Positions 1-64,000 of a stretch of 64,000 bases of DNA are shown here, in pieces; within the stretch, counting starts at the first letter, position 1; each line of letters starts with the position of its first letter. The translations under genes and the position numbers were made by a program. The notes under the pieces were generated by a model, which was given only the letters and a program-made list of their open reading frames with translations, did no database searches and was not told the origin of the DNA. The DNA is taken from contig JAHDWB010000005.1 of NCBI GenBank assembly GCA_023382595.1, positions 62,001 through 126,000 of the forward strand. Reading direction: 5' to 3'. This DNA comes from Anaerolineales bacterium. Lineage in GTDB: Bacteria; Chloroflexota; Anaerolineae; Anaerolineales; Villigracilaceae.

Positions 1-4
1 TTGA

Positions 5-838
5 TTATAACGTTTTCAGGATTGCCGCTGCGCCGTAGCCGACCACGGATGAGTAGTCTTTTGTAATATCGCCCGATGTGGCGTAGTTGAGAATTTGCAC
101 GCTGTCTGCGCCGAGATGCTGACACGCCCATAATGTTGCCGCCACTGCCGCATGACCACAGGCGAACCCTTTGCCGGTGTATTCGGCTTGAAAAATGGCA
201 TGCGGGTTGAACGACTCGAAACACTTGAGCATGTGCCGGTCGAACATCTTTGCAGTTTGCTGATCGTAAAAGTGGGAGAGGTCTGTGGACGCGACGAGTA
301 GCGCGTTTTTGTTCTTGAGCGTTTTCGCGAGCGCGTCACCGAGCTTTTGCGCGGTGTGTTCCTCCTGTTCGCGGATCATGACCGGTAAAAGTTTAAATCC
401 ATTTTGAAAGACCCGCTGTAAAAACGGGAGTTCGATCTCCAGCGAATGTTCCTTGTCATTTGAAATGCGCGTGATGGGAATATCGAGATGGCGTTGCAGT
501 TCTTCCAGCGAGTTCGCATCTACTTCAAGGTTGCCCAATGGCGTCGCATAAGCTTGATGGCTGGTGGCGATCAGTTGATATGGCGCATAATTATGGAACG
601 GTGAAAGGACGGCGACCAAATCGGGGTTTTGTCCGCGCAGGGCGGCAAACGCATGCGCAGCAACCGCGCCGGAATATTTGTGCCCCGCGTGCGGCGCGAT
701 TACGCCGATCACATCCCCATCTAGTTTTGGCACTTTCGCATCCGCGAGATACCTGTCGATGGTCGCTGCAAGCGATTTGGGCATACCTTCGTACCAGGTT
801 CCCGCAATCGGAGAAGGTCGCAGGTCAAGCGCATCCAT
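5..838 (-). CDS. Memo/AmmeMemoRadiSam system protein B family protein
   Basis: The 277-residue product matches the MEMO1 family (bacterial AmmeMemoRadiSam protein B), a fold related to class III extradiol dioxygenases. Visible family motifs are APHAGHKYSG near the N-terminus, LSPFHNYAP, STDLSHF and CGHAAVAA; the His and Cys residues in these correspond to the metal-site region in the family. The biochemical role in bacteria is uncertain. The ATG at 838 was chosen because the homologous N-terminus (DLRPSPIAGTWYEG) begins just after it, and because a TACAAT box lies exactly 6 nt upstream with no Shine-Dalgarno, which suggests a leaderless mRNA. No radical-SAM or AMMECR1 partner is next to it in the window, but the gene ends at the window edge. 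Confidence 0.85.
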   Translation of the reverse strand: MDALDLRPSPIAGTWYEGMPKSLAATIDRYLADAKVPKLDGDVIGVIAPHAGHKYSGAVAAHAFAALRGQNPDLVAVLSPFHNYAPYQLIATSHQAYATPLGNLEVDANSLEELQRHLDIPITRISNDKEHSLEIELPFLQRVFQNGFKLLPVMIREQEEHTAQKLGDALAKTLKNKNALLVASTDLSHFYDQQTAKMFDRHMLKCFESFNPHAIFQAEYTGKGFACGHAAVAATLWACQHLGADSVQILNYATSGDITKDYSSVVGYGAAAILKTL

Positions 839-898
839 GGAATCATTGTAGCATAATGGGAAATGAAAACCGAGTCCCTGATATACTTTTTGTCTGTG

Positions 899-1840
899 AT
901 GAAAAAACTGCTCACCCTGATCCTGTTGACATTTATCGCCTCCTGCGCTGTGCCCCAGCCTGCTCCTCCACCCGAAGCGACGTCCACCCCGATCATTCTC
1001 CCGCCCACGCTGACAGCGACTCTCCCACCGCCGACTGTAACGCCGCTTCCAACCGCGACCATCGTCCCAACAGAGACGCCCATTCCCTGCGACCCATTCA
1101 TTGCCGAATTCTGCATCACGGACGAGACGCTTATCTTTCAACGACCCATCCTGCCGCCGGGTAATGATTCAGTCGACATTTCCTATCGCTACGGCACCAC
1201 CGCCAAACGGACGCGCGATCCGCATCATGGCGTGGAATTCCTGAACCGCTTTGGCACGCTTGTCCATGCGGCAGGTGACGGGGAGGTGGTGTTTGCAGGA
1301 CCGGACGAAACGGCAGTGTACAGTCCGTGGGCGGTATTCTATGGAAACATGATCATCATCCGCCATGAAAATGACCTGTACACGTTGTACGCCCATCTCT
1401 CGCAGATTGACGTGCGCGAAGGTCAGTGGGTGTTTGCGGGTGAAAAAATTGGCGAGGTCGGGCAGACGGGCGGGGCGACGGGCAGTCACCTCCATTTTGA
1501 AGTGCGGCGCGGCGAGGACATCACCGATTACTTCTCCACAGAAAACCCCGAACTATGGCTGATCCCCAAAGCAGGGACGGGAACGATTTCCATTACGCTG
1601 CTTTCTGATAGAACGACCAAGCTTGAGCGGGATATTGTCATCACGGGATCGACCGGTATCAATTATTACGTCACGACCTATGCCAAAGGATTTGAAAACA
1701 ATCAGGAGGATGTTGTGATCGGGGATCTTCCAGCAGGTGGTTATCGGATTGCTTTTATTGAGGCTGGTATCTTTTTCGAGCGCTGGGTGGATGTGCTGGA
1801 TGGAAAATTGACAGAGGTTGTCTTTCGCGTGGGAGAATAA
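899..1840 (+). CDS. M23-family peptidase-like lipoprotein
   Basis: The 313-residue product begins with a lipoprotein signal peptide (lipobox FIASC, Cys16), followed by a Thr/Pro linker (residues 25-63) and a LytM/M23 domain. The zinc motifs are HHGVE (109-113), YAHL (His166) and GSHLHFEV (His197, His199). The canonical HxxxD aspartate is Glu113 here, so activity could be altered. After the M23 domain there is a beta-rich C-terminal region of about 100 residues of unknown function. Inferred role: peptidoglycan or S-layer cross-link hydrolysis, or a scaffold at the cell surface. ATG 899 was preferred over an in-frame ATG at 863 because it gives a proper signal peptide. It ends in a bidirectional terminator. 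Confidence 0.85.
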   Translation: MKKLLTLILLTFIASCAVPQPAPPPEATSTPIILPPTLTATLPPPTVTPLPTATIVPTETPIPCDPFIAEFCITDETLIFQRPILPPGNDSVDISYRYGTTAKRTRDPHHGVEFLNRFGTLVHAAGDGEVVFAGPDETAVYSPWAVFYGNMIIIRHENDLYTLYAHLSQIDVREGQWVFAGEKIGEVGQTGGATGSHLHFEVRRGEDITDYFSTENPELWLIPKAGTGTISITLLSDRTTKLERDIVITGSTGINYYVTTYAKGFENNQEDVVIGDLPAGGYRIAFIEAGIFFERWVDVLDGKLTEVVFRVGE

Positions 1841-1877
1841 AAAGACTTCCCAAGCGTTACGCTTGGGAAGTCTTTTT
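1839..1877. terminator. Bidirectional rho-independent terminator
   Basis: A hairpin with arms AAGACTTCCCAAGCG and CGCTTGGGAAGTCTT is flanked by A-run and T-run, so it can stop transcription from both the M23 gene and the convergent lipoprotein gene. It overlaps the M23 stop codon. Confidence 0.85.
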
Positions 1878-1894
1878 ATTGCGTGTAGTGATAC

Positions 1895-2698
1895 TTACGG
1901 TTCGCTGATCCTGATCCAATCCATTTCGACCTGGATCGGAAGGACGTTGAAAGCGGACACCGAAACACCGACGCCGCCATCGCGAAGCGCGTATTTTCTT
2001 TCGGTCAGGGAGTTGACTTCCTTGCCATTGATGGTCAATGTCAACTTGTCACCGGCGCAAGTGATGGAATATTCATTGATGTTCTTGCCGGTCTTGATGG
2101 CATTCGAACCGCCGTTTGTGATCGTGAAGTAATCGATATCTCCATTGCTCGTGATTTCGGCATAGAGAATATCATATAAACCATTATTGGCGATGTTGAA
2201 CTCATACCAGCCAACTTCCGGGTCATAGCGGCAGATCAAGCTGACGGAATTGTTGTTCCTGCCTCTGTTGTCGGCAGTGACTTCCAGCTTCACGTCGGTG
2301 TAATTTGCACCTTCATAGAAGAGGTAGTAGTATACGTATTCGCTGTCGAAGTTCCAGACCAGTTTTCCATTCTTGGGCTCAACTGTTACTTTGTCAGGAT
2401 CAGAATTACCCGAGCCGGTTACGGATAGGGACGACCATCCACTGGAAAGCGGAGCGTCAAACTCTTCGGTGAAAAATTGCTGGTTCCCTGATGTGGATGG
2501 TTCTTGTGGCGGAGGTTGGGGAGGCTGTTCCTGTTGCGGCTGCTCAACAGGTGCGCTGGTTGGGGGAGGGGGGTTGGTCGGAAGGGGTGGGTTGGTCGGG
2601 GCGGGTTCGGCGGGCTGGGTACCTCCTCCCATACAAGCCAAACTTACGGCTACCAACAAGGCAACAAATGCAAACAACATGCGATATTGGGATTTCAT
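1895..2698 (-). CDS. Secreted lipoprotein with concanavalin-like beta domain
   Basis: The 267-residue product has a lipoprotein signal (VSLAC at about residues 18-22), a Pro/Gln/Thr-rich linker to about residue 70, and a beta-rich domain of about 195 residues. The pattern (opening FFTEEFDAPLSSGW, closing MDWIRI) fits the LamG/DUF1080-like jelly-roll fold seen in Chloroflexota surface proteins. Such domains often bind carbohydrate, but no ligand can be assigned. The start at 2698 has the Shine-Dalgarno AAGGAG 9 nt upstream. It stands alone between two terminators. Confidence 0.75.
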   Translation of the reverse strand: MKSQYRMLFAFVALLVAVSLACMGGGTQPAEPAPTNPPLPTNPPPPTSAPVEQPQQEQPPQPPPQEPSTSGNQQFFTEEFDAPLSSGWSSLSVTGSGNSDPDKVTVEPKNGKLVWNFDSEYVYYYLFYEGANYTDVKLEVTADNRGRNNNSVSLICRYDPEVGWYEFNIANNGLYDILYAEITSNGDIDYFTITNGGSNAIKTGKNINEYSITCAGDKLTLTINGKEVNSLTERKYALRDGGVGVSVSAFNVLPIQVEMDWIRISEP

Positions 2699-2803
2699 GA
2701 TATTGCTTCTCCTTAATAAATGATACGTGAAAACTTTCGCAAGGATACTTCAAAACCATTTAAAGTGGAAGGTACTTTAGTCCTGCCAGATTCTGGATGA
2801 GGC

Positions 2804-2847
2804 TAAAAAATAGACATCCTGCTAAGCATTTAGCTGGATGTCTATTC
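2804..2847 (-). terminator. Rho-independent terminator of the 2864-3370 gene
   Basis: On the minus strand, arms ATAGACATCC and GGATGTCTAT are followed by a run of six T. It lies 17 nt beyond the stop codon of the small membrane protein gene. Confidence 0.8.
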
Positions 2848-2863
2848 GATGATGCAGCGATGG

Positions 2864-3370
2864 TTACTGTTTGCCTGCCACTTTGCGGATGCGTTTCGGT
2901 TTGTCGGGCTGTGCGGGTGTTTCCTTTTGAGCTTCTTCCTCGACGGGTGCTGAAAGAACTTCAGGCTGGAGAGATGCTGGGGTTGGCGAGACAGGCATCG
3001 GCGCGTTATTGAGGCGGGTGAAATAATCCTTTACGGTCAGGTCATTGTAGAAGATGAGGGCGAGGATGCCAACCACCATCGAGAAGACGTTGCCCATCAG
3101 GACGGTCAGGATCTGAAATACAGCGATCGATGTGGAGGGCTGGGTGGGCTGCGGTTGGGCTGTCAACAGTTTTGCGGCGTAGACGATCTCGAAGATTCCG
3201 AGGATGGTCGGCAGGATGGTGACCGGCAGGCAGATAACGCCGATGAAGGTGCCGAGCGCGGTGGCGGATGCGACAAATCCCCAGAAAATGTTGATAATGC
3301 CGCTGGTGAGGGTCATGACGGCAATGGCTGTAACCAAGCCGGGTTTTTGTTCGGGATAGGATGTGTTCAT
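2864..3370 (-). CDS. Small multi-pass membrane protein, unknown function
   Basis: This 168-residue protein has about three to four hydrophobic segments (residues 12-34, 37-65, 85-108) and a basic, Pro-rich cytoplasmic tail ending in KPKRIRKVAGKQ. No catalytic motif is visible. The start is supported by AAGGAG 6 nt before the ATG. It appears to be a single transcription unit with its own terminator downstream. Confidence 0.65.
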   Translation of the reverse strand: MNTSYPEQKPGLVTAIAVMTLTSGIINIFWGFVASATALGTFIGVICLPVTILPTILGIFEIVYAAKLLTAQPQPTQPSTSIAVFQILTVLMGNVFSMVVGILALIFYNDLTVKDYFTRLNNAPMPVSPTPASLQPEVLSAPVEEEAQKETPAQPDKPKRIRKVAGKQ

Positions 3371-3433
3371 TCGTTTCTCCTTGTAATGTCAGACTGGAAG
3401 ATATAACGAATGAAAGTCGATATGGTTGCAGGG

Positions 3434-4339
3434 TCAAGGCTGTTGAAATATCAGGGATAGCCCGCCAAGATATTGGGTGCCATTCGGTTCCGTGCAAATG
3501 GGGGCTGTGATGTTGGGGATGAAGGATCCGCCTGTGACGATGCGGATGTTGTAGACTGTATCTGCCTGCATGACGAAATCAGCGTATCCATTGCCTAACT
3601 CGGGCTTGAAACCGGTAAAGAAGCGGTCTTCCCCCCGATTCCATGTGACGACAATCTCAACACCCGCCGCCTGTCTGCGGCGCGCATCCATGAACATGAA
3701 TTGCATCAACCCGGGTTGTCCGCCCGGTTCACAGATGGTTTCCTGTTCCGCGAGGGTAAAGGGTGCGCCGGGTGCAGAGCTGGGCGTGAACGTTGGGCGC
3801 GGGGTGTTGGTTTCTGCAATGGATGGGGTAAGCGGGGTTTGTTCAAAAGAGACCGTGGGTATGGAAGTGGGGGCTTCTGTTGGTTCCTCGTCTGCTTCAA
3901 CGGATGACAGTGTTTCAGTTGCTTGCGGGGTGGCATCTATAACAGGTGTGTTGAAACTTGGCAGCGGCGTGGAGGTGGATGGGGCGCTGGCAAATCCCTG
4001 TCGCAGATCAGTGGCGAGTTGAACGAGGTGTTGTACTTTTTCGATGGGCTCCCCGGCGGCGACCATACGTTGTGCTTGGGCGCTTAGTTCGGTGGTGGGA
4101 TCTGTATCACCAAGAAGTTCCAGGCGGGCGCGGGCGCGGGCAAGGTCACGGGTGGATGTGTAGGATGCGGCAATGACAATGCGGTATTGGTCTTTGAAGT
4201 CGGCGCGCAGGATGGCGGGATTCGCGTCCACGTATTGGACGGGGGAGAGAAACCAGGAGTAAACAAGACCAAGTCCAAGTCCGATGAGAAGCGCGAGGAT
4301 GAGATGCAGGAAGGTCAGGTGGGGAGGTGTCCGGTTCAT
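3434..4339 (-). CDS. Membrane-anchored protein with Thr/Pro linker, paralogue of upstream gene
   Basis: The 301-residue product has one N-terminal membrane helix (about residues 9-29), then a short helical domain to about residue 110, a long Ser/Thr/Pro linker (about 115-195), and a C-terminal beta domain with conserved-looking Cys residues. The first 75 residues align with the upstream 119-residue protein (GLGLVYSWFLSPVQYVD against ALGLVYGWVIDPIEYTD). The ATG overlaps the upstream stop by 4 bp, so the two are translationally coupled. No function is recognised. Confidence 0.65.
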   Translation of the reverse strand: MNRTPPHLTFLHLILALLIGLGLGLVYSWFLSPVQYVDANPAILRADFKDQYRIVIAASYTSTRDLARARARLELLGDTDPTTELSAQAQRMVAAGEPIEKVQHLVQLATDLRQGFASAPSTSTPLPSFNTPVIDATPQATETLSSVEADEEPTEAPTSIPTVSFEQTPLTPSIAETNTPRPTFTPSSAPGAPFTLAEQETICEPGGQPGLMQFMFMDARRRQAAGVEIVVTWNRGEDRFFTGFKPELGNGYADFVMQADTVYNIRIVTGGSFIPNITAPICTEPNGTQYLGGLSLIFQQP

Positions 4340-4695
4340 GGATTGGTGTTCCCCTGTGGCTGGTATGTCTGCATGGCGGTCAGCAGGGTTTGCAGCGCCA
4401 GCAGTTCATCCTGTGTGAAGTTGGTGCGGACGGCGTAATCCAGCGCGGAGGCTGTCATGTCGGCGGGAGATTCGCTGCTGAGAATGGCGAGGCGGCGGGC
4501 GGCGGTTTCGGGGTCGAAATCGCTTTGATATGCCTCTGCAGTCATGAGGATGTAATCGACGCGGTAATCTTCCCGCAGGATGTTGGGGGGGACGTCGGTG
4601 TATTCGATCGGGTCAATGACCCAGCCGTATACCAGTCCAAGGGCAATGCCGATGACAAGCGCAGTGACCAGCTTTATGATATTGGATGACAACAT
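4336..4695 (-). CDS. Small membrane-anchored protein, paralogue of downstream gene
   Basis: The 119-residue product has a single membrane helix (residues 6-26) followed by a helical domain. It matches the N-terminal part of the next gene, which suggests a tandem duplication after which one copy gained a linker and C-terminal domain. The mRNA is probably leaderless: TATAAT ends exactly 6 nt before the ATG at 4695 and there is no Shine-Dalgarno. Confidence 0.65.
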   Translation of the reverse strand: MLSSNIIKLVTALVIGIALGLVYGWVIDPIEYTDVPPNILREDYRVDYILMTAEAYQSDFDPETAARRLAILSSESPADMTASALDYAVRTNFTQDELLALQTLLTAMQTYQPQGNTNP

Positions 4696-4750
4696 GGTGA
4701 GATTATACCCAGCGCGCTCACAATTTGTGACTGTGGGGATTGGGCGAACA

Positions 4751-4862
4751 AATATCCGGACAGGCGACCGGCGGCACCCGAAGACGCTTCCTTACCGTTG
4801 CTATCTTTCGATCCTGGCGGGGTTCGAAAGGTTTCGCCGCGCCGGGCCTGCCCGGACAGGCG
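4751..4862 (-). ncRNA. ffs: Signal recognition particle RNA, small bacterial type
   Basis: On the minus strand the helix 8 core of SRP RNA is visible: GAACCCCGCCAGG, a 3-bp stem, a GAAA tetraloop (plus positions 4806-4809), then AGCAACGGTAAGG. CAGG and AGCA form the conserved symmetric loop that binds Ffh. The ends close through GTCCGGGCAGGC (about 4846-4857) pairing with GCCTGTCCGGAT (about 4754-4765), including G-U pairs. The length of about 110 nt is normal for the small bacterial form without an Alu domain. Exact ends are estimated from the closing helix. There is no protein gene in 4696-4894. Confidence 0.87.
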
Positions 4863-4894
4863 CAAGGATACCCGAAGTGAGGAGGGGTGTCAAA

Positions 4895-6280
4895 CTATTC
4901 GTCTTTGATTTCCATGCTGGATAGGAAAAGTTCAACGAGATGAGGGTCGAATAGGACGCCGGCTTTTTCCCTCAAGTAGGCGATGACTTCGTTGCGCGGC
5001 ATTTTTTTTCGGTAGGGTCTGTCGCTGCTCAGGGCATCCCATACGTCGATGATGGCGAAGAGGCGGGCGGTGGTGGGAATCTCTTCGCCTTTTAATCCGC
5101 GCGGATATCCGCTGCCGTCCCAGCGTTCGTGGTGGTAAAAGGGAATTTCAAGCGCGGGGTGCAGGTACGCAATGGGGGAGAGCATATCGTACGCGTATGT
5201 GGGATGACGCCGCATTTCTTCCCATTCGGATTCGTTCAGTGGACCGGGCTTTTGCAGGATCTCGTCGGGGATTGCCATTTTTCCCATGTCATGAAGTAAC
5301 GCGCCGCGGCGGATGTGGGCAAGTTCCTCGTTGTTGAAGCCGAGCTTTGCGGCGACCTTGAGCGTGAGTTCGGTGACGCGTTGAGTATGTCCCTCGGTTT
5401 CCCGGTCACGCAGGTCGAGGGCGCGCACCCAGCCTTCGATTGTCCTTTCGTAGGCTTCGCGCAAATTGTCATGCGCGATCTGCAGGGCTTCCTCCGCTTT
5501 TTTTCGTTCGGTGATGTCGCGGGAGGCGGCTTGCACTTCGAGGACGGAGCCGGTGGCGCGATCCAGGATGGCACGGGCTGTGGATTCGAGCCAGACATAA
5601 TGTCCCTTTTTGTGGATGGCGCGGAACGTCACGGTTTGGGTTGTCTCGACGGAACGACCATTAAAGATATTCATGACCATGTCGCGGTCTTCACCGTGGA
5701 ACAGGTCATAGCTCAGTTTTCCGGTCAGTTCTTCGGGGGTGTAGCCCAGGATGACCTCACAGGCTGGGGAGACGTAGAGCATGTGTCCATCGGTGGAGAG
5801 GCGGGAAATCATGTCACTGGCGTTTTCAGCCAGCAGGCGGAATTGTGATTCGCTGTCAAGCAGAGCTTTTTGCATCCGCGCACGTTCAGCGCGAGCCGCC
5901 CATTGTTCGATGGCGCGTTCGGCGAGATGCGGCATATCCAGCATGGATTCCGGGGACTTGACCACATAGTCCAATGCGCCGGATTTAAGCGCTTCCACGG
6001 CGATCTTTTCGTTGCCGTAGCTTGTCATGAGGATGATGGGAGGGGATGTGAACGGGTCGAATGTGTTTGGAAGCAGTTCCATGCTTTCGCCATCCGGCAG
6101 GCGCCAGTCTGCAATGATCAGCGAGGGCGGGCGGGCGAGCATGTATCTGCGGGCTTCGTTCAGGGACCGGGCGCGCTGCAATTGAATGTGCGGCTGCTGA
6201 TCTTCGAAAGCGCGTTGGATCAATTCCGCATGCGGGTCTTCGTCTTCGATGAGAAGAATACTGGTCGTATCTTGCGGCAT
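4895..6280 (-). CDS. Response regulator with PAS and HD-GYP domains
   Basis: The 461-residue product has a receiver domain (phosphoacceptor Asp58, Lys108), a PAS/PAC domain (about 140-262, ending DITERKKAEE) and an HD-GYP domain (HDMGK at 330-334, HHERWDGSGYP at 383-393). HD-GYP proteins hydrolyse cyclic di-GMP; the metal-site and GYP residues are all present. It lies 15 nt downstream of a CheY-like gene on the same strand, so the two are likely cotranscribed and may be served by the same sensor kinase. No histidine kinase lies nearby. Confidence 0.9.
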   Translation of the reverse strand: MPQDTTSILLIEDEDPHAELIQRAFEDQQPHIQLQRARSLNEARRYMLARPPSLIIADWRLPDGESMELLPNTFDPFTSPPIILMTSYGNEKIAVEALKSGALDYVVKSPESMLDMPHLAERAIEQWAARAERARMQKALLDSESQFRLLAENASDMISRLSTDGHMLYVSPACEVILGYTPEELTGKLSYDLFHGEDRDMVMNIFNGRSVETTQTVTFRAIHKKGHYVWLESTARAILDRATGSVLEVQAASRDITERKKAEEALQIAHDNLREAYERTIEGWVRALDLRDRETEGHTQRVTELTLKVAAKLGFNNEELAHIRRGALLHDMGKMAIPDEILQKPGPLNESEWEEMRRHPTYAYDMLSPIAYLHPALEIPFYHHERWDGSGYPRGLKGEEIPTTARLFAIIDVWDALSSDRPYRKKMPRNEVIAYLREKAGVLFDPHLVELFLSSMEIKDE

Positions 6281-6295
6281 AAGGGTGTCAGTGAA

Positions 6296-6739
6296 TTAAA
6301 GGCGGGGGTGTGTATTCCATCCGAGCCAGTAAAAACCAAGGTCATCCATGAGTCTGCTGAACTCTTCAAAACCCACCGGTTTGACGAGGTAACTGTTGAC
6401 ATAATTGTCGTATGCGCGCGCCACATCTTTTTCGGCTTCCGAGGTGGTCAACACAATGACGGGAATGTTCTTTGTATCGTGCTGTTCTTTGACGGTGCGC
6501 AAAACCTCGAGTCCATCCACGCGCGGCAGGCGTAGGTCCAGAAGGATCATGTGCGGACGAGGGCTTGATTCCGGGTCTGTATACTCTCCCCGCCGCATTA
6601 AATAATCCAGCGCAGATTGACCATCCGTAAAATGCTTGATCTTGTTGGCGATACGATGGTCTTCCAGTGTCCTGATCACAAGTTCGGCATGGTCTGCATT
6701 GTCTTCCACGAGCATGACTAATACAGGTTCTCCCATCAT
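6296..6739 (-). CDS. CheY-like single-domain response regulator
   Basis: The 147-residue product is a stand-alone receiver domain of the Rcp1-like type. The acidic pocket (VEDN), phosphoacceptor Asp68 (LLDLRLPRVDGLEVL), Thr98/Thr99 and Lys120 are present. The start at 6739 was chosen because AAGGAG lies 6 nt upstream; a second ATG follows directly. It precedes the HD-GYP regulator, suggesting a two-step phosphorelay or shared input. Confidence 0.9.
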   Translation of the reverse strand: MMGEPVLVMLVEDNADHAELVIRTLEDHRIANKIKHFTDGQSALDYLMRRGEYTDPESSPRPHMILLDLRLPRVDGLEVLRTVKEQHDTKNIPVIVLTTSEAEKDVARAYDNYVNSYLVKPVGFEEFSRLMDDLGFYWLGWNTHPRL

Positions 6740-6851
6740 GTCTGGCTCCTTCCCGGATTTTTGTAATTGTAAACGATTTGCCCGTATCGGACATGGCATT
6801 TTTGCAAAGTGAAAACAACAGCGCAAAGCATGTCTGGTACTGAACAGAACG

Positions 6852-6860
6852 TGATATAAT
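6852..6860 (+). promoter_or_regulatory. Extended -10 promoter element before the STAS gene
   Basis: TGATATAAT fits an extended -10 element, 44 nt before the STAS start. A small hairpin with arms TGCCG and CGGCA (6863-6877) lies in the leader. No good -35 box is seen, which is normal for extended -10 promoters. Confidence 0.55.
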
Positions 6861-6904
6861 CCTGCCGATTAGCGGCAAAATCCAACTTGTTGCAAGGAGA
6901 TATC

Positions 6905-7240
6905 ATGGAAATCACAACTCAGGAATTCAAACATTGCGATTTGTTGAAGGTGAAAGGGCGCGTGGACAGTTCAACAGCCCCCGAGTTCTCGAAGGCGCTT
7001 GAGAAGATCAATAAAGACGGCCGCTTTAAGATCGTTATTGACATGAATGAACTCGAGTATATGTCCAGTGCCGGCTTCCGTGCCCTGCTTGCAACCCAAA
7101 GGAATTGCAAACGCTATAACCGCGGCGAGTTGGTCCTTGTCAACGTCCCTGAGCGGATTCAAGAAGCGCTTGAACTTGCTGGGTTCACCGAACTCTTCAA
7201 AACATTCGACGATCCCATTGAAGCGGTGGGCAGTTTCTAG
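6905..7240 (+). CDS. STAS-domain anti-sigma factor antagonist
   Basis: The 111-residue product is a full STAS domain of the SpoIIAA/RsbV type. The family phosphorylation site lies in ELEYMSSAGFRAL; Ser55 aligns with the phosphoserine, while the preceding Asp of the usual DSSG motif is Ser54. AAGGAG lies 5 nt before ATG 6905. It is followed by an RsbW-like kinase and a PP2C phosphatase, so the three form a classical partner-switching module: the kinase phosphorylates Ser55 and the phosphatase restores the active form. No sigma factor gene is in the window. Confidence 0.9.
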   Translation: MEITTQEFKHCDLLKVKGRVDSSTAPEFSKALEKINKDGRFKIVIDMNELEYMSSAGFRALLATQRNCKRYNRGELVLVNVPERIQEALELAGFTELFKTFDDPIEAVGSF

Positions 7241-7321
7241 GAGCGCGCGGCGCCGCCCTGGATAAAACAAGACAGGAAATTGCCGCCTCTTTTTACGATG
7301 GAGGCGGTTTATCATTTATTC

Positions 7322-7732
7322 ATGCCAAGTTACACATTCCCAGCCAGGTTTGAATTTCTGGATGAAATTCGAGACATGGTCGCACAAGTAGCCCGCGATG
7401 GCGGATTTTCCGAGAAGGCGATCTATTCGCTTCAACTTGCCGCCGACGAAGCCGCCTCCAATATCATCGAACATGCCTACGATGGCATCTCCGATGCATC
7501 CCTTTACGTTTCATGTGACATGCAGGACGACGAGATCTTGATCGTCATGCGGGATACGGGGAAACCGTTCAATCCTTCCGACGTCAAGGAACCCAACCTG
7601 AAAGCGGATCTGTCCAAACGCCAGATCGGCGGACTGGGCGTCTATCTTATGCGCAAGCTAATGGATACGGTCCATTACGAAGCCAACGCCAAAACAGGCA
7701 ACCTGCTCAAGATGACCAAGCGGAGGGAATAA
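7322..7732 (+). CDS. RsbW-like anti-sigma factor serine kinase (GHKL ATPase)
   Basis: The 136-residue product has the HATPase_c_2 boxes: N box ADEAASNIIEHAY, G1 DTGKPF and G2 GGLGVYLM. The family binds a sigma factor or other partner and phosphorylates a STAS antagonist. ATG 7322 fits the family N-terminus; an in-frame ATG at 7298 would add eight residues but lies inside a hairpin. That hairpin (CCGCCTC and GAGGCGG, 7284-7306) separates this gene from the STAS gene and could attenuate or limit translation. It is 4 nt from the downstream phosphatase gene. Confidence 0.85.
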   Translation: MPSYTFPARFEFLDEIRDMVAQVARDGGFSEKAIYSLQLAADEAASNIIEHAYDGISDASLYVSCDMQDDEILIVMRDTGKPFNPSDVKEPNLKADLSKRQIGGLGVYLMRKLMDTVHYEANAKTGNLLKMTKRRE

Positions 7733-7736
7733 CTGC

Positions 7737-10700
7737 ATGAGCGCCGCAACCCGGAATTCGTGGGACTGGCTTGCGCTCGCCAGCCTTGGGGAGCAACTGC
7801 GGAATGTGGATTCTCTCAGCGCCCAGCGAGACCAGATCGCATCCATGACGAGCCGCCTGATCGACGGCAAGGTGGATGTCTGGCTGCAGGAAATGATGTT
7901 TCGCCTTCCGGATTGGAGCGACGGACGGATTTTTCCGAACCAGCCGTCGCTGGAGGGGATGAAGCGCGCCATCAAGTCGGGGAAACTCGTCACAAAAAAC
8001 GGCGGGACAAAAAAAAGCGCATCGCTCTCGACCTTTGCCTCGGTCCCGCTCGAGGATCAGGGGGTTACGCTGGGAGCGCTTCAGATCACCCGCCCAAAGG
8101 GACCTGCCTTCTCTGATGAAGAATTGAATTTGTTGCAGGGGCTGGCACAGATCGTGTCCGTCAGCCTCTTTGCGTCGCATCGCGCCGAGGTGGAAGAGTT
8201 CCGCCTGCGGCAGTTGAATCTGGTGCGCGAGGTCAGCGCGCAGATCGCAAACGTCGTTGACCTGGACGAACTCGCCAAGCGGGTCACCAAACTCATCCAA
8301 AAGACCTTCAATTTTTATTATGTCGCCATTTTCACGATGGAGTCGAACTCCAACGGGTTGCGCTTCCGCTCCAGTGCGGTCGCTCCGCGCAAGGGGAAAA
8401 AGAAGGCGAGCATTGCCTTGGAAGTGGAAACAGGCCAAGGCTTGATCGGCGAAGCGGCGCGGACGGGTGAAACGATCGTGTGTGACAATGTGCAATCCGA
8501 TCCGCGTTTTCGGTTCATTGACAGTTTGCCCGAAACCAAATCGGAAGTGGTCATTCCGTTGAAACTCGAAGACCGTGTGCTGGGCGTGCTGGATGTGCAA
8601 AGCGACCAGCCGAGCGCGTTCCATCCGAACGATCTGCTCATCCTGCATGCGCTTGCGGATAACGTCACTCGCGCGGTGGACGGTGCGCGTTTGTACAGCG
8701 ACCTGAGCCGCCGCGCGGATCAGTTCGCGCTGGTCTCGGAGGTCAGCAGGAGTGTGACCTCCACGCTCGATCTGTCGGAGTTCATGCGCGATGCCGCCAA
8801 TTTGATCCATGAAAAATTTGGTTATCCCTACGTCTCACTGTTCACGGTTCATCCCAACCGGCGTCTGATCGTGTATGAGGCGGGAAGCGGGAAACGCAGT
8901 AAAAATTTGGAGGGTTTTTCCATTCCGCTGGAAGCCGCGGAGGGGATCATGCCCTGGGTGGCGCGTCATGGACAGACTGCGTTGGTTAACGACGTTTCTC
9001 AAGATGACCGCTACCTCCCTTCACCTTTGCCGCCCAAGAATACGAAATCTGAATTATGCGTTCCCTTGATCTACAATGACCGTGTTGTCGGTTTGTTGGA
9101 TATTCAGTCTGATGTAGTGAACGCCTTTACCGAGGATGACCAACGGATGTTCGAAGCCGTGGCGGATACGATGGCGGCGGCGATCCGCAACGCGGACTTG
9201 TACCGCTCCGAGCAATGGCGCCGCCAGATCTCGGACAGCTTGCGCGAAGTGGCGGGTTTGATCTCCAGCAATGTTGGCGTGGACGAGGTGCTTGAGACCA
9301 TCCTTGCCGAATTGGACCGTAATCTTCCGGTGGATATTTCCGCCATCTGGCTTCTGGAGGATGGCGAATTGTGCCTCTCCGCGGTACATGGTATTGACGC
9401 CGCCCGCCTCGAGCAGACCTGCATCTCCAACCCTGATGCAGCGTACTCGATGGCGGAGACTTTGATGGCGGATTCTCCGGTTATCCGCAGCCCCGAAGAC
9501 CCGATCTGGCCCGGCGGGCTGACGGCGGGCTACAACCAGGATTACTCGTCCATTTCTGCGCCGCTGCGGGTGGGAGACCGCCAACTCGGTTTGTTGACGC
9601 TTGCCCATCACACGGCTGGGCGTTATGGGCATGAGGCGCAAGCCATCACTGCCACTTTTGCCAGTTATGCTGCGGTTGCCATTGAAAACGCCCGCCTGTA
9701 CGATGCTGCGCAGGAACAGGCGTACGCGTCCGCGGCGTTGTTGCAGGTGGCGCAGGCGGTCGTCAGTTTGAGTGACCTCGATGAAATCCTCACTTCCATC
9801 ATCCGTATCATGCCGATCCTGGTCGGGGTGAAGCGCGTGGCGCTCTATCGCTGGGACGAGGAGAACATGATCTTCGTTGCCTCGCAGGAATATGGGTTTT
9901 CAGAGGAAGAGGAGGAGACATTCACCGAAAGCGAGTTTCCGGCTGGGGCGTTTCCCTTCCTCGATTTTGTGCGGGATAACAATCAACTGGTCACACATTC
10001 GCTCAAGCCCAATGCAGGACCCGCCTCATGGTTGAAGATCAAGCCCGAGTTCCAACTTGAAGCGGACACGATGGATGCCGAGCGGCTGTTGATCGCCGTC
10101 CCGCTTACCATCAAGAACGACCTGTTCGGCGTCATGTTGATCGAGGAGGCGGATAATGCGCGCCGCTTCCGCTCGCGCCGCATCGAGATCATCAACGGCA
10201 TCGCACAGCAGGCGGCGCTTGCGATCCAGAACGATCTATTCCAGCAGGAGATGGTGGTGCGCGAACGCCTCGAAACGGAAGTTCAACTGGCTCGCCAGAT
10301 CCAGCAGACTTTCATCCCGGATGTTTTGCCCGTGCATCCCAAATGGCAGATCGCGGCGCGCTGGCGTACAGCCCGCCAGGTGGGTGGTGACTTTTACGAT
10401 GTGATCGAACTGCCAAACGACAGACTTGGGATTTTTATCGCTGACGTGGCGGATAAAGGCATGCCCGCCGCCTTGTTCATGGCGTTGACGCGCACGCTGG
10501 TACGCGCCGCCGTGATTGAGACCAGCTCTCCTGCCGAGGCGCTGTGCCGCGTCAACGACTTGCTTTTGCCGGATACACAGCAGGGCATGTTCGTGACCGC
10601 CGTGTACGGCGAACTGGATCTGATGGAAGGGCGTTTCACGTATGTGAACGCGGGACATAACCCGCCGTTTTTAGTGAGAGAAAGTCAGGTTGAGAAGTTG

Positions 10701-10994
10701 ACCCGCACAGCGGTGGCGCTGGGGGTGATGGAACAGCCGAACATGGGTGAACACACACTGTCCCTGTCGAATGGCGACACGTTATTCTTGTACACAGATG
10801 GGTTGACCGAGGCGTTTTCGGATGACGGAGATCTGTTCGGCGACGACCGCGTGATGGACGCGCTGAAGGCGGCGCAGACAGGTTCTGTCGAGGATGTCAT
10901 CGCGGCGGTGGAGGATTGCCTGAACGAGTTCATCGGCACAACGCCGCTTGGCGACGACCTGACCATGCTGGTGATCAAAAAGGCGGTGGACTAA
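7737..10994 (+). CDS. Multi-GAF SpoIIE/RsbU-type PP2C phosphatase
   Basis: The 1085-residue product has about five GAF-type sensory domains in a row (roughly 25-150, 155-325, 330-500, 505-660, 665-835), a short coiled coil (ETEVQLARQIQQTFIP) and a C-terminal PP2C/SpoIIE domain. Metal-binding motifs are GGDFYDV, DVADKGMPAALFMA, DGLTEAF and GDDLTMLV. The family dephosphorylates STAS antagonists; the likely substrate is the STAS protein two genes upstream. The GAF array would combine several small-molecule or redox inputs. The stop codon lies in a bidirectional terminator hairpin. Confidence 0.9.
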   Translation: MSAATRNSWDWLALASLGEQLRNVDSLSAQRDQIASMTSRLIDGKVDVWLQEMMFRLPDWSDGRIFPNQPSLEGMKRAIKSGKLVTKNGGTKKSASLSTFASVPLEDQGVTLGALQITRPKGPAFSDEELNLLQGLAQIVSVSLFASHRAEVEEFRLRQLNLVREVSAQIANVVDLDELAKRVTKLIQKTFNFYYVAIFTMESNSNGLRFRSSAVAPRKGKKKASIALEVETGQGLIGEAARTGETIVCDNVQSDPRFRFIDSLPETKSEVVIPLKLEDRVLGVLDVQSDQPSAFHPNDLLILHALADNVTRAVDGARLYSDLSRRADQFALVSEVSRSVTSTLDLSEFMRDAANLIHEKFGYPYVSLFTVHPNRRLIVYEAGSGKRSKNLEGFSIPLEAAEGIMPWVARHGQTALVNDVSQDDRYLPSPLPPKNTKSELCVPLIYNDRVVGLLDIQSDVVNAFTEDDQRMFEAVADTMAAAIRNADLYRSEQWRRQISDSLREVAGLISSNVGVDEVLETILAELDRNLPVDISAIWLLEDGELCLSAVHGIDAARLEQTCISNPDAAYSMAETLMADSPVIRSPEDPIWPGGLTAGYNQDYSSISAPLRVGDRQLGLLTLAHHTAGRYGHEAQAITATFASYAAVAIENARLYDAAQEQAYASAALLQVAQAVVSLSDLDEILTSIIRIMPILVGVKRVALYRWDEENMIFVASQEYGFSEEEEETFTESEFPAGAFPFLDFVRDNNQLVTHSLKPNAGPASWLKIKPEFQLEADTMDAERLLIAVPLTIKNDLFGVMLIEEADNARRFRSRRIEIINGIAQQAALAIQNDLFQQEMVVRERLETEVQLARQIQQTFIPDVLPVHPKWQIAARWRTARQVGGDFYDVIELPNDRLGIFIADVADKGMPAALFMALTRTLVRAAVIETSSPAEALCRVNDLLLPDTQQGMFVTAVYGELDLMEGRFTYVNAGHNPPFLVRESQVEKLTRTAVALGVMEQPNMGEHTLSLSNGDTLFLYTDGLTEAFSDDGDLFGDDRVMDALKAAQTGSVEDVIAAVEDCLNEFIGTTPLGDDLTMLVIKKAVD

Positions 10995-11006
10995 CCACCG
11001 CCTTTT
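10978..11006. terminator. Bidirectional terminator between convergent genes
   Basis: Perfect arms AAAAGGCGGTGG and CCACCGCCTTTT with a 5-nt loop. It overlaps the phosphatase stop codon and ends 4 nt before the M50 gene stop, so it serves both convergent genes. Confidence 0.8.
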
Positions 11007-11009
11007 GGT

Positions 11010-11768
11010 TCAATATCCTCCCGTGCTCATTTGAAGCATTTGCCAGCTTTGGAATGCGAGCAGGGCGAACAGGAACGCCATGTAAATACTGCCCAGCATA
11101 AAGAAGCCGACCAGTGCCATGATGCCTCCCGTGATCACGGAGATCCAGATCGAGGTCCGCAAGCCGTTCCACGGATCGCGCTGGATGAAAATATTGCGGG
11201 AGACCTGTCCGCCATCAAGCGGGAAGACGGGCACAAGGTTGACTAATCCCCAAAAGATATTGACCCACAACAGGATCATGAAAAAGGAATTCAGGACCGC
11301 AAAACTTTCGGGCAGGAACACAATTGGGAATGGGATGAATCCCAGAATGGTGTTTGGGATGATCGTCCCGCCCAGCGCCAGCGACGCGACAATGATGAAC
11401 GCCGCGAAGAAGAAGCCTGCGAACGGTCCCGCCAGCGAGATCAGGATCTGCTGGTTGGGCGTCAGTGCAACACGTGCGTAACCCGCGCCAAATGCGACGG
11501 TTTCAGGTACCGTCAAGCCGCCTGCAAAATGCAGGATGATGTGCGAATCTTGTCCGTAGCGGCGGAAGGCAAGCGCATGACCCAGTTCATGGATCAAGAT
11601 CGAGATGAAGATACCGATGATCCAAAACGCGATGGTCAGAAAACTGCTGGCGCCGGAACCGAAGAGCAGGGCGATCACCCAAAACAACGGATGCACGCGC
11701 ACGGGAATTCCGGCGACCGAAAAACGCAGGTCAAAGCGGGTGGGTGGGGGAACTTGAAAGAGCGACAT
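11010..11768 (-). CDS. M50-family site-2-protease-like membrane metalloprotease
   Basis: The 252-residue product has about six membrane segments, the zinc motif HELGH (60-64) and the third-ligand motif NLVPVFPLDGG (Asp185). It lacks PDZ and CBS domains, so it is a minimal M50B enzyme. The family cleaves membrane-embedded regulators or signal peptides. ATG 11768 is supported by AAGGAG 4 nt upstream. It lies 8 nt downstream of fabL on the same strand and is likely cotranscribed. Confidence 0.85.
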   Translation of the reverse strand: MSLFQVPPPTRFDLRFSVAGIPVRVHPLFWVIALLFGSGASSFLTIAFWIIGIFISILIHELGHALAFRRYGQDSHIILHFAGGLTVPETVAFGAGYARVALTPNQQILISLAGPFAGFFFAAFIIVASLALGGTIIPNTILGFIPFPIVFLPESFAVLNSFFMILLWVNIFWGLVNLVPVFPLDGGQVSRNIFIQRDPWNGLRTSIWISVITGGIMALVGFFMLGSIYMAFLFALLAFQSWQMLQMSTGGY

Positions 11769-11776
11769 GAAACTCC

Positions 11777-12553
11777 TTATTTTTGAATGGGCAAAGTATA
11801 ACCGCCGTCCAGCACGATCGTCTGCCCGACGATCATCGCGGCGGCGGGAGAGCAAAGGAACGAGACGACCTCCGCAACTTCCAGCGGGGTGATGAGGCGT
11901 CCTGCCGGGACCATCTCGATGAATTTCTTGATGACGTTTTCCTGTCCGCCCATGGATGCAAAGTGCTTTAACGCCTCGGTCTCAACGACGCCTGGTGACA
12001 CCGCGTTGACATTGATGCCGCGCTGGATCAGTTCCACGCCCAGATAGCGCGTCAGGGATTCCAACGCCGCCTTGCTCGCACCGACCACCACATAATCGGG
12101 CAGGACGCGTGTGGAGCCTGCGCTTGAAATGCTGACGATCTTTCCACCGCCGCGTTTTTCCATGAGCGGAACGGCGCGCTGAGCGGCGAACAGCAAGGCG
12201 CGGGCGTTGATGTTCATCGTCCAGTCCCAGCCTTTTGGTTTTTGCTCCATGGCGGGACGGTTGTAGCCCGAAGCCGCGTTGTGGATGAAAATATCCAGCC
12301 CGCCGAATTCTTTTTCCACTTCATCGAACAGGCGCGAGAGATCATCCAGGTCACCGACATCCGCTTTAACGAGCAATGCGCGGCGCCCGAGTTTCTCCAC
12401 TTCGCGGGCGGTTTCTTCGGCGGGGACGCGGTTGCGAAAGAAGTTGACGACCACATCCGCGCCGTGTTGGGCGAAATGCAGGGCGATCGCTTTGCCAATT
12501 CCACGCCCGGAGCCAGTGACGATGGCGATTTTGTCTTGAAATAATGGGTTCAT
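11777..12553 (-). CDS. fabL: Enoyl-[acyl-carrier-protein] reductase, FabL type
   Basis: This 258-residue SDR protein has the nucleotide motif TGSGRGIG (13-20) and, instead of the usual YxxxK, the YX6K catalytic motif of enoyl reductases (Tyr154, Lys161). The stretches NAASGYNRPAME and WDWTMNINARALLF closely match Bacillus FabL. It would reduce trans-2-enoyl-ACP with NADPH in fatty acid synthesis. It sits between the DUF309 gene (5 nt upstream) and the M50 gene (8 nt downstream), likely one operon. No other fatty-acid gene is nearby. Confidence 0.82.
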   Translation of the reverse strand: MNPLFQDKIAIVTGSGRGIGKAIALHFAQHGADVVVNFFRNRVPAEETAREVEKLGRRALLVKADVGDLDDLSRLFDEVEKEFGGLDIFIHNAASGYNRPAMEQKPKGWDWTMNINARALLFAAQRAVPLMEKRGGGKIVSISSAGSTRVLPDYVVVGASKAALESLTRYLGVELIQRGINVNAVSPGVVETEALKHFASMGGQENVIKKFIEMVPAGRLITPLEVAEVVSFLCSPAAAMIVGQTIVLDGGYTLPIQK

Positions 12554-12558
12554 GGTTC

Positions 12559-13068
12559 TCAATCGAAATATAAGTTCAGGTCCGAGCAGTCGAAGCGGTT
12601 GCCGCAATTGGGGCAGGTGACCTTGCAATTCTTCTCGCGCATTTCGTTCCCGCAGCGGTCGCAGATCCACAATCGTTTTGCATTCCACTGGATCGGTTTG
12701 AATAACGACCTGTCGAATTCGGCGAGCCTTTCCTTTCCCAGACGCTGTACTTCCTGCATGGCGAGTTGCGCATCATTGCGGAATTTCCCGACGTTGACTC
12801 CGCGGCATACAACATTCCAGCCCTGTGTCCATTTGAGACTGCGCCCATAGACTTTGACAGCGCCGTCGTAATTGCCGCGCGTGATGTGCAGGTAGGTCAC
12901 TGCCACCTGTAAAATGCCGCGATACAGGTCGCGGATCTCGCCGGTTTCCTCCCTCCATGCGAGTTCCAGTTCCTCGTGCGAATCGAAAAATCTGCCTGCG
13001 TTGAACAATTCGATCCCTTCGATGACTTTGGGGTGCAATGGACCATCGCAATCTTGTTCGCTTCTCAT
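12559..13068 (-). CDS. DUF309 protein with C-terminal zinc ribbon
   Basis: The 169-residue product has a DUF309 helical domain (about 10-115; motif FNAGRFFDSHEELELAWR) joined to a zinc ribbon with two CxxC knuckles (CDRCG and CPNCG) and a closing CSDLNLYFD. The function of DUF309 is unknown. The start at 13068 is preferred because TATACT lies 8 nt upstream, suggesting a nearly leaderless mRNA; an ATG at 13086 would add six residues. It heads the fabL/M50 operon. Confidence 0.75.
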   Translation of the reverse strand: MRSEQDCDGPLHPKVIEGIELFNAGRFFDSHEELELAWREETGEIRDLYRGILQVAVTYLHITRGNYDGAVKVYGRSLKWTQGWNVVCRGVNVGKFRNDAQLAMQEVQRLGKERLAEFDRSLFKPIQWNAKRLWICDRCGNEMREKNCKVTCPNCGNRFDCSDLNLYFD

Positions 13069-13139
13069 GGCTGGAGAGTATAACATGCAGATTTTTAGCC
13101 GAATGGTAAAATTCCATGCAGGTGTTCAGGAGGTGATCT

Positions 13140-13544
13140 TTGAGCGCGGCGGCTCTTGCTCTCAGTATGATGATCAGTATCGGCGCATTCGCGTGGGGCT
13201 ATTGGCAGGTGGGGTTTGAGTCACTGGCGCGCTGGGTGGTCGCTTTTGGCGTTTTCTGGATTGTTGCCCAATGGCAGAGGTGGCGCTGGGTTTCATCCGT
13301 GTGGACGGTATCTGCCGTACTGCTTGCCATTTTTGGCCTATGGTTCAATCTCAATCTCGGCTGGATGTTCAGCGGCGCGCTGTTTGCGCTCTTCGCCTGG
13401 GATCTGACCGAATTTCGCAGGAAACTGAAGCAGTTGTCCCCGAGGGATGATGCGAGGGGCATGGAGCGGCGTCATATATTGCGGATCGGTTTCCTGTCGG
13501 CGGGCGGCATCTTGATCGCGCTTCTCCTTGACCGTTTATGGTAG
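13140..13544 (+). CDS. Small four-helix membrane protein, unknown function
   Basis: The 134-residue product has about four hydrophobic segments (residues 5-22, 26-45, 50-85, 112-131). The start is TTG 13140, preceded at 2 nt by a very strong AGGAGGTGATC, which decides the start. No motif is recognised. Its last codons overlap the convergent P-loop gene by 9 bp. It is divergent from the DUF309 gene. Confidence 0.65.
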   Translation: MSAAALALSMMISIGAFAWGYWQVGFESLARWVVAFGVFWIVAQWQRWRWVSSVWTVSAVLLAIFGLWFNLNLGWMFSGALFALFAWDLTEFRRKLKQLSPRDDARGMERRHILRIGFLSAGGILIALLLDRLW

Positions 13545-14087
13545 GTCGAGTGATGCTAGCCACGCATCCGTTTCGAGCGGATGTTTGAAATGGATGAGCG
13601 TCAGATGTTGGTTTTCGGGGAGCGAAAACAGGGTTGGGATCTCTTTTTTTCGACGCCAGTAGGTTTTGAAAAGCCAGTGGAACAGGGATTCCTGCGACCA
13701 GAGCTTGAGATGCCACCAGAATTTTTCGCGGTTGCCGTTCCATAGCTCTTCTTGTGTCCAGCCGCGGCGAATGGTGCGGACGAGCAAACGCCAGAATACG
13801 ATTCGCAGCGGATAATCGAGCCAGATGATCGCTTCGGCGCGGCTCCAGATCATGTCTCGCACGCGGCTGTAATTGCCTGCGACAATCCACGCTTCTGCAT
13901 CGGTGGCTTGCTTGACGCGCTCCCAAAATGTGACAGGGTCTGCGGGTGTCCAGTTCGGCTCCCAGTATAGGGCATCCAACTCGATGAAATCCAGTTTCAA
14001 CCGTTCTGACAATGCTTTTGCCAGTGTGGATTTGCCTGAGGATGTTGTGCCGATAACGACAATGCGTTGAAAAGGGAATGTATTCAT
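13536..14087 (-). CDS. P-loop adenylate-kinase-like (FlaR-type) protein
   Basis: The 183-residue product has a Walker A motif GTTSSGKST (about residues 13-21), a base-binding region DFIELDALYWEPNW and a Trp-rich lid (REKFWWHLKLWSQ). It matches the family annotated as adenylate kinase or 'topology modulation' proteins, likely nucleotide kinases of unknown substrate. ATG 14087 has TATAAT 9 nt upstream and no Shine-Dalgarno. It overlaps the convergent membrane gene by 9 bp. Confidence 0.75.
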   Translation of the reverse strand: MNTFPFQRIVVIGTTSSGKSTLAKALSERLKLDFIELDALYWEPNWTPADPVTFWERVKQATDAEAWIVAGNYSRVRDMIWSRAEAIIWLDYPLRIVFWRLLVRTIRRGWTQEELWNGNREKFWWHLKLWSQESLFHWLFKTYWRRKKEIPTLFSLPENQHLTLIHFKHPLETDAWLASLDLP

Positions 14088-14156
14088 GGGCAGGGGATTA
14101 TAATTTGGCAATAAGCAATCGTACATCCAAAACCATATGTCTCAAAAGGAATCTCC

Positions 14157-15509
14157 ATGTTCGATCTCCCTGATAACGAAATTCTCCCGCTTTCGAAGGA
14201 ACACGTCTTCTACACCTGGTCGGCGCAGGCGAAGGTCAACCCCATCGCGGTCAAACGCGCGAAAGGCGTGTATTTCTGGGATGTAGATGACAAGCGCTAC
14301 CTCGATTTCAACTCGATGACCATGTGCGTCAATATCGGTCATGGTGACGAGCGCATCATCAAAGCCATGCAGGAGCAGGCGGCGGAACTTCCGTATGCCG
14401 CGCCGGGCATGACGACGAAGATCCGCGCACTGGCGGGCAAAGCTGTGGCGGATGTCACGCCGCACAAAGCGTTGAGCAAAGTTCTTTTCACGCTTGGCGG
14501 GGCGGACGCCAATGAGAACGCCATCAAACTCGCGCGCGGATATACAAAACGTCACAAAATACTCACGCGCTATCGTTCTTATCACGGCGCGACAGCGGGC
14601 GCGATGGCGGCGACGGGCGATCCGCGACGGGTGGCATGGGAGCCGAACCTCATGCCGGGTGTTGTCCATTTCCTCGATCCCTACCGCTACCGCTCCACTT
14701 TTCACCGCACGAATCCCGATATTTCCGAAGATGAATTTGCGCGCGATTACGTCAACCATTTGGAAGAGATCATCCTATACGAAGGACCGGAATCCATCGC
14801 CGCCATCTTAATGGAATCTGTTACGGGGACGAACGGCATTATCATCCCCCCGAACGGATACATGCAGGGTGTCCGCGCCTTGTGCGACAAATATGGCATC
14901 GTCATGATCGCGGACGAGGTCATGAGCGGATTTGGTCGCACTGGGAAGTGGTTTGCGGTCGAGCATTGGGACGTCGTCCCGGATATCATCACGATGGCAA
15001 AGGGACTCACGTCCGCGTATGCGCCGTTGGGTGCGGTAGCGATGAAGCCCGAGATCGCGGCGGCGTTCAATGACACTCCCTTCGAGAGCGGGCTGACGTA
15101 CACATCCCACCCGGTCTCCTTGGCGGCGGCGGTGGCGAACATCCACGCCATGAGGGAGGATAAGGTCATCGAACATGCGGCAGGCATGGGCGGAGTCTTG
15201 AGGCGCATGTTAACGGATCTGGGCGAAGCGCATCCATCCGTGGGGGAGGTCCGCAGTATCGGTTTATTCGGTATCATCGAACTGGTCAAGGACAGAAAAA
15301 CGAAAGAACCGATGGCGCCGTGGAACGGGTCGTCGCCCGAGATGACCGCGTTGCGCAAGTTTTGTTTGGATAATGGCTTGTTCCTGTATACGCACTGGCA
15401 TACGGTGTTGATCATTCCGCCGTTGATCATTAACGAGGAACAGTTGAAGGATGGGTTCGATGTGCTCGACAAGGCGCTGGAGATCACGGATAGGACTACG
15501 GTTGGATAA
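14157..15509 (+). CDS. Class III pyridoxal-phosphate aminotransferase
   Basis: The 450-residue product is a complete class III (omega) aminotransferase. Visible are the DANENAIKLAR cofactor-phosphate region, SYHGATAGAM, the cofactor Asp in IADEVMSGFGRTG (Asp253) and the Schiff-base Lys282 in AKGLTSAY. The substrate cannot be fixed; taurine-, beta-alanine- or 4-aminobutyrate-type enzymes are closest in pattern. An AAAAGGA site lies 5 nt before the ATG. It is divergent from the P-loop kinase gene. Confidence 0.85.
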   Translation: MFDLPDNEILPLSKEHVFYTWSAQAKVNPIAVKRAKGVYFWDVDDKRYLDFNSMTMCVNIGHGDERIIKAMQEQAAELPYAAPGMTTKIRALAGKAVADVTPHKALSKVLFTLGGADANENAIKLARGYTKRHKILTRYRSYHGATAGAMAATGDPRRVAWEPNLMPGVVHFLDPYRYRSTFHRTNPDISEDEFARDYVNHLEEIILYEGPESIAAILMESVTGTNGIIIPPNGYMQGVRALCDKYGIVMIADEVMSGFGRTGKWFAVEHWDVVPDIITMAKGLTSAYAPLGAVAMKPEIAAAFNDTPFESGLTYTSHPVSLAAAVANIHAMREDKVIEHAAGMGGVLRRMLTDLGEAHPSVGEVRSIGLFGIIELVKDRKTKEPMAPWNGSSPEMTALRKFCLDNGLFLYTHWHTVLIIPPLIINEEQLKDGFDVLDKALEITDRTTVG

Positions 15510-15564
15510 AGTTTTTATTGTTAATACGGTACAATGACCAAAACCAACTAAAGGAGAATGTAAA

Positions 15565-15879
15565 ATGGAATCGAATACGCCTGAGTTTTCCACCCCGCCC
15601 ACTGCTTCCCCAAGCGGCAATCAAAGAGTGATGGCAATAGCCTCTCTGGTTTTGGGTGTCATCAATTTGTGCGCCTGGTTCCTGCCCATCTGCGGTATTC
15701 CGCTTTCGATCACCGGTGCAGTGCTTGGATTTTTGGGCATGAAGGATCCGTCGCAGAAGACGATGGCGATTGGAGGAATTGCGCTGAACGTGTTGGGCTT
15801 CCTTGCCGCCTGTATCAATGCCGCGATAGGTGTATATTTGCAAATGAGCGGCAGCGGATTCGAAATTCCGCAGTTCTAA
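15565..15879 (+). CDS. DUF4190-like small membrane protein
   Basis: The 104-residue product has a Pro/Ser-rich cytoplasmic head (1-20), two or three membrane helices (25-50 and 68-93) and a Gly/Leu pattern SLVLGVINL...GAVLGFLGM typical of DUF4190. Function unknown. AAGGAG lies 7 nt before the ATG. It ends in a strong terminator. Confidence 0.7.
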   Translation: MESNTPEFSTPPTASPSGNQRVMAIASLVLGVINLCAWFLPICGIPLSITGAVLGFLGMKDPSQKTMAIGGIALNVLGFLAACINAAIGVYLQMSGSGFEIPQF

Positions 15880-15890
15880 AAAAGACGAAT

Positions 15891-15930
15891 ATTACGAAAA
15901 GACCTCCCGAACGGGAGGTCTTTTCGTAAT
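15891..15930 (+). terminator. Strong rho-independent terminator
   Basis: Long arms ATTACGAAAAGACCTCCCG and CGGGAGGTCTTTTCGTAAT form a near-perfect hairpin 12 nt after the stop codon. The core GACCTCCC/GGGAGGTC recurs in terminators at 16772 and 26830. Confidence 0.85.
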
Positions 15931-15948
15931 ATGTACAGCAATCCATTG

Positions 15949-15977
15949 TTGGACTTTTACAATTGACGTTGTACAAT
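15949..15977 (+). promoter_or_regulatory. Sigma-70-type promoter of the Yip1 gene
   Basis: TTGGAC (15949-15954), a 17-nt spacer and TACAAT (15972-15977), 33 nt before the ATG. An inverted repeat CCATTGT/ACAATGG (15943-15949 and 15973-15979) brackets both boxes and could be an operator, although this may be chance. Confidence 0.6.
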
Positions 15978-16010
15978 GGAATCAGATTATTGACCAAAAG
16001 GAGAATAGCA

Positions 16011-16757
16011 ATGGAACAAATGCCTTCAAATGACCCCGTCATGGGATCCAAGCCGGGTGTTGCCGGTTGGTTTCAAGTTTGGAAGACCGCCGTCACCAAA
16101 CCCAATGAACAGACGTTCATTGACCTGACCGAAGATCCCGCCGCAACACCGAAGACCGCATATCTTTGGGTCTTCATTGCAGGGACGGTTTCCGCGATCT
16201 TCCAGGCGATCCTTCAGGCGATCTACACGGCGACGGGAACAACGCCGCAGATCCCCATCCCCGGTCTGGAAGAATACATGCCGCAGGCTGTAGGTGACCC
16301 AGGCACCGCTGGTGTGACACTTCTGATCACTTTATGCCTTTCGCCGATCGCTGGCGCTGTGTATGTGCTTTTCTTTGCGCTCGGTGTCGCCATCGTGCAG
16401 TGGATCGCAAAGTTGTTCGGCGGCGTGGGAACGTACGACAAACTCCTGTATGCCATCGCAGCGATTTCCGTGCCGTTCACGATCCTTGCGGCGACACTGA
16501 CCTTGTTGGGCGCGATTCCTTATGTGGGGTTCTGTTTTGGGATCATTTCCTTCGCAGCCGGCATCTACGTCTTGGTGCTTCAGGTGACAGCGGTCAAGGG
16601 CGTGAATCGCTTCGGCTGGGGTCCGGCGATCGGCTCGGTGATCATTCCGGGGCTGGTCATCTTTACCCTCTGCTGTTGTCTTATGATCGGTCTCGTGTCG
16701 TTGTTGGGACCTGTTGTCAGCAGCACCTTCCAGGAATTGCAACAATTTGCTCCCTAG
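16011..16757 (+). CDS. Yip1-domain multi-pass membrane protein
   Basis: The 248-residue product has a cytoplasmic N-terminus with a short amphipathic stretch (WFQVWKTAVTKPNEQTF) and about five membrane helices between residues 45 and 240, the pattern of bacterial Yip1-domain proteins. Function unknown. AAAAGGAG lies 7 nt before the ATG at 16011. It is expressed from its own promoter and stops at a terminator shared with the kinase gene. Confidence 0.75.
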   Translation: MEQMPSNDPVMGSKPGVAGWFQVWKTAVTKPNEQTFIDLTEDPAATPKTAYLWVFIAGTVSAIFQAILQAIYTATGTTPQIPIPGLEEYMPQAVGDPGTAGVTLLITLCLSPIAGAVYVLFFALGVAIVQWIAKLFGGVGTYDKLLYAIAAISVPFTILAATLTLLGAIPYVGFCFGIISFAAGIYVLVLQVTAVKGVNRFGWGPAIGSVIIPGLVIFTLCCCLMIGLVSLLGPVVSSTFQELQQFAP

Positions 16758-16771
16758 ACATACAGTTATCA

Positions 16772-16802
16772 AAAACGACCTCCCGTTTTGGGAGGTCGTT
16801 TC
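16772..16802. terminator. Bidirectional terminator
   Basis: Arms AAACGACCTCCC and GGGAGGTCGTTT with a CGTTTT loop, between the convergent Yip1 gene and kinase gene; A- and T-runs flank both sides. It belongs to the GACCTCCC terminator group. Confidence 0.8.
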
Positions 16803-16804
16803 AT

Positions 16805-18817
16805 TTACGGGGATGACGCCGGAGGCGGGATGCGATGCTCGCCGGGCAGGAGCGGCATCTCCGCCATGTAGTAGGCATGCTCGTAAGCAGTGTCGCCTCC
16901 ACCCTCGCCGGGAACGGGTTCGATCAACTCGTTGCCGTTCACGTCCACCCCATAGAGGACCTGCCCGGAGATCAACCGCATTTCAAGAATGATCGACCCC
17001 ATTTCAGGACCGAACGGCATCTCTTGCAGTTGCAGTGCCATCTCGAGCAATTGCTCTGACCAAATTTTCATATTTTCAACACACGCCACCGTGTGCGCGC
17101 TGTGGATCTTGATGTTCTCGGTCGCATCTGTTGCGTTTGCCGCAAAGATTGCGTGGCTGATGGTGGCAGGGATGTAGCCCAGCCCGTTCCCGTTTTCAAG
17201 CACTCCAAATCCATCGCCCGGGTCGTCGATCGTACCGTCCTCATCCCAGTCGCGGTACTGCGCAGAGTTCCCACTCCCGACGAGTTGGTTAATGATCTCC
17301 TCGATCTTTTTTCTGGCAAGCGCCTCGTCACCAGCTTGGAACGCTGCCTCCAATTCGATGATCGAATCATCCGTGTAGTCCGCGGCGTACCACAACCCCT
17401 GGATCAATGCTTCTTCATCCGGCGCACCTTGAAACGAGACAAGCACATGCCGCACATGGATCAATGCCAGCGGCGGGAAGACGGAAGACGCAACCACCTC
17501 GCCGGCAGGGAAACTTGGGTTGGGGTTATCATCCGCTTCGACCGTAACTTCGAGTTGGTCAAAAAACTCAAGAATGTTTTCTCGCTCCGGGTGGATGAAG
17601 ACCAATTGTCCCTGCGCGTCGTTATCCAATTGGACCGACCCCGCGTTGCGGCGTATCTCTCCGCCCTCTGCAAGATACCAAACCTCGTAATGCGTTCCAT
17701 TTTTTGGCGCGGGCAGCCCCGTGAGCGTGATCGTGGCTTTATCCAGCACATAATTGAAATCCAGATAGGTGACTTTTCCTACGATCTGATCATTGCTCAA
17801 TTGCGCTGGCGCGGGTCGGAAGAACAGAAACGCCAGTGCGACCATTGCAAAGATACCCAGTCCAGCCAGCGCCACCGGGAATGGACGGGTCTTTTTTGGT
17901 TCGGTGGAGGATTGCCTGGCGGCATCCACCAGGTTGATCGTATGTTGCGAGACGGTCTGTCCGTTAAAGACCGAGATGAATTCTTTGGCGAATTCCCCGG
18001 CGGTGGCGTAGCGCAGGGCTGGGTCTTTCGCGAGTGCGCGGTCAATAACAGTTTGCAGGTCGGTGGAGAGTCCGGGAATGGGAGGGGGAGGTTCGTTCAG
18101 GTGCTTCATCAGCACCCCAAAGGATGATTCTGCGTCAAAGGGAACTGTTCCTGCCAGCATCTCGTACAGCATGATGCCGAGGGAATAGATGTCCGAGCGA
18201 TGGTCCACCTTGTCACCGCGTGCCTGCTCGGGGCTCATGTAAGCTGGGGTTCCGGAGACGGTCCCGGTCGAGGTGAGGATGGATGAATCGAGAAGGCGTA
18301 CCAGCCCAAAGTCGGTGAGAACCGGTTCCACATCTTCAGGTAAGGGTTCATCAAGGCTGACAGGTCCATTCTTGGTGCGCAGCAAGACGTTGGCAGGCTT
18401 GATATCCCGATGGACGATGTTCTGGCTGTGGGCGTAGTCAATGGCGGATGCAAGCGCCGTAAGAAGCCGCACAGCTGTGTCGAAGGGAAGTTTTTCGTTG
18501 CGCTTGTGCCGGGATTTGAGGTATCCGCCGAGCGACGCGCCGCGCACCAGTTCCATGATGATGCATGGCTGTCCATTCACGAGTTCATAATCAAATAATT
18601 GAACGATGTTGGGATGGTGCAGATTTGCAATGACGCGCGCTTCGCGCTCGAACCGTGCGCGTATATCGGTGTCGTCCAGATGTTCGCGCATGATCTTGAC
18701 GGCGACTTCGCGGTCGAGCGGAATATGTTTGCCGTAATAGACTTCCGCCATGCCGCCGCGCGCGATCAGTTCGCCGACCTGTACTTTGCCGAGAGTTTTG
18801 CCGCTCCATGATGACAT
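16805..18817 (-). CDS. Membrane Ser/Thr protein kinase with exported sensor domain
   Basis: The 670-residue product has a Hanks-type kinase domain (1-285): Gly loop ARGGMAEVY, Lys41, HRD at 136-138, DFG at 169-171 and the GTPAYMSPEQ segment. One membrane helix (about 312-334) leads to an exported domain of about 335 residues. That part starts with a beta-rich segment resembling the anti-sigma-K (RskA) exported domain (HYEVWYLAEGGE), and contains an EF-hand-like calcium loop (DWDEDGTIDDPGDG, 523-536). There are no PASTA repeats, so the ligand is not the usual peptidoglycan fragment. A TATAAT box 6 nt before the ATG suggests a leaderless mRNA. Confidence 0.88.
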   Translation of the reverse strand: MSSWSGKTLGKVQVGELIARGGMAEVYYGKHIPLDREVAVKIMREHLDDTDIRARFEREARVIANLHHPNIVQLFDYELVNGQPCIIMELVRGASLGGYLKSRHKRNEKLPFDTAVRLLTALASAIDYAHSQNIVHRDIKPANVLLRTKNGPVSLDEPLPEDVEPVLTDFGLVRLLDSSILTSTGTVSGTPAYMSPEQARGDKVDHRSDIYSLGIMLYEMLAGTVPFDAESSFGVLMKHLNEPPPPIPGLSTDLQTVIDRALAKDPALRYATAGEFAKEFISVFNGQTVSQHTINLVDAARQSSTEPKKTRPFPVALAGLGIFAMVALAFLFFRPAPAQLSNDQIVGKVTYLDFNYVLDKATITLTGLPAPKNGTHYEVWYLAEGGEIRRNAGSVQLDNDAQGQLVFIHPERENILEFFDQLEVTVEADDNPNPSFPAGEVVASSVFPPLALIHVRHVLVSFQGAPDEEALIQGLWYAADYTDDSIIELEAAFQAGDEALARKKIEEIINQLVGSGNSAQYRDWDEDGTIDDPGDGFGVLENGNGLGYIPATISHAIFAANATDATENIKIHSAHTVACVENMKIWSEQLLEMALQLQEMPFGPEMGSIILEMRLISGQVLYGVDVNGNELIEPVPGEGGGDTAYEHAYYMAEMPLLPGEHRIPPPASSP

Positions 18818-19009
18818 GGGCGGATTATAACCGAAACCATATAGATGCCCTTGTTAAACCAATAGCAGGCGATTATTGACCGCCTGTTGCTTCGTATTTG
18901 AACCGTTTTTTCGGGAGGGTAGCGAACAAAAGAGCGCAGGCTGTTTGTCAGCGTGTAAACGCGCCAATCCTTGCGTTGAAGGTTTCGCGGGATGCAAGTG
19001 CGAGCCAGT

Positions 19010-19234
19010 TTATTTTGGAAGAAGGGTCCCTGTGCCGACCTTTAATACAACCGCTGCCTTGCGAAGATTACTCAATTGCAAATTGTTGTCGCTAAAATCA
19101 TCAAAGTTTTCATGTTCGCCGCGCCAGATCTTTAGAGCTGTCGGTTCACTGCACCCCAGCTTTCGCATTTCGCCGACAAACTCATCGCACGACATGTTGA
19201 TTCTTTCTGCCAGGAGTTGTATTCTGCTCTTCAT
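19010..19234 (-). CDS. Small Cro/C1-type helix-turn-helix protein
   Basis: The 74-residue product fits an XRE-family domain: helix 1 RIQLLAERINMS, recognition region SEPTALKIWRGEHENF and the typical tail LSNLRKAAVVLKVGTGTLL. AAGGAAG lies 7 nt before the ATG. It is short, stands alone in AT-rich DNA, and may be a regulator remaining from a mobile element. The 192 bases between it and the kinase start hold no recognised feature. Confidence 0.6.
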   Translation of the reverse strand: MKSRIQLLAERINMSCDEFVGEMRKLGCSEPTALKIWRGEHENFDDFSDNNLQLSNLRKAAVVLKVGTGTLLPK

Positions 19235-19537
19235 TTTTTATCTTCCTTCTATGGGGACAAATGTATGCATAAAATCTCGTTTCAAAATATATTTTAATTT
19301 TTTCATTAAAAAAAATACTTCAGAAAGTTCTTTGAAATTTTATGGCTGATTTAAATTCTAATATAATTTTCCCAAATGTCAATCTTTGTTGAATGAGACG
19401 AGAAAAATAAGCGAAGTATGTCAGTACAGGGCAGCCTTTTCTGCACTGATGGGATATATGGAGCAATTTGGGGATAAAATAGCCCATGCCGTTCCTTCCA
19501 TCTGGATGAGCGAACAAATCTTTAGCATGGAGAATGC
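19235..19537. other. AT-rich intergenic region
   Basis: About 300 bases with much lower GC than the surroundings, rich in A/T runs. No gene is seen. It holds the promoter at 19355-19382 reading to the HTH gene, and the Shine-Dalgarno GGAG of pncC at its right end. Confidence 0.6.
19355..19382 (-). promoter_or_regulatory. Promoter reading to the small HTH gene
   Basis: On the minus strand TTGACA (19382-19377), a 16-nt spacer and TAGAAT (19360-19355). The -35 box is perfect. The predicted leader of about 110 nt to the HTH start is long and AT-rich. Confidence 0.6.
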
Positions 19538-20023
19538 ATGGAATTTCCACTAGAATTGCGCATAGGTAATATATTGCGCCAACGCCACGCCACCCTGGGT
19601 ACTGCCGAATCCTGCACCGGTGGATTGATCTCCCATCGCATCACCGACGTCCCCGGCTCGTCTGAATACTTTGCGGGCGGAATCGTTGCCTATTCCTACG
19701 AAGCGAAGGTCGCGCTGTTGAACGTCTCGTGGGATACCCTCAACACCAAAGGCGCGGTTTCAAAGGAGACCGTTCTCGAAATGGCGCGCGGTGCGCGTCA
19801 GGCGTTGGGAGTGGATATCGCCGTCAGCGTCAGCGGCATTGCCGGACCCGGCGGCGGGACTCCAGAGAAGCCCGTCGGCTCCACATGGATCGGTCTCACC
19901 GCCCCCGACGGCGAATGGGCGCGCCATTTTGTCTGGCAGGGGGATCGCGAACAGAACAAGCAATATTCATGCGATGCCGCTTTTCAATTCATCCTCGATT
20001 ACCTCGAAGGGAGTCTTCCATGA
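19538..20023 (+). CDS. pncC: Nicotinamide-nucleotide amidohydrolase (CinA C-terminal domain)
   Basis: The 161-residue product is a stand-alone CinA C-terminal domain, the length of PncC. Motifs are [10 protein letters not shown] (with the nucleophile Ser), [14 protein letters not shown] and [18 protein letters not shown]. It deamidates nicotinamide mononucleotide to nicotinate mononucleotide in NAD recycling. GGAG lies 5 nt before the ATG. It overlaps the next gene by 4 bp (ATGA). Confidence 0.88.
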
Positions 20024-20694
20024 AAGTCGTTGTACTCGTCTCTGCCATAGCAGAATGGAAAGCAGTTCGTGAGATCTTTCCCCAACTTAAGATCGTGCAA
20101 GCGCCCTATGGCGAATCCGCAGCCCTGAATCTCAAGGGGTGGGATTTGGTCCTCTATCATAGCGGCTGGGGCAAGATCGCATCGGCTGGCATGATGCAAT
20201 ACGTTGTTGACCATCACCAGCCGGACCTCGTGGTCAACCTCGGCACATGCGGCGGATTTGAAGGTGTGGTGGAGCAGGGTGATATTGTCCTCGTTGAGCG
20301 GACCTTTATTTATGACATTGTCGAACTGATGGGTGACCTCAACATCATCGAATACTACGCCTCCTCCCTCGACCTATACTGGCTGCCAGACCCATTGCCT
20401 TACCTCGTCCGCCGCGGACTCATCGCCTCCGCCGACAGCGACCTGCCCCCGAACAAGATCGCCTATCTCAAAGCGCAGGGCGCCGTCGCCGGCGACTGGG
20501 AATCCGGTGCGCTGGCGTGGGTGGCGAACAAGAACGGGGCGCGTTTGCTCATCTTGCGCGGCGTCAGTGACATGGTCAACGAACAGGAAGGGGAGGCATA
20601 CGATAATCTGGCACTATTCGAAGAACGTACCAAAGACATCATGCGCAACTTGTTCGATCAGCTACCCGACTGGCTGGCAAGCATAAGAAAATAA
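20020..20694 (+). CDS. Nucleoside phosphorylase / MTA-SAH nucleosidase-like protein
   Basis: The 224-residue product has the phosphorylase-superfamily pattern: N-terminal [13 protein letters not shown], the central [21 protein letters not shown] and the late [27 protein letters not shown], where the Glu and the Asp of VSD match catalytic positions. The substrate is uncertain; 5'-methylthioadenosine/SAH or futalosine-type nucleosides are possible. It is coupled to pncC by a 4-bp overlap, pointing to nucleotide salvage. Its stop abuts the convergent chrA stop with no gap. Confidence 0.78.
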
Positions 20695-21813
20695 TCACCG
20701 CATCATCGAAACGACCAAGCCAGTCAATGCTCCACCTGCGATCAACCAGGTGGAGTTGATCTTATAGCGGAGCAGCAATACGAGTGAGACAAGGGTGATG
20801 AGGAGGGTCGGGATGTCTGTCAGCGAGGAGAAAGCCAACTGGATGGTGACAGCCGCCATCAGTCCAAGGGAGGAGGCGTTTACTCCGTCTAACAAACTGC
20901 TTGCCCATATCGATTTCCGGATCATGGGGATCAGCGGGTTGACGATCAAAACGAAAATGAAGGATGGCAGGAAGATGCCAAGTGTGGCGAGCAGCGCGCC
21001 GGATGTGCCGCCGAGCAGGTAGCCGATGAAGGTGGCGGCGGTGAACAGCGGACCGGGCGTGACTTGCCCGATGGCGACTGCGTCGAGGAGTTGTTGGTCG
21101 GTCAGCCAGCCGAAGCGCAGGACGAAGTCGTTGCGCAGAAAGGCGAGCAGGACGTAGCCGCTGCCGTAGAGTACGGAACCGATCTTGAGAAAGGTCAGGA
21201 AGAGGGTGGAAAGGTTAAAGGGGATGTTTTGTGCAAGCGTTATGCCGCCCAGCGGCAGGAGGATGGCAGGGTTTATGCGTCGCAGGCGTTGCAGGTTGGA
21301 AATGAGCATAAGCAGCAAACCGCCGCCGAACAGCAGTGCGATCTCGTTGAAACCGAGGAAGTACAAAATGAAAACAGCAAACCCCGCAAGCAGACCGAGT
21401 TTGTTTTTGAAGGCTTTGCCCCCGAGCATCCACAGAGCCTGCGCGATAATGGCAATGACCACAGGTTTGATGCCGTACATCAGCCATTCAAGCTGCGGCG
21501 TGGTCCCATATTGGACGTATAGCCATGCCAGCACCAGCACGATCAACGTGGCGGGAACAATGAAGCAAATTCCGCCCGCAAGCAGACCAAGCCAGCCTGC
21601 GCGCCGATAGCCGATGTGGATCGCCATCTCAGTGGAGTTGGGTCCGGGAATCAAATTCGTCGCGCCGAGCAGGTCGAGGAATTCTTCGTCGGTGAGCCAT
21701 TTGCGGCGCAGGACGACTTCGTTGTGCATGATGCCGATGTGGGCGGCGGGTCCGCCAAAGGCTGTGAAACCAAGTTTGAGGAAGAGGGATGCGACTTCGG
21801 TCAGGGCTGACAT
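20695..21813 (-). CDS. chrA: Chromate transporter, two-domain type
   Basis: The 372-residue product has two CHR domains in tandem, each beginning with a FLKLGFTAFGGP or FLKIGSVLYGSG motif and containing PGP (LIPGPNSTE, VTPGPLFTAATF). About ten membrane helices are expected. The family exports chromate by proton-linked transport; other anions are possible. The length is typical for long-chain ChrA. No regulator is adjacent. Confidence 0.9.
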   Translation of the reverse strand: MSALTEVASLFLKLGFTAFGGPAAHIGIMHNEVVLRRKWLTDEEFLDLLGATNLIPGPNSTEMAIHIGYRRAGWLGLLAGGICFIVPATLIVLVLAWLYVQYGTTPQLEWLMYGIKPVVIAIIAQALWMLGGKAFKNKLGLLAGFAVFILYFLGFNEIALLFGGGLLLMLISNLQRLRRINPAILLPLGGITLAQNIPFNLSTLFLTFLKIGSVLYGSGYVLLAFLRNDFVLRFGWLTDQQLLDAVAIGQVTPGPLFTAATFIGYLLGGTSGALLATLGIFLPSFIFVLIVNPLIPMIRKSIWASSLLDGVNASSLGLMAAVTIQLAFSSLTDIPTLLITLVSLVLLLRYKINSTWLIAGGALTGLVVSMMR

Positions 21814-21932
21814 GCGGGCAAGTGTATCCTAGAATGGCGATGGTTCTATCACCGTTTTTCCCCCAAAAGGGGGAGCATGGAGCGAAAATCGAGATGATAC
21901 AATCCAGTCAAATTTACTGGAAGGAGATTTCC

Positions 21933-22637
21933 ATGGATCTACTGGCTCCCGGTTTGATCACAATTTTTACATTACTGTGTGTGGGTGGCATTACGCTTGT
22001 CTCTCTTGGCGTGGCTGGCTATTTCGTTTACCGCGTGTTTAAGAATATGTCGGGGAATAATACCGTGCTTAAATCTGGTGTTTCCGCTCCGGCGGTTATC
22101 CTCGGCGTGGAGGATACCGGTGTGACGATGAATTACAGTCCGCAGGTGCGCCTCACGCTTCAAGTGACGCCTGCGGGGCGTCCGCCATTTCAGGCGGTAA
22201 CGACCACCTTTGTCGGGCGTGTGCAAATTGGCATGGTCGTGCCCGGCGCTTCTGTGACCGTCCGTTACGACCCGAACGACACCAGCAAAGTGGCAATCGA
22301 ATCCATCAATCCGCCCGTGATGAGTTCCGCAAGCATGGCTGCAAGGCAATCTGCGGTGATGGCGCAGGAGGAATATTACCAGCAGCTTCGTCAGCGCGGC
22401 GAAGAGGCGAAGGCGGTCATCCTGACTGCTGAAGATATGAACATCCGCGTGGAAGGCGGCGGCTCCATGTTCCGCTTTACATTTGATGTCACGCCGCGGG
22501 TTGGTCAGCCCTTCAAGGCAGAGACACAAGCCGCCATTGGCGATATCGCCCGCGATAAATATGCGGTGGGTAAGACGGTCTATGTCCGTTATGACCCGTC
22601 CAACACGGCTCAGGTGGCGCTGGACCGCGCGGCTTAA
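21933..22637 (+). CDS. DUF3592-like membrane protein with duplicated beta domain
   Basis: The 234-residue product has one N-terminal membrane helix (about 8-33) followed by two copies of a beta domain, each starting with a VIL...(E)D(T/M) motif and ending VxVRYDPxDTxxVAxE/D (about 48-125 and 152-232), with a short linker in between. DUF3592-type domains have no known function. AAGGAG lies 6 nt before ATG 21933. It probably stands alone, as a hairpin follows. Confidence 0.7.
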   Translation: MDLLAPGLITIFTLLCVGGITLVSLGVAGYFVYRVFKNMSGNNTVLKSGVSAPAVILGVEDTGVTMNYSPQVRLTLQVTPAGRPPFQAVTTTFVGRVQIGMVVPGASVTVRYDPNDTSKVAIESINPPVMSSASMAARQSAVMAQEEYYQQLRQRGEEAKAVILTAEDMNIRVEGGGSMFRFTFDVTPRVGQPFKAETQAAIGDIARDKYAVGKTVYVRYDPSNTAQVALDRAA

Positions 22638-22665
22638 CCCGGTTGATTTATTTGCGATATGATTG

Positions 22666-22691
22666 GGACGCGACGATGTTCGCGTCCTTTT
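22666..22691 (+). terminator. Rho-independent terminator or attenuator
   Basis: Arms GGACGCG and CGCGTCC followed by TTTTC, between the DUF3592-like gene and the 86-residue gene; it ends 19 nt before the next ATG. Confidence 0.6.
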
Positions 22692-22710
22692 CAATGGATA
22701 TGGAGGAAGC

Positions 22711-22971
22711 ATGGCACGATTGATCCCCGCCGCGGAGCGCATCATCCGCGCCCGGAAGTTGATCCAACAGGCACGGAAACTGCCCGCCCCCGCTGACGGT
22801 TTGGGCAAAAGCGACCTGTCCTATGTGGCGGGCGTGAAGGACCTGCTGCGTCAGGCGCGGGATATGATCAAATTCATATCCATGACGCCGAGCGCCACCG
22901 CTGAAATGAAAGAGGAGGTCAAGACGATCTTTGCGGAGATCGAGCAGGCGGAGCGTGAGATATTAAGTTGA
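22711..22971 (+). CDS. Small helical protein, unknown function
   Basis: The 86-residue product is highly charged and probably all-helical (RIIRARKLIQQARKLP..., EMKEEVKTIFAEIEQAEREI). No membrane segment or motif. TGGAGGAAGC just before the ATG is a strong Shine-Dalgarno and decides the start. Confidence 0.6.
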   Translation: MARLIPAAERIIRARKLIQQARKLPAPADGLGKSDLSYVAGVKDLLRQARDMIKFISMTPSATAEMKEEVKTIFAEIEQAEREILS

Positions 22972-23049
22972 AATGCTCGAGATGTTGCGGGAGGAGTACA
23001 ATCTGGTTCGAGTGTTTTTCAATTCAATGGATCATGGGAGTAAATCATC

Positions 23050-23412
23050 ATGAAGAATAAACCATCAATGCTATGGGCGCTTGCCGTTGGTATTTTGTTT
23101 CTGGTTTTGCAAGGGCTTGTCAATTTATTCGGCATTTGGGGTGCGGATGCGCAGACTCCGCTGGCAAACTACCTTTTTGTACTGCTTGCGGGCTTATTCA
23201 ATGGGTTGGGGCTGATTTATTTTCTGGGAAAAACGAATACACGTGGCAGTTTTAATGCTATATTGATTGCCGCCGTGATCGCAGTTCCGTTCGCGCTTTT
23301 CGGGATGACGGTCGGCGGGCTGATCGGAGCGTTCGGTATCTTTTTCTTTGGCATCCCGCCGTTTATCTTTATTGTCGGAATCGGATATTTTTTGGGGCGT
23401 TCGCGCGTCTGA
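23050..23412 (+). CDS. Small four-helix membrane protein, unknown function
   Basis: The 120-residue product has about four membrane helices (8-28, 40-60, 68-92, 96-116) with Gly-rich packing in the last two. No family recognised. GGGAG lies 9 nt before the ATG. The convergent lipoprotein gene ends 4 nt away. Confidence 0.6.
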   Translation: MKNKPSMLWALAVGILFLVLQGLVNLFGIWGADAQTPLANYLFVLLAGLFNGLGLIYFLGKTNTRGSFNAILIAAVIAVPFALFGMTVGGLIGAFGIFFFGIPPFIFIVGIGYFLGRSRV

Positions 23413-23416
23413 AGGG

Positions 23417-24049
23417 TCAGGGTGCGCCGGTTGGGACCGGTGTGGCGCCGCCCTCCACCACGATCTCAACGGTGAGTGTGTCACCGAAGAAATTCCCGTT
23501 CTCATCCGCCATGCGCCATGCGGACTGGAACGAGCCGTTCTCGCTGGGGACGACGAGTTGGACGGATAGATCCCGGATGGAGCCGGTTTGGATCGCTTCT
23601 GTCAGGGTGACCGTATTGCCCCGCATCGGGTCGCCGCCATAGTGACGGAAGGTGAACCCTGTCCGCCAGGCGCATCCGCCGATGTTTTGCACTTTCCATG
23701 TTTTGACGAAAACCTCGCCAGCCTTCATCACGGTCCCATCGGGGATGGTGACATCGTCGATGTACATGAGGTTATAGCAGGGATTCGATGTGGAGGTGGG
23801 GGAAGCCTCGATGGTTGCGGTGATGACGATGGGGGTATCGGTCCGCAGGATGATCGGCGTGGGAGACGTTATGGGATTGACGACCAGGGTTTCGGTCAGA
23901 GATGAAGCGTAGGTGGCGACAGCTTGCGTGTGGACCTGGTCAATATCAACGACAGTCTCACCATTTTGGTCGGGAGTGTTTGTCCCGCACGAAAAAAGCA
24001 GGGCTCCAACAATGAGCAGAGCCAAAATGGATGCAATTCTGGTTTTCAT
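23417..24049 (-). CDS. Lipoprotein with NBR1-type Ig-like domain
   Basis: The 210-residue product has a lipoprotein signal (lipobox LFSC, Cys21), a Thr/Pro/Ile linker, and a C-terminal domain of about 110 residues with the FW-domain pattern DVTIPDGTVMKAGEVF, KTWKVQNIGGCAWRTGF and WRMADENGNFFGD. This NBR1 Ig-like fold is common in Chloroflexota exported proteins and probably binds protein or sugar ligands. It follows the STAS-like gene by 9 nt. Confidence 0.75.
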   Translation of the reverse strand: MKTRIASILALLIVGALLFSCGTNTPDQNGETVVDIDQVHTQAVATYASSLTETLVVNPITSPTPIILRTDTPIVITATIEASPTSTSNPCYNLMYIDDVTIPDGTVMKAGEVFVKTWKVQNIGGCAWRTGFTFRHYGGDPMRGNTVTLTEAIQTGSIRDLSVQLVVPSENGSFQSAWRMADENGNFFGDTLTVEIVVEGGATPVPTGAP

Positions 24050-24058
24050 ATCGAGTAC

Positions 24059-24421
24059 TTAATCCTGCACCAGCCATTCTTTTGCTTCGGTTTCATCATT
24101 GAAGTACATCAGGGATTGACCCGTAATGCGGGTGAGCAGGTCTCCGAGGGTGCGCTTGATGCCGGTTACACCGAGCACGGCGGTTTTGCGGACATGGTTC
24201 CTGGTCTTGCTTGACGACTCGTTGAGGATCGGCATCAGATTCATGGTGACCTCGGTGTTGGAAAAATCGGATAACACCAGGATGGAGTTTTCGGGCTGGC
24301 TTAATACAACGGCTTGCACCTGTTCCAATTCTTCAATGACGGATTTGTCGTTGAAGAACAGGTTGGAATAGTCCTGATAAAAGATGCTTTTTCCCTTGTA
24401 TTCGATCCATTTTGATTTCAT
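24059..24421 (-). CDS. STAS/SpoIIAA-like domain protein
   Basis: The 120-residue product resembles the SpoIIAA-like (STAS/SEC14-related) family, with alternating strands and helices (NSILVLSDFSNTEV, KTAVLGVTGIKRTLGDLL, FNDETEAKEWL). The role is unknown; it does not carry the phospho-Ser motif of true antagonists. GGAG lies 6 nt before the ATG. It is likely in one transcript with the lipoprotein and the upstream membrane protein. Confidence 0.65.
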   Translation of the reverse strand: MKSKWIEYKGKSIFYQDYSNLFFNDKSVIEELEQVQAVVLSQPENSILVLSDFSNTEVTMNLMPILNESSSKTRNHVRKTAVLGVTGIKRTLGDLLTRITGQSLMYFNDETEAKEWLVQD

Positions 24422-24466
24422 GTCTAACTCCTGTCTCCTGGTGAAAGCCGATGACGTTTCGCCCGG

Positions 24467-24868
24467 TTATTTGCGTTTTTCCGAGTATAACGCGATTCCC
24501 GTGGCAAGTGCGCCGACGAGTTCCCATACGGCGACGCCCAGGAATTTCTGCGGCGCGATACCTAAAAATATGACCGTGCTGAAGACGATGAATGTCAGCG
24601 TGCGGAAGGGCACGGTCCAACGGTAAAAGATCTTGACATCGTTCAGGGCGGCAAGCATGTAGTAGATGCCGATATTGAATGACGCCATGGATGATGCGGT
24701 CATGAAGACGATGGTGTAATCGCCGGCGGCGCGTTGGGAGCGCTCAAGTACGTCAAAGCCGAGAATGGAAAGCAGGATCTCAGGGTGGATCAAACCCACC
24801 AGCCCAAGCAGGAATGCCAGGATTCCGAAGATGAAGATGGTCCAGCCGGATGCGTCGCGAATTTTCAT
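24467..24868 (-). CDS. Four-helix membrane protein, unknown function
   Basis: The 133-residue product has four membrane helices (10-32, 52-72, 80-98, 104-127). No motif is recognised. AAGGAG lies 8 nt before ATG 24868, which sets the start. It heads a short minus-strand group and is divergent from the deoxynucleoside kinase gene. Confidence 0.6.
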   Translation of the reverse strand: MKIRDASGWTIFIFGILAFLLGLVGLIHPEILLSILGFDVLERSQRAAGDYTIVFMTASSMASFNIGIYYMLAALNDVKIFYRWTVPFRTLTFIVFSTVIFLGIAPQKFLGVAVWELVGALATGIALYSEKRK

Positions 24869-24931
24869 TGATGTAGTCTCCTTTCGCGAAATTATACCTA
24901 TAAATCTTAGACATGATAAAATAGGCAATCT

Positions 24932-25576
24932 ATGGCAAAACACCTTGTGTTGGTGGCTGGAAATATAGGCGCTGGAAAGACGACATTGACAGAGCGCATT
25001 GGTGCGCGTCTCGGCTGGTGGACGGGGTACGAATCCGTGGCGGATAACCCGTATCTTTCCGATTTTTACGGGGACATGCATGCCTGGTCATTTCATTTGC
25101 AGATCTTTTTTCTGGGACACCGCGCGGAACAATACCTCGAAGCCGCCCGCGACGCGCGTTCCGCGATCCTGGATCGCAGTATTTATGAGGATGCGCACAT
25201 CTTCGCGCGCGCCCTGCATCACATGGGCAATCTGGCGGAACGGGATTATCTCGCTTATCGCAGATTGTTCGATGTGGTGGTCAATGGACTTCCGCGCCCC
25301 GATTTGCTGATCTATCTCAAAGCGCCGGTGCAGGTCTTGATGGATCGCATCCGCCGCCGTGCGCGAAATATCGAGACGGGAATCACGCCCGATTATCTCG
25401 CCCTGCTCGATTCTTTTTATGATGAATGGCTCGGCTCTTTCGACCTTTGTCCTGTCCTGACCATCCAGACAAATGACCTCGATTACGCCAATCGGCCCGC
25501 CCACTTGGAACTTGTCACCCAGCGCATTCAGGATAAACTGGCTGGCAAGGAGATCGTAGACCTGACCAGACGATAG
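24932..25576 (+). CDS. Deoxynucleoside kinase
   Basis: The 214-residue product has the dNK pattern: P-loop GNIGAGKTT (10-18), catalytic Glu in YESV, the DRSIYED motif (ERS/DRS) and the Arg-rich lid RIRRRARNIE. It phosphorylates deoxynucleosides such as deoxyadenosine, deoxyguanosine or deoxycytidine for salvage; the base cannot be told from sequence by eye. TAAAAT lies 9 nt before the ATG and no Shine-Dalgarno is seen. The phosphatase gene follows after 5 nt. Confidence 0.87.
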   Translation: MAKHLVLVAGNIGAGKTTLTERIGARLGWWTGYESVADNPYLSDFYGDMHAWSFHLQIFFLGHRAEQYLEAARDARSAILDRSIYEDAHIFARALHHMGNLAERDYLAYRRLFDVVVNGLPRPDLLIYLKAPVQVLMDRIRRRARNIETGITPDYLALLDSFYDEWLGSFDLCPVLTIQTNDLDYANRPAHLELVTQRIQDKLAGKEIVDLTRR

Positions 25577-25581
25577 CCAAT

Positions 25582-26823
25582 ATGTCCATTAACCTTTTGT
25601 CCCGTATCCCGCTCTTTGCCGGTCTCCCCGCCCCGGAATTGGATAGTCTGCTCTCCGCGTTGGATGTGCGCGAACTGGAAGACCGTGAGATCCTCTTCCG
25701 TGAAGGCGAACCGGGCGAACATTTCTATGTTGTGGTGAGCGGCGTGCTGGAAGTGTTGATGGCGGAGGAGACACCGGAAGAACTCCTGCTCAACGTTCTG
25801 TATGAAGGCGAATATTTCGGTGAGATGAGTCTGATCACACCGGGCGGACAGCGGACTGCCAGCGTGCGCGCGCGGGGAAAATCCACGCTGCTTTCGATGA
25901 GCCGCACCCAGTTCCTCGACCTGACAAAGAAACACCCCGAACTCGCGATCTCGATGGTGCGCGTGCTCAGTCAGCGGTTAGATGCGACCAACACTGCCAC
26001 CTTCCGCGACCTCACGGAGAAGAACCGTCAACTTCAAACCGCGTACGATGAGTTGAAAGCCGCGCAGGCGCAGTTGATCGAAAAGGAACGCCTCGAGCAT
26101 GAGCTTCAGCTTGCCGCCGACATCCAGTTGAGCATCCTGCCGGATGTCCTGCCCAGTTTCGACGAATTCAGTTTCGGTGCGCGTATCCTGCCTGCCCGTC
26201 AGGTGGGAGGCGATCTTTATGACGTCTTCCCGCTCAAAGGAGATCGTGTCGGTGTTCTGATCGGTGATGTGGCAGATAAAGGTGTGCCGTCTGCGTTGTT
26301 CATGGCGCGTGCCCATGCCCTGCTCATGGCGGAAGCGGATATTGGACTCACGGCTGGGGAAGTGCTGCGATTGGTGAACATGCACATCACGCGCCTGCAA
26401 AAATCCACGCAGTTTGTCACCGTGTTGTATGGCATCCTGGATTTGAAAACCCGCGAGTTTTCCTACGCCCGCGCAGGACACGAGCCGCCTTTGCTTTTGC
26501 ATGCCGACGGCAGTGTCGAGCGCATCCCTCACAGCCCGGGCATGGCGCTGGGACTGTGGGAAACCATTGTGCTGGATGAACGCGCCCTCACGCTTCAACC
26601 CGGCGATACCCTGCTGCTGTACACCGACGGCATGACCGATTGCCGCAACCCCAAAGGCGAGCCTTTTGGGTTGGAGCGCATCAAAACCGTACTAAGCGGG
26701 TACGCAAAAATGAACGCTCAACAGATGTGCGATCATATGCTCGATACGCTTCAAAAATATCAGGATGGCTGTAAACAGGACGATGATGTGACGCTGGTCG
26801 CGGTTACGACGCGTGCCGATTAA
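25582..26823 (+). CDS. Cyclic-nucleotide-binding SpoIIE-type phosphatase
   Basis: The 413-residue product has an N-terminal cNMP-binding domain (about 8-130; FREGEPGEHFYVVVSG and the phosphate cassette region YFGEMSLITPGGQRTASV), a coiled coil (about 138-175) and a C-terminal PP2C/SpoIIE domain (GGDLYDV, DVADKGVPSALFMA, DGMTDCRN, QDDDVTLVAV). The phosphatase half resembles that of the 1085-residue protein at 7.7 kb, so both could act on the same STAS target with different inputs. Whether it binds cAMP or c-di-GMP is unknown. Confidence 0.87.
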   Translation: MSINLLSRIPLFAGLPAPELDSLLSALDVRELEDREILFREGEPGEHFYVVVSGVLEVLMAEETPEELLLNVLYEGEYFGEMSLITPGGQRTASVRARGKSTLLSMSRTQFLDLTKKHPELAISMVRVLSQRLDATNTATFRDLTEKNRQLQTAYDELKAAQAQLIEKERLEHELQLAADIQLSILPDVLPSFDEFSFGARILPARQVGGDLYDVFPLKGDRVGVLIGDVADKGVPSALFMARAHALLMAEADIGLTAGEVLRLVNMHITRLQKSTQFVTVLYGILDLKTREFSYARAGHEPPLLLHADGSVERIPHSPGMALGLWETIVLDERALTLQPGDTLLLYTDGMTDCRNPKGEPFGLERIKTVLSGYAKMNAQQMCDHMLDTLQKYQDGCKQDDDVTLVAVTTRAD

Positions 26824-26829
26824 AAGCGA

Positions 26830-26856
26830 GACCTCCCAAATCGGGAGGTCTTTTTT
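26830..26856 (+). terminator. Rho-independent terminator
   Basis: Arms GACCTCCC and GGGAGGTC followed by six T, 6 nt past the phosphatase stop. Same core as the terminators at 15891 and 16772. It overlaps the stop of the convergent gene. Confidence 0.85.
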
Positions 26857-27991
26857 ATCCGAGTGCTTGTTCCAGATCCGCGATCAAGTCATCCACGTTT
26901 TCGATACCGACCGAGAGTCTCACAAGCCCGGGGTCGACCTCCAATGTGGAGCCTTGCGTGGAGAGATGTGTCATCGCCGCGGGGACTTCGATCAGCGACT
27001 CGACGCCGCCCAATGATTCAGCCAGTGTAAAAATCTTCGTCGATTCCGCGACCTTGACCGCCGCATCGCGTCCGTCTTTCATGATGAACGAGATCATCCC
27101 GCCGCCGTTCTTCATCTGCCGCTTCGCGATCTGGACCTGGGGGTGACTCTCGTGAAACGGATAGATCAGCCTGCTGACATTTTTCTGTTTCTCCAAAAAC
27201 GCCACGATCTTCCCTGCATTCTCGGCGTGCCTGTCCATGCGGATGGGGAGGGTTTTTATCCCGCGCAACACAAGGAACGAGTCCATCGGTCCCTGCACGC
27301 CGCCGATGGCGTTTTGCAGATAGGCGAGTTGTTCGCCAAGCGTTTTATCTTTTCCGATGATCGCGCCGCCGACCACGTCCGAATGACCGCCAAGATATTT
27401 CGTCATCGAGTGGACAACCAGATCCGCACCCAACTCGAGCGGACGTTGCAGGTACGGCGTGGCGAAGGTATTGTCCACCACGAGGATCGGTTTGTTCGGA
27501 TGGCTTTTCACCACTTCTGCCACGGCGCGGATGTCTGTGACGGCGAGCAGGGGATTGGTGGGAGTTTCCAGCCACACGATGCGGGTTTGCGGAGTCAATG
27601 CCTCAGCGAGGTTCTCCGGATCGGTCGTGTCGGCAAATGTAAAGTCCAGACCGAAGCGGCGCAGAATTTTGTCAAACAAACGGAACGTGCCACCGTACAC
27701 GTCATTGCCCGCGACGACATGATCGCCTTGTGCCAGCATCCGTAAAACCGTATCGGTTGCCGCCATGCCCGATGCAAATACCAGCCCCCATTGTCCGCTT
27801 TCGAGCTCAGCGAGGCAATCTTGCAATGCCTTGCGTGTGGGATTGAGCGTGCGCGAGTATTCGTAGCCCTGGCGCGGTTTGCCGATGCCGTCCTGCTTGT
27901 ACGTGGATGTGAGATATACGGGCGTCATCACCGCGCCGTTGTTGGGGTCGGGCTCCTGCCCTGCATGGATGACGAGTGTTTCAAATTTCAT
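26855..27991 (-). CDS. Cystathionine gamma-synthase/lyase-type PLP enzyme
   Basis: The 378-residue product belongs to the Cys/Met metabolism PLP family. Motifs: YSRTLNPTRKALQ, the Tyr/Gly region FASGMAATDTVL, VVDNTFATPYLQRP and the Schiff-base Lys198 in HSMTKYLGGHSD, then SLGGVESLIEVPAAMTH. It could be a cystathionine gamma-synthase, gamma- or beta-lyase; sequence by eye does not separate these. AAGGAGATTG precedes the ATG. It lies 19 nt downstream of the ABC-F gene and may be cotranscribed with it. Confidence 0.85.
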   Translation of the reverse strand: MKFETLVIHAGQEPDPNNGAVMTPVYLTSTYKQDGIGKPRQGYEYSRTLNPTRKALQDCLAELESGQWGLVFASGMAATDTVLRMLAQGDHVVAGNDVYGGTFRLFDKILRRFGLDFTFADTTDPENLAEALTPQTRIVWLETPTNPLLAVTDIRAVAEVVKSHPNKPILVVDNTFATPYLQRPLELGADLVVHSMTKYLGGHSDVVGGAIIGKDKTLGEQLAYLQNAIGGVQGPMDSFLVLRGIKTLPIRMDRHAENAGKIVAFLEKQKNVSRLIYPFHESHPQVQIAKRQMKNGGGMISFIMKDGRDAAVKVAESTKIFTLAESLGGVESLIEVPAAMTHLSTQGSTLEVDPGLVRLSVGIENVDDLIADLEQALG

Positions 27992-28010
27992 TCAATCTCC
28001 TTTGGCGAGT

Positions 28011-29636
28011 TTATTTCAAAATCTTACCATCTTTTGCCAGCCATACATCGGTGGCAAAGCGTTCGATAAAACTGCGGTCATGAACCACGGCGAGGATCGT
28101 CCCGTTGAAATTTTCCAGTGCTTCTTCAAACCGCTCGCGCGAGGGGATGTCGAGATGGTTGATGGGTTCATCAAGGATCAAGAACGTGCATCCCTGAGCC
28201 ACGAGCAATGCCAGTTGCAACCGTGCGCGTTCGCCGAAGGAAAGTTCGCCCGCAGGACGTAATGCCGCATCGCCTTTGAAGAGGAAATAGTGGAGGAAGT
28301 TCCGCGTCTCTGTCTCGCCGATGCTTGATACGGCTTGGATGGTTTGTACTGCGCTGAGAGTTGGATTCAGCAATTCCTGCTCCTGCGCCATATAGCCGAG
28401 TTTGGCCGCACCTCCGAGACGAAATGAACCCGCCAATGGGGGAATTTTCCCAACAATCGTGCGGATGAAGGTCGTTTTGCCCGAGCCGTTCGCGCCCGTC
28501 AACACCACGCGCTGACCTGCGCGGATGAACAGGTTGATATTCGTCAGTAAAGGATTGTCTTGCGCGTAGCCAATTGAGAGCGAATCGGTGACCAATACAT
28601 CCTTCGATTGATGGTCGGGTTTGCCGAAATCGAGTTTGAGTTTCCATGTGCCGTGCGGCTTTTCAAGTTTCTCCTCGGTCAAAATGTGGTCAATGCGGGC
28701 TTCGATATTCTTTGCGCGTCCCGCCACTCGTTTGGTGGCGCGGTTGCCGAAGAAACCTGTGGCGAACTTGTCGCCGCTGTCCGCTTTGCCGCCTTTTTTC
28801 ATGATCGTCAAACTGCGGATGTGCTTTGCGGCGCGGCGCAGTTGGGTGAGCTCATCCTGCTGATCTTGATAGGCTTGGACTTGTTTGTCATATTCAAGCA
28901 GTTTTTGCTCTAGATAATCACTGTAATTGCCGTCATAGGCTTTGGTGATGTGGGTGGCTGCATCCAGCTCCAAGATTTTGGTGACGGTGTTATCCAAAAA
29001 TGTGCGGTCGTGCGAGACGATCAATGCCGCGCCGTGGAAGCGGTTGAGCCAGTCTTCCAGCCATTCGAGCATTTCGATGTCGAGGTGATTGGTGGGTTCA
29101 TCCAGCAATAGCAAGTGCGGGTCTTCGAGCAGGACTTTGGCAAGCATCAGGCGCGTCTTCTGTCCGCCGCTGAGGTGGGCGATGGGGGTGTCGGCGGGGA
29201 TGTCCGCGAGACCTAATGGACCGAGGATGGTTTCGGGTGGAAAGTGGGGAGTGGAAAGTTTTTCGAGCGCGGCGTTGTATTTGGCTTGGAGGGTGAGGTC
29301 GTTTGGATGTTGAGATAACGCCAATGCAAGCGATTCCACTTCGAGGGCTGGGTCGGTTTGGGAATCTGAATCCAGCCCGAGCGCGGAGTGAAGCGTCTGT
29401 TCGGGTTGGAAATCCATTCCTTGGGCGAGATAGCCGATCCGTAGATTGGGACGCGTCGAAGCGACATTCCCCGAATCAGGATGGTCGAGACCTGCAAGGA
29501 TGCGCATGAGGGTGGTTTTGCCGGAGCCGTTCGCGCCGATCAGACCGATGCGCTCGCCTGCGCTGATATTGAAGTTGATGTTTTGTAGAACGGGCTGGAT
29601 GCCGAAATGTTTGTGGAGGTTGTGGATACTAAGCAT
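28011..29636 (-). CDS. ABC-F family ATPase (ribosome-associated)
   Basis: The 541-residue product has two ABC domains without membrane segments: Walker A GANGSGKTT twice, signatures LSGGQKTRLMLAK and LSFGERARLQLAL, Walker B LLLLDEPTNHLD and FLILDEPINHLD, and a charged interdomain linker (about 240-330). ABC-F proteins bind the ribosomal E site; some give antibiotic protection. The ATG at 29636 has no strong Shine-Dalgarno. The leader holds short ORFs and a terminator/antiterminator pair (29651-29760), the arrangement of ribosome-mediated attenuation used by resistance-type ABC-F genes. Confidence 0.88.
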   Translation of the reverse strand: MLSIHNLHKHFGIQPVLQNINFNISAGERIGLIGANGSGKTTLMRILAGLDHPDSGNVASTRPNLRIGYLAQGMDFQPEQTLHSALGLDSDSQTDPALEVESLALALSQHPNDLTLQAKYNAALEKLSTPHFPPETILGPLGLADIPADTPIAHLSGGQKTRLMLAKVLLEDPHLLLLDEPTNHLDIEMLEWLEDWLNRFHGAALIVSHDRTFLDNTVTKILELDAATHITKAYDGNYSDYLEQKLLEYDKQVQAYQDQQDELTQLRRAAKHIRSLTIMKKGGKADSGDKFATGFFGNRATKRVAGRAKNIEARIDHILTEEKLEKPHGTWKLKLDFGKPDHQSKDVLVTDSLSIGYAQDNPLLTNINLFIRAGQRVVLTGANGSGKTTFIRTIVGKIPPLAGSFRLGGAAKLGYMAQEQELLNPTLSAVQTIQAVSSIGETETRNFLHYFLFKGDAALRPAGELSFGERARLQLALLVAQGCTFLILDEPINHLDIPSRERFEEALENFNGTILAVVHDRSFIERFATDVWLAKDGKILK

Positions 29637-29650
29637 GGTGACACCTGTAG

Positions 29651-29713
29651 TTAAAAAGAAAACCGAGGGCAAGCCTCGGCTGAAAATGCCAATAGGGTGT
29701 TGCCCTGAAACAT
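29651..29713 (-). CDS. Putative 20-residue leader peptide of the ABC-F gene
   Basis: An ORF of 20 codons (MFQGNTLLAFSAEACPRFSF) starts at ATG 29713 and runs right through the predicted terminator, ending in its T-run 14 nt before the ABC-F start. A ribosome translating or stalling on it would open the terminator stem. It has no clear Shine-Dalgarno of its own. That it is translated is inference. Confidence 0.4.
   Translation of the reverse strand: MFQGNTLLAFSAEACPRFSF
29653..29679 (-). terminator. Attenuator terminator in the ABC-F leader
   Basis: On the minus strand CCGAGG and CCTCGG form a stem followed by TTTTCTTTTT, 17 nt before the ABC-F ATG. Its right half contains TTGCCCT, which is perfectly complementary to AGGGCAA at 29700-29706 upstream. 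Pairing of these two would break the terminator, so it is a candidate switch. Confidence 0.65.
29694..29706 (-). promoter_or_regulatory. Antiterminator strand and upstream hairpin in the ABC-F leader
   Basis: On the minus strand AGGGCAACACCCT can fold on itself (AGGG/CCCT) or pair through AGGGCAA with TTGCCCT of the terminator. These are mutually exclusive, as in known attenuators. Confidence 0.5.
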
Positions 29714-29721
29714 TGGTTTAA

Positions 29722-29739
29722 CTACTTGCTGTCCGTCAT
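29722..29739 (-). CDS. Putative five-residue leader peptide of the ABC-F gene
   Basis: A mini-ORF MTDSK starts at ATG 29739, with AAAGGA 10 nt upstream, and ends 8 nt before the 20-codon leader ORF. Because it has the better Shine-Dalgarno, it is the likelier regulatory peptide for ribosome stalling. Translation is not proven. Confidence 0.35.
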   Translation of the reverse strand: MTDSK

Positions 29740-29855
29740 TCGCTGGGTATCCTTTCGACGGCAAGATTTTATCACAGTGAGGTAAACTTGTGAATTGTTT
29801 GCGCGTCCATCCATGGACGAAACTTACTGAAAAATAGTTCCAACCCGAGGTGAAC

Positions 29856-30701
29856 ATGACGAAAAAAATTTTGGCAGTGCTGGCGCATCCCGACGATGAG
29901 TCGTTTGGCTTGGGCGGGACGCTGGCGTTGTATGCAAAGCGCGGATATGAAACCTATTACGTGTGCGCCACGCGCGGCGAGGCTGGCACGGTGGATGCGG
30001 AGCACCTGAACGGCTTCAAGGATACGGCGGAACTGCGCACGCACGAGTTGATGAACGCGGCAAAGCATTTGGGGTTGAAGGAAGTCTTCTTTTTGGGCTA
30101 CCGTGATTCGGGCATGCCCGGCATGGAGGAGAACGACCATCCCGACGCGCAGATTAAGCATCCCGTCGAGGAAGTGGCGGGGAAGGTTGTGAAATATATC
30201 CGCGAGTTGAAGCCGGATGTCGTCATCACGTTCGACCCGATCGGCGGATACAGGCACCCCGACCATATCCACATCCATAAGGCGACGGTGATGGCGTTTG
30301 CGAATTCGGATGACGCCTCTTTCTACCCCGAAGCGGGTGAGCCGTTCAAGCCGTCGGCATTGTACTTTCAAGTTTTTCCGCGCTGGTTCCTGCGTGTGAT
30401 GACACGCCTGATGCCCATTCTCGGCAAAGACCCGACCAAATGGGGGCGCAACGGCGACATCAATTTGAAGGAACTTGCTGAGGTGGATTTCCCCGTGCAT
30501 GTGCGGGTGGACATCCGCCCGGTCAGCGAGGAGAAGCGGCTGGCGAGTGCGGCGCATGCGTCACAGGGCGGAATCCAAATGCGGCGCGGACTGATGGGAT
30601 TCATCACCAAGGTCTTCGGCGAGAAGGAAGATTTCATGCGCGCCTATCCGCCCGTGGAGGATGGATTCGACAGGAAGAGGGATCTTTTCGAAGGGATGTA
30701 G
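29856..30701 (+). CDS. LmbE/PIG-L family N-acetylglucosaminyl deacetylase
   Basis: The 281-residue product has the zinc motif AHPDDESFG near the N-terminus and HPDHIHIH in the middle, with TRGEAG and R(T)HEL family positions. PIG-L enzymes deacetylate GlcNAc-containing small molecules or lipids, such as mycothiol or bacillithiol precursors. The substrate here is unknown. ATG 29856 is preferred over GTG 29850 because GAGG lies 5 nt before it. A terminator follows. Confidence 0.88.
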   Translation: MTKKILAVLAHPDDESFGLGGTLALYAKRGYETYYVCATRGEAGTVDAEHLNGFKDTAELRTHELMNAAKHLGLKEVFFLGYRDSGMPGMEENDHPDAQIKHPVEEVAGKVVKYIRELKPDVVITFDPIGGYRHPDHIHIHKATVMAFANSDDASFYPEAGEPFKPSALYFQVFPRWFLRVMTRLMPILGKDPTKWGRNGDINLKELAEVDFPVHVRVDIRPVSEEKRLASAAHASQGGIQMRRGLMGFITKVFGEKEDFMRAYPPVEDGFDRKRDLFEGM

Positions 30702-30706
30702 CGAAG

Positions 30707-30734
30707 GCGGCTGGAACAAATCCAGCCGCTTTTT
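30707..30734 (+). terminator. Rho-independent terminator
   Basis: Arms GCGGCTGGA and TCCAGCCGC followed by TTTTT, 6 nt past the deacetylase stop. Confidence 0.85.
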
Positions 30735-30808
30735 CGTTAAATTTGGGTAGGCGTGAATGATTGAAGAGTGCTAAAATTTTGCAATATCCCAAAAACGGAC
30801 AAGAGATC

Positions 30809-31567
30809 ATGACAGAGACCACCCCATCGCAATCCACAGGCAGGTTTGGTTTTGCGCGCATTCCGGAGTTCCTGCTCCAGCCTGCGCGCACGTTTGCATT
30901 GCTGGTCGAGGAAGCCCGCGCTGCCTGGGGAACCCCCATGCTGGCATTGAGCGTGTCCACGTTCCTGAGCGTCATGGTCAGCGGATATTTGACATCCCGC
31001 GCGGCAATGATGGGCGAGATGCCGCTTCCGCGCGACTGGCAATGGTGGTCGCCTGAAATGCAGGAGAACTACATGCGCGCCCAACAAGCCATGCAGGGAC
31101 CGGTCTTCGCGTATATCATTCCGCTGGTCACGGCGCTGGTCAGCTTGTGGCTGGGGTGGCTGATCCTGAGCGGGTTGCTGCATCTCGGCTCCACCCTGCT
31201 TGGCGGACGCGGCTCGATGCAAAGCGCGTTGAACGTCACAGGCTGGGGAAGTCTGCCCTTTCTGGTGCGGGATGTTTTGCGGATCATCTTCATGCTGTTT
31301 GCCGGGCGCGCCATTTCCAGCCCGGGGCTTTCCGGCTTTGTGGCGGATTCAGCGTTTTTGATGCAGCTTCTTTCGCGCGCGGATATTTTCCTGATCTGGA
31401 GCTGCATCCTGCTGGTGATCGGTTTCGGCGTGGCGGATAAACTTCCGAAGGCGAAGGCTGTCGCGAATATCGTCATCATCACACTTTTACAGTTACTTGC
31501 TCAAGCTGGAATCGGGACGCTTCTCTCCGGCTTGAGCGGGCTTGCCGTCCAGAGACCGTTCTTCTAA
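30809..31567 (+). CDS. Yip1-domain membrane protein of the ABC operon
   Basis: The 252-residue product has a cytoplasmic N-terminus and about five membrane helices (45-65, 98-130, 148-172, 185-215, 220-245), the Yip1 pattern (GSLPFLVRDVLR...). It is the first gene of an operon with an ABC ATPase (3 nt downstream), a secreted protein and a FtsX-type permease, so it may help export or assembly. AAGAGA just before ATG 30809 is a moderate Shine-Dalgarno. Confidence 0.75.
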   Translation: MTETTPSQSTGRFGFARIPEFLLQPARTFALLVEEARAAWGTPMLALSVSTFLSVMVSGYLTSRAAMMGEMPLPRDWQWWSPEMQENYMRAQQAMQGPVFAYIIPLVTALVSLWLGWLILSGLLHLGSTLLGGRGSMQSALNVTGWGSLPFLVRDVLRIIFMLFAGRAISSPGLSGFVADSAFLMQLLSRADIFLIWSCILLVIGFGVADKLPKAKAVANIVIITLLQLLAQAGIGTLLSGLSGLAVQRPFF

Positions 31568-31570
31568 GCC

Positions 31571-32299
31571 ATGACCGCTCCCTTAATTCGTATTACTGGT
31601 TTGAAAAAACACTTCCAGATGGGCGGGAATACGGTCCGCGCATTGGATGGAGTGGATCTTGAGATTCCTGCCAATACACTGACGGTCGTGATGGGACCCT
31701 CCGGCTCGGGCAAAAGCACACTGCTGTACCTGCTCGGCGGGCTGGATCGCCCCACCGCGGGCGAGATCACGGTCAATGGCGAGCGGCTTGACCAGATGGA
31801 CGAGAATGCACTGGCGCTCTTCCGACGTAAAACGATGGGTTTTATTTTTCAATCGTTCAACCTCGTTTCAAGCATGTCCGCGCTGGAGAATGTCGCATTT
31901 CCGATGCAGTTCGCGGGTGTGCCTGTTGCGAGGCGGAATGAGGCGTCAAGGAGTTTGCTGGAGCAGGTCGGGCTGGCGGATCGGAGTCATCACACGCCCT
32001 CGGAACTCTCCGGCGGGCAGCAGCAGCGTGTGGCGGTGGCGCGCGCGCTGGTGAACGATCCCATGCTGATTCTGGCGGATGAACCGACCGGGAATCTCGA
32101 CTCTCAGAGCGGTATTGCTGTGATGCAATTATTATCCGATCTGCATCGCGCCGGTCGGACGGTGCTGGTCGTGACGCACGATCCGCGCATGGCTGGTTTC
32201 GCAACGCACCGCATCTTTTTGCTGGATGGAAAAGTTGTTACTGAAGCGGAGTATCAATCGGCTGCGATGGGTCCGCTTCAGGTTTCGCACGGAGGATGA
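31571..32299 (+). CDS. MacB/LolD-type ABC transporter ATPase
   Basis: The 242-residue product has Walker [10 protein letters not shown] (about 38-46), Q-loop IFQSFNLV, signature [15 protein letters not shown], Walker [13 protein letters not shown] and the H-loop VTHD. The sequence GxGNLDSxSG and size fit the LolD/MacB class, which drives mechanotransmission rather than classical transport. The permease partner is two genes downstream. Its stop overlaps the Shine-Dalgarno of the next gene. Confidence 0.9.
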
Positions 32300-32301
32300 A
32301 T

Positions 32302-33996
32302 ATGTTGTTTACAAAAAAATCTCTTATTTTATTTGGTTTGATCTTGGCTTTGATGATGGCGTCTGTGCCGTTTTCCATGGTGGGCGCAGATGTTACCTCT
32401 GTCCAACCGGCTAATATTACTAACGATGTGGCTACGATTATTACCGTTAAAGGCGACGGATTTGATGCCTCTTCAAAAGTACTGCTGGATGGTGTGGAGT
32501 TGCCTGGCACAGTATTTATTAACAACACTGAACTCCAAGTGACCGTTCCTGCTGGCGTTGCAGTTGGGGAGCACATTATTACAGTTACATCAACTGGCGG
32601 CTCGGCGATACTTACTGTTTCCGCTCCGCCTCCATTCACGCGCCCGCAAATATATGTCAAATCCTCCTGGACGAACGTGAAACAGGTCACCACCGGGCAG
32701 GAATTCAAATTCGCGGTGGATTTTGAAAATGCCGGCAACATGCCCGCGTATAACGCGCAGGCGGTCTTTTCTTCCCCCGATCTGATCCCGCTTAATACAG
32801 GCGGCGTGATCGTGTTGAAAAATCCCCTCGATCCAGGGAGTAACTTCGCCGATGACCAGCGTTTCATCCCAGCCGGTCCGTTGTACGGCAAGACGTTCAT
32901 CCTCGTGGATGTCACGGTCACATATTACGACGACAAGGGCACACCCTATTCGGATAAATTCACGCTCACCATCCCAGTGGGAAGTGGCGGCGGGGGCGGA
33001 GGATCAGGCGTCGTTGCAACAGCAACCCCGACCGGAGTCCGCAGCGGGCAGTTGATCATTTCATCCTACAGCACATCGGTCGACCCGCTTCAACCGGGCT
33101 CCGAATTCAAATTGATTATGACTGTCCAGAACATGGGCAATGACAAAGCCCAGCGTGTGACCATGATCGTGGGCGGCGGCTCGAGCGGCAGCGGGGAAGA
33201 CGGCACGCCCCAGCCGGGCGGAGTCTCCGGCGGGAGCGGCGAGTTTTCCAACTTTGCCCCGTTGGGCTCCTCGAACATTCAATCTCTCGGAGATCTGCCT
33301 GCCAGCACTGGTGTGCAGGCTTCGCAGGACTTGATCGTGAACGTGTCCACCAACCCCGGCGCATACCCGATGAAAGTGACGTTCTCGTATTTGAACGGCA
33401 AGGGCGAAGTGGTCAATGATGAGCAAGTCATCACCCTGCTCGTGTTCAGCCTGCCGAATGTGGAGATCAGTTTTTATCGTCCGCTCGATATGTTCTTTGC
33501 GGGTCAGCCCGCCCAGTTGCCGCTCCAGATCGTGAATTTGGGCAAACGCACTGCCGTGTTGGGGAACATGACCGTCACTTCGGGCGGCGGCATGGTCGAG
33601 AACGGCACTGCCCTGGTTGGCTCGCTGGACGCGGGCGGCTATTACACGCTCGACCCGATGTTCTATCCCGATGCTGCCGGAACCGTGCAATTGAACGTGC
33701 TGATCGAATACACGGATGACTTCAACCGCGCGCGCACGATCGAAAAGACCTTGGAAGTGAACGTGGAGGAAGGTTTCTTTGAACCGACTCCGGAGCCGGG
33801 CATGGAAGGCGGCGGCGGTGACTTTTTCCCGACCGAGGAGACCTTCCTGCAAAAGGTCTGGCGCTTCATTCTCGGACTTTTCGGTCTGGATAGCGCTCCC
33901 CCAGCCTCGTCTCCCGAGATGGAGGGTCCTCCGCTGATCGAGCCGGGCATCCCCGCTCCGGGCGGCGGTGGAGGCGGAAGCGGTCCCAAAGGCTAG
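32302..33996 (+). CDS. Secreted IPT/CARDB-domain protein of the MacB-like operon
   Basis: The 564-residue product has a signal peptide (hydrophobic 6-22), an IPT/TIG Ig-like domain (about 30-108), then two or more CARDB/NEW3-type beta domains (about 115-230, 250-385, 395-500) with poly-Gly hinges near residue 232 and at the C-terminus, and a late hydrophobic helix (KVWRFILGLFGL). ATG 32302 is preferred over 32296 because GGAGG then sits 6 nt upstream. It takes the operon place of a MacA-like adaptor but has no coiled coil or lipoyl domain. Confidence 0.75.
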   Translation: MLFTKKSLILFGLILALMMASVPFSMVGADVTSVQPANITNDVATIITVKGDGFDASSKVLLDGVELPGTVFINNTELQVTVPAGVAVGEHIITVTSTGGSAILTVSAPPPFTRPQIYVKSSWTNVKQVTTGQEFKFAVDFENAGNMPAYNAQAVFSSPDLIPLNTGGVIVLKNPLDPGSNFADDQRFIPAGPLYGKTFILVDVTVTYYDDKGTPYSDKFTLTIPVGSGGGGGGSGVVATATPTGVRSGQLIISSYSTSVDPLQPGSEFKLIMTVQNMGNDKAQRVTMIVGGGSSGSGEDGTPQPGGVSGGSGEFSNFAPLGSSNIQSLGDLPASTGVQASQDLIVNVSTNPGAYPMKVTFSYLNGKGEVVNDEQVITLLVFSLPNVEISFYRPLDMFFAGQPAQLPLQIVNLGKRTAVLGNMTVTSGGGMVENGTALVGSLDAGGYYTLDPMFYPDAAGTVQLNVLIEYTDDFNRARTIEKTLEVNVEEGFFEPTPEPGMEGGGGDFFPTEETFLQKVWRFILGLFGLDSAPPASSPEMEGPPLIEPGIPAPGGGGGGSGPKG

Positions 33997-34000
33997 GACG

Positions 34001-35335
34001 ATGAAACCGCTTGATCTGATCCGACTCGTTATCAATAACTTAAGCCGGCGCAAAGCGCGCGTCGGCTTGACCGCCATTGGCGTGGTGATCGGCACGGCGG
34101 CGGTCATCATCCTGGTTTCGCTTGCCATCGGCTTGCAGATGAACGCCACCGAGCAGTTATACGGCATCGGTGATCTGAGCCAGATCTATGTGTACCCGAA
34201 CTACGGCGGCGAAGTTTACGTTGAAGTACCAATGTCTGGCGGCGGGGGCGGAGGAGGTGGCGGTCCGAGTCAGGATATCAAACGGCTGACGAACAGCGCG
34301 CTTGACGAACTGCGCGCGATCCCCGGCGTGCAATCCGTGCTTCCGCGCGAGTACCTGAACGCCAATATGATGCTCAAATACAAACGTCTGGTCGGGTACA
34401 GCGGGATCTATGGAATTGGCACGTACGACCTCGCCGATTTGGGTTTGAAAGCCGATCTCGGCACGACGCAAATGACGCGCACCACGGTCGTGATCGGATA
34501 TATGGTCGCCCAGAACTTCTCCGACCCGAACTGGAAACCCGGGCAGGAGATCGCCTCGCCGCCCGATCTGTACGACCAGCAGATTCAATTGACCCTGCTG
34601 AAATATGATAACGAAGGCAATGAGATCCGCAAGAATTACAGCATCCGCGTGGCGGGTGTGCTGAGGGAATCCGGCACGGAAGCGGACTGGACCATCTTTA
34701 TGCCTCTGGACCAGATCAAGCTCATGAACGAATGGTCGATGGGGACGCGCATTGATTACAACAAGACGGGCTATAACGAAGTCATCGTCAGGGTCGTGAA
34801 CGCGGACAAGACCCTCGAGGTCCGCGACCAGATCATTGCGCTCGGTTTTCAGGCGAACACCATGCTCGATTTTGTGCAGGGCATCAACAACTTTTACAAG
34901 ATCTTGCAGGTGGTGCTGGGCGGCGTGGGCGCCATCGCCTTGTTGGTGGCGGCGATCGGTATTGCCAACACCATGGCAATGTCCATTCTTGAGCGGACGC
35001 GCGAGATCGGCTTGATGAAAGCCGTCGGCGCGACCAACCGTGATGTACTTTCACTGTTCCTGGGGGAAGCGGCGGGCATCGGATTCATCGGCGGCTTGGG
35101 CGGCGTGCTGATCGGCTGGCTGGCGGGACAGGCGTTGAACGTCATCGCCATTGTTTACCTTGCACAGCAGGCGGCTTCACAGGGCGGCATCCCGCCGAGC
35201 GTGGCGGTCTATACGCCATTGTGGCTGCCGGTCTTCGTGTTGCTCTTTTCCATTTTTATCGGGATGATCTCGGGATTGTACCCGGCACTGCGCGCCGCAA
35301 CGATGATCCCCGTGCTGGCGCTGAAATACGAGTAA
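34001..35335 (+). CDS. MacB/FtsX-type ABC permease
   Basis: The 444-residue product has the MacB_PCD-FtsX plan: helix 1 (about 22-42), a large exported domain (43-295) and three C-terminal helices (about 300-335, 355-385, 400-430) with the FtsX motif SILERTREIGLMKAVGATNRDV. The exported domain has a run of nine Gly after PMS, at about residues 77-85. It works with the ATPase upstream. Likely roles are lipoprotein or glycolipid movement, or signalling to the cell surface. Confidence 0.9.
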   Translation: MKPLDLIRLVINNLSRRKARVGLTAIGVVIGTAAVIILVSLAIGLQMNATEQLYGIGDLSQIYVYPNYGGEVYVEVPMSGGGGGGGGGPSQDIKRLTNSALDELRAIPGVQSVLPREYLNANMMLKYKRLVGYSGIYGIGTYDLADLGLKADLGTTQMTRTTVVIGYMVAQNFSDPNWKPGQEIASPPDLYDQQIQLTLLKYDNEGNEIRKNYSIRVAGVLRESGTEADWTIFMPLDQIKLMNEWSMGTRIDYNKTGYNEVIVRVVNADKTLEVRDQIIALGFQANTMLDFVQGINNFYKILQVVLGGVGAIALLVAAIGIANTMAMSILERTREIGLMKAVGATNRDVLSLFLGEAAGIGFIGGLGGVLIGWLAGQALNVIAIVYLAQQAASQGGIPPSVAVYTPLWLPVFVLLFSIFIGMISGLYPALRAATMIPVLALKYE

Positions 35336-35398
35336 GTAAGCACTTAACAATCTGCTTTCAATCCGAACAAATGGCGGGGGCTGTTATGTATAATGATG

Positions 35399-35404
35399 GA
35401 AAGT
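35399..35404 (+). promoter_or_regulatory. -10 box of the PilZ gene
   Basis: TATAAT preceded by ATG, 28 nt before the PilZ ATG. No clear -35 box. AAAGGAG lies 6 nt before the ATG. Confidence 0.45.
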
Positions 35405-35432
35405 TCGTTGAGAGGTACGAAAGGAGATCTGT

Positions 35433-35774
35433 ATGCCGGAGCGACGCACGACGCCGCGAAAGAATGTTACTTTTTATATGCGTGTCCTGAATGACGATAC
35501 GCAGGAGATCCTCGGTCACATGGTCGAGGTCAGCATGGTCGGCTTGCGCCTGGAAACGGCTGTACCGCTGCCCCAAAACAAGGATTATTATCTGCGCCTC
35601 GAACTCACGCCGGATCTTGGATCTGTCCCCTATATCGTTTTCATCGCCCGTACGAAATGGTGCAAAATGGACGAGATCCTGCCGAACTTGTATCATGTCG
35701 GCTTTGAGATCGTGGAGATCATGCCGGAAGATAAAACTGTGTTCGCGCAGATTTTGGAGCGATACGGCTCATAA
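35433..35774 (+). CDS. PilZ-domain protein
   Basis: The 113-residue product is a single PilZ domain: RRTTPRKNV gives the RxxxR motif at the N-terminus, and EVSMVGLRLE matches the (D/N)xSxxG motif with Glu in the first position. The family binds cyclic di-GMP. Together with the HD-GYP protein at 4.9 kb it shows that this organism uses c-di-GMP. It has its own leader and promoter. Confidence 0.8.
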   Translation: MPERRTTPRKNVTFYMRVLNDDTQEILGHMVEVSMVGLRLETAVPLPQNKDYYLRLELTPDLGSVPYIVFIARTKWCKMDEILPNLYHVGFEIVEIMPEDKTVFAQILERYGS

Positions 35775-35782
35775 TATATGCT

Positions 35783-37321
35783 TCAGGGGTGGATGTACCG
35801 CACTTTGAACAACCCGCGGACAGAGGAAACATACGCAACGCCCTGCTCTGCGTCCAGCGTGATCGTGCGGATCCACGGTCCCAGATAAAAGGTTTCCACA
35901 GGCTCGAAGGTGTTCAGGTCGAACACGGTCAGCTTGTTGTTTATAAAATTCCCAACCAGCAATAAATTCCGTTTTATATCAAGCGTCATGGTGCGGTCGC
36001 CGAGGCTGGTCTTGATGCCCCCCAGATATTCCAGCGTCTCTGCATCGTAGCGCAGGATGAGCCCTTCCAGAGTGGAAGCCACCAGAATTTCAGAACTGAT
36101 CGGAGAGTAGACCAACCGATCCGTTCTCTGGCTGGTCTTGGTCTGCGCTGTGATCTCATGATCGACCATGTCCCATGCGGCGAGATACGTATCCTTGAAG
36201 GAATTGAAGTACAACACCGGCTTATCCGCATGGACGGCAATATTCGTCGGCACCCACGGCAGCGGCAGGGTGGCAATGACGTTCCCGCTTTCACGGTCGA
36301 ACATGATGAGCGGCGTCCCAGTCTCAACGTCCGCTTCGGATGCGATGAGGATGCTGTCCGTATATTTCTCCCAGACCATCCAAATATCACCGGGGGAAAG
36401 GTCCGGCACGGGCACGGTGCGCAAAGTTTCCAAGGTCAACGCGTCCATGTAGATCAATTCGCGCGTCTCGGCTTTGTAGGCGTAGATTTCCTGCCGTTCG
36501 GGGTTGTATGCGAACCCTTGCGTCTTGCCAATATCCTCCTGCGACCTGCGCGGCGGCTTGCCAATGTCGTTCACATCGAACGCGAGCAGGTAGTTCGTCC
36601 CGCGCCCGACCGCATACAGCAAACCGTGTTCCGCGTTCAATTCGATCCAATTAAAATCGCCCTGTGCGAACTTTTCCACTGCCGGGCTGGCATGCAGCCG
36701 TTCTCCCAATGTCAGCACGCGCTGATTGTCGAACGGTACCAGCAGGAAGATCCAGAACACTGGCGCGATCATGACGCCGCTCAGCCACGACCATTTTTTG
36801 ATGGAATTCCCCGCCCGGAATTTCTCCGCCAGCCAAGTAACATACGCCTGCGGAACGACCGCCTCGACCAACCCGACGCCTGCGAGGAACACCAGCGACA
36901 ATAATCTCCCCGTTGCCACCCGCTTGGAAAGCCATTCCTGCGGCACGGTGTTCACTGCAAGGAGCGCAGTCACGATTCCCGCCCGCGCCAGCGCATCGCC
37001 GGTTTTGAAAAGATAAATGAAGGCAATGACGATCCCTGCAAATGCCCCCGCAATGCTCAAGACATACCGAATGGATGGAGAGATTGGCAGCTTCCCCGTC
37101 AGCCAGAGACCAAGCCCCAGTACCAGCACACAGCCCAAATACAGAAGGAGGCGCGTCGAGGCGGTGCTGGCAGAGTAGACTGCAAAATCCATCACGCGCC
37201 AAAGTTCGACCGTTGTTTCGAGCGCTTCCGCAATTTGAAAACGGAACAGGTATATGACCAGCGCCAGGAGCGGCAGGCGCAGGACCGCCCATGCGAATAT
37301 CCATTTTTGTTGTATGTTCAT
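35783..37321 (-). CDS. Membrane protein with C-terminal beta-propeller
   Basis: The 512-residue product has about six membrane helices (12-30, 52-72, 80-112, 117-150, 185-205) followed by a YVTN/NHL-like propeller of about 290 residues with repeating blades (LLYAVGRGTNYLLAFDV, GLILRYDAETLEYLGG, NNKLTVFDLNTFEPVETF). No enzyme motif. ATG 37321 has TATTAT exactly 6 nt upstream, which suggests a leaderless mRNA. Confidence 0.7.
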   Translation of the reverse strand: MNIQQKWIFAWAVLRLPLLALVIYLFRFQIAEALETTVELWRVMDFAVYSASTASTRLLLYLGCVLVLGLGLWLTGKLPISPSIRYVLSIAGAFAGIVIAFIYLFKTGDALARAGIVTALLAVNTVPQEWLSKRVATGRLLSLVFLAGVGLVEAVVPQAYVTWLAEKFRAGNSIKKWSWLSGVMIAPVFWIFLLVPFDNQRVLTLGERLHASPAVEKFAQGDFNWIELNAEHGLLYAVGRGTNYLLAFDVNDIGKPPRRSQEDIGKTQGFAYNPERQEIYAYKAETRELIYMDALTLETLRTVPVPDLSPGDIWMVWEKYTDSILIASEADVETGTPLIMFDRESGNVIATLPLPWVPTNIAVHADKPVLYFNSFKDTYLAAWDMVDHEITAQTKTSQRTDRLVYSPISSEILVASTLEGLILRYDAETLEYLGGIKTSLGDRTMTLDIKRNLLLVGNFINNKLTVFDLNTFEPVETFYLGPWIRTITLDAEQGVAYVSSVRGLFKVRYIHP

Positions 37322-37334
37322 GCGCCGATAATAA

Positions 37335-37364
37335 CAGGTGACAGCCATTTCGCGGCTGTCACCT
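37335..37364. terminator. Hairpin terminator between minus-strand genes
   Basis: Arms AGGTGACAGCC and GGCTGTCACCT. The stronger T-run (seven T) is on the plus strand, although both flanking genes are on the minus strand. On the minus strand the tail TGTTATTAT is a weaker terminator and contains the -10 box of the next gene. Confidence 0.6.
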
Positions 37365-37386
37365 TGTTTTTTTGGATCTTGGAATT

Positions 37387-38760
37387 TTACGATACGGCGA
37401 TCTGTGGTCTCATGGTGTGCCACTCGGTCGCCTGTTGGTAGGCGTACCCGCTGCGCAGGACGCCCGCCTCGTTCCACGGGCGCGAAACGAGCTGCAAGCC
37501 GATGGGCAGCCCTTCGCTCGAGAACCCGCAGGGGATCGAAAGCGCGGGCAGACCGGTCAGGTTGAAGGGGGAGGTGAAACGCGTCAGCATACGGGCGCGT
37601 TCGATGGCGTTTTCGCCCTCCAGCACGGGGGCGGTGATGGGGGTCGTGGGAAGTAGAAGCGCATCGAATTGCTCGAACATGATTTCGCATCGTCGTCGCG
37701 CTTCGACCTGTATGCGCCTCGCCAGAACGTACTCGCTGGATGTGAAGTTTGCGCCCGTTTCCAGCCGCAAGCGGACATCCGCGCCGAACCAGTCGGGATG
37801 TTCCTGCATCCGTTCGCGGTGGAACGCGGCAGCGTCGGCTTGGGTCATCAGCGCATTGGCAGACGCGGCTTCCCGGAGAAAATCCAGGTTGACCTCGGTG
37901 ACGAGCGCGCCCAGGTCTTCCATCACTTTCGCCGCCGTGCGGACAGCCTGCAATACTTCCCTGTCCGTTGCTTCCTCAACGAAATCCCCGACGGCGAGAG
38001 CCATTTTGCGGTCTTTCATCGTGTCTCGCAAATGGCTGGAGTAATCGCCGGGCAGCGTTTTTATGGACGTGGGGTCCTGTTCGTCGTATCCGCCCATGAT
38101 TTGCAGCATCAGCGCCGCATCTTCGACCCGGCGGGTGATCGGTCCGGCGTGGTCGAGATTCCACGAAAGCGGCAGGATTCCGCGCAGACTGACGCGCCCA
38201 TAGGTGGGTTTGAGTCCCACCACGCCGCACAGCGAGGCGGGGATGCGGATCGAGCCGCCTGTGTCGGTTCCGAGCGCCGCCATGGACATGCCCGCAGCGA
38301 CCGCGACGGCGCTCCCGCCGGAGGAGCCGCCGGGCGTGCGGGTCACGTCCCAGGGATTGCGGCACGCGCCGAAATGCGGGTTGTTATTGGTCACGCCGAG
38401 CGCGATCTCGTGCGTGTTGGTCTTGCCGATGATGCGCGCGCCGGCATGCTTGATCTTTTCCACGACCACGGCATCTTCTGAGGGGACATGATCGGCGAAG
38501 AACTTCGAGCCGCCGGTAGTGAGGATGCCTTTTGTGTTGTACAAGTCTTTGACAGCGATGGGAATGCCGAACAGCGGCATACTGCCGTTGCCGGATGCGG
38601 ATTCGTTTTGATCGGGGCGGATAACGGTGATAAAGGCGTTAAGCGTCGGGTTGAGGCGCTCGATCTGACGGAGGCAGGTGTCGGTTAGGTCAGAAGCGTC
38701 GATCTCACCGCTTTTCATCAGATCGCGCTGTTCGATTAACGTTAAGGAGTCCAGATTCAT
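37387..38760 (-). CDS. Amidase signature family enzyme (GatA-like)
   Basis: The 457-residue product has the amidase triad Lys71, cis-Ser146 and nucleophile Ser170 in the GGSSGGS...TDTGGSIR region, with the normal spacing of 24 between the two serines. Substrate unknown; no gatB or gatC is adjacent, so it is more likely a free amidase than the tRNA amidotransferase subunit. TATAAT lies 8 nt before the ATG with no Shine-Dalgarno. Confidence 0.88.
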   Translation of the reverse strand: MNLDSLTLIEQRDLMKSGEIDASDLTDTCLRQIERLNPTLNAFITVIRPDQNESASGNGSMPLFGIPIAVKDLYNTKGILTTGGSKFFADHVPSEDAVVVEKIKHAGARIIGKTNTHEIALGVTNNNPHFGACRNPWDVTRTPGGSSGGSAVAVAAGMSMAALGTDTGGSIRIPASLCGVVGLKPTYGRVSLRGILPLSWNLDHAGPITRRVEDAALMLQIMGGYDEQDPTSIKTLPGDYSSHLRDTMKDRKMALAVGDFVEEATDREVLQAVRTAAKVMEDLGALVTEVNLDFLREAASANALMTQADAAAFHRERMQEHPDWFGADVRLRLETGANFTSSEYVLARRIQVEARRRCEIMFEQFDALLLPTTPITAPVLEGENAIERARMLTRFTSPFNLTGLPALSIPCGFSSEGLPIGLQLVSRPWNEAGVLRSGYAYQQATEWHTMRPQIAVS

Positions 38761-38822
38761 ATGATGTAATTATATGCAGGGAGATTTTTTTTCTCCATAG
38801 CCCTTCCGTACTGATATAAAAC

Positions 38823-38854
38823 TACTCTGTCAGGAGGCAATCTCCTGACAGAGT
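38823..38854 (-). terminator. Terminator hairpin after fhs
   Basis: Arms ACTCTGTCAGGAG and CTCCTGACAGAGT with a 5-nt loop, 28 nt past the fhs stop. The T-run on the minus strand is short (AGTTTTATAT). Confidence 0.65.
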
Positions 38855-38882
38855 ATGAAAGGTTTACAGTTTTGTTGGGAGG

Positions 38883-40922
38883 TTAGAACAGACCGAGTAC
38901 CTTGCCGGTTTTCAGGTCGAGGTCCACATCATAGAAGACGGGGCGGGTGGGCAGACCGGGCATGGTGCGCATATCGCCAAGAATGGGATACAGGAAGCCT
39001 GCGCCGGCGCTCGCGCGGATCTCGCGCACGGTAATGCGGAAGCCCGTCGGCGCGCCCTTCTGGGACGCATCGGTGCTGAACGAAAGGTGGGTCTTTGCCA
39101 TGCAGATCGGCAGTTTGTCGAAGCCGAGGCGGGTGTAGCGCGCAATTTGCTCGTCCGCTTCGGGAGTGTAATCCACACCGTCGGCGCGGTAGATCTCGGA
39201 TGCGATGGTCTCGATCTTTTCCTTGATGCTGGTGGCGTCGAGATCGTACAGGAACTCGAAGTTGCTCGGCTTTTCCGCGGCTTTAACGACCGCCTCTGCC
39301 AGCGCCTTCGCGCCTTTGCCGCCGTCCGCCCAGTGGGTGGAGACGACCGCGTCCATGGCACCCATCTTGAGCGCGGCTTCGCGGACGAGTTCCACTTCAG
39401 CGGGGGTGTCGGTGGCGAAGGAATTGACCGCCACGACCACGTTCACGCCGAACTTCAAAGCGTTCTGGATGTGGCGTTCGAGGTTCGCCAAGCCTGCACG
39501 CAGCAGTTCGAGGTTCTCATCGGTGTATTCGGGGGCAAGCGGCTTACCAGCCACGACCTTCGGTCCGCCGCCGTGCATTTTTAGCGCGCGGATCGTGGCG
39601 ACCAGCACCACTACCTGCGGGATCAGACCCGAATAGCGGCATTTGATGTTGAAGAATTTTTCCATGCCGATGTCCGCGCCGAAGCCGGATTCGGTGATGA
39701 CGAAACCGTCCTTGCCGACCAGTTTGAGCGCGATCTTGTCCGCGATGATGGAGGATTGTCCGTGCGCGATATTGGCGAACGGACCGGCATGCACGGTGGC
39801 GGGCGTGCCTTCCAGCGTCTGCATCAGGTTGGGCTTGATGGCGTCCTTCATCAGGACGGTCACTGCGCCAGCCACACCGAGGTCTTCCGCGGTGACGGCT
39901 TCGCCTTGCTTGTTGGTGGCGACCACCATGCGTCCGAAACGGTCACGCATGTCTTCGAGGGAGGAGGTCAGCGCCAGAACCGCCATGATCTCGGAGGCGA
40001 CGGTGATGTCGTAGCCGGACATGTGCTCGTGCCCCGCTTCATCCTTGCCCATGCCGACCTTGACTTCGCGCAGGAAGCGGTCGTTGACGTCGATGACGCG
40101 CCGCCAGGTAATGGTGGATTCGTCGATGTCGAGGCGGGCGAAACGGCTGCGCTCTTCGGGCGTCAGGTCGTTGGGATTGGTCTTGTTGATGCCGAGTTTC
40201 TTCAAGCGCCGCAGCATGGTGGGCGAAAACTTGCGGTTGCCTTTCTTGTCCACCGGGCAGAGCGCGTTGAAGAGTTTTTCGTCGTCCTGATTCTTTTCGT
40301 GCATCACGCGCACATCCAGCGCGGCGGCAACGAGATTATGCGCCGCGGTAATGGCATGGATGTCGCCGGTCAGGTGCAGGTTGAAATCTTCCATCGGGAT
40401 GATCTGCGAATACCCGCCGCCTGCCGCACCGCCCTTGATGCCGAAGGTCGGTCCCTGCGAGGGCTGGCGGATGGCGGCAATCACCTTCCTGCCCAAGTGT
40501 GCGCCTATCGCCTGCGCAAGACCGACTGTGGTCGTGGTCTTGCCTTCGCCCAGCGGCGTGGGGGTGATGGCGGTCACGTCGATGTATTTGCCGTTCGGTT
40601 TGCTCTTCAAGCGCTCCAGGATCTCAAGTTTGATCTTGGCTTTGTACGGTCCAAATAATTCAAGTTCGCTCTCGCGGATGCCGAGTTCGCTGGCGATCTG
40701 CATGATCGGCTTGAGTTTTGCGGCTTGCGCGATGTCAATATCGGAGGGGACGGGGCGCAGGAGTTTCAGTTTGGTCGGCTTAAAGGCTGTTTTCGCGGGG
40801 GCAGCCTTGCGCGCGGTCTTTTTTGCAACAACTTTTTTGGTCGCAGCTTTTTTCGCGACGATCTTTTTTGCTTTTGCCTTCGCCTTGGTGGCGTTCTTCT
40901 TGGGGGTTGCTTTCGTTGCCAT
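38883..40922 (-). CDS. fhs: Formate-tetrahydrofolate ligase with Lys/Ala-rich N-terminal tail
   Basis: The 679-residue product has a full ligase core from about residue 58, with the ATP loop [15 protein letters not shown] and the family stretches [19 protein letters not shown] and [11 protein letters not shown]. It makes 10-formyl-THF from formate and ATP in one-carbon metabolism. The first 50 or so residues are unusual: a run of Ala, Lys and Thr like a histone H1 or HU tail. The core alone matches the usual 555-620 residues. AAGGAG lies 6 nt before the ATG. Confidence 0.93.
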
Positions 40923-41013
40923 GGAGTCTCCTTGAATTATATATAATGTGCTCGCTCTATTATCTTGACAATCAATGAAAAAAGCAAGAGTTTTTCGTCA
41001 TATTTTTGTCATG

Positions 41014-41814
41014 TCAGGCGGTCAAAAGCGTTCCCACGTTCCCGCCCTGCAGGGCGCGCGTCAACGCCCCGTGCTCCTCCGCCGAGAAGATCTGCGCGGT
41101 CAGGGTCTTGTTGGCTTGGATGAGGGACAGCATTTCCTCGACCTTGGCTTTCATCCCGCCGGTGACATCGGTGCTCGCCGAGCTGCCGATGCCCTCGCGC
41201 ATCCGTTCATAATCGGACAGTTGGATCTGTTTCACGAGCCTGGTCCTCGCCGGGAAATCCTCCCAGACCCCCGCTTCAATGCCCGCCAATACGATCCGCG
41301 CGGGGGAGAACTGCTCGACGAGGAATTTGAACACATCCTCCGTCGAAAGGATCGTGCCGCCCAGCGCCTCATCGAATGCCACATCCCCGTACACGACCGG
41401 TAGGAGATGGACGTCCAGTGCCTTGCGTATAGTCAAAATATTGTGGTGGATGACCTTGCGGTTCTCCGAAATCATCGATGTAGAAGGCGGGAAGGAAACA
41501 GCAGGGATGCCCGCATGCACGAGCGCTTCCATCACATGGCGGTTCAACTCCGCCGCCTGAAAGCGGACCTCGGCAAAGCCCAGCCATTGCTCGCGCGTAT
41601 GTACGCCTTCGCGCGTGCCGTGTTTTTTTGCGGCGACGTGTCCGAACGAGCCGGAACCATGCCCGAGGATCAGGAGCAGGTTCGGGTTTGAGTCCAGAAC
41701 CGTTTTGATCTCCAGCGCCAAGTCTGCCAGTTTATCCAATCTTGGGGTGAAAGGTTTGTCCTTGTCGGTGATGAGCGATCCGCCCAGTTTGAGGAGCACG
41801 ATTTCGGTTGTCAT
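41014..41814 (-). CDS. Isopentenyl phosphate kinase
   Basis: The 266-residue product is an amino-acid-kinase-fold protein of the IPK type: LLKLGGSLITDK at the N-terminus, GHGSGSFGH with the diagnostic catalytic His59, and DVTGGMKAKV near the C-terminus. It phosphorylates isopentenyl phosphate to the diphosphate, the last step of the alternative mevalonate route known from archaea and some Chloroflexota. No other mevalonate gene is in the window. The tail YERMREGIGSSASTDVTGG matches the nucleotide site. Confidence 0.87.
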   Translation of the reverse strand: MTTEIVLLKLGGSLITDKDKPFTPRLDKLADLALEIKTVLDSNPNLLLILGHGSGSFGHVAAKKHGTREGVHTREQWLGFAEVRFQAAELNRHVMEALVHAGIPAVSFPPSTSMISENRKVIHHNILTIRKALDVHLLPVVYGDVAFDEALGGTILSTEDVFKFLVEQFSPARIVLAGIEAGVWEDFPARTRLVKQIQLSDYERMREGIGSSASTDVTGGMKAKVEEMLSLIQANKTLTAQIFSAEEHGALTRALQGGNVGTLLTA

Positions 41815-41877
41815 GGTGCAAGTTTTAACACAGAAACGTGAAAAAGTGTCAGTCGTTTCCAATGCTATAATCGCGTC

Positions 41878-42708
41878 ATGGATATTCGCACAGGTATTAT
41901 CGTGATTGCCTTGTTCGCCGTGGTGGGGGCGTATTTGTCCTTCCGTGCGGCAGTCAAATCCATGCAGGCAGCGCGCAAGTTGTCGTTCTACAGTTTGCGG
42001 AAGCGGCATAATGCCAATGCGTGGCGGTTGCTCCTTTTTGCGCTGTTTTTGGTGGCACTTGCCTTCTGGCTGCCGACGCGCGGCGAGCAGATGGTCTATC
42101 GTTATTTCCCGCCCTCGCTCACGCCCTCGCTGACCCCGACCATCACGTTGACGCCCACCATCACGTTGACGCCCACCATCACGCTCACGCCCACGCTGAC
42201 GTTGACGCCCTCCGTGTCGGACACGCCCACGCTGACCCTGACGCCCTTTTTGCCGAATGCCATAGAGGCGCTGTTCGCGGGACCGGTGACGCCCAATCCC
42301 GAGGCGGTCTTCACGGCGCTGCAGTTTTCGACCGAGCTGCAGAACGGGGAGCCGCTCAACCCCAAGACCGTCTTCGAACTGCCGCTCGATATCCTGTACG
42401 GCGGATTCGACTACAACAATACCCGCCCCGGCGTGCAATGGACGGCGCTCTGGTATCGCAACGGGCAGTTGGTGTGTTATGAGACCGAGCCGTGGCGCGA
42501 TGAATGGGGCACAGGCGGCATTCAAGGCTACACCGAATGCGACGAGCCGATCGGCGGCTGGCAGGCGGGCGAATATGAAGTGGTCATCTTTATGGGATAT
42601 GAATGGAAGACGGTCGGGCGTTTCCGCGTGTTGGAGAGTTTGGTCACGCCGACTGCCACGTTGACGCCGACGACTACACCGACGCCAACCCGCACGCCGA
42701 CGCCGTAA
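41878..42708 (+). CDS. Membrane protein with Thr-Pro repeats
   Basis: The 276-residue product has two membrane helices (about 5-25 and 48-66), then a repeat segment of TITLTP units (about 82-125), a globular exported domain of about 120 residues (with Trp-rich GVQWTALWYRNGQLVCYETEPW) and a second Thr-Pro tail to the end. No family recognised. TATAAT lies exactly 6 nt before the ATG and no Shine-Dalgarno is present, suggesting a leaderless mRNA. Confidence 0.65.
   Translation: MDIRTGIIVIALFAVVGAYLSFRAAVKSMQAARKLSFYSLRKRHNANAWRLLLFALFLVALAFWLPTRGEQMVYRYFPPSLTPSLTPTITLTPTITLTPTITLTPTLTLTPSVSDTPTLTLTPFLPNAIEALFAGPVTPNPEAVFTALQFSTELQNGEPLNPKTVFELPLDILYGGFDYNNTRPGVQWTALWYRNGQLVCYETEPWRDEWGTGGIQGYTECDEPIGGWQAGEYEVVIFMGYEWKTVGRFRVLESLVTPTATLTPTTTPTPTRTPTP
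42139..42210 (+). repeat. 18-bp minisatellite in the Thr-Pro coding segment
   Basis: Four tandem copies of an 18-bp unit (ACCATCACGTTGACGCCC, the first two identical, the third and fourth diverged), each encoding TITLTP or TLTLTP. Confidence 0.85.
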
Positions 42709-42732
42709 GAAGCACCGTGTTCATCCGCATTT

Positions 42733-42836
42733 TTTTTTCTCTGTTCTTTTTCAAATCTGTTCGATCTTCGTCATCTGCTGCAGGTTTTTTCTCTGTTCTT
42801 CTTCAAATCTGCTCGATCTGCGTTATCTGCGGATTA
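42733..42836 (+). repeat. Two imperfect 52-bp direct repeats, non-coding
   Basis: Two adjacent copies start with TTTTTTCTCTGTTCTT and share CTTCAAATCTG, CGATCT and ATCTGC; over the first 46 positions they differ at only a few sites. They lie in the 205-bp gap after the Thr-Pro protein. No gene is seen in the gap. Confidence 0.7.
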
Positions 42837-42913
42837 AGGCTTTTCTTTACGAGTTTTGCGGTTCGATTTTGGCGTTTGTACGGTAGAGAAAATAATCTTC
42901 AAAAGGGAAAACC

Positions 42914-43399
42914 ATGACACAAACAGCATTCCAGGAATACTACCCCGATTACTTCGCCCACTGTTACGGATGCGGCAGGCTGAACGAGTTCGGTCACCAG
43001 ATCAAAAGTTACTGGGACGGTAACGAGTCGGTCTGTCACTTTCAGCCCAAACCGCATCACATTGCCGTGCCGGGCTACGTCTATGGCGGTCTGCTTGCCT
43101 CGTTGATCGACTGCCACGGCACAGGCACTGCCGCCGCGGCAGGCTATCGCGCCGGGAACCGCGCCATGGACAGCGAGCCGCCGCTCCGTTACCTGACTGC
43201 CTCCCTGCACGTGGATTATCTCAAGCCCACGCCGCTGGGACCGATGCTCGAGATCCGCGCGAAGATCAAAGAAGTGAAGGGACGAAAAGTGGTCGTGGAG
43301 GAATGGATTCAGGTGGACGGTGTGATCACCGTGAAGGGCGAGGTGGTCGCCGTGCAGGTGCCGGAGGAGATGGTCAAGGAACTGGTGGGACAGGCGTAA
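42914..43399 (+). CDS. PaaI-type hotdog-fold thioesterase
   Basis: The 161-residue product has the hotdog pattern: an N-terminal CYGCG motif, the central helix PGYVYGGLLASLIDCHGTGTA (active-site region with Gly-Gly and Asp/His) and strands SLHVDYLKPTPLG and GEVVAVQVP. It likely hydrolyses an acyl-CoA thioester; the substrate is unknown. AAAAGGG lies 6 nt before the ATG. Confidence 0.8.
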   Translation: MTQTAFQEYYPDYFAHCYGCGRLNEFGHQIKSYWDGNESVCHFQPKPHHIAVPGYVYGGLLASLIDCHGTGTAAAAGYRAGNRAMDSEPPLRYLTASLHVDYLKPTPLGPMLEIRAKIKEVKGRKVVVEEWIQVDGVITVKGEVVAVQVPEEMVKELVGQA

Positions 43400-43473
43400 T
43401 TCGTGAAATAAAGAAGCCCCGCGTGTTCCAGTACCCGTTACGGTGACCGTCCGCGCGAGACAAATTTTATACA

Positions 43474-43507
43474 AGACCTGACAGGTTTCTTAAAACCTGT
43501 CAGGTCT
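43474..43507. repeat. Perfect hairpin, likely dispersed palindrome or terminator
   Basis: Arms of 15 nt (AGACCTGACAGGTTT and AAACCTGTCAGGTCT) with a 4-nt loop CTTA. It lies between the convergent thioesterase and psuG genes and could end both transcripts, though T-runs are short. Similar CCTGACAGG palindromes are seen dispersed in Chloroflexota genomes. Confidence 0.6.
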
Positions 43508-43516
43508 GTGTGTTTA

Positions 43517-44443
43517 TTACAACGCCCACTCCCGTTTGCGCCCGCTCATTTCCCTGGCGATCTCCGCCGCCAGCCGCGCGTTGTTCAACAGCAGGGCAAG
43601 GTTGGCGTTCAATGACTTGCCCTGCGTTAACTCGCTGATGCGCCCAAGCAGGAAGGGAGTCAACGCCTGCCCGTGGATGCCGCCCGCGATCGCTTCAGCG
43701 GAGGCTTTGGCGATGATCGGTTCCATCTCGGACTTTGAAATTGCCTGCGTTTCTGGAATGGGATTCGTCACGAGGATGCCGCTCTTCATGCCGAGGTTCC
43801 AGTGCGCCCTGGCGAAGTCCGCGATCTCTTTGGGCGAATCAAGCCGCGCGCTCACGCCCAGTCCGCTTTCGCGGGAGTAAAAGGCGGGGAATTCGTCGGT
43901 CCCGTAGCCGACCACCGGCACGCCCAGCGTTTCGAGATATTCGAGCGTGGCGGGCAGGTCAAGGATCGCTTTCGCGCCCGCGCACACCACCACGGTGGGG
44001 ATCTCTGCCAGCGAACGCAGGTCGGTGGAGATGTCGAACGCGGATTCCTTGTGCACGCCGCCGATCCCGCCGGTGGCGAAGACCTTGATGCCCGCCATGT
44101 TCGCCGCGAACATCGTGCCTGCCACGGTCGTGCCGCCGTCCGCTTGTTTGACGATGGCGGTCGCGAAATCGCGGTGGCTGACCTTCAGCGTGGAGTCTGC
44201 TTCAGAAAGCCGCACCAGTTCCGCGTCGGAGAGTCCGATGCGGATGGTTCCATCCAGCAGGGCGATGGTGGCGGGGATCGCGCCATGCTCGCGCACTTGT
44301 GTTTCCATGTCCCGCGCCAGTGCCAGGTTTTGCGGGTGCGGAAGTCCGTGCGTGATGACGGTCGATTCGAGTGCGACGATCGGCGCGCCCATATCGAGCG
44401 CGCGGGTGATCTCGGGCGTGAGTTGGAAGTTGGGATGTTTCAT
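43517..44443 (-). CDS. psuG: Pseudouridine-5'-phosphate glycosidase
   Basis: The 308-residue product is a full-length PsuG: VALESTVITHGLPHPQN, the HRDFATAIV and GGTTVAGTM stretches, FATGGIGGVHK, and VVGYGTDEFPAFYSRESG. It splits pseudouridine 5'-phosphate into uracil and ribose 5-phosphate. The usual kinase partner PsuK is not adjacent. The ATG overlaps the stop of the SPFH gene upstream by 4 bp, so it is translationally coupled to that operon, an unexpected link. Confidence 0.92.
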   Translation of the reverse strand: MKHPNFQLTPEITRALDMGAPIVALESTVITHGLPHPQNLALARDMETQVREHGAIPATIALLDGTIRIGLSDAELVRLSEADSTLKVSHRDFATAIVKQADGGTTVAGTMFAANMAGIKVFATGGIGGVHKESAFDISTDLRSLAEIPTVVVCAGAKAILDLPATLEYLETLGVPVVGYGTDEFPAFYSRESGLGVSARLDSPKEIADFARAHWNLGMKSGILVTNPIPETQAISKSEMEPIIAKASAEAIAGGIHGQALTPFLLGRISELTQGKSLNANLALLLNNARLAAEIAREMSGRKREWAL

Positions 44444-46041
44444 TGGCTGTTGTAGGGGACGTGCACGGCGATGTCGCGCAGCGCCTTGTCGATCCTTGCG
44501 ATCTCTGCCTGTATGTCGAGTTCGGAGTCGGGTTTTTCCTTTTGGATCAGGTCGCGGGCGGCGATCAATTCCCTGCGGAACGCGCTCAGCAGGTCGCAGG
44601 CGGTCTCGAGCGGCGGTCGTTTGTTGGCGCTTTCCGGGTTGACGAGTTTGTCAAGATACGCCCCGATGTTGAAGTTGGGGTTGTTGTCGAAGAGCGTTTT
44701 GAGTTCCCTGGCTTTCTGTAGTTCCTTTTCGGTGAACTTGAAGGGCGTTGAGTTCTTCTCGAAATTGGCGATCACGACCTGGTTGATCAGCCCGAGCAGT
44801 TCATCGTCCTGGTATTTTTTGGTCATGCGTTCGATGTTCTTTTGCCGCTTGGTGTTTTCGCGCAGCAGGCTCCAACCCGCCTTCAATTTGTCATTGACGA
44901 TCTCGGATGCCACCTGCCAGGTCCCGATGTCGATCCATTCGATGGTGATGCCGAGTTCGGACGCTTTTTTCTGGAAATCCGCATTCTCGATGAACTTTTT
45001 GGTGAGGTTCGGGCGCGACTCGACGTTCCGCGTGCGGGATTCGCCGACCTTGTGCGCCGCGGTCTGCGCGCCGGTCATTTCCACGCGCATCTGCTCGACC
45101 GTCTTCTCGTTGTCGTTGATCAGTTCCAATTCCTTCTGCCCGATGCTGGCGAGCAGGTCGCTCAGGTCGTGCGAGCAGATCAGCTTTTCGAGTTCGGTCG
45201 CCACCAGCGGGATCACGGTCGTATCCCAGGGGAAGGTCACGCCGGGGATGTTGGGCGGCGGGGTGACGGTGATCTGTTGGTAGACCAGGTCGTACAACGC
45301 CTTTTTGTCGAAGGGATAGGGGTCGTTCTCCTGTTTTGCGCCGCGCCCCCTGTACGGACGCTTGATGCTGAACATCAGTTTGATGTCCAGCGCCTCGATC
45401 GGGATGCCGTCCCTGGTGCGCGCTTTGACGGAGAGACCGCTGACGAACTGGTCGCGCAGGTTGATGACGGCATATTCGCGTTTGCCGACCTCGTCATGTT
45501 TGCCGATCTCGCGGATGCGCTCGAACCTGCCGAGGTTCCACGGCTCGCCGCGCGCATAAATGACCTCGGGTTCGCCGTCCAGTTTTTCGAGCAATGCCGC
45601 GCTGCCGAGGTTGACCTGGATCTGCCCCGGTCCGCCGACAAGGATGATGGGCGAGCGTTCGTCATCTGCGGAGATCCTGCCTTCGTTGATGGTGATGTAC
45701 TCGTGCCCATACCCGAAAGCGACCTCCTCGATGAAATCCGCGGCAAGGGCTTCGTTCTCCAGTTCGAAGATGTCGTCGAGATAATGGGCGGCGTGTTGTC
45801 TCGCCACGTCGTAAACGACCCACAGCAGGGGCAGGTACTTGAGGAAGCTCAACACGACCACCACCAGCCGGTGCATCGACTCGGTCAGCGTGAAAATGTG
45901 CAGGATGGTGGTGAATCCGCCCAGCGTGAACCAGACCACGGCGGCTAGCAGGAAGCGCCAGCGGTTCCGGACGTTTACGCTCTCCTCGCTTAATCCGAAG
46001 ACGTGCGCTGCAATGGTGTCGCGCTGTCTGGCTGCCCTCAT
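44440..46041 (-). CDS. SPFH/band-7-like membrane protein (fourth of operon)
   Basis: The 533-residue product has two N-terminal membrane helices (about 29-53 and 59-79), an SPFH-like beta domain (about 110-235) with ILVGGPGQIQV and the motif TRDGIPIE (209-216), and a long helical C-terminal part with coiled-coil stretches (about 310-530). SPFH proteins form ring- or cage-like membrane assemblies and often bind proteases. It overlaps the genes on both sides by 4 bp (ATGA). The start at 46041 is set by this overlap. Confidence 0.7.
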   Translation of the reverse strand: MRAARQRDTIAAHVFGLSEESVNVRNRWRFLLAAVVWFTLGGFTTILHIFTLTESMHRLVVVVLSFLKYLPLLWVVYDVARQHAAHYLDDIFELENEALAADFIEEVAFGYGHEYITINEGRISADDERSPIILVGGPGQIQVNLGSAALLEKLDGEPEVIYARGEPWNLGRFERIREIGKHDEVGKREYAVINLRDQFVSGLSVKARTRDGIPIEALDIKLMFSIKRPYRGRGAKQENDPYPFDKKALYDLVYQQITVTPPPNIPGVTFPWDTTVIPLVATELEKLICSHDLSDLLASIGQKELELINDNEKTVEQMRVEMTGAQTAAHKVGESRTRNVESRPNLTKKFIENADFQKKASELGITIEWIDIGTWQVASEIVNDKLKAGWSLLRENTKRQKNIERMTKKYQDDELLGLINQVVIANFEKNSTPFKFTEKELQKARELKTLFDNNPNFNIGAYLDKLVNPESANKRPPLETACDLLSAFRRELIAARDLIQKEKPDSELDIQAEIARIDKALRDIAVHVPYNSQ

Positions 46042-47462
46042 GGGTTGTCCTGTCCCTTTTGGTTGTCGAAGATGAACTTGTTGACCAGCAGCCATTTCCA
46101 GATCTCGTCCAGTTTTCTGAGTTCGGTATCCACTTCGCGGTTGGCGGTGTTCTCGCTCAGGATGGACTCGCGCAGCGGCTGGATCAGGTCCTGCAGCAGG
46201 GCGTAGGGATCGGGGTCGGAAGCGATCGGGTTGTCGAATTTTTTCGTGACGATGCGGGTGAAGCGTTTGACCGCCTCGTTGCGGGCGTTGGTCTTGAGCA
46301 GCGCTTCCTGTTCGTTCAGCAGGGTTTCGTCCTTTTTGGCGATCTTCATCCATTCCGCGTTCCATTGGCTGCTGAGCAGGTCTTCATTGGCGGGGTCGAG
46401 GTGGATGTCATGAATGCGCACGTCGAGGATCTCCAGTCCGCGCGCCTGCAGTTGTTTGTATTCGGCGCTGTAAATGCGCTCCATCGTCCTTGCGCCGGTG
46501 TCGTCCAAGCCTTCCAGATACTCTTCTTTGACCCGTTTGTTGATCATCTCCTCGATGACCTGCAAGCCGTTGAGTCCGTTATGGTTGGCGAACAGGTCTT
46601 CGAGTTTGAACTTGCGGATGTATTCGCGCCAGATGTTCACCACCAGGTGTTCGGGAAACTTGTCCCATTCCATGCGGGACCTTCCGCCTTCGGAGGAACC
46701 CAACTGGACGACTTCACGCGTCACTGCATTGCGGACGGCTTGTTCGTCGTAGCCGTAATGCGAGGTGACGCCGCTCTCGGTCGGCGTTTGTTTGTCGGGG
46801 CGTTTGAGGCGGAATTTGACGCTGATGGTGGGGGAGACCTCGACGCCGTCGCGCGTCAACCCGGATGTCTGCTGGAGGGCAGCCGGCAGCATCTTTTGTT
46901 TTTTGGAGTTGGTCTGGGTGGTCAGGTTTTCGCCCGCCCGCGGACCGATGAACTGCCATTGGATGCGCAGATCCACGCTGTCCGCCACGAACTCGCTGAA
47001 GCCCTTGCCGTTGACATCGTACATTTTTGTGAACTTGATGCCGGGTCCGACCGTATCCTTGAATTCGATGTCGGTGCGGAGGACTGCCGCGCTGGCGGTA
47101 TCCAGCAGGACAACGCCCGGTCCGACCTTCCCGCGTTCCCCCTCATGCTCGATCACGCGTCCGTTCTTGATGAAGATGGCGGGTCCGCGATTGCCGGATG
47201 AAAAGTTCCGCACGCGGGTGTAGATCTCCTGCCGGTGCTTCGGGTTTTGGATCGGGAGAACGAATTGCGAAAAGAAGTAAATTAAACGGTCGAGCAGGAA
47301 GAGTGCGATCGCAATGTCGATGCCGAGTATGAACAGGCTGACAAGCGGGTTGAATGGAATATCCAGCCACCATACAACACCGTGCCACAGGGCGGACATG
47401 AAAATAATGATGCCCGGCGCTGTTTTCAGAAGTGCGCCAATTCCGCTAAAGAGGTTCCTCAT
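46038..47462 (-). CDS. SPFH/band-7-like membrane protein (third of operon)
   Basis: The 474-residue product has two membrane helices (about 14-34 and 40-66), a beta region with GPAIFIKNGRVIEHEGERG and VGPGIKF, the motif TRDGVEVS (203-210) followed by TISVKFRLK, and a helical tail with SAEYKQLQARGLEILDVRI, a strand-helix pattern typical of the end of SPFH domains. It follows the S24 protein gene after 39 nt and has no strong Shine-Dalgarno. Confidence 0.7.
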   Translation of the reverse strand: MRNLFSGIGALLKTAPGIIIFMSALWHGVVWWLDIPFNPLVSLFILGIDIAIALFLLDRLIYFFSQFVLPIQNPKHRQEIYTRVRNFSSGNRGPAIFIKNGRVIEHEGERGKVGPGVVLLDTASAAVLRTDIEFKDTVGPGIKFTKMYDVNGKGFSEFVADSVDLRIQWQFIGPRAGENLTTQTNSKKQKMLPAALQQTSGLTRDGVEVSPTISVKFRLKRPDKQTPTESGVTSHYGYDEQAVRNAVTREVVQLGSSEGGRSRMEWDKFPEHLVVNIWREYIRKFKLEDLFANHNGLNGLQVIEEMINKRVKEEYLEGLDDTGARTMERIYSAEYKQLQARGLEILDVRIHDIHLDPANEDLLSSQWNAEWMKIAKKDETLLNEQEALLKTNARNEAVKRFTRIVTKKFDNPIASDPDPYALLQDLIQPLRESILSENTANREVDTELRKLDEIWKWLLVNKFIFDNQKGQDNP

Positions 47463-47501
47463 TATGAGGTGATTTTAAAGCAGAATCAGTTAATCCGCCA
47501 A

Positions 47502-48761
47502 TCAGGATTGGGAAATAGGCTTTGCCACCGCGTAGACGATGCCGTGGATATGGACGTTCTTGTCCATGATGATCGCTTCATATTCCGGACCTGTTTCATG
47601 AGTCTCTGAAACAAGCACTCCCTTTGCTCCCCGGAAACGTTTGACAACCGCGCGCCATTGGTTCTTTTCTTTGTGAAAGATAAATGCAACGACCACATCG
47701 TTTTCATCTGGGGAAGGGTGTTTTTTTACGAGGACGTAATCGCCGTCTTCGATGGAGGCATGCCCCCGCATGTTGTTCATGCTGTGCCCTTCGACTTTCA
47801 TCCAACCCCATTCATCGCCCTTTGCCGGGTTGATCTGGGCGCCGGGGCGAAGCGAGTGTAACTCGAACTTTTTCCCATCCATGTGGACATGTTTTACTTC
47901 CACAAAATGATTCTTCAGCCCGTCCAGTTCCGGTGCGCCCGACTTTCCCGCGCGCACCTTTTGCTTGTAAATGGGTTGGGCTGGGATGATCATATACCCT
48001 TCGGCATCGGTGCGGGTTTCGTTCTCGAGCGGTTCATCGTCACTGTTGGGGCGCTTCTCAGCAGGGAGTTGGATGTTCACCTTGTTGACCGGGTAATTCT
48101 CGTTCGAGATATTGACCGGCATGTTCACGTTGTTGACCGGGCGGTTCTCGTTCGAGATGCGGATGGGAATGTTTAAGGCGACCGACGTTCCCTCTTCATC
48201 GTCCGCGGGCGGGTCCTGAATTGGGAAGTTGTTTTCCCGATGGGCGGGATCAGGCTGAACGGTCCGGAAAAGAGGCTCGTTGCTCCAATGCTCCAGCACT
48301 TCGTTGATCTCCAGCCGTATTTCGTTCCGCATGCGCAGTTCATGGTCCAGTTCAGGAGAATTGATATGCGTCCTGATCTCGAGCAGATGCAGCGCCTGTT
48401 GTAGTTCGCGCCGCGCCCGCGCAAAGTCGAGCAGTCCGGCAAGGCACAGACCAAGCAGCCAGTTCGCCAATGCCTTGTTGACGGCTGAATCCCATATGCC
48501 GACCAGCGCCGTTCGGATTTTTTGAGCCGCAGCCATGTATTCGTCCCGCTCGTAATACAGGCACGCCAGAAAGAAGTTGTACATGCCGACTAGGTCGTGA
48601 TTCCCAAGGTCCGACGTGGCAATCACGTCGTCAAGCTGTTCGATCATGCGCTGCAGACCGTCGGGCTCGGTGGAATCCAGAAGCGCGACGGCGTTGCGGA
48701 TGCGGTGGGTTTCACCCGCGCAGATCGCGAACATCAGGATTTGGTTGATCTCAGGCTTCAT
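47502..48761 (-). CDS. Helical-repeat protein with C-terminal S24 (LexA-like) peptidase domain
   Basis: The 419-residue product has an all-helical, TPR-like N-terminus (1-160), a linker with a 16-residue tandem repeat (about 197-232), and a C-terminal S24 domain. The catalytic Ser327 lies in KVEGHSMNNM and the general-base Lys374 in RAVVKRF, with DGDYVLVKK between. Such domains self-cleave in LexA and UmuD, but there is no DNA-binding domain and no obvious Ala-Gly or Cys-Gly cleavage site was identified. The ATG overlaps the upstream stop by 4 bp. It is the only soluble protein among the SPFH genes. Confidence 0.8.
   Translation of the reverse strand: MKPEINQILMFAICAGETHRIRNAVALLDSTEPDGLQRMIEQLDDVIATSDLGNHDLVGMYNFFLACLYYERDEYMAAAQKIRTALVGIWDSAVNKALANWLLGLCLAGLLDFARARRELQQALHLLEIRTHINSPELDHELRMRNEIRLEINEVLEHWSNEPLFRTVQPDPAHRENNFPIQDPPADDEEGTSVALNIPIRISNENRPVNNVNMPVNISNENYPVNKVNIQLPAEKRPNSDDEPLENETRTDAEGYMIIPAQPIYKQKVRAGKSGAPELDGLKNHFVEVKHVHMDGKKFELHSLRPGAQINPAKGDEWGWMKVEGHSMNNMRGHASIEDGDYVLVKKHPSPDENDVVVAFIFHKEKNQWRAVVKRFRGAKGVLVSETHETGPEYEAIIMDKNVHIHGIVYAVAKPISQS
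48073..48168 (-). repeat. 48-bp tandem duplication inside the S24 protein gene
   Basis: Two copies with period 48 bp encode a repeated ISNENxPVNxVNxPV motif in the linker before the S24 domain. Confidence 0.75.
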
Positions 48762-50092
48762 TCTTCGTTACCGGGCAGGTGCAGGGGGAATTTGATCGTC
48801 TCCTGCAATTTCTCCAGAATTTCAAGCGCTTCCTTCCCGAGGTTCGCGCGCACGGCGGGGTCGCTAATGCCCTGATCCAAAAAGCCCGAAATGAACAACA
48901 TCATGTGCTCTGGGAATCTCGACGCATCGTCGCGGTTCAGCCGGTGCGCGATGGTCAGGATCAGGTTACGCTGCATTTCGGCGCGGGCTCGTTCCCGCAT
49001 CCGGATTTCGTGCGCCTTCACCTCCCCCTGCGTCACCGTGACCGTACTTTCGTATGCCGCTTCGAATGTCTTTTTGCGGAGTTCATCGACCTTGCGCGGG
49101 ACCTTTACGCTCAATATCTGAAGGTTCGAAAGCGAAACGCCGTATTCCCGGGATTTTTGGTTTATCTCATTGACCAGGTCGGTGATATTTCCATTTGAAA
49201 GCAGAGTCGCATCATGGCTGTCGCGCAGGAAAAGCTGGTCGAGGTAATGTCGTGAAATAAAACCGCCCAGGATCCCCTGCGTTTGTCCAGTCGCCGATTT
49301 GATCCAATCGTTCGCATCCCTGCCGTTCTTGTAGGTGTGCTCGACCGCTTTCTTGATGGATTCCGGATCGAATGGGATCAGGATATTCTCGTCAAGTTCG
49401 TTGCGCTCCCTGCCGAGAAAATACTCGCCTCGCGCCTGGACCTCGATCTTGATCCCGTCCATTGTCCATGCTTCAACGCTGAATTCTTCCGTCTTGGTAC
49501 CAACGTCGATGACAGCCGCGATCCGTTCTTCCCAATCTAGAAACGCGCTGCCTTGTCCCACCACCCGCGAGAACCGCCCGAAGCGCTCGAGATACAACGC
49601 ATGCCCTGGCTTGATCTCCAGTTTCGCAGGTCCGCCGATGATCGTTGACCAGTGGTCCGGCGGGTTGAGCGCGCTCTTTTCCACGGTCACTTTCGGGAAA
49701 CGGATCCATTTATTGAAGGGAGGCGGCAGCCGCGGAATTCCGGCAACCCGCAGGCTTACAACACGCGAGAGATCTTCGTCACCCTGCAGGTCGTGAAAGT
49801 GCCGGATGAATTCCACAGCAGCGCGTTGAATGCAGTATCTGCCGATGCCGAACAAGAGGAGCATCCCGCAGGAATAACCCACGATCATTAACGGGAGACG
49901 CAATGGATGCCACATCATGCCTTTGTCGTATTGATCGAACGACCAGAAGACAATATACAGAACCGGGATCATCAATGCGATCACAGTCACAATGGATAAC
50001 CGGCTTTCCTTGCTGGCAGAATCATTGAACGCCTGCTGTTCGGAATAATGTTCCTGCCATTGCCTGGGGTCGGATGATGGTTTGAAAGGCAT
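48758..50092 (-). CDS. SPFH/band-7-like membrane protein (second of operon)
   Basis: The 444-residue product has two membrane helices (about 32-52 and 65-87), an SPFH-like domain (about 150-330) with IIGGPAKLEIKPGHALYLERF and TMDGIKIE (210-217), then SNLQILSVKVPRKVDEL and a charged coiled coil (QGEVKAHEIRMRERARAEMQ). ATG 50092 is preferred over GTG 50101 because GGGGAG lies 8 nt before it, although the GTG would give a 4-bp overlap with the upstream gene. This is the clearest SPFH member. Confidence 0.75.
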   Translation of the reverse strand: MPFKPSSDPRQWQEHYSEQQAFNDSASKESRLSIVTVIALMIPVLYIVFWSFDQYDKGMMWHPLRLPLMIVGYSCGMLLLFGIGRYCIQRAAVEFIRHFHDLQGDEDLSRVVSLRVAGIPRLPPPFNKWIRFPKVTVEKSALNPPDHWSTIIGGPAKLEIKPGHALYLERFGRFSRVVGQGSAFLDWEERIAAVIDVGTKTEEFSVEAWTMDGIKIEVQARGEYFLGRERNELDENILIPFDPESIKKAVEHTYKNGRDANDWIKSATGQTQGILGGFISRHYLDQLFLRDSHDATLLSNGNITDLVNEINQKSREYGVSLSNLQILSVKVPRKVDELRKKTFEAAYESTVTVTQGEVKAHEIRMRERARAEMQRNLILTIAHRLNRDDASRFPEHMMLFISGFLDQGISDPAVRANLGKEALEILEKLQETIKFPLHLPGNEE

Positions 50093-50097
50093 GATTG

Positions 50098-51657
50098 TCA
50101 CTCCCCGTGCGGTGCGATCAGATGAGATTTTTTGGAGGTTATTTTGCCGTCCGGCTGGCTGGTCTTTTCGTTCTCGCCGCTCTGTTCATCCACCAGTTTC
50201 TCCAACACGCTGATGAAGCGCATGGCGATCACGTAGCGCGGAAGGTTTTCATGCAATGCGCGCGCCTGTCGGAGCCCGTCCGCGATGGCGGTGAGAAGGA
50301 CGGAGTGGGCATAGGCACGCGCCTCCTGCTGGACGCGCTCCGCCTCCACTCTGCCGTCCGCGATCATCATGGCGTGTTTTCGCTCCCATTCCACGGTCCA
50401 TGCGCTGATCTGCTGCTGGGCGATCTCGTCAATTTTTGGGCTGTCCTTATCTTTAAATCCGGCTCGTGCGTTGAGCAGCCGGATCCCCATTCTTCGCAGG
50501 CGGAGATCGAGCTGGGCTCGCATCTCGGTTGCGATCTCGTCCGCTGCGCTGCCGCCTGCAAGGACGCGCGCCCGCCACAACTCCTCGATGGAGCGTTCCG
50601 AAAGCGCCTCCCGCGCGGCTTCCTCCGCCATGGCAAGCACTCGATCGTCCCAGTACATGACCGCCTCTTCGCCGTTTTCAAGAATCCGCTTGCTTCTGAA
50701 GCTCAGCGCAGCTTTTACGCGCGCCTTTGAAAATGGGAATATCCCGTCTAAATTTGTGTCAGGTTCCCTGCCTTGAATGATGTTGGCGCGTAAATGGGTA
50801 TGATATTGTTCCCGTGTCCAGGTCTCGTTGTCGATGCAGAAGGAAACCGACACATCCGCCTCGAAGGGAATGCCCTCCCGCGATATGGCTTTTATCGTTG
50901 ATTTTTTGTTTTGCACTCTCAGGTCTATCAATTCGAAAGGCTGTTCGCTTTTGTTAAAGAAGAACAGCCCGGGTCCGCGGACATCGAACGTTGCGCCGCT
51001 CAAAATCCCCGCTGCCTGATGGGGATATGTCCAGCCGATGCCCTGGAGAAACTTGAACGTTTGTGTGCTGTCGATGCGCTTGTCTGGTTCTTTTGTCGAA
51101 CTGATGGGGGCGGGAGATTTCCAAAAGGATTGTTGATGTCCCCACAGATAGGCAAGGAAGGCGGCGAATCTGTAGAATTTCTCCTGCGGGTTTGCAGGGT
51201 CGGATGCGGGAAGGATGGCAAGCGCAATATAATAGACTGCGAACAGGAGCGCTGTGAGAATGGGAAGCGAAATTGCAATTATTCCGATCCACTTGTTGAA
51301 CAGCCATCCAGCAAGAAGGATGGCATAAACGGTCAGGAATGAAAAGATGCCGCGTCCTTCGGCGTTTTTCTTTCTTGCGAAGTAGATGCTTCCAATTGCA
51401 AGGATGAAGCCCCACCGAATCCATTGGTCGAGATTAAGGATGCGGCTAAAAAAAACATCAAGCCAATTCGGCAGCCACAAAAACAAAAAGGAGACGACCA
51501 ATACCAGCAGCGCATAGATCGTTACAGGAACGATGTTCCGGGGAAAACCGTGTTCTTTGGATGATTTGAAATAATAGACTCCAATCAAGTAGAACGATGC
51601 CAGAATGAAAAGAACTGTCATAATCCCGCCAATAATCATGTTTCGGTCGTCTGTCAT
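50098..51657 (-). CDS. SPFH/band-7-like membrane protein (first of operon)
   Basis: The 519-residue product has five membrane helices (about 8-29, 43-64, 80-94, 103-122, 124-149), an SPFH-like domain (about 215-420) with GILSGATFDVRGPGLFFF and SREGIPFE (259-266), and a coiled coil (DGRVEAERVQQEARAYAHS). ATG 51657 is chosen because the promoter lies at 51705-51734; an ATG at 51747 is upstream of it. GGGAG lies 11 nt before the start. Confidence 0.72.
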   Translation of the reverse strand: MTDDRNMIIGGIMTVLFILASFYLIGVYYFKSSKEHGFPRNIVPVTIYALLVLVVSFLFLWLPNWLDVFFSRILNLDQWIRWGFILAIGSIYFARKKNAEGRGIFSFLTVYAILLAGWLFNKWIGIIAISLPILTALLFAVYYIALAILPASDPANPQEKFYRFAAFLAYLWGHQQSFWKSPAPISSTKEPDKRIDSTQTFKFLQGIGWTYPHQAAGILSGATFDVRGPGLFFFNKSEQPFELIDLRVQNKKSTIKAISREGIPFEADVSVSFCIDNETWTREQYHTHLRANIIQGREPDTNLDGIFPFSKARVKAALSFRSKRILENGEEAVMYWDDRVLAMAEEAAREALSERSIEELWRARVLAGGSAADEIATEMRAQLDLRLRRMGIRLLNARAGFKDKDSPKIDEIAQQQISAWTVEWERKHAMMIADGRVEAERVQQEARAYAHSVLLTAIADGLRQARALHENLPRYVIAMRFISVLEKLVDEQSGENEKTSQPDGKITSKKSHLIAPHGE

Positions 51658-51704
51658 TTTGAATATGTCTCCCGTGTGTTGCCGCCTGATAGATAGACAA
51701 AAAT

Positions 51705-51734
51705 AGTATATACTTTTCCAAAACTCCTTGTCAA
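51705..51734 (-). promoter_or_regulatory. Promoter of the SPFH operon, overlapping divergent PHP gene region
   Basis: On the minus strand a perfect TTGACA (51734-51729), an 18-nt spacer and TATACT (51710-51705). The -10 box lies in the palindrome AGTATATACT (51705-51714), so a second TATACT faces the divergent PHP gene. Predicted leader of about 40 nt. Confidence 0.7.
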
Positions 51735-51745
51735 GAACAAATGTC

Positions 51746-52396
51746 ATGATTACGCTGGAATTTCACTGCCATACTTCCGCCTCAAAAGATTCCCTCACCC
51801 GCCCTGAAGATCTGGTCAACACGGCGCGCAGAAAGGGCTTGGACCGCCTCGTCATTACCGATCACAACTCGATCCAAGGCGCGTTGGCGGCTCAGAGGCT
51901 CGACCCGGAGCTGGTGATTGTTGGCGAAGAGATCATGACGACGAAGGGGGAGATTCTCGCGGCGTTTGTGCAGGAGGAAATTCCGCCGGGTTTGACGCCG
52001 GAGGAAACGATTGGACGCTTGAAGGAGCAGGGTGCGTTTATCAGCGTTTCGCATCCGTATGATACGCATCGCAAGGGCGGCTGGATGGAAGATGATTTAC
52101 TGGAGATCATCCCCCATGTGGATGCGATTGAGATTTTCAACTCACGCTGTATGGATCCGCGCTTCAATCATCGGGCGGAGTTGTTTGCACAGCGGTACAA
52201 TCTCGCAGGGACGGTTGGCTCTGATGCGCATGCGGCGTTCGAGGTGGGCACATCCGTCATGGTGTTGGACCCGTTTGAAGGTCCGCAGGGGATGCGAGAG
52301 GTGATTCGTCAGGCGAAGTTCAAGACGAAGTTATCCCCCTGGTGGGTGCATCTCGTCTCGCGGTATGCATCCATAAAGAAGAAGATCAATCGTTGA
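51746..52396 (+). CDS. PHP-domain metal-dependent phosphoesterase
   Basis: The 216-residue product has the PHP motifs: FHCHTSASKDS, ITDHNSI, the Glu region GEEI, SHPYD and SDAHA (late), all metal ligands. The family includes 3',5'-nucleoside bisphosphate phosphatases and other small phosphoesterases; the substrate is unknown. It is divergent from the SPFH operon and may share its control region. The last 11 bp overlap the convergent transporter gene. Confidence 0.82.
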   Translation: MITLEFHCHTSASKDSLTRPEDLVNTARRKGLDRLVITDHNSIQGALAAQRLDPELVIVGEEIMTTKGEILAAFVQEEIPPGLTPEETIGRLKEQGAFISVSHPYDTHRKGGWMEDDLLEIIPHVDAIEIFNSRCMDPRFNHRAELFAQRYNLAGTVGSDAHAAFEVGTSVMVLDPFEGPQGMREVIRQAKFKTKLSPWWVHLVSRYASIKKKINR

Positions 52397-53621
52397 CCGG
52401 AAGAAACCGTTCCTGTTTTCCCAGCCGCAGGTGGAGTGCGTAAAATCCGAGCGCAGAGACGGCGCATAAAACCCCGCCGATGTACCAGAGCAGGTTGGGG
52501 TTGAAGTTGTCGAGGATGATGCCTGCCAGCATGGGCGCGAAGGTGGATGGGAGCAGCCAGGTGAGACTGAAGACCGCCATGTAACGCCCGCGCATTTCTT
52601 CGGGGGCGAAGTTGGCGGCGAGGGTCTGGCTTGTGGGCATGATGAGCATCTCGCCGATGGTGATGACCACAATCGCGGACATGAACAACCAGTACGCGGC
52701 GACGAAGCCGAACATGCTGAAGCCGATCATATAGAACAACGTGCCGAGCGCCATGATGATAAAAGGCGGGCGATGCTTGATGCGGCGCGAAACCCAGAAT
52801 TGAAAAAGAATGACGGTGATGGCGCTGGTGGTCATCAGAAAACCATAACCCTGCGGATTGATGCTGTGATTGTCGCGCAGATACACGGAGAGCGAGTTGT
52901 ACATTTGTTGATACACCGCGCTCATCAGGATGGCGGCGACGATGAACGCGCCAAAGGCAAAATCCTTGAGGACGACGCCGTAGCCTTTGATGGTCTGCCA
53001 GAACGATTCGTGCGGCTGGTTCTCATCGTGGTGATGCTCGGGCTTGGTCTCGGGCATGAGCTTGAAAAAGATGACCGCCACGATGCAGCTGACGATGGCG
53101 TCGATGACGAACAATAGCGTGAATGAGTAATTGGCGACGAAGCCGCCGATGCTCGGTCCGATGATCCAGGCTAAATTGCGGACGACGCGCATCAACCCGA
53201 ACCCTTCCTGTCTCTGTTTCTCGGTCAGGATGTCCGCCATCATGGCTTGGTGCGCAGGACCCGCCACATCCGAGAGCAAGCCGATGAAGGCGGCAAGCGG
53301 GAACAACACCGCCAGCGAGTTGACGAATCCCAGAGAGAGCGTGCTGAGCGCGCTGAAGACCAAGCCGAACAGGATCAACTTGCGGCGTCCGAAACGATCC
53401 GTCAATGCGCCGCCGATCATGTTGCCGGCAATGCCGAAGATGGAGAAGGTGGCAAGCACCATGCCCGCCTGCGTCATCCCGACGTTGAATTTGCCTGTGA
53501 TGTAGAGCGAGAAGAAGGGGAAGAGCAGCGTCCCGCCGATGCTGTCGATGAAGAAGGTCAGGACGATGATCCAGAACTTTTGCGGGAACTCGTGATAGAG
53601 TTTGCGTAAGCGGGTGAGCAT
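52386..53621 (-). CDS. Major facilitator superfamily transporter
   Basis: The 411-residue product has about twelve membrane helices, the MFS signature GGALTDRFGRRKLILFG between helices 2 and 3, and a His-rich central loop (EHHHDENQPHE). It is probably a drug or sugar efflux protein; the substrate cannot be told. TATAAT lies 8 nt before the ATG, no Shine-Dalgarno. Confidence 0.85.
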   Translation of the reverse strand: MLTRLRKLYHEFPQKFWIIVLTFFIDSIGGTLLFPFFSLYITGKFNVGMTQAGMVLATFSIFGIAGNMIGGALTDRFGRRKLILFGLVFSALSTLSLGFVNSLAVLFPLAAFIGLLSDVAGPAHQAMMADILTEKQRQEGFGLMRVVRNLAWIIGPSIGGFVANYSFTLLFVIDAIVSCIVAVIFFKLMPETKPEHHHDENQPHESFWQTIKGYGVVLKDFAFGAFIVAAILMSAVYQQMYNSLSVYLRDNHSINPQGYGFLMTTSAITVILFQFWVSRRIKHRPPFIIMALGTLFYMIGFSMFGFVAAYWLFMSAIVVITIGEMLIMPTSQTLAANFAPEEMRGRYMAVFSLTWLLPSTFAPMLAGIILDNFNPNLLWYIGGVLCAVSALGFYALHLRLGKQERFLPVND

Positions 53622-53656
53622 AGTTCTTGATTATAGAACGGATGTTTTATTTGTCA

Positions 53657-53698
53657 AGAAGAAAAATCCCGCCTCAAAGGCGGGGATTTTTCTTCTTT
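53657..53698. terminator. Rho-independent terminator
   Basis: Arms AAGAAGAAAAATCCCGCC and GGCGGGGATTTTTCTTCTT (one bulged base) just past the YggT gene stop; it also lies upstream of the transporter start. T-runs occur in both directions. Confidence 0.75.
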
Positions 53699-53705
53699 CA
53701 TATTT

Positions 53706-54080
53706 TTATTTCATTCGTGCGAACAGGATCCAAATCAGCTGGATGATGATCCAACCGAGCAGCCCGTAGACCACGATGGCGATCAGGGAGAAGAATTCGA
53801 CCTCGATGCCTTCGAAACTGGGTGTGCGCGTGAGTCCCTGGAACATCCACAGGAAAGGTTGTGTGATGAAATAGATCAGGCTGGCGAATGGATTCTGCGG
53901 ATTAGCAGCCATCAACTTGAGCAGGAAGCGCAAGCCGATCATGCCATTCAACACACCGAATCCCAACTGGATCAGCCCGGTGATGCGGCGCAGAGTGCCC
54001 TCATTGAGGGTGAACACTCGCACTGCCGAAGTGCGGTTCGTTGAGGTTTGGATCTGATCTGTGTTATTGATCTGGTTCAT
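53706..54080 (-). CDS. YggT family membrane protein
   Basis: The 124-residue product has an N-terminal Asn/Thr-rich cytoplasmic head and a YggT-like core: FGVLNGMIGLRFLLKLMAANPQNPFASLIYFITQPFLWMFQGLTRTP, with two or three membrane helices. YggT proteins lie near cell-division genes in many bacteria and affect osmotic shock response; the exact role is unknown. AAAGGAGATGAC precedes the ATG. Confidence 0.78.
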   Translation of the reverse strand: MNQINNTDQIQTSTNRTSAVRVFTLNEGTLRRITGLIQLGFGVLNGMIGLRFLLKLMAANPQNPFASLIYFITQPFLWMFQGLTRTPSFEGIEVEFFSLIAIVVYGLLGWIIIQLIWILFARMK

Positions 54081-54301
54081 GTCATCTCCTTTCTTCAAAC
54101 AGAACCAAAGCGATGGCAATCAACGCCCCCGCCTTGTGGATTCTTAACCTTTGAAAATGAAGGTCAAATTAAAAGAAGCGCACTTTTTGATAAAAAATAG
54201 GAAATTTGGGTGAATAAGAACCCTGCCATTATGACGGTTTTTATTGCAACAAGTAAATGGTCAAAACTGCCTGTCACCTTTGCGAAATTACATTTGTCTA
54301 T

Positions 54302-54330
54302 TTGACATCCTCCTGTTTTTTTGCTAAACT
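54302..54330 (+). promoter_or_regulatory. Promoter of the purine catabolic cluster
   Basis: A perfect TTGACA (54302-54307), a 17-nt spacer and TAAACT (54325-54330), 57 nt before the 8-oxoguanine deaminase ATG. Confidence 0.75.
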
Positions 54331-54332
54331 AC

Positions 54333-54349
54333 AATTTGTCAGACAAATT
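54333..54349 (+). promoter_or_regulatory. Operator-like palindrome at the transcription start
   Basis: AATTTGTCAGACAAATT is a perfect 8+1+8 palindrome directly after the -10 box, so a bound protein would block transcription. The GntR-family protein of the same cluster is the obvious candidate to bind it. Confidence 0.6.
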
Positions 54350-54387
54350 TGCCAGTGCACATAGAATCCGCTAAAGGCCGAACAAAA

Positions 54388-55764
54388 ATGACGACCCTCC
54401 TCATCAAAAACGCATATCTTGTCACCATGGATGACCACCAGCGGGAGATTCCCGAGGGTGGTCTTTTTATTCGGGACGGGTTCATCGAGCAGGTCGGTGC
54501 AACAAGCGAACTCCCGCAAAGCGCTGATGAAGTGCTCGATCTCAAAGGTCACGTCGTCGTGCCGGGGTTGGTCAACACGCACCATCACTTTTACCAGACC
54601 CTCACGCGCGCCGTCCCTGCCGCGCAGGATGCCAACCTTTTCAACTGGCTCAAAACGCTTTATCCCATCTGGGCGAAAATTCAGCCCGATGATATTTTTA
54701 TCTCGACTCAGACCGCACTGGCGGAACTTGCCCTTTCGGGATGCACCACCGCCTCGGATCATCTCTACCTGTATCCAAACGCCTCAAAACTGGACGATGA
54801 AATTGCCGCTGCTCTCGAACTTGGTCTGCGGCTGCAAGCTTCACGCGGCTCGATGAGCCTCGGCGAATCCAAAGGCGGACTCCCGCCTGACAGCGTGGTG
54901 GATAGCGAAGAGAACATCCTCAAAGACTCCCAGCGTCTCATCGAACAATATCACGACTCCAAACCCGGCGCGATGACCCAGATCGTGCTTGCGCCGTGCT
55001 CGCCATTCAGCGTCACCTCGGACCTGATGAAACAGTCCGCCAAACTGGCGCGGGAATACGGCGTGCACCTCCATACGCATCTCGCCGAAACCGAAGACGA
55101 AGAACAATTCTGCATGCAGATGTTCGGTCATCGTCCCGTCGGCTATATGCAGGAGGTCGATTGGGTTGGCGATGATGTCTGGTTTGCACATGCCGTCTGG
55201 GTCAATGACGAGGAGATCCAAGTCTTTGCCAGGCACAACTGCGGCGTGGCGCATTGTCCCACCTCGAACATGCGGCTGGCGTCAGGGATCGCTCCGATCA
55301 AAGAATACCGGAAGGCAGGCGTGAACGTAGGTCTGGGCGTGGACGGCTCCGCTTCCAACGACGGCTCGCATCTGCTGGCGGAAGTCCGCAACGCGATGCT
55401 GGTCTCGCGTGTCAAGGAAGGGCTGACCGGCTATTCCCTTTCCAATGATCCGAATCGAAAATTGATGACCGCCCGCGAAGCCTTGTACCTCGGCACACGC
55501 GGCGGCGCGGCGGTGCTGGGACGCAACGACATCGGCTCGCTCGAAGTTGGCAAATGCGCCGATTTCTTCGTTGTGAACTTGAACAAGCTCGGCTTTGCTG
55601 GCATGCACGACCCTGTTTCTGCCATCGTCTTCGGTCAATCCGTCAACGTGGATTACACCGTGGTCGGCGGGAAGTTTGTGGTGAAGGAAGGTCAACTCGC
55701 AACGGTTGACCGAGGCGTGTTGATCGAAAAGCACAACAAAGCGGCAAGACGATTGCTTTCGTAA
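54388..55764 (+). CDS. 8-oxoguanine deaminase
   Basis: The 458-residue amidohydrolase has the metal motifs NTHHHFYQ, LHTHLAETEDE, HAVWVNDEE and GLGVDGSASND. The stretches SGCTTASDHLYLYPN, QASRGSMSLG and GGLPPDSVVD are those of the 8-oxoguanine deaminase branch, which makes urate and ammonia. A related branch is SsnA of the enteric yge cluster. No Shine-Dalgarno is seen before the ATG. First gene of the cluster. Confidence 0.85.
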   Translation: MTTLLIKNAYLVTMDDHQREIPEGGLFIRDGFIEQVGATSELPQSADEVLDLKGHVVVPGLVNTHHHFYQTLTRAVPAAQDANLFNWLKTLYPIWAKIQPDDIFISTQTALAELALSGCTTASDHLYLYPNASKLDDEIAAALELGLRLQASRGSMSLGESKGGLPPDSVVDSEENILKDSQRLIEQYHDSKPGAMTQIVLAPCSPFSVTSDLMKQSAKLAREYGVHLHTHLAETEDEEQFCMQMFGHRPVGYMQEVDWVGDDVWFAHAVWVNDEEIQVFARHNCGVAHCPTSNMRLASGIAPIKEYRKAGVNVGLGVDGSASNDGSHLLAEVRNAMLVSRVKEGLTGYSLSNDPNRKLMTAREALYLGTRGGAAVLGRNDIGSLEVGKCADFFVVNLNKLGFAGMHDPVSAIVFGQSVNVDYTVVGGKFVVKEGQLATVDRGVLIEKHNKAARRLLS

Positions 55765-55770
55765 AAGATA

Positions 55771-57348
55771 ATGAACTATTCAAGAAGAGAAAACGCGGTC
55801 ATTATTTTTCTCCCGCTGGCAGTTTACCTGCTGCTGGTCATCCGCAGTGCGTGGATATCGGATGATGCGATCATCACCTTCCGGGCGGTGGAGAATTTTC
55901 TGGCAGGGTATGGCTTGGGATATAACCCGTATGTCCGCGTGCAGGTTTTTACCCATCCATTGTGGATGTTCCTGATCGCGCTGGTTTATTTCGTGAGCGG
56001 TTTGTTCCTGCCCAGCGTGCCGAACGCGCTGTTTTATATCACGTTCTTCCTATCCATCCTTTTCTCTTTTCTCGCTGTTTTCCTCCTGTTGACCCGCATT
56101 TCCAAACCCGGCATTCTTTCGCTTGGTCTGGCGGCATTGACCCTCGTGCTCTCCAATGGCTTTATGGATTTTTCCACCTCCGGGCTGGAGAATCCGTTGA
56201 CCCATTTTTTGCTGGTGGTCTTCGTCATTGCCTTTCTGATTGAGAAGCCAAACCTTTTGCTTTTGTCCCTCATCTCTTCGCTCATCATGCTCAATCGGGT
56301 GGATGCTTTCTTGATGGTCTTGCCTGCCTTGCTCTACGCTTGGTGGACCTCCAGCCAGCGCAAAACAGATCTGGGAAGAATCCTGCTTGGGTTTGTTCCC
56401 ATGCTTTTGTGGGAGTTGTTTTCCCTCTTCTATTTCGGCTTTCTGTTCCCAAATACGGCATATGCAAAACTGAATACGGGCATCTCCAACAGCCTGCTCA
56501 TCCTGCAGGGACTCGACTACTTCCTCAACGCGATCAACTGGGATACGGTCACGATCTTTGGCATCCTGCTGGCGGGAGTCGTCTTGTATCTTGAGCCGAA
56601 AAAAAAGCAGGTTTCCTTATTCTCCGGTGTATTGTTGTATTTGATGTATATTGTTTGGATCGGCGGTGACTTTTTCGCAAGCCGTTTCTTCTCTGCGCCC
56701 CTGCTTTTGTCTGTGGCAGTTGTTTCAAGTCAACTCGCTGTGAAGCAGTTTCAATTGCTCGCCTTGGGTGTGGTGGTCTTGCTGGGCGTGTTCTCCATCC
56801 GCTCGCCGCTTTGGTCTTCGAACATGGTCGCTTATTTGCCGGAGTATCAGATCACCGATGCCAATGCCATTGCCGACCAGCGTTTGCATTATTTCGGCAA
56901 CGACCGGAAGGGTCAATATAATAGTCTGGTTGAAAATGGTTTCCGTGAATATGAATGGGGTTCAACATTTGCAGGAGATCAATGGCGTTTTACCGGCTTT
57001 GAAGATGCCTATATTGCAGAGGCGCTTGGCAAACCCGGCTACAGCAAAGGTCCAAATATATACGTGATCGATTACTATGCCCTGTCCGATCATTTGTTGG
57101 CGCGTTTGCCGGTCTCGGAATGGGAAATTGGACACTTCCGCCGTGACCTGCCTGAAGGGTATCTTGAAACATTGCAAACCGGTGAGAACCAGATCGCCGA
57201 CCCGGACCTTGCACTGTATTATGAGAAATTGCATGTTGTCGTTACGAGTCCGTTGAGCGATTGGGATCGTATTTCTGAGATCTGGAAGCTCAACACTGGT
57301 CAATATGACTATTTGTTGGAACGATATAATCAGCGCAATCCACATTGA
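55771..57348 (+). CDS. GT-C-like multi-pass membrane protein (putative glycosyltransferase)
   Basis: The 525-residue product has about ten membrane helices in the first 340 residues and a soluble tail. The first loop WISDDAIITFRAVENFLAGYGLGYNP with FTHPLWM fits the GT-C (mannosyltransferase-like) plan with catalytic Asp-Asp. It is 6 nt downstream of the 8-oxoguanine deaminase and 17 nt before the adenine deaminase, so it is cotranscribed, but no link to purine metabolism is evident. Confidence 0.65.
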   Translation: MNYSRRENAVIIFLPLAVYLLLVIRSAWISDDAIITFRAVENFLAGYGLGYNPYVRVQVFTHPLWMFLIALVYFVSGLFLPSVPNALFYITFFLSILFSFLAVFLLLTRISKPGILSLGLAALTLVLSNGFMDFSTSGLENPLTHFLLVVFVIAFLIEKPNLLLLSLISSLIMLNRVDAFLMVLPALLYAWWTSSQRKTDLGRILLGFVPMLLWELFSLFYFGFLFPNTAYAKLNTGISNSLLILQGLDYFLNAINWDTVTIFGILLAGVVLYLEPKKKQVSLFSGVLLYLMYIVWIGGDFFASRFFSAPLLLSVAVVSSQLAVKQFQLLALGVVVLLGVFSIRSPLWSSNMVAYLPEYQITDANAIADQRLHYFGNDRKGQYNSLVENGFREYEWGSTFAGDQWRFTGFEDAYIAEALGKPGYSKGPNIYVIDYYALSDHLLARLPVSEWEIGHFRRDLPEGYLETLQTGENQIADPDLALYYEKLHVVVTSPLSDWDRISEIWKLNTGQYDYLLERYNQRNPH

Positions 57349-57365
57349 TTTGTTTGGAGATATTT

Positions 57366-59162
57366 ATGACATCATCCACAAAACTGACTACTGCCCTCAT
57401 CGACGTTTCCATGGGGCGCGCATACGCCGACCTCGTCATTCGCGGTGGGAGATGGGTGAGCGTGCAGTCGGGCGAGATCATCCAAAATACGGATGTGGCT
57501 GTGGTGCAGGGACGCATTGCCTTTGTCGGGCATGATGCCAGCCACACCATTGGCAAGAAAACGAAGGTGATTGAAGCGAACGGGCGCTATCTCGTCCCCG
57601 GTTTACTGGACGCGCACATGCATGTTGAGTCGGGCATGGTCACAGTGACGGAATTCGTCCGTGCGGTGGCGGTGCGCGGCACAACGGGCATGTTCATCGA
57701 TCCGCATGAGATCGCGAATGTCTTCGGTCTCAAAGGCGTGAAATTGATGGTGGACGAGGCGCAGAAACAGCCCGTTCACGTCTGGGTGCAGATGCCCTCA
57801 TGTGTTCCGTCCGCGCCGGGGTTGGAGACGCCCGGTTCGTCCATCGGTCCGAAGGAAGTTGCCGAAGCAATGAAGTGGAAGGGCATCATCGGTTTGGGTG
57901 AAATGATGAACTTCCCCGGCGTGTTCATGGGCGATAAAAAGATGATCGATGAAATGTCCGCGACACGCGCGGCAGGCAAGGTGATCGGCGGGCATTACGC
58001 CTCGCCCGATCTCGGACTGCCGTTTCATGGGTATGTGGCGGGCGGGGCGGAGGACGACCACGAAGGCACGCGGTTGGATGATGCGATTGCGCGTGTGCGT
58101 CAGGGCATGAAGGCGATGCTGCGCTACGGCTCGGCGTGGTTCGACGTTGCCGCACAGGTCAAAGCCATCACTGAAAAGAAACTGGATTCGCGCCGCTTCA
58201 TCTTGTGTACGGATGATTCTCATGCCGAAACTTTGACTCAAGAGGGGCATATGGACCGCGTCCTGCGGCATGCCATCAGCGAAGGCTTGAACCCGATGAC
58301 CGCCATCCAGATGATGACCATCAACACGGCGGAGCATTTCGGTCTCACGAGAGAGATGGGCATGATCGCGCCCGGTCGCTGGGCGGATGTGGTGCTCGTG
58401 GAAGACTTGATGAATTTCAAAGCGGATATGGTCATTGCGAAGGGGCAGGTCATCGCAGAGAAGGGCGAATGGCAGGTCAAACTGCCGGTGGTGAAATACC
58501 CCAAGTGGGTCACCAACTCCATTCATTTGAAGAAAAAACTCACAGCCGAGGATTTTGTCCTTCGGACAAGGGCAGACGACGGGGCGGAGATCGATGCGAA
58601 TGTCATCGGGGTGATCGAGAATCAAGCGCCGACCCGTCATCTTAAGTTGAAGGTCAAAGCCGGGAAGGGCGAAGTCAAGGCGGATATGAAACGCGACATT
58701 GCGAAGATCGCGCTGGTGGAACGCCATCGCGCGACGGGCAAGGTCGTGGTCGGTTTGGTGAAGGGATTTGAATTTACGCGCAAATGCGCCATCGGCTCGA
58801 CGGTTGCGCACGACAGCCATCACATGATCGTGGTCGGCACGGATGATGAAAACATGGCAATTGCCGCGAATGAATTGGCGAAGTGCGGCGGCGGTCAGGT
58901 GGTGGTGCTGGATGGCAAAGTCGTTGGGCTGGTGGAATTCCCGATCGCGGGGCTGATGTCCAACGAACGCGCGGATATTGTGGCAAAGAAAGCTGGCACG
59001 GTTTTGGAAGGCTTCAAGATGTGCGGCAGCGAGTTGAATAATCCCAATATGCAGTTGAGTTTGCTGGCGCTGGTGGTCATCCCGGAATTGCGTATTTCGG
59101 ACAAGGGGCTTGTGGATGTGACGCGGTTCGATTTCATCCCGGTGCTGGAAGATCAAGGATAA
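57366..59162 (+). CDS. ade: Adenine deaminase
   Basis: The 598-residue product is a full-length Ade: GLLDAHMHVESGM, IDPHEIANV, GEMMNFPGV, GHYASP, CTDDSHAETL and the late HDSHHMIVVGT motif with MSNERAD. It converts adenine to hypoxanthine and ammonia. GGAG lies 7 nt before ATG 57366. It fits with the other purine genes around it. Confidence 0.93.
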   Translation: MTSSTKLTTALIDVSMGRAYADLVIRGGRWVSVQSGEIIQNTDVAVVQGRIAFVGHDASHTIGKKTKVIEANGRYLVPGLLDAHMHVESGMVTVTEFVRAVAVRGTTGMFIDPHEIANVFGLKGVKLMVDEAQKQPVHVWVQMPSCVPSAPGLETPGSSIGPKEVAEAMKWKGIIGLGEMMNFPGVFMGDKKMIDEMSATRAAGKVIGGHYASPDLGLPFHGYVAGGAEDDHEGTRLDDAIARVRQGMKAMLRYGSAWFDVAAQVKAITEKKLDSRRFILCTDDSHAETLTQEGHMDRVLRHAISEGLNPMTAIQMMTINTAEHFGLTREMGMIAPGRWADVVLVEDLMNFKADMVIAKGQVIAEKGEWQVKLPVVKYPKWVTNSIHLKKKLTAEDFVLRTRADDGAEIDANVIGVIENQAPTRHLKLKVKAGKGEVKADMKRDIAKIALVERHRATGKVVVGLVKGFEFTRKCAIGSTVAHDSHHMIVVGTDDENMAIAANELAKCGGGQVVVLDGKVVGLVEFPIAGLMSNERADIVAKKAGTVLEGFKMCGSELNNPNMQLSLLALVVIPELRISDKGLVDVTRFDFIPVLEDQG

Positions 59163-59198
59163 CCGCATGGCGTTCTGCGGAAAAAAGTGAGAATCGAC

Positions 59199-59915
59199 AT
59201 GGCTAATTTTCCATTCCAACGTTTGCAGGGTGACCTTGCAAAAATTATTAACACAGCGCCGGCGGGACAGCGGCTTCCATCCGAGCCTGACCTTGCAAAG
59301 CAGCTCGGTGTTTCACGCGCCACTCTGCGCGAAGCAATGCGCTCGTTCGAAACACAGGGTTTGATCCGCAGGCGTCAGGGGTCCGGTACATTCGTGGTTG
59401 GCAAAATGCAGGCACTCGATAGTGGATTGGAAGTGCTCGAAAGCCTCGAAACCATCGCGAAGCGTATGGGCTTGGAGGTGTCTGTCAGCGACCTGAACAT
59501 CGAAACGATTTCTGCGGATGCCGAGCTCGCGGCGAATTTGAACGTCCCGGTGGATGAGGAACTGACCCGCGTGCGCCGCGTCATCCGCACGGACAACAGA
59601 CCTGTGGCATATCTGGTGGATATCCTGCCTGTGGATATCCTGCGCACGGACGACCTGCCGTCCAATTTCAACGGCTCGGTACTGGACCTTTTGCTTGAAC
59701 GCGGCGACCCGTTGACCACCTCCCGTGCGAACGTCAGCGCGATCGGCGCCTCGGCGGATGTGGCGAAGCCGCTGGAGATCCAGCGCGACGATGTGTTGTT
59801 GCATTTCAACTCCCAATTGTTCGATTCGAACGGCAGGCTTGTGGATTATTCGTTGAGCTATTTTATTCCGGGCTATTTCAACTTCCACGTGGTACGACGC
59901 GTTGGAGGAAGTTGA
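59199..59915 (+). CDS. GntR-family regulator with UTRA domain
   Basis: The 238-residue product has a winged HTH of the GntR type (GQRLPSEPDLAKQLGVSRATLREAM, RRRQGSGTFV) and a UTRA ligand domain (about 85-235). HutC-type regulators respond to small metabolites. Being within the purine cluster, it likely represses that cluster; the palindrome at 54333 is a candidate site. ATG 59199 is chosen; a GTG at 59187 is possible. Confidence 0.87.
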   Translation: MANFPFQRLQGDLAKIINTAPAGQRLPSEPDLAKQLGVSRATLREAMRSFETQGLIRRRQGSGTFVVGKMQALDSGLEVLESLETIAKRMGLEVSVSDLNIETISADAELAANLNVPVDEELTRVRRVIRTDNRPVAYLVDILPVDILRTDDLPSNFNGSVLDLLLERGDPLTTSRANVSAIGASADVAKPLEIQRDDVLLHFNSQLFDSNGRLVDYSLSYFIPGYFNFHVVRRVGGS

Positions 59916-59978
59916 CTGTAAGCGCAAAATAAAACTTGGCGGACTCAATAACCGCCTCATGATTGATTAGGAGAAACC

Positions 59979-61178
59979 ATGACAGATAAAACGCAAGAGA
60001 TCCAAAAGCGCGTGGAAGCGGCGCGCGAAGACATCATCAAGTTCATGCGGGAGATCGTTGCGATCCCTTCCATGGAATCGCAGATCGGGGCGGTTGGCGA
60101 GCGCATTCAAGCGGAAATGAAAAAGCTTGGCTATGATGAGATCCGCTTCGACAAGATGGGCAACACCATCGGGCGTATCGGTAACGGCGAGAAAGTGATC
60201 GTATTCGACTCGCACATTGATACGGTCGGCATCGGTGATCCCGCTTCTTGGGAATGGGATCCGTTCGTTGGCAAGGTGGAGAATGGCGTTCTCTATGCGC
60301 GCGGTGCATGTGATGAAAAGAACAGCACGCCCGGCATGATTTATGGGCTTGCGATCGCGCGGGACCTCGGTCTGCTCGACGGCTGGACCGCTTACTACTT
60401 CGGCAACATGGAAGAATGGTGTGATGGGATCGCTCCGAACACCTTTGTGGAAGTAGACCCGAAGATCAAGCCCGATTTTGTTGTCATCGGCGAGCCGACC
60501 AGGATGCTGGTGTATCGTGGTCATAAAGGACGCCTTGAAATGAAAGTGACTGCCAAGGGCAAGTCTGCTCATGCGGCGAGCAACCATCTTGGTGATAACG
60601 CCATTTACAAACTTCTGCCTGTCATTGCAGGCATCCGCGATCTGGAGCCGAAACTGGGCGACCATGAATTTCTCGGTCATGGCAAGATCACGGTCAGTGA
60701 TATGCATGTCAAGACACCGTCCATCAATGCCGTTCCGGATGAAGCCATCATCTACATTGACCGCCGTATGACCTTCGGAGAGACGAAGGAAGCGGTTAAG
60801 AAGCAGATCGAAGAATTGATCCCCGCCGAATTCAAGGATACGGTCAAACTGGAAGAATTGTTCTATGATGAACCTTCCTACACGGGCTTTGTCTTCCCTG
60901 TGGATAAATATTTCCCCGCATGGGCGTACGAAGAAACCCACCCGTTGGTGCAGGCTGGACAGGAAGCACGCAAGTTGATCGGTCTGCCTGATGCGCCGAG
61001 CGGCAAGTGGAATTTCTCGACGAACGGCATCTACTGGGCTGGCAAGGCTGGGATTCCCTCCATCGGCTTTGGTCCCGGTGATGAAGAGACCGCGCACACC
61101 GTCAACGACAGTGTATCGCTGGATGACATGGTAAAGGCAACGGAGTTCTACGCGATACTGCCCAGCTTGATCAAATGA
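59979..61178 (+). CDS. M20-family metallohydrolase, YgeY-like
   Basis: The 399-residue product has the M20 motifs: VFDSHIDTV, GRGACDEKNSTPG-type metal/linker region (CDEKN), the catalytic Glu-Glu in GNMEEWCDG, VVIGEPTRM and the late HTVNDS. It matches the YgeY group found in yge purine-degradation clusters, where it is thought to hydrolyse a peptide-like or carbamoyl amino acid intermediate. AGGAG lies 5 nt before the ATG. Confidence 0.8.
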   Translation: MTDKTQEIQKRVEAAREDIIKFMREIVAIPSMESQIGAVGERIQAEMKKLGYDEIRFDKMGNTIGRIGNGEKVIVFDSHIDTVGIGDPASWEWDPFVGKVENGVLYARGACDEKNSTPGMIYGLAIARDLGLLDGWTAYYFGNMEEWCDGIAPNTFVEVDPKIKPDFVVIGEPTRMLVYRGHKGRLEMKVTAKGKSAHAASNHLGDNAIYKLLPVIAGIRDLEPKLGDHEFLGHGKITVSDMHVKTPSINAVPDEAIIYIDRRMTFGETKEAVKKQIEELIPAEFKDTVKLEELFYDEPSYTGFVFPVDKYFPAWAYEETHPLVQAGQEARKLIGLPDAPSGKWNFSTNGIYWAGKAGIPSIGFGPGDEETAHTVNDSVSLDDMVKATEFYAILPSLIK

Positions 61179-61699
61179 AGATCCTTGAAGTGAGACGCCA
61201 CTCCATCCGCCAGCCGGGCGGCGATCACCTGAACCAAAAAGGCGTGTCGTTGGCACGCAGGGTTGGGCAGGGCATCGGTCCGTTCGATTTTGTTGGAACG
61301 TCCACGCTTCCGCGCGCCTTTGAGACCGCCATTGCGATGGGATTTGCAGTGACGGAGCAGAACGAATTGATGAACACCTATGGCGGTAAGGTGGAACGCG
61401 AAGCTCCCTGGCCCCTGCCGTTCCATCACTACTCGGTGATCGTCAGGCAGGGCGGCGCGGCGGCGAAGTACGCCAACCAACTCGCAGATTATTACACCCG
61501 TGTTGTGGATGGTCTTGCGGAAGGCGGCTCTGCGCTGATGGTCAACCATGGCGGCGTGGTGGAACTGGGTGTGATCGCCTGCCTGCCCGATGCGGATTTT
61601 TCTGCATGGGGTGAAGCTGTGGATTACTGCGAGGGCGCGCGTCTATTCTGGGATGATGGTCGATTTATGCGCGGCGAGCCGTTGCGTATTTCCAAGTAA
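61175..61699 (+). CDS. Histidine phosphatase family protein
   Basis: The 174-residue product has a shortened phosphoglycerate-mutase-like fold: RRHSIRQPGGD in place of the RHG motif (phospho-His9), TSTLPRAFETA, and VNHGGVVELG with the second His. The core is short, so the substrate is likely small. It overlaps the M20 gene by 4 bp and so belongs to the purine operon; no such gene is known to me in the enteric yge set. Confidence 0.72.
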   Translation: MKILEVRRHSIRQPGGDHLNQKGVSLARRVGQGIGPFDFVGTSTLPRAFETAIAMGFAVTEQNELMNTYGGKVEREAPWPLPFHHYSVIVRQGGAAAKYANQLADYYTRVVDGLAEGGSALMVNHGGVVELGVIACLPDADFSAWGEAVDYCEGARLFWDDGRFMRGEPLRISK

Positions 61700-61758
61700 A
61701 AAAATATTAAGAAGTGTGTCAATTTTCATAAAGACTACAAAACAAGGAGATTTATAAA

Positions 61759-62748
61759 ATGCAAACCAATTTTCGCGGCCGAGATTTCATCGGCGACCTC
61801 GACTTCACAAAAGAGGAAGTCGAAACCGTTCTGGATGTGGCTTGGGATCTGAAGCGCAAACGCGCGCTCGGCGAACCGCATCCCTACCTGCGCGACAAAG
61901 TTCTCGCGATGCTGTTCTTCTTCTCATCCACCCGCACGCGCGGATCGTTCGAAGCCGGCATGGCGCAACTCGGCGGACATGGCGCATTCATTGACAGCAA
62001 TACCACCCAGATATCCCATGGCGACACCCCTGTCGAGATTGGTGAGATCTTCGGGCGCTATTTCGATGGCATCGCCATCCGCCATTGCGATTACGGCGAC
62101 GGCAACAAATACCTGAATGACGTTGCAAAATCCAGCCGCGCGCCCGTCCTGAATATGCAATGCGATGTATATCATCCATTCCAGTGCCTTGCGGACTTAA
62201 TGACCATCATGGAGAAAAAAGGACGCGACCTCCGCAAGAAGAAGATCGTCGTTTCGTGGGCGTACGCCGCCTCCTATCTTAAACCGATATCTGTTCCCCA
62301 GTCCCTGATCCTCCAGATGCCCCGCTTCGGTATGGATGTGACGCTTGCCTATCCCCCTGAATTTCCTCTCATGCCTGATATTGTCGAGCAGGCGAAGGAA
62401 CAGGCGAAGATCGCGGGTACAAATTTTGAGATCATTGACTCCAAGGATGGCATGACCGAAGCCTGCAAAGACGCAGATGTGATCTATGCCAAATCCTGGG
62501 GTCCGCTATTGACTACCACCGACAAGGCGGAAGGCAAGAAACTCCAGGATATGTACAAGGACTGGATCATGGACGATGCCAAACTCAAGGCTGCCAACGA
62601 AGGCGCGATCTACATGCATCCGCTTCCCGCCGACCGCGACATCGAAGTTACCAGCGGCGTGCTGGATGGTCCCCAGTCTGTGGTCTTTGACGAAGCCGAA
62701 AACCGTCTGCATGCGCAGAAAGCGGTCATGGCGTTGACAATGTCATAA
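61759..62748 (+). CDS. YgeW-like knotted carbamoyltransferase
   Basis: The 329-residue product has the carbamoyl-phosphate motif SSTRTRGSFE, LNMQCDVYHPFQCLADL, SWAYAASYLKPISVPQ and the late HPLPADRD. The WAYxxSYxKPxSVPQ stretch and the following RFGMDVTLAYP are those of YgeW rather than ornithine or aspartate carbamoyltransferase. It is about 65 residues shorter than E. coli YgeW. Likely makes carbamoyl phosphate in the catabolic direction. AAGGAG lies 9 nt before the ATG. Confidence 0.8.
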   Translation: MQTNFRGRDFIGDLDFTKEEVETVLDVAWDLKRKRALGEPHPYLRDKVLAMLFFFSSTRTRGSFEAGMAQLGGHGAFIDSNTTQISHGDTPVEIGEIFGRYFDGIAIRHCDYGDGNKYLNDVAKSSRAPVLNMQCDVYHPFQCLADLMTIMEKKGRDLRKKKIVVSWAYAASYLKPISVPQSLILQMPRFGMDVTLAYPPEFPLMPDIVEQAKEQAKIAGTNFEIIDSKDGMTEACKDADVIYAKSWGPLLTTTDKAEGKKLQDMYKDWIMDDAKLKAANEGAIYMHPLPADRDIEVTSGVLDGPQSVVFDEAENRLHAQKAVMALTMS

Positions 62749-62768
62749 CCTGTAATTGCACACGAACA

Positions 62769-62802
62769 GCGGAGTAATCCCTGCATGCAGGGATTACTCC
62801 GC
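62769..62802. repeat. Perfect 34-bp palindrome between ygeW-like and carbamate kinase genes
   Basis: Two 17-nt arms (GCGGAGTAATCCCTGCA and its complement) meet with no loop. It has no T-run after it. It could be an RNA processing site, a barrier that sets the dose of the two genes, or a protein site. Confidence 0.7.
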
Positions 62803-62828
62803 AACTGCAAAGACTTTTAGGAGAACCT

Positions 62829-63782
62829 ATGACGAACAAACTTGCTGTCATCGCCATTGGCGGAAACTCCCTGATCAAGGATGACAAGAACGTAACGGTG
62901 GAAAGCCAAATGGAAGCCCTGCGCGAAACTGCCGAACATCTCGCGGATATGATCGAAGCGGGCTGGGACTTGGCAATTGGTCACGGCAACGGTCCGCAGG
63001 TCGGTTTCATCCTGCGCCGCTCGGAGATCGCTGCAAAGGTGGAGGGAATGCACGAGATCCCGCTGGATGTCTGTGGCGCGGATTCGCAAGGCGCGATCGG
63101 CTACGAATTGCAGCAGGCGCTGCGGAATGAATTTCTTCGGCGCGGCATCGACAAGAAAGCCTGTACGGTCATCACCCAGGTCCGTGTGGATCAGAGCGAT
63201 CCCGCCTTCCAAAAACCCACCAAGCCGATCGGCTCTTTCATGGACGAGGCGGAAGCCAGACGCCGTGAAAAGGAGATGAACTGGTCTGTGGTCGAGGATG
63301 CAGGCAGGGGCTGGAGAAGAGTCGTCGCGTCTCCGCTGCCGATGGAGATCATCGAGTTTGATTCGGTCAAGGTGTTGTTGGATGCCGGGCACATCGTCAT
63401 CACTGTTGGCGGCGGCGGCATCCCTGTTGTCGACCGTGGCGACGGCGTGCTTTCTGGAACCGCCGCGGTGATCGACAAGGATTTCGCATCGTCGCTTCTG
63501 GCGCAAGCCATTCAAGCGGATATGTTCCTGATCGCTACTGCGGTCGAAAAGGTTGCGATCAACTTTGGCAAACCCGAACAGAAATGGCTCGATAAAATGA
63601 CTCTCGCGGAAGCGAAAGCCTATTTGGACGAAGGCATCCATTTTGCAAAGGGTTCCATGGCGCCGAAGATACAAGCCGCGGTCTGGTATTTGGAAAATGG
63701 CGGCAAGCAGGCGCTGATCACCAACCCTGAAAATATTGGACGCGCCTTGAAAGGTGAGACCGGGACCTGGATCGTCGCATAA
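62829..63782 (+). CDS. arcC: Carbamate kinase
   Basis: The 317-residue product has the carbamate kinase pattern: AIGGNSLIKD, GHGNGPQVGFILRRSE, VDQSDPAF, VVASPLPMEI and IVTVGGGGIPV-like VGGGGIPVVDRG, then VIDKDFASSLLA. It makes ATP from carbamoyl phosphate and ADP. With YgeW-like upstream it would end the purine pathway with energy gain. AGGAG lies 6 nt before the ATG. Confidence 0.92.
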   Translation: MTNKLAVIAIGGNSLIKDDKNVTVESQMEALRETAEHLADMIEAGWDLAIGHGNGPQVGFILRRSEIAAKVEGMHEIPLDVCGADSQGAIGYELQQALRNEFLRRGIDKKACTVITQVRVDQSDPAFQKPTKPIGSFMDEAEARRREKEMNWSVVEDAGRGWRRVVASPLPMEIIEFDSVKVLLDAGHIVITVGGGGIPVVDRGDGVLSGTAAVIDKDFASSLLAQAIQADMFLIATAVEKVAINFGKPEQKWLDKMTLAEAKAYLDEGIHFAKGSMAPKIQAAVWYLENGGKQALITNPENIGRALKGETGTWIVA

Positions 63783-63795
63783 CTTTGATATAAGC

Positions 63796-63826
63796 CGCCG
63801 CCCATCTCCAGCCATGTTGGGCGGCG
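63796..63826 (+). terminator. Probable terminator after arcC
   Basis: Arms CGCCGCCCA and TGGGCGGCG with a 13-nt loop, followed by a weak TTGTAATTTTC, 13 nt past the stop. Confidence 0.5.
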
Positions 63827-63844
63827 TTGTAATTTTCAAAATCG

Positions 63845-64000
63845 ATGAAGAAACTCGTTGACCGTTTGAACACCGCTACATTTACGCCGCGCAGTACGGT
63901 CTGGTTTCTGTTGTTTATTGCCGCGCTGACCTACGGACTTTTCTTCTGGCAGCGCGGCTTTTACTGGGATGAATTTCCCTGGACGTGGATCTATTTCCGC
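63845..64000 (+). CDS. Membrane protein, GT-C-like, partial at window edge
   Basis: An open frame starts at ATG 63845 and runs to the window end (52 codons). It has a basic head, a membrane helix (WFLLFIAALTYGLFFW) and the loop GFYWDEFPWTW, which looks like the first exported loop of GT-C glycosyltransferases with its catalytic acidic residues. The rest lies outside the window. Confidence 0.55.
   Translation, partial: MKKLVDRLNTATFTPRSTVWFLLFIAALTYGLFFWQRGFYWDEFPWTWIYFR

Follow-up and report, generated by a model that had tools for sequence, protein, structure and literature searches.

Two SPFH gene modules side by side in an Anaerolineales genome, one of them with a TPR protein carrying a LexA-like S24 domain

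Results

Gene order at the locus

The DNA analyzed here (the window, 64,000 nucleotides) comes from Anaerolineales bacterium GCA_023382595.1, contig JAHDWB010000005.1. Genes A, B, C, D and E lie consecutively on its minus strand and are followed by a psuG-like gene; the divergent gene ahead of A encodes a PHP-domain phosphoesterase, often a neighbor of such SPFH modules in relatives.

51746..52396, plus strand: PHP-domain phosphoesterase gene, divergent (PF13263, 44.6 bits; PF02811, 35.6 bits)
51705..51734, minus strand: promoter-like site TTGACA-18-TATACT upstream of A (consensus scan, 11/12)
50098..51657, minus strand: gene A, first-position SPFH protein (519 aa; Band_7, 27.6 bits; four hydrophobic segments)
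48758..50101, minus strand: gene B, second-position SPFH protein (447 aa; GTG start; Band_7, 35.1 bits; two hydrophobic segments)
47502..48761, minus strand: gene C, soluble TPR-linker-S24 protein (419 aa; Peptidase_S24, 37.6 bits)
46038..47462, minus strand: gene D, first-position SPFH protein of the putative core pair (474 aa; Band_7, 28.3 bits)
44440..46041, minus strand: gene E, second-position SPFH protein of the putative core pair (533 aa; predicted fold SPFH)
43517..44443, minus strand: psuG-like gene (Indigoidine_A family), partner of D-E (308 aa; PF04227, 410.8 bits)

A sequence-only reading of this DNA had described five consecutive minus-strand genes (44440-51657) with 4-bp overlaps at several joints and a single strong promoter ahead of them. 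All five are in place, and the overlaps occur at four joints (A/B, B/C, D/E and E/psuG), with a gap of 39 bp between C and D. The promoter-like site, ~48 nt ahead of A, agrees with the consensus at 11 of 12 positions, a consensus match only that says nothing on function; the 12 remaining promoter-like sites of the same 10 kb score 9/12. Just one inverted repeat, overlapping, at the -10 region, was found within 51640-51780.

SPFH-type proteins

Pfam Band_7 scores above its cut-off in A, B and D, and the Pfam scan of E returned no family above cut-off. The idea that E lacks an SPFH core, which Pfam silence might suggest, was ruled out by its fold model, Foldseek and VIA-align, and E is counted as SPFH-type because its predicted fold matches SPFH structures. 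The model of E, the only one of the four that was folded, has a mean pLDDT of 83.0, and its 33 Foldseek matches at E-value ≤ 0.001 are erlin, HflK/C, prohibitin, stomatin (one of these being an aquaporin 1 entry), QmcA, flotillin and major vault protein, whose shoulder is SPFH-like. Aligned with the stomatin SPFH domain 4fvg by VIA-align, the model gave Z 11.5 and an rmsd of 2.1 over 109 residues; full-chain matches have large rmsd. Among PDB searches by sequence or profile, HflC was the best match of D (E-value 0.002), B matched stomatin and HflC weakly, A retrieved prohibitin alone at E-value 0.74, and E gave nothing meaningful. The HflK and HflC equivalogs stay below cut-off (hflC, 27.4 bits in D vs 134.4; hflK, 12.8 bits in A vs 159.4). 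By a simple hydropathy scan only, all four SPFH proteins have hydrophobic segments close to the N-terminus; D shows three segments.

These results agree with the earlier picture of four SPFH-like proteins with N-terminal membrane segments. The motifs it pointed to (SREGIPFE, TMDGIKIE, TRDGVEVS and TRDGIPIE) all exist and are mutually aligned in the A-D and B-E profile comparisons, where A matches D at 99.7% and B matches E at 99.6%. Profile comparison pairs proteins by position (D with A and D2, E with B and E2), and A/D and B/E are on this basis two paralogous pairs.

Protein C

In C, a flexible linker joins TPR helices to a LexA/UmuD-like domain:

48258..48761, minus strand: TPR-like helical domain, residues 1-168 (model helices 3-166; VIA-align Z up to 15.3 for residues 15-169)
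47946..47951, minus strand: putative self-cleavage site Ala271-Gly272, conserved in S24-bearing relatives
47517..47906, minus strand: S24 (LexA-like) domain, residues ~286-415 (alignment and Pfam)
47781-47783, minus strand: codon of Ser327, invariant in aligned relatives
47640-47642, minus strand: codon of Lys374, invariant in aligned relatives

Pfam, model and alignment agree with the earlier description of a soluble protein with a helical N-terminus and an S24 domain (Ser327, Lys374) between the second and third SPFH genes. Peptidase_S24 clears its Pfam cut-off of 23.3 bits, and both dyad residues are invariant in a 22-row alignment of relatives. Equivalents of Ser327, Lys374 and Ala271 are kept in 37/37 S24-bearing proteins examined, some of them closely related. 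The site Ala, read off aligned context strings, is present in 27/27 and 10/10 of these proteins and Ala-Gly in 22/27 and 9/10 (31/37 together), the following residue being Ser, His or Asp in 6/37.

Profile searches with C match LexA, UmuD and TPR structures, and its six Foldseek matches at E-value ≤ 0.001 are LexA and lambda repressor, both self-cleaving regulators. The model of C has a pLDDT of 68.9, falling below 50 at residues 261-284, which span Ala271. From Ala271 to Ser327 there are 56 residues, and the corresponding distance in LexA is shorter, at 35. C falls far below the LexA equivalog (25.6 bits vs a cut-off of 110.95) and the UmuD subfamily (27.2 bits vs 110), and Pfam, profile and fold searches found no DNA-binding family in it, TPR being found instead. 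A second S24 match in the same genome (96.8 bits) could serve as LexA.

A recognizable S24 domain is missing in 10/37 C-position proteins, seven of them being without S24 or with another tail and three having a divergent C-terminus with no dyad. The TPR adaptor is therefore the constant part, and peptidase activity is not required in every such system.

Occurrence in relatives

The C search near the window gave 31 rows, corresponding to 29 genes (two proteins have two rows each), of which two lie at contig edges (G039:C258 and G072:C35), leaving 27 readable. SPFH is directly upstream of C in 24 of the 27, including one C-position protein without S24 (G072:C30) and one case where the SPFH gene is cut by the contig end (G080). 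The other three are a real C with no SPFH gene in 15.6 kb (L103), a broken fragment (G106, L285) and an unrelated TPR protein (G005, L287); L171, a TPR protein matched by the C model, was excluded from C counts. The class-wide search described below gave 10 rows from other families, of which L306 was set aside (C at a contig edge, SPFH downstream on the opposite strand), and SPFH lies beside C in 8 of the remaining 9. The exception, L308, is an ATPase-TPR-S24 fusion with ~450 bp of upstream sequence only. An S24 protein found mostly away from SPFH genes, which would have spoken against the earlier reading, is ruled out by these counts. Two SPFH genes were recognized in just 3 of the 8 other-family loci (L300, L303 and L309) and a single one in four (L301, L304, L305 and L307), L302 being cut; a mixed SPFH pair is therefore not universal.

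In a phylum-wide C search at E-value 1e-6, 298/400 genomes had matches, many of them short and covering the S24 part only, as LexA-type proteins would be expected to give; the class-wide repeat at 1e-20 gave matches in 17/396 genomes. A tblastn search of B and C against 72,556 plasmid records gave no match. Within the genus of the window, D is present in 52/56 genomes and C in at least 16 (15 by search, with the unrelated G005 left out, plus G028, locus L081).

Other genomes show this gene order as well, one of them a single-contig genome from the same species (L228) that was among the 22 duplicates removed when 141 loci were reduced to 119 (near copies among loci are L276/L277 and L098/L100). 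Many of the 119 were retrieved by similarity to E (80/87 kept), so the D-E shares given here are not frequencies. The full order A-B-C-D-E-psuG occurs in 7/119 unique loci. Most D-E units lack an adjoining A-B-C, and 7 loci, including one truncated by a contig edge, have A-B-C without adjoining D-E. D2-E2 pairs without C make up 7/23, and in L275 an A-B pair has no C next door. Across 95 D-E units, the gene after E is psuG 75 times and psuK 19 times (94/95 together).

Two modules with separate histories

Protein distances were compared in 12 A-type and 12 D2-type loci. SPFH1, SPFH2 and C intercorrelate (r 0.48-0.95, permutation p 0.0002), the values for C vs SPFH in A-type loci being only 0.48-0.54, and the same comparison against D, E, psuG or PHP gave r 0.16-0.58 (p 0.008-0.25, 6-10 loci). 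D-E co-varies with psuG. The window holds two SPFH modules side by side, A-B-C and D-E-psuG, which the sequence-only reading had missed. Judged from these distances, A-B-C behaves as an accessory unit whose genes co-vary mutually but show weak co-variation with D-E or psuG, and D-E-psuG as a core unit with a separate history.

Sister form and conflict-type neighbors

In relatives, a sister form, KAP NTPase-SPFH-SPFH-C, adjoins D-E or sits elsewhere. The KAP NTPase precedes SPFH-SPFH-C in 9/119 loci, and the three KAP proteins scanned give good matches to the PADLOC models PDC-S20, PifA and QatA. Other loci carry a TIR-domain gene between SPFH and C (L301), type I methylase and specificity genes just ahead of SPFH-SPFH-C (L303), a NACHT-HEAT gene after SPFH-SPFH-S24 (L276), TIR fused to a C-type TPR (L310) and the ATPase-TPR-S24 fusion of L308. 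These KAP, NACHT, TIR and restriction neighbors hint at a conflict system. A PADLOC scan of the six window products gave no good match (best E-value 0.027), and most genes scanned next to L096 have metabolic or transport functions.

Discussion

The likeliest picture is that C is held by an SPFH scaffold and undergoes self-cleavage when a signal arrives. For A-B-C we infer assembly, topology, contact, cleavage, signal and output along the following lines. A and B would probably assemble into a single mixed ring or cage in the membrane, its SPFH domains facing the cytosol, and C would be its cytosolic partner, composed of TPR adaptor, flexible linker and LexA-fold serine-lysine domain. A signal would reach C through the scaffold, or via the NTPase in relatives, upon which C would cut itself at Ala271-Gly272; its TPR and S24 portions would come apart and the complex would be switched. 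D-E-psuG would be a like SPFH pair without peptidase, tied to PsuK/PsuG-type nucleotide catabolism. Taken whole, an accessory A-B-C scaffold with a self-cutting C next to a separate D-E-psuG unit is our preferred account, held tentatively and somewhat short of probable. Counting for it are the position of SPFH beside C, the correlations within units, the Ser, Lys and Ala kept throughout the S24-bearing proteins, the LexA and lambda repressor folds, the pairs paralogous by position and the other S24 gene of the genome. Counting against it are the C-position proteins without S24, the single-SPFH loci, the D2-E2 pairs without C, L275, the long spacing from Ala271 to Ser327, the low pLDDT around the site, the six proteins without Gly, the modest C-SPFH correlation and, for topology, the three hydrophobic segments of D.

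In the earlier reading, all four SPFH proteins would belong to a single four-way hetero-oligomer whose peptidase is C. Its four SPFH-type proteins, the intact S24 dyad and the place of C beside SPFH genes stand, and the single four-way complex is not supported: a four-way unit is rejected as the main model in view of the separate occurrence of A-B-C and D-E-psuG and the weak cross-unit distance correlation. The single gene run, the 4-bp overlaps, the 39-bp C-D gap and the seven loci with the full order speak for it, but most D-E units lack A-B-C, A-B-C occurs without D-E, and D is far more widespread than C in the genus, and we regard the four-way assembly as very improbable. It is rather improbable, too, that the S24 domain no longer cuts and has a structural or peptide-binding role, with the TPR adaptor doing the work; the C-position proteins lacking S24 would fit this, but Ser, Lys and Ala are kept wherever S24 is recognized.

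Cleavage in trans, in an FtsH-like manner, with S24 cutting SPFH proteins, an NTPase or a membrane substrate, is unlikely in our judgment. SPFH-protease pairing is a known theme (stomatin-NfeD and HflKC-FtsH, in the part of PMC2636767 covered). The dyad, intact in every S24-bearing protein examined, also counts for this reading, but the invariant Ala, mostly Ala-Gly, ahead of S24 within C is a mark of self-cleavage, and this conserved site points that way. The nearest folds of C, being those of self-cleaving regulators, also stand against it. An anti-invader system, tethered to the membrane by its SPFH proteins, with NTPases or TIR proteins as partners and C as the proteolytic switch, is compatible with our preferred account and adds the purpose; we see it as a real but doubtful possibility. 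It draws on the KAP genes and their PADLOC matches, the TIR, NACHT-HEAT and restriction neighbors, the two fusions and the patchy spread within the genus. Against it stand the PADLOC result for the window, the neighbors of L096, the recurrent psuK/psuG link, which looks metabolic, and the plasmid collection without B or C.

Returning to the scaffold with a self-cleaving C, no publication on SPFH genes combined with a LexA-like self-cleaving S24 protein was found in a literature search, and the part of a review covered names FtsH and NfeD-type proteases as SPFH partners. If C self-cleaves tied to SPFH subunits, this would add a third type of SPFH-protease partnership, in which membrane state would be turned into an irreversible switch and S24 self-cleavage would reach beyond DNA-bound regulators. 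The SPFH and LexA-like pair may be a stress- or invader-sensing switch. A more specific, unlikely proposal is a membrane-borne counterpart of the SOS switch in Anaerolineae: inside an SPFH cage, a LexA-fold TPR protein would undergo self-cleavage independent of DNA and RecA when the membrane or an NTPase (KAP, NACHT) gives the signal, and the system would act with TIR-type effectors or the adjoining PsuK/PsuG enzymes. The tight psuG/psuK link of the D-E pair is a separate puzzle and directly testable.

Comparison with known systems

NTP-dependent conflict systems likewise assort NTPases, peptidases and effector domains in operons (PMC7159879, in the part covered), but "S24" and "LexA" are absent from that text and SPFH appears just in a reference title. 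Among SPFH systems, SPFH11a/b are two subfamilies always adjacent in one operon in 4/8 Chloroflexi genomes (Hinderhofer et al. 2009, PMC2636767). They resemble the adjacent SPFH pairs seen here, compared by description and not by sequence, and S24, TPR, KAP and psu genes go unmentioned in the part of the description covered. In stomatin/flotillin-NfeD (SPFH1, SPFH2 and SPFH5) an SPFH gene also adjoins a peptidase-related gene, and there, too, the trees of the partners resemble each other (PMC2636767, same part). Here, however, the peptidase fold is LexA-type, and a Pfam scan of the six gene products found no NfeD family. HflK-HflC/FtsH shares two different SPFH proteins from adjoining genes with a protease partner, HflC being the best PDB sequence match of D, but FtsH is not among the operon products and the partner here is the soluble TPR-S24 protein. 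The SPFH domains of HflK/C are periplasmic, whereas a cytosolic placement is our guess for those described here. LexA, UmuD, lambda repressor and IrvR, the last described as LexA-like and an exception to the RecA rule (PMC7101444, in the part covered), have the same fold, Ser-Lys dyad and Ala-Gly-type site as C, which differs from them in carrying TPR in place of the DNA-binding domain and in being coupled to membrane SPFH genes.

Operon layout and SPFH identity

The genes considered here form a single run in the window:

51657 to 43517, minus strand: six genes in the order A, B, C, D, E and a psuG-like gene

The 4-bp overlaps that the sequence-only reading had placed at several joints are present at A/B, B/C, D/E and E/psuG; the C/D joint is a gap of 39 bp, and a promoter-like site matching 11 of 12 consensus positions lies ~48 nt 5′ of A. 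The four SPFH-like proteins of that reading also stand. A, B and D each score above the Pfam threshold for Band_7. No Pfam family exceeded its cut-off in E, the predicted fold of which (mean pLDDT 83.0) gave 33 Foldseek matches at E ≤ 0.001, all SPFH proteins or major vault protein, whose shoulder is SPFH-like, and top VIA-align Z scores of 11–12 (e.g., Z 11.5 with an rmsd of 2.1 over 109 residues for 4fvg, the SPFH domain of stomatin). Band_7 in A, B and D together with the structure matches of the E model therefore makes all four SPFH-type. Peptidase_S24 (Pfam) was over its cut-off in C, and the last gene matched PF04227 at 410.8 bits.

Profile comparison relates A to D at 99.7%, B to E at 99.6%, and D and E to each other at 98%; relatives also have a third SPFH pair, D2-E2, with 100% matches to D and E. 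Each pair combines one first-position (SPFH1) and one second-position (SPFH2) protein, as HflK and HflC do.

Gene order in relatives

Loci from relatives (141 fetched, 119 unique) were gathered in part by similarity to E, so that counts from them are not population frequencies. On the same strand, the gene 3′ of E is psuG in 75 of 95 D-E units (four of the 95 show only E at a cut contig) and psuK in 19, L196 being the exception. This unexplained tie of an SPFH membrane scaffold to nucleotide catabolism is seen in the window (43517-46041) and in 94/95 D-E units.

Arrangements at the fetched loci
A-B-C-D-E-psuG: 7 loci, of which one lies at an edge
A-B-C with psuG or psuK-psuG, without D-E: 3 loci
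A-B-C lacking both psu and D-E: 4 loci, of which one lies at an edge
KAP NTPase-D2-E2-C: 9 loci, the KAP frame being split in one
D2-E2-C lacking KAP: 5 loci
D2-E2-C-D-E-psuK-psuG: L108
E2-C at a contig end: L196

In the 119-locus set, 30 of 32 C genes lie directly 3′ of an SPFH gene (the others are L226, at a contig edge, and L103), B is followed by C in 14/14 and E2 lacks a following C in 7/23. In L275, a locus fetched later, the A-B pair is adjoined by an ATPase gene and psuK, not C. The KAP triad stands back to back with D-E-psuG in four of nine loci (L074, L082, L085, L088).

Several further features were seen. The space 5′ of D-E is variable in L077, L154, L161, L170, L171 and L178, where genes 5′ of D-E match the C model weakly through TPR (Pfam check made in L077). 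In L239 (5134-9681, 1515 aa) and L108 (11352-14090, 912 aa) an SPFH-type protein carries LVIVD beta-propeller repeats as a fusion. A PHP-domain phosphoesterase gene (window 51746-52396) points away from the operon and has counterparts next to such SPFH modules elsewhere, in both orientations; speculatively, it might fit a theme of nucleic-acid turnover.

C searched on its own

The pairing of the S24 protein with SPFH genes is borne out when C alone is the query. A search of 151 genomes gave 31 rows (29 genes), with an SPFH gene just 5′ of C in 24/29, two at contig edges and three without: the C of L103, a broken fragment in genome G106 (L285) and an unrelated TPR protein in G005 (L287). At E ≤ 1e-20 the C profile found 17 of 396 genomes class-wide (19 rows), 10 of the 19 being genes of other families. 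An SPFH gene lies beside C in 8 of 9 other-family loci with readable context, called by Band_7 over cut-off in 7/7 scanned (L301-L305, L307, L309) and in L300 with in-house profiles of A and B. Two such genes were recognized in L300, L303 and L309 and one in L301, L304, L305 and L307, while L302 is cut; psuG or psuK is 3′ of C in L300, L301, L305, L307 and L309. L272-L274 carry two SPFH genes, a third gene (TPR in L272) and psuK. Since these other-family loci and L272-L274 show such arrangements, SPFH with C and psu perhaps came first in the class, with D-E-psuG as a version that has no C, an order of events that we infer.

Co-variation and separate histories

Protein distances were correlated over 12 A-type (A-B-C) and 12 D2-type (D2-E2-C) loci.

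Distance correlations, r for A-type; D2-type loci
SPFH1–SPFH2: 0.89; 0.95 (both p 0.0002)
SPFH1–C: 0.48; 0.91 (both p 0.0002)
SPFH2–C: 0.54; 0.88 (both p 0.0002)
D–E: 0.97; 0.98
D–psuG: 0.88; 0.92
Across units, SPFH1–D: 0.16 (p 0.25); 0.36 (p 0.11)
Across units, SPFH2–E: 0.18 (p 0.21); 0.44 (p 0.04)
Across units, SPFH1–psuG: 0.21 (p 0.08); 0.47 (p 0.008)
Across units, C–D: 0.26; 0.58 (p 0.12 each)
Across units, C–psuG: 0.27 (p 0.04); 0.52 (p 0.06)

By these values, cross-unit co-variation, based on 6–10 loci, is weak and not nil; high divergence of A-B-C may also have lowered it. In the window's genus A-B-C is accessory and D-E-psuG near-universal: of 56 genomes, 52 have D and at least 16 have C. 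The latter are 15 from the single-sequence search, with the unrelated G005 left out, and G028 (L081), which that search missed.

Anatomy of C

Residues 1-168 of C form TPR-like helices, with VIA-align Z reaching 15.3, and residues 171-252 have pLDDT < 50. The C-terminus is LexA-like: LexA and lambda repressor account for all six Foldseek matches at E ≤ 0.001, UmuD falls slightly short of that cut-off, and a profile search with C gives LexA and UmuD; C fell below the cut-offs of the NCBIfam LexA and UmuD models. The predicted dyad, Ser327 and Lys374, is present in 27/27 S24-bearing proteins and in 10/10 from other families, counts that include near copies, as is Ala271, with Ala-Gly in 22/27 and 9/10. 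Ten of 37 C-position proteins have no recognizable S24: it is absent or replaced by another tail in L108, L188, L222, L225, L226, L227 and L239, and the C-termini of L272-L274 are divergent, without the dyad. A short C-terminal motif (RLIxxE..RxP...AIxRW.RDN-like, by eye) replaces S24 in two C relatives (L188 2981-4195, L227 6515-7258) and follows it in a third (L099 7542-8825).

Distribution and possible function

At E ≤ 1e-10 the E2-type profile found 30 of 400 genomes of the phylum, all 30 in the window's class. An E-alignment scan of one genome per species (84,980 species) kept 80 of 87 loci, every one titled as belonging to a group of the Chloroflexota, with a single locus under Herpetosiphon sp.

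Some neighbours and fusions in relatives hint at a link of the SPFH-C modules to conflict systems. All three KAP NTPases scanned match PADLOC models (PDC-S20, PifA, QatA). A TIR-domain gene (9782-10588) sits between the SPFH gene and C in L301, with psuG after C; type I methylase and specificity genes directly precede SPFH-SPFH-C in L303, and a NACHT-HEAT gene follows SPFH-SPFH-S24 in L276. TIR is joined to a C-type TPR region in L310 (2191-3192), the remainder of the match being broken by stops, and L308 (8475-11054) encodes an 859-aa ATPase-TPR-S24 fusion adjoining an nSTAND2 gene. However, no PADLOC model matched any of the six window products well, most genes scanned around L096 serve metabolism or transport, and psuK and psuG themselves look metabolic.

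Prokaryotic SPFH proteins have been divided into 12 subfamilies (Hinderhofer et al., 2009; PMC2636767). The protease partners in the passages of that paper drawn on here are NfeD and FtsH, and neither "peptidase" nor "LexA" appears anywhere in its main text. Its SPFH11a/b, two subfamilies encoded next to each other in 4 of 8 Chloroflexi genomes, may be related to the pairs described here. Judged by titles and abstract openings among the matches listed, searches of open-licence literature gave no paper about the SPFH and TPR-S24 combination.

The analysis shows how the genes are ordered, which domains they encode, which residues are conserved and which proteins co-vary; ring assembly, contact with C, self-cleavage, a trigger and an output for A-B-C are inferred. 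Most likely, a membrane ring would be built of A and B, and C would dock onto it through its TPR part; upon a signal, C would cut itself at Ala271-Gly272, freeing the TPR and S24 parts. D-E-psuG would be a sister scaffold for nucleotide catabolism, perhaps of pseudouridine.
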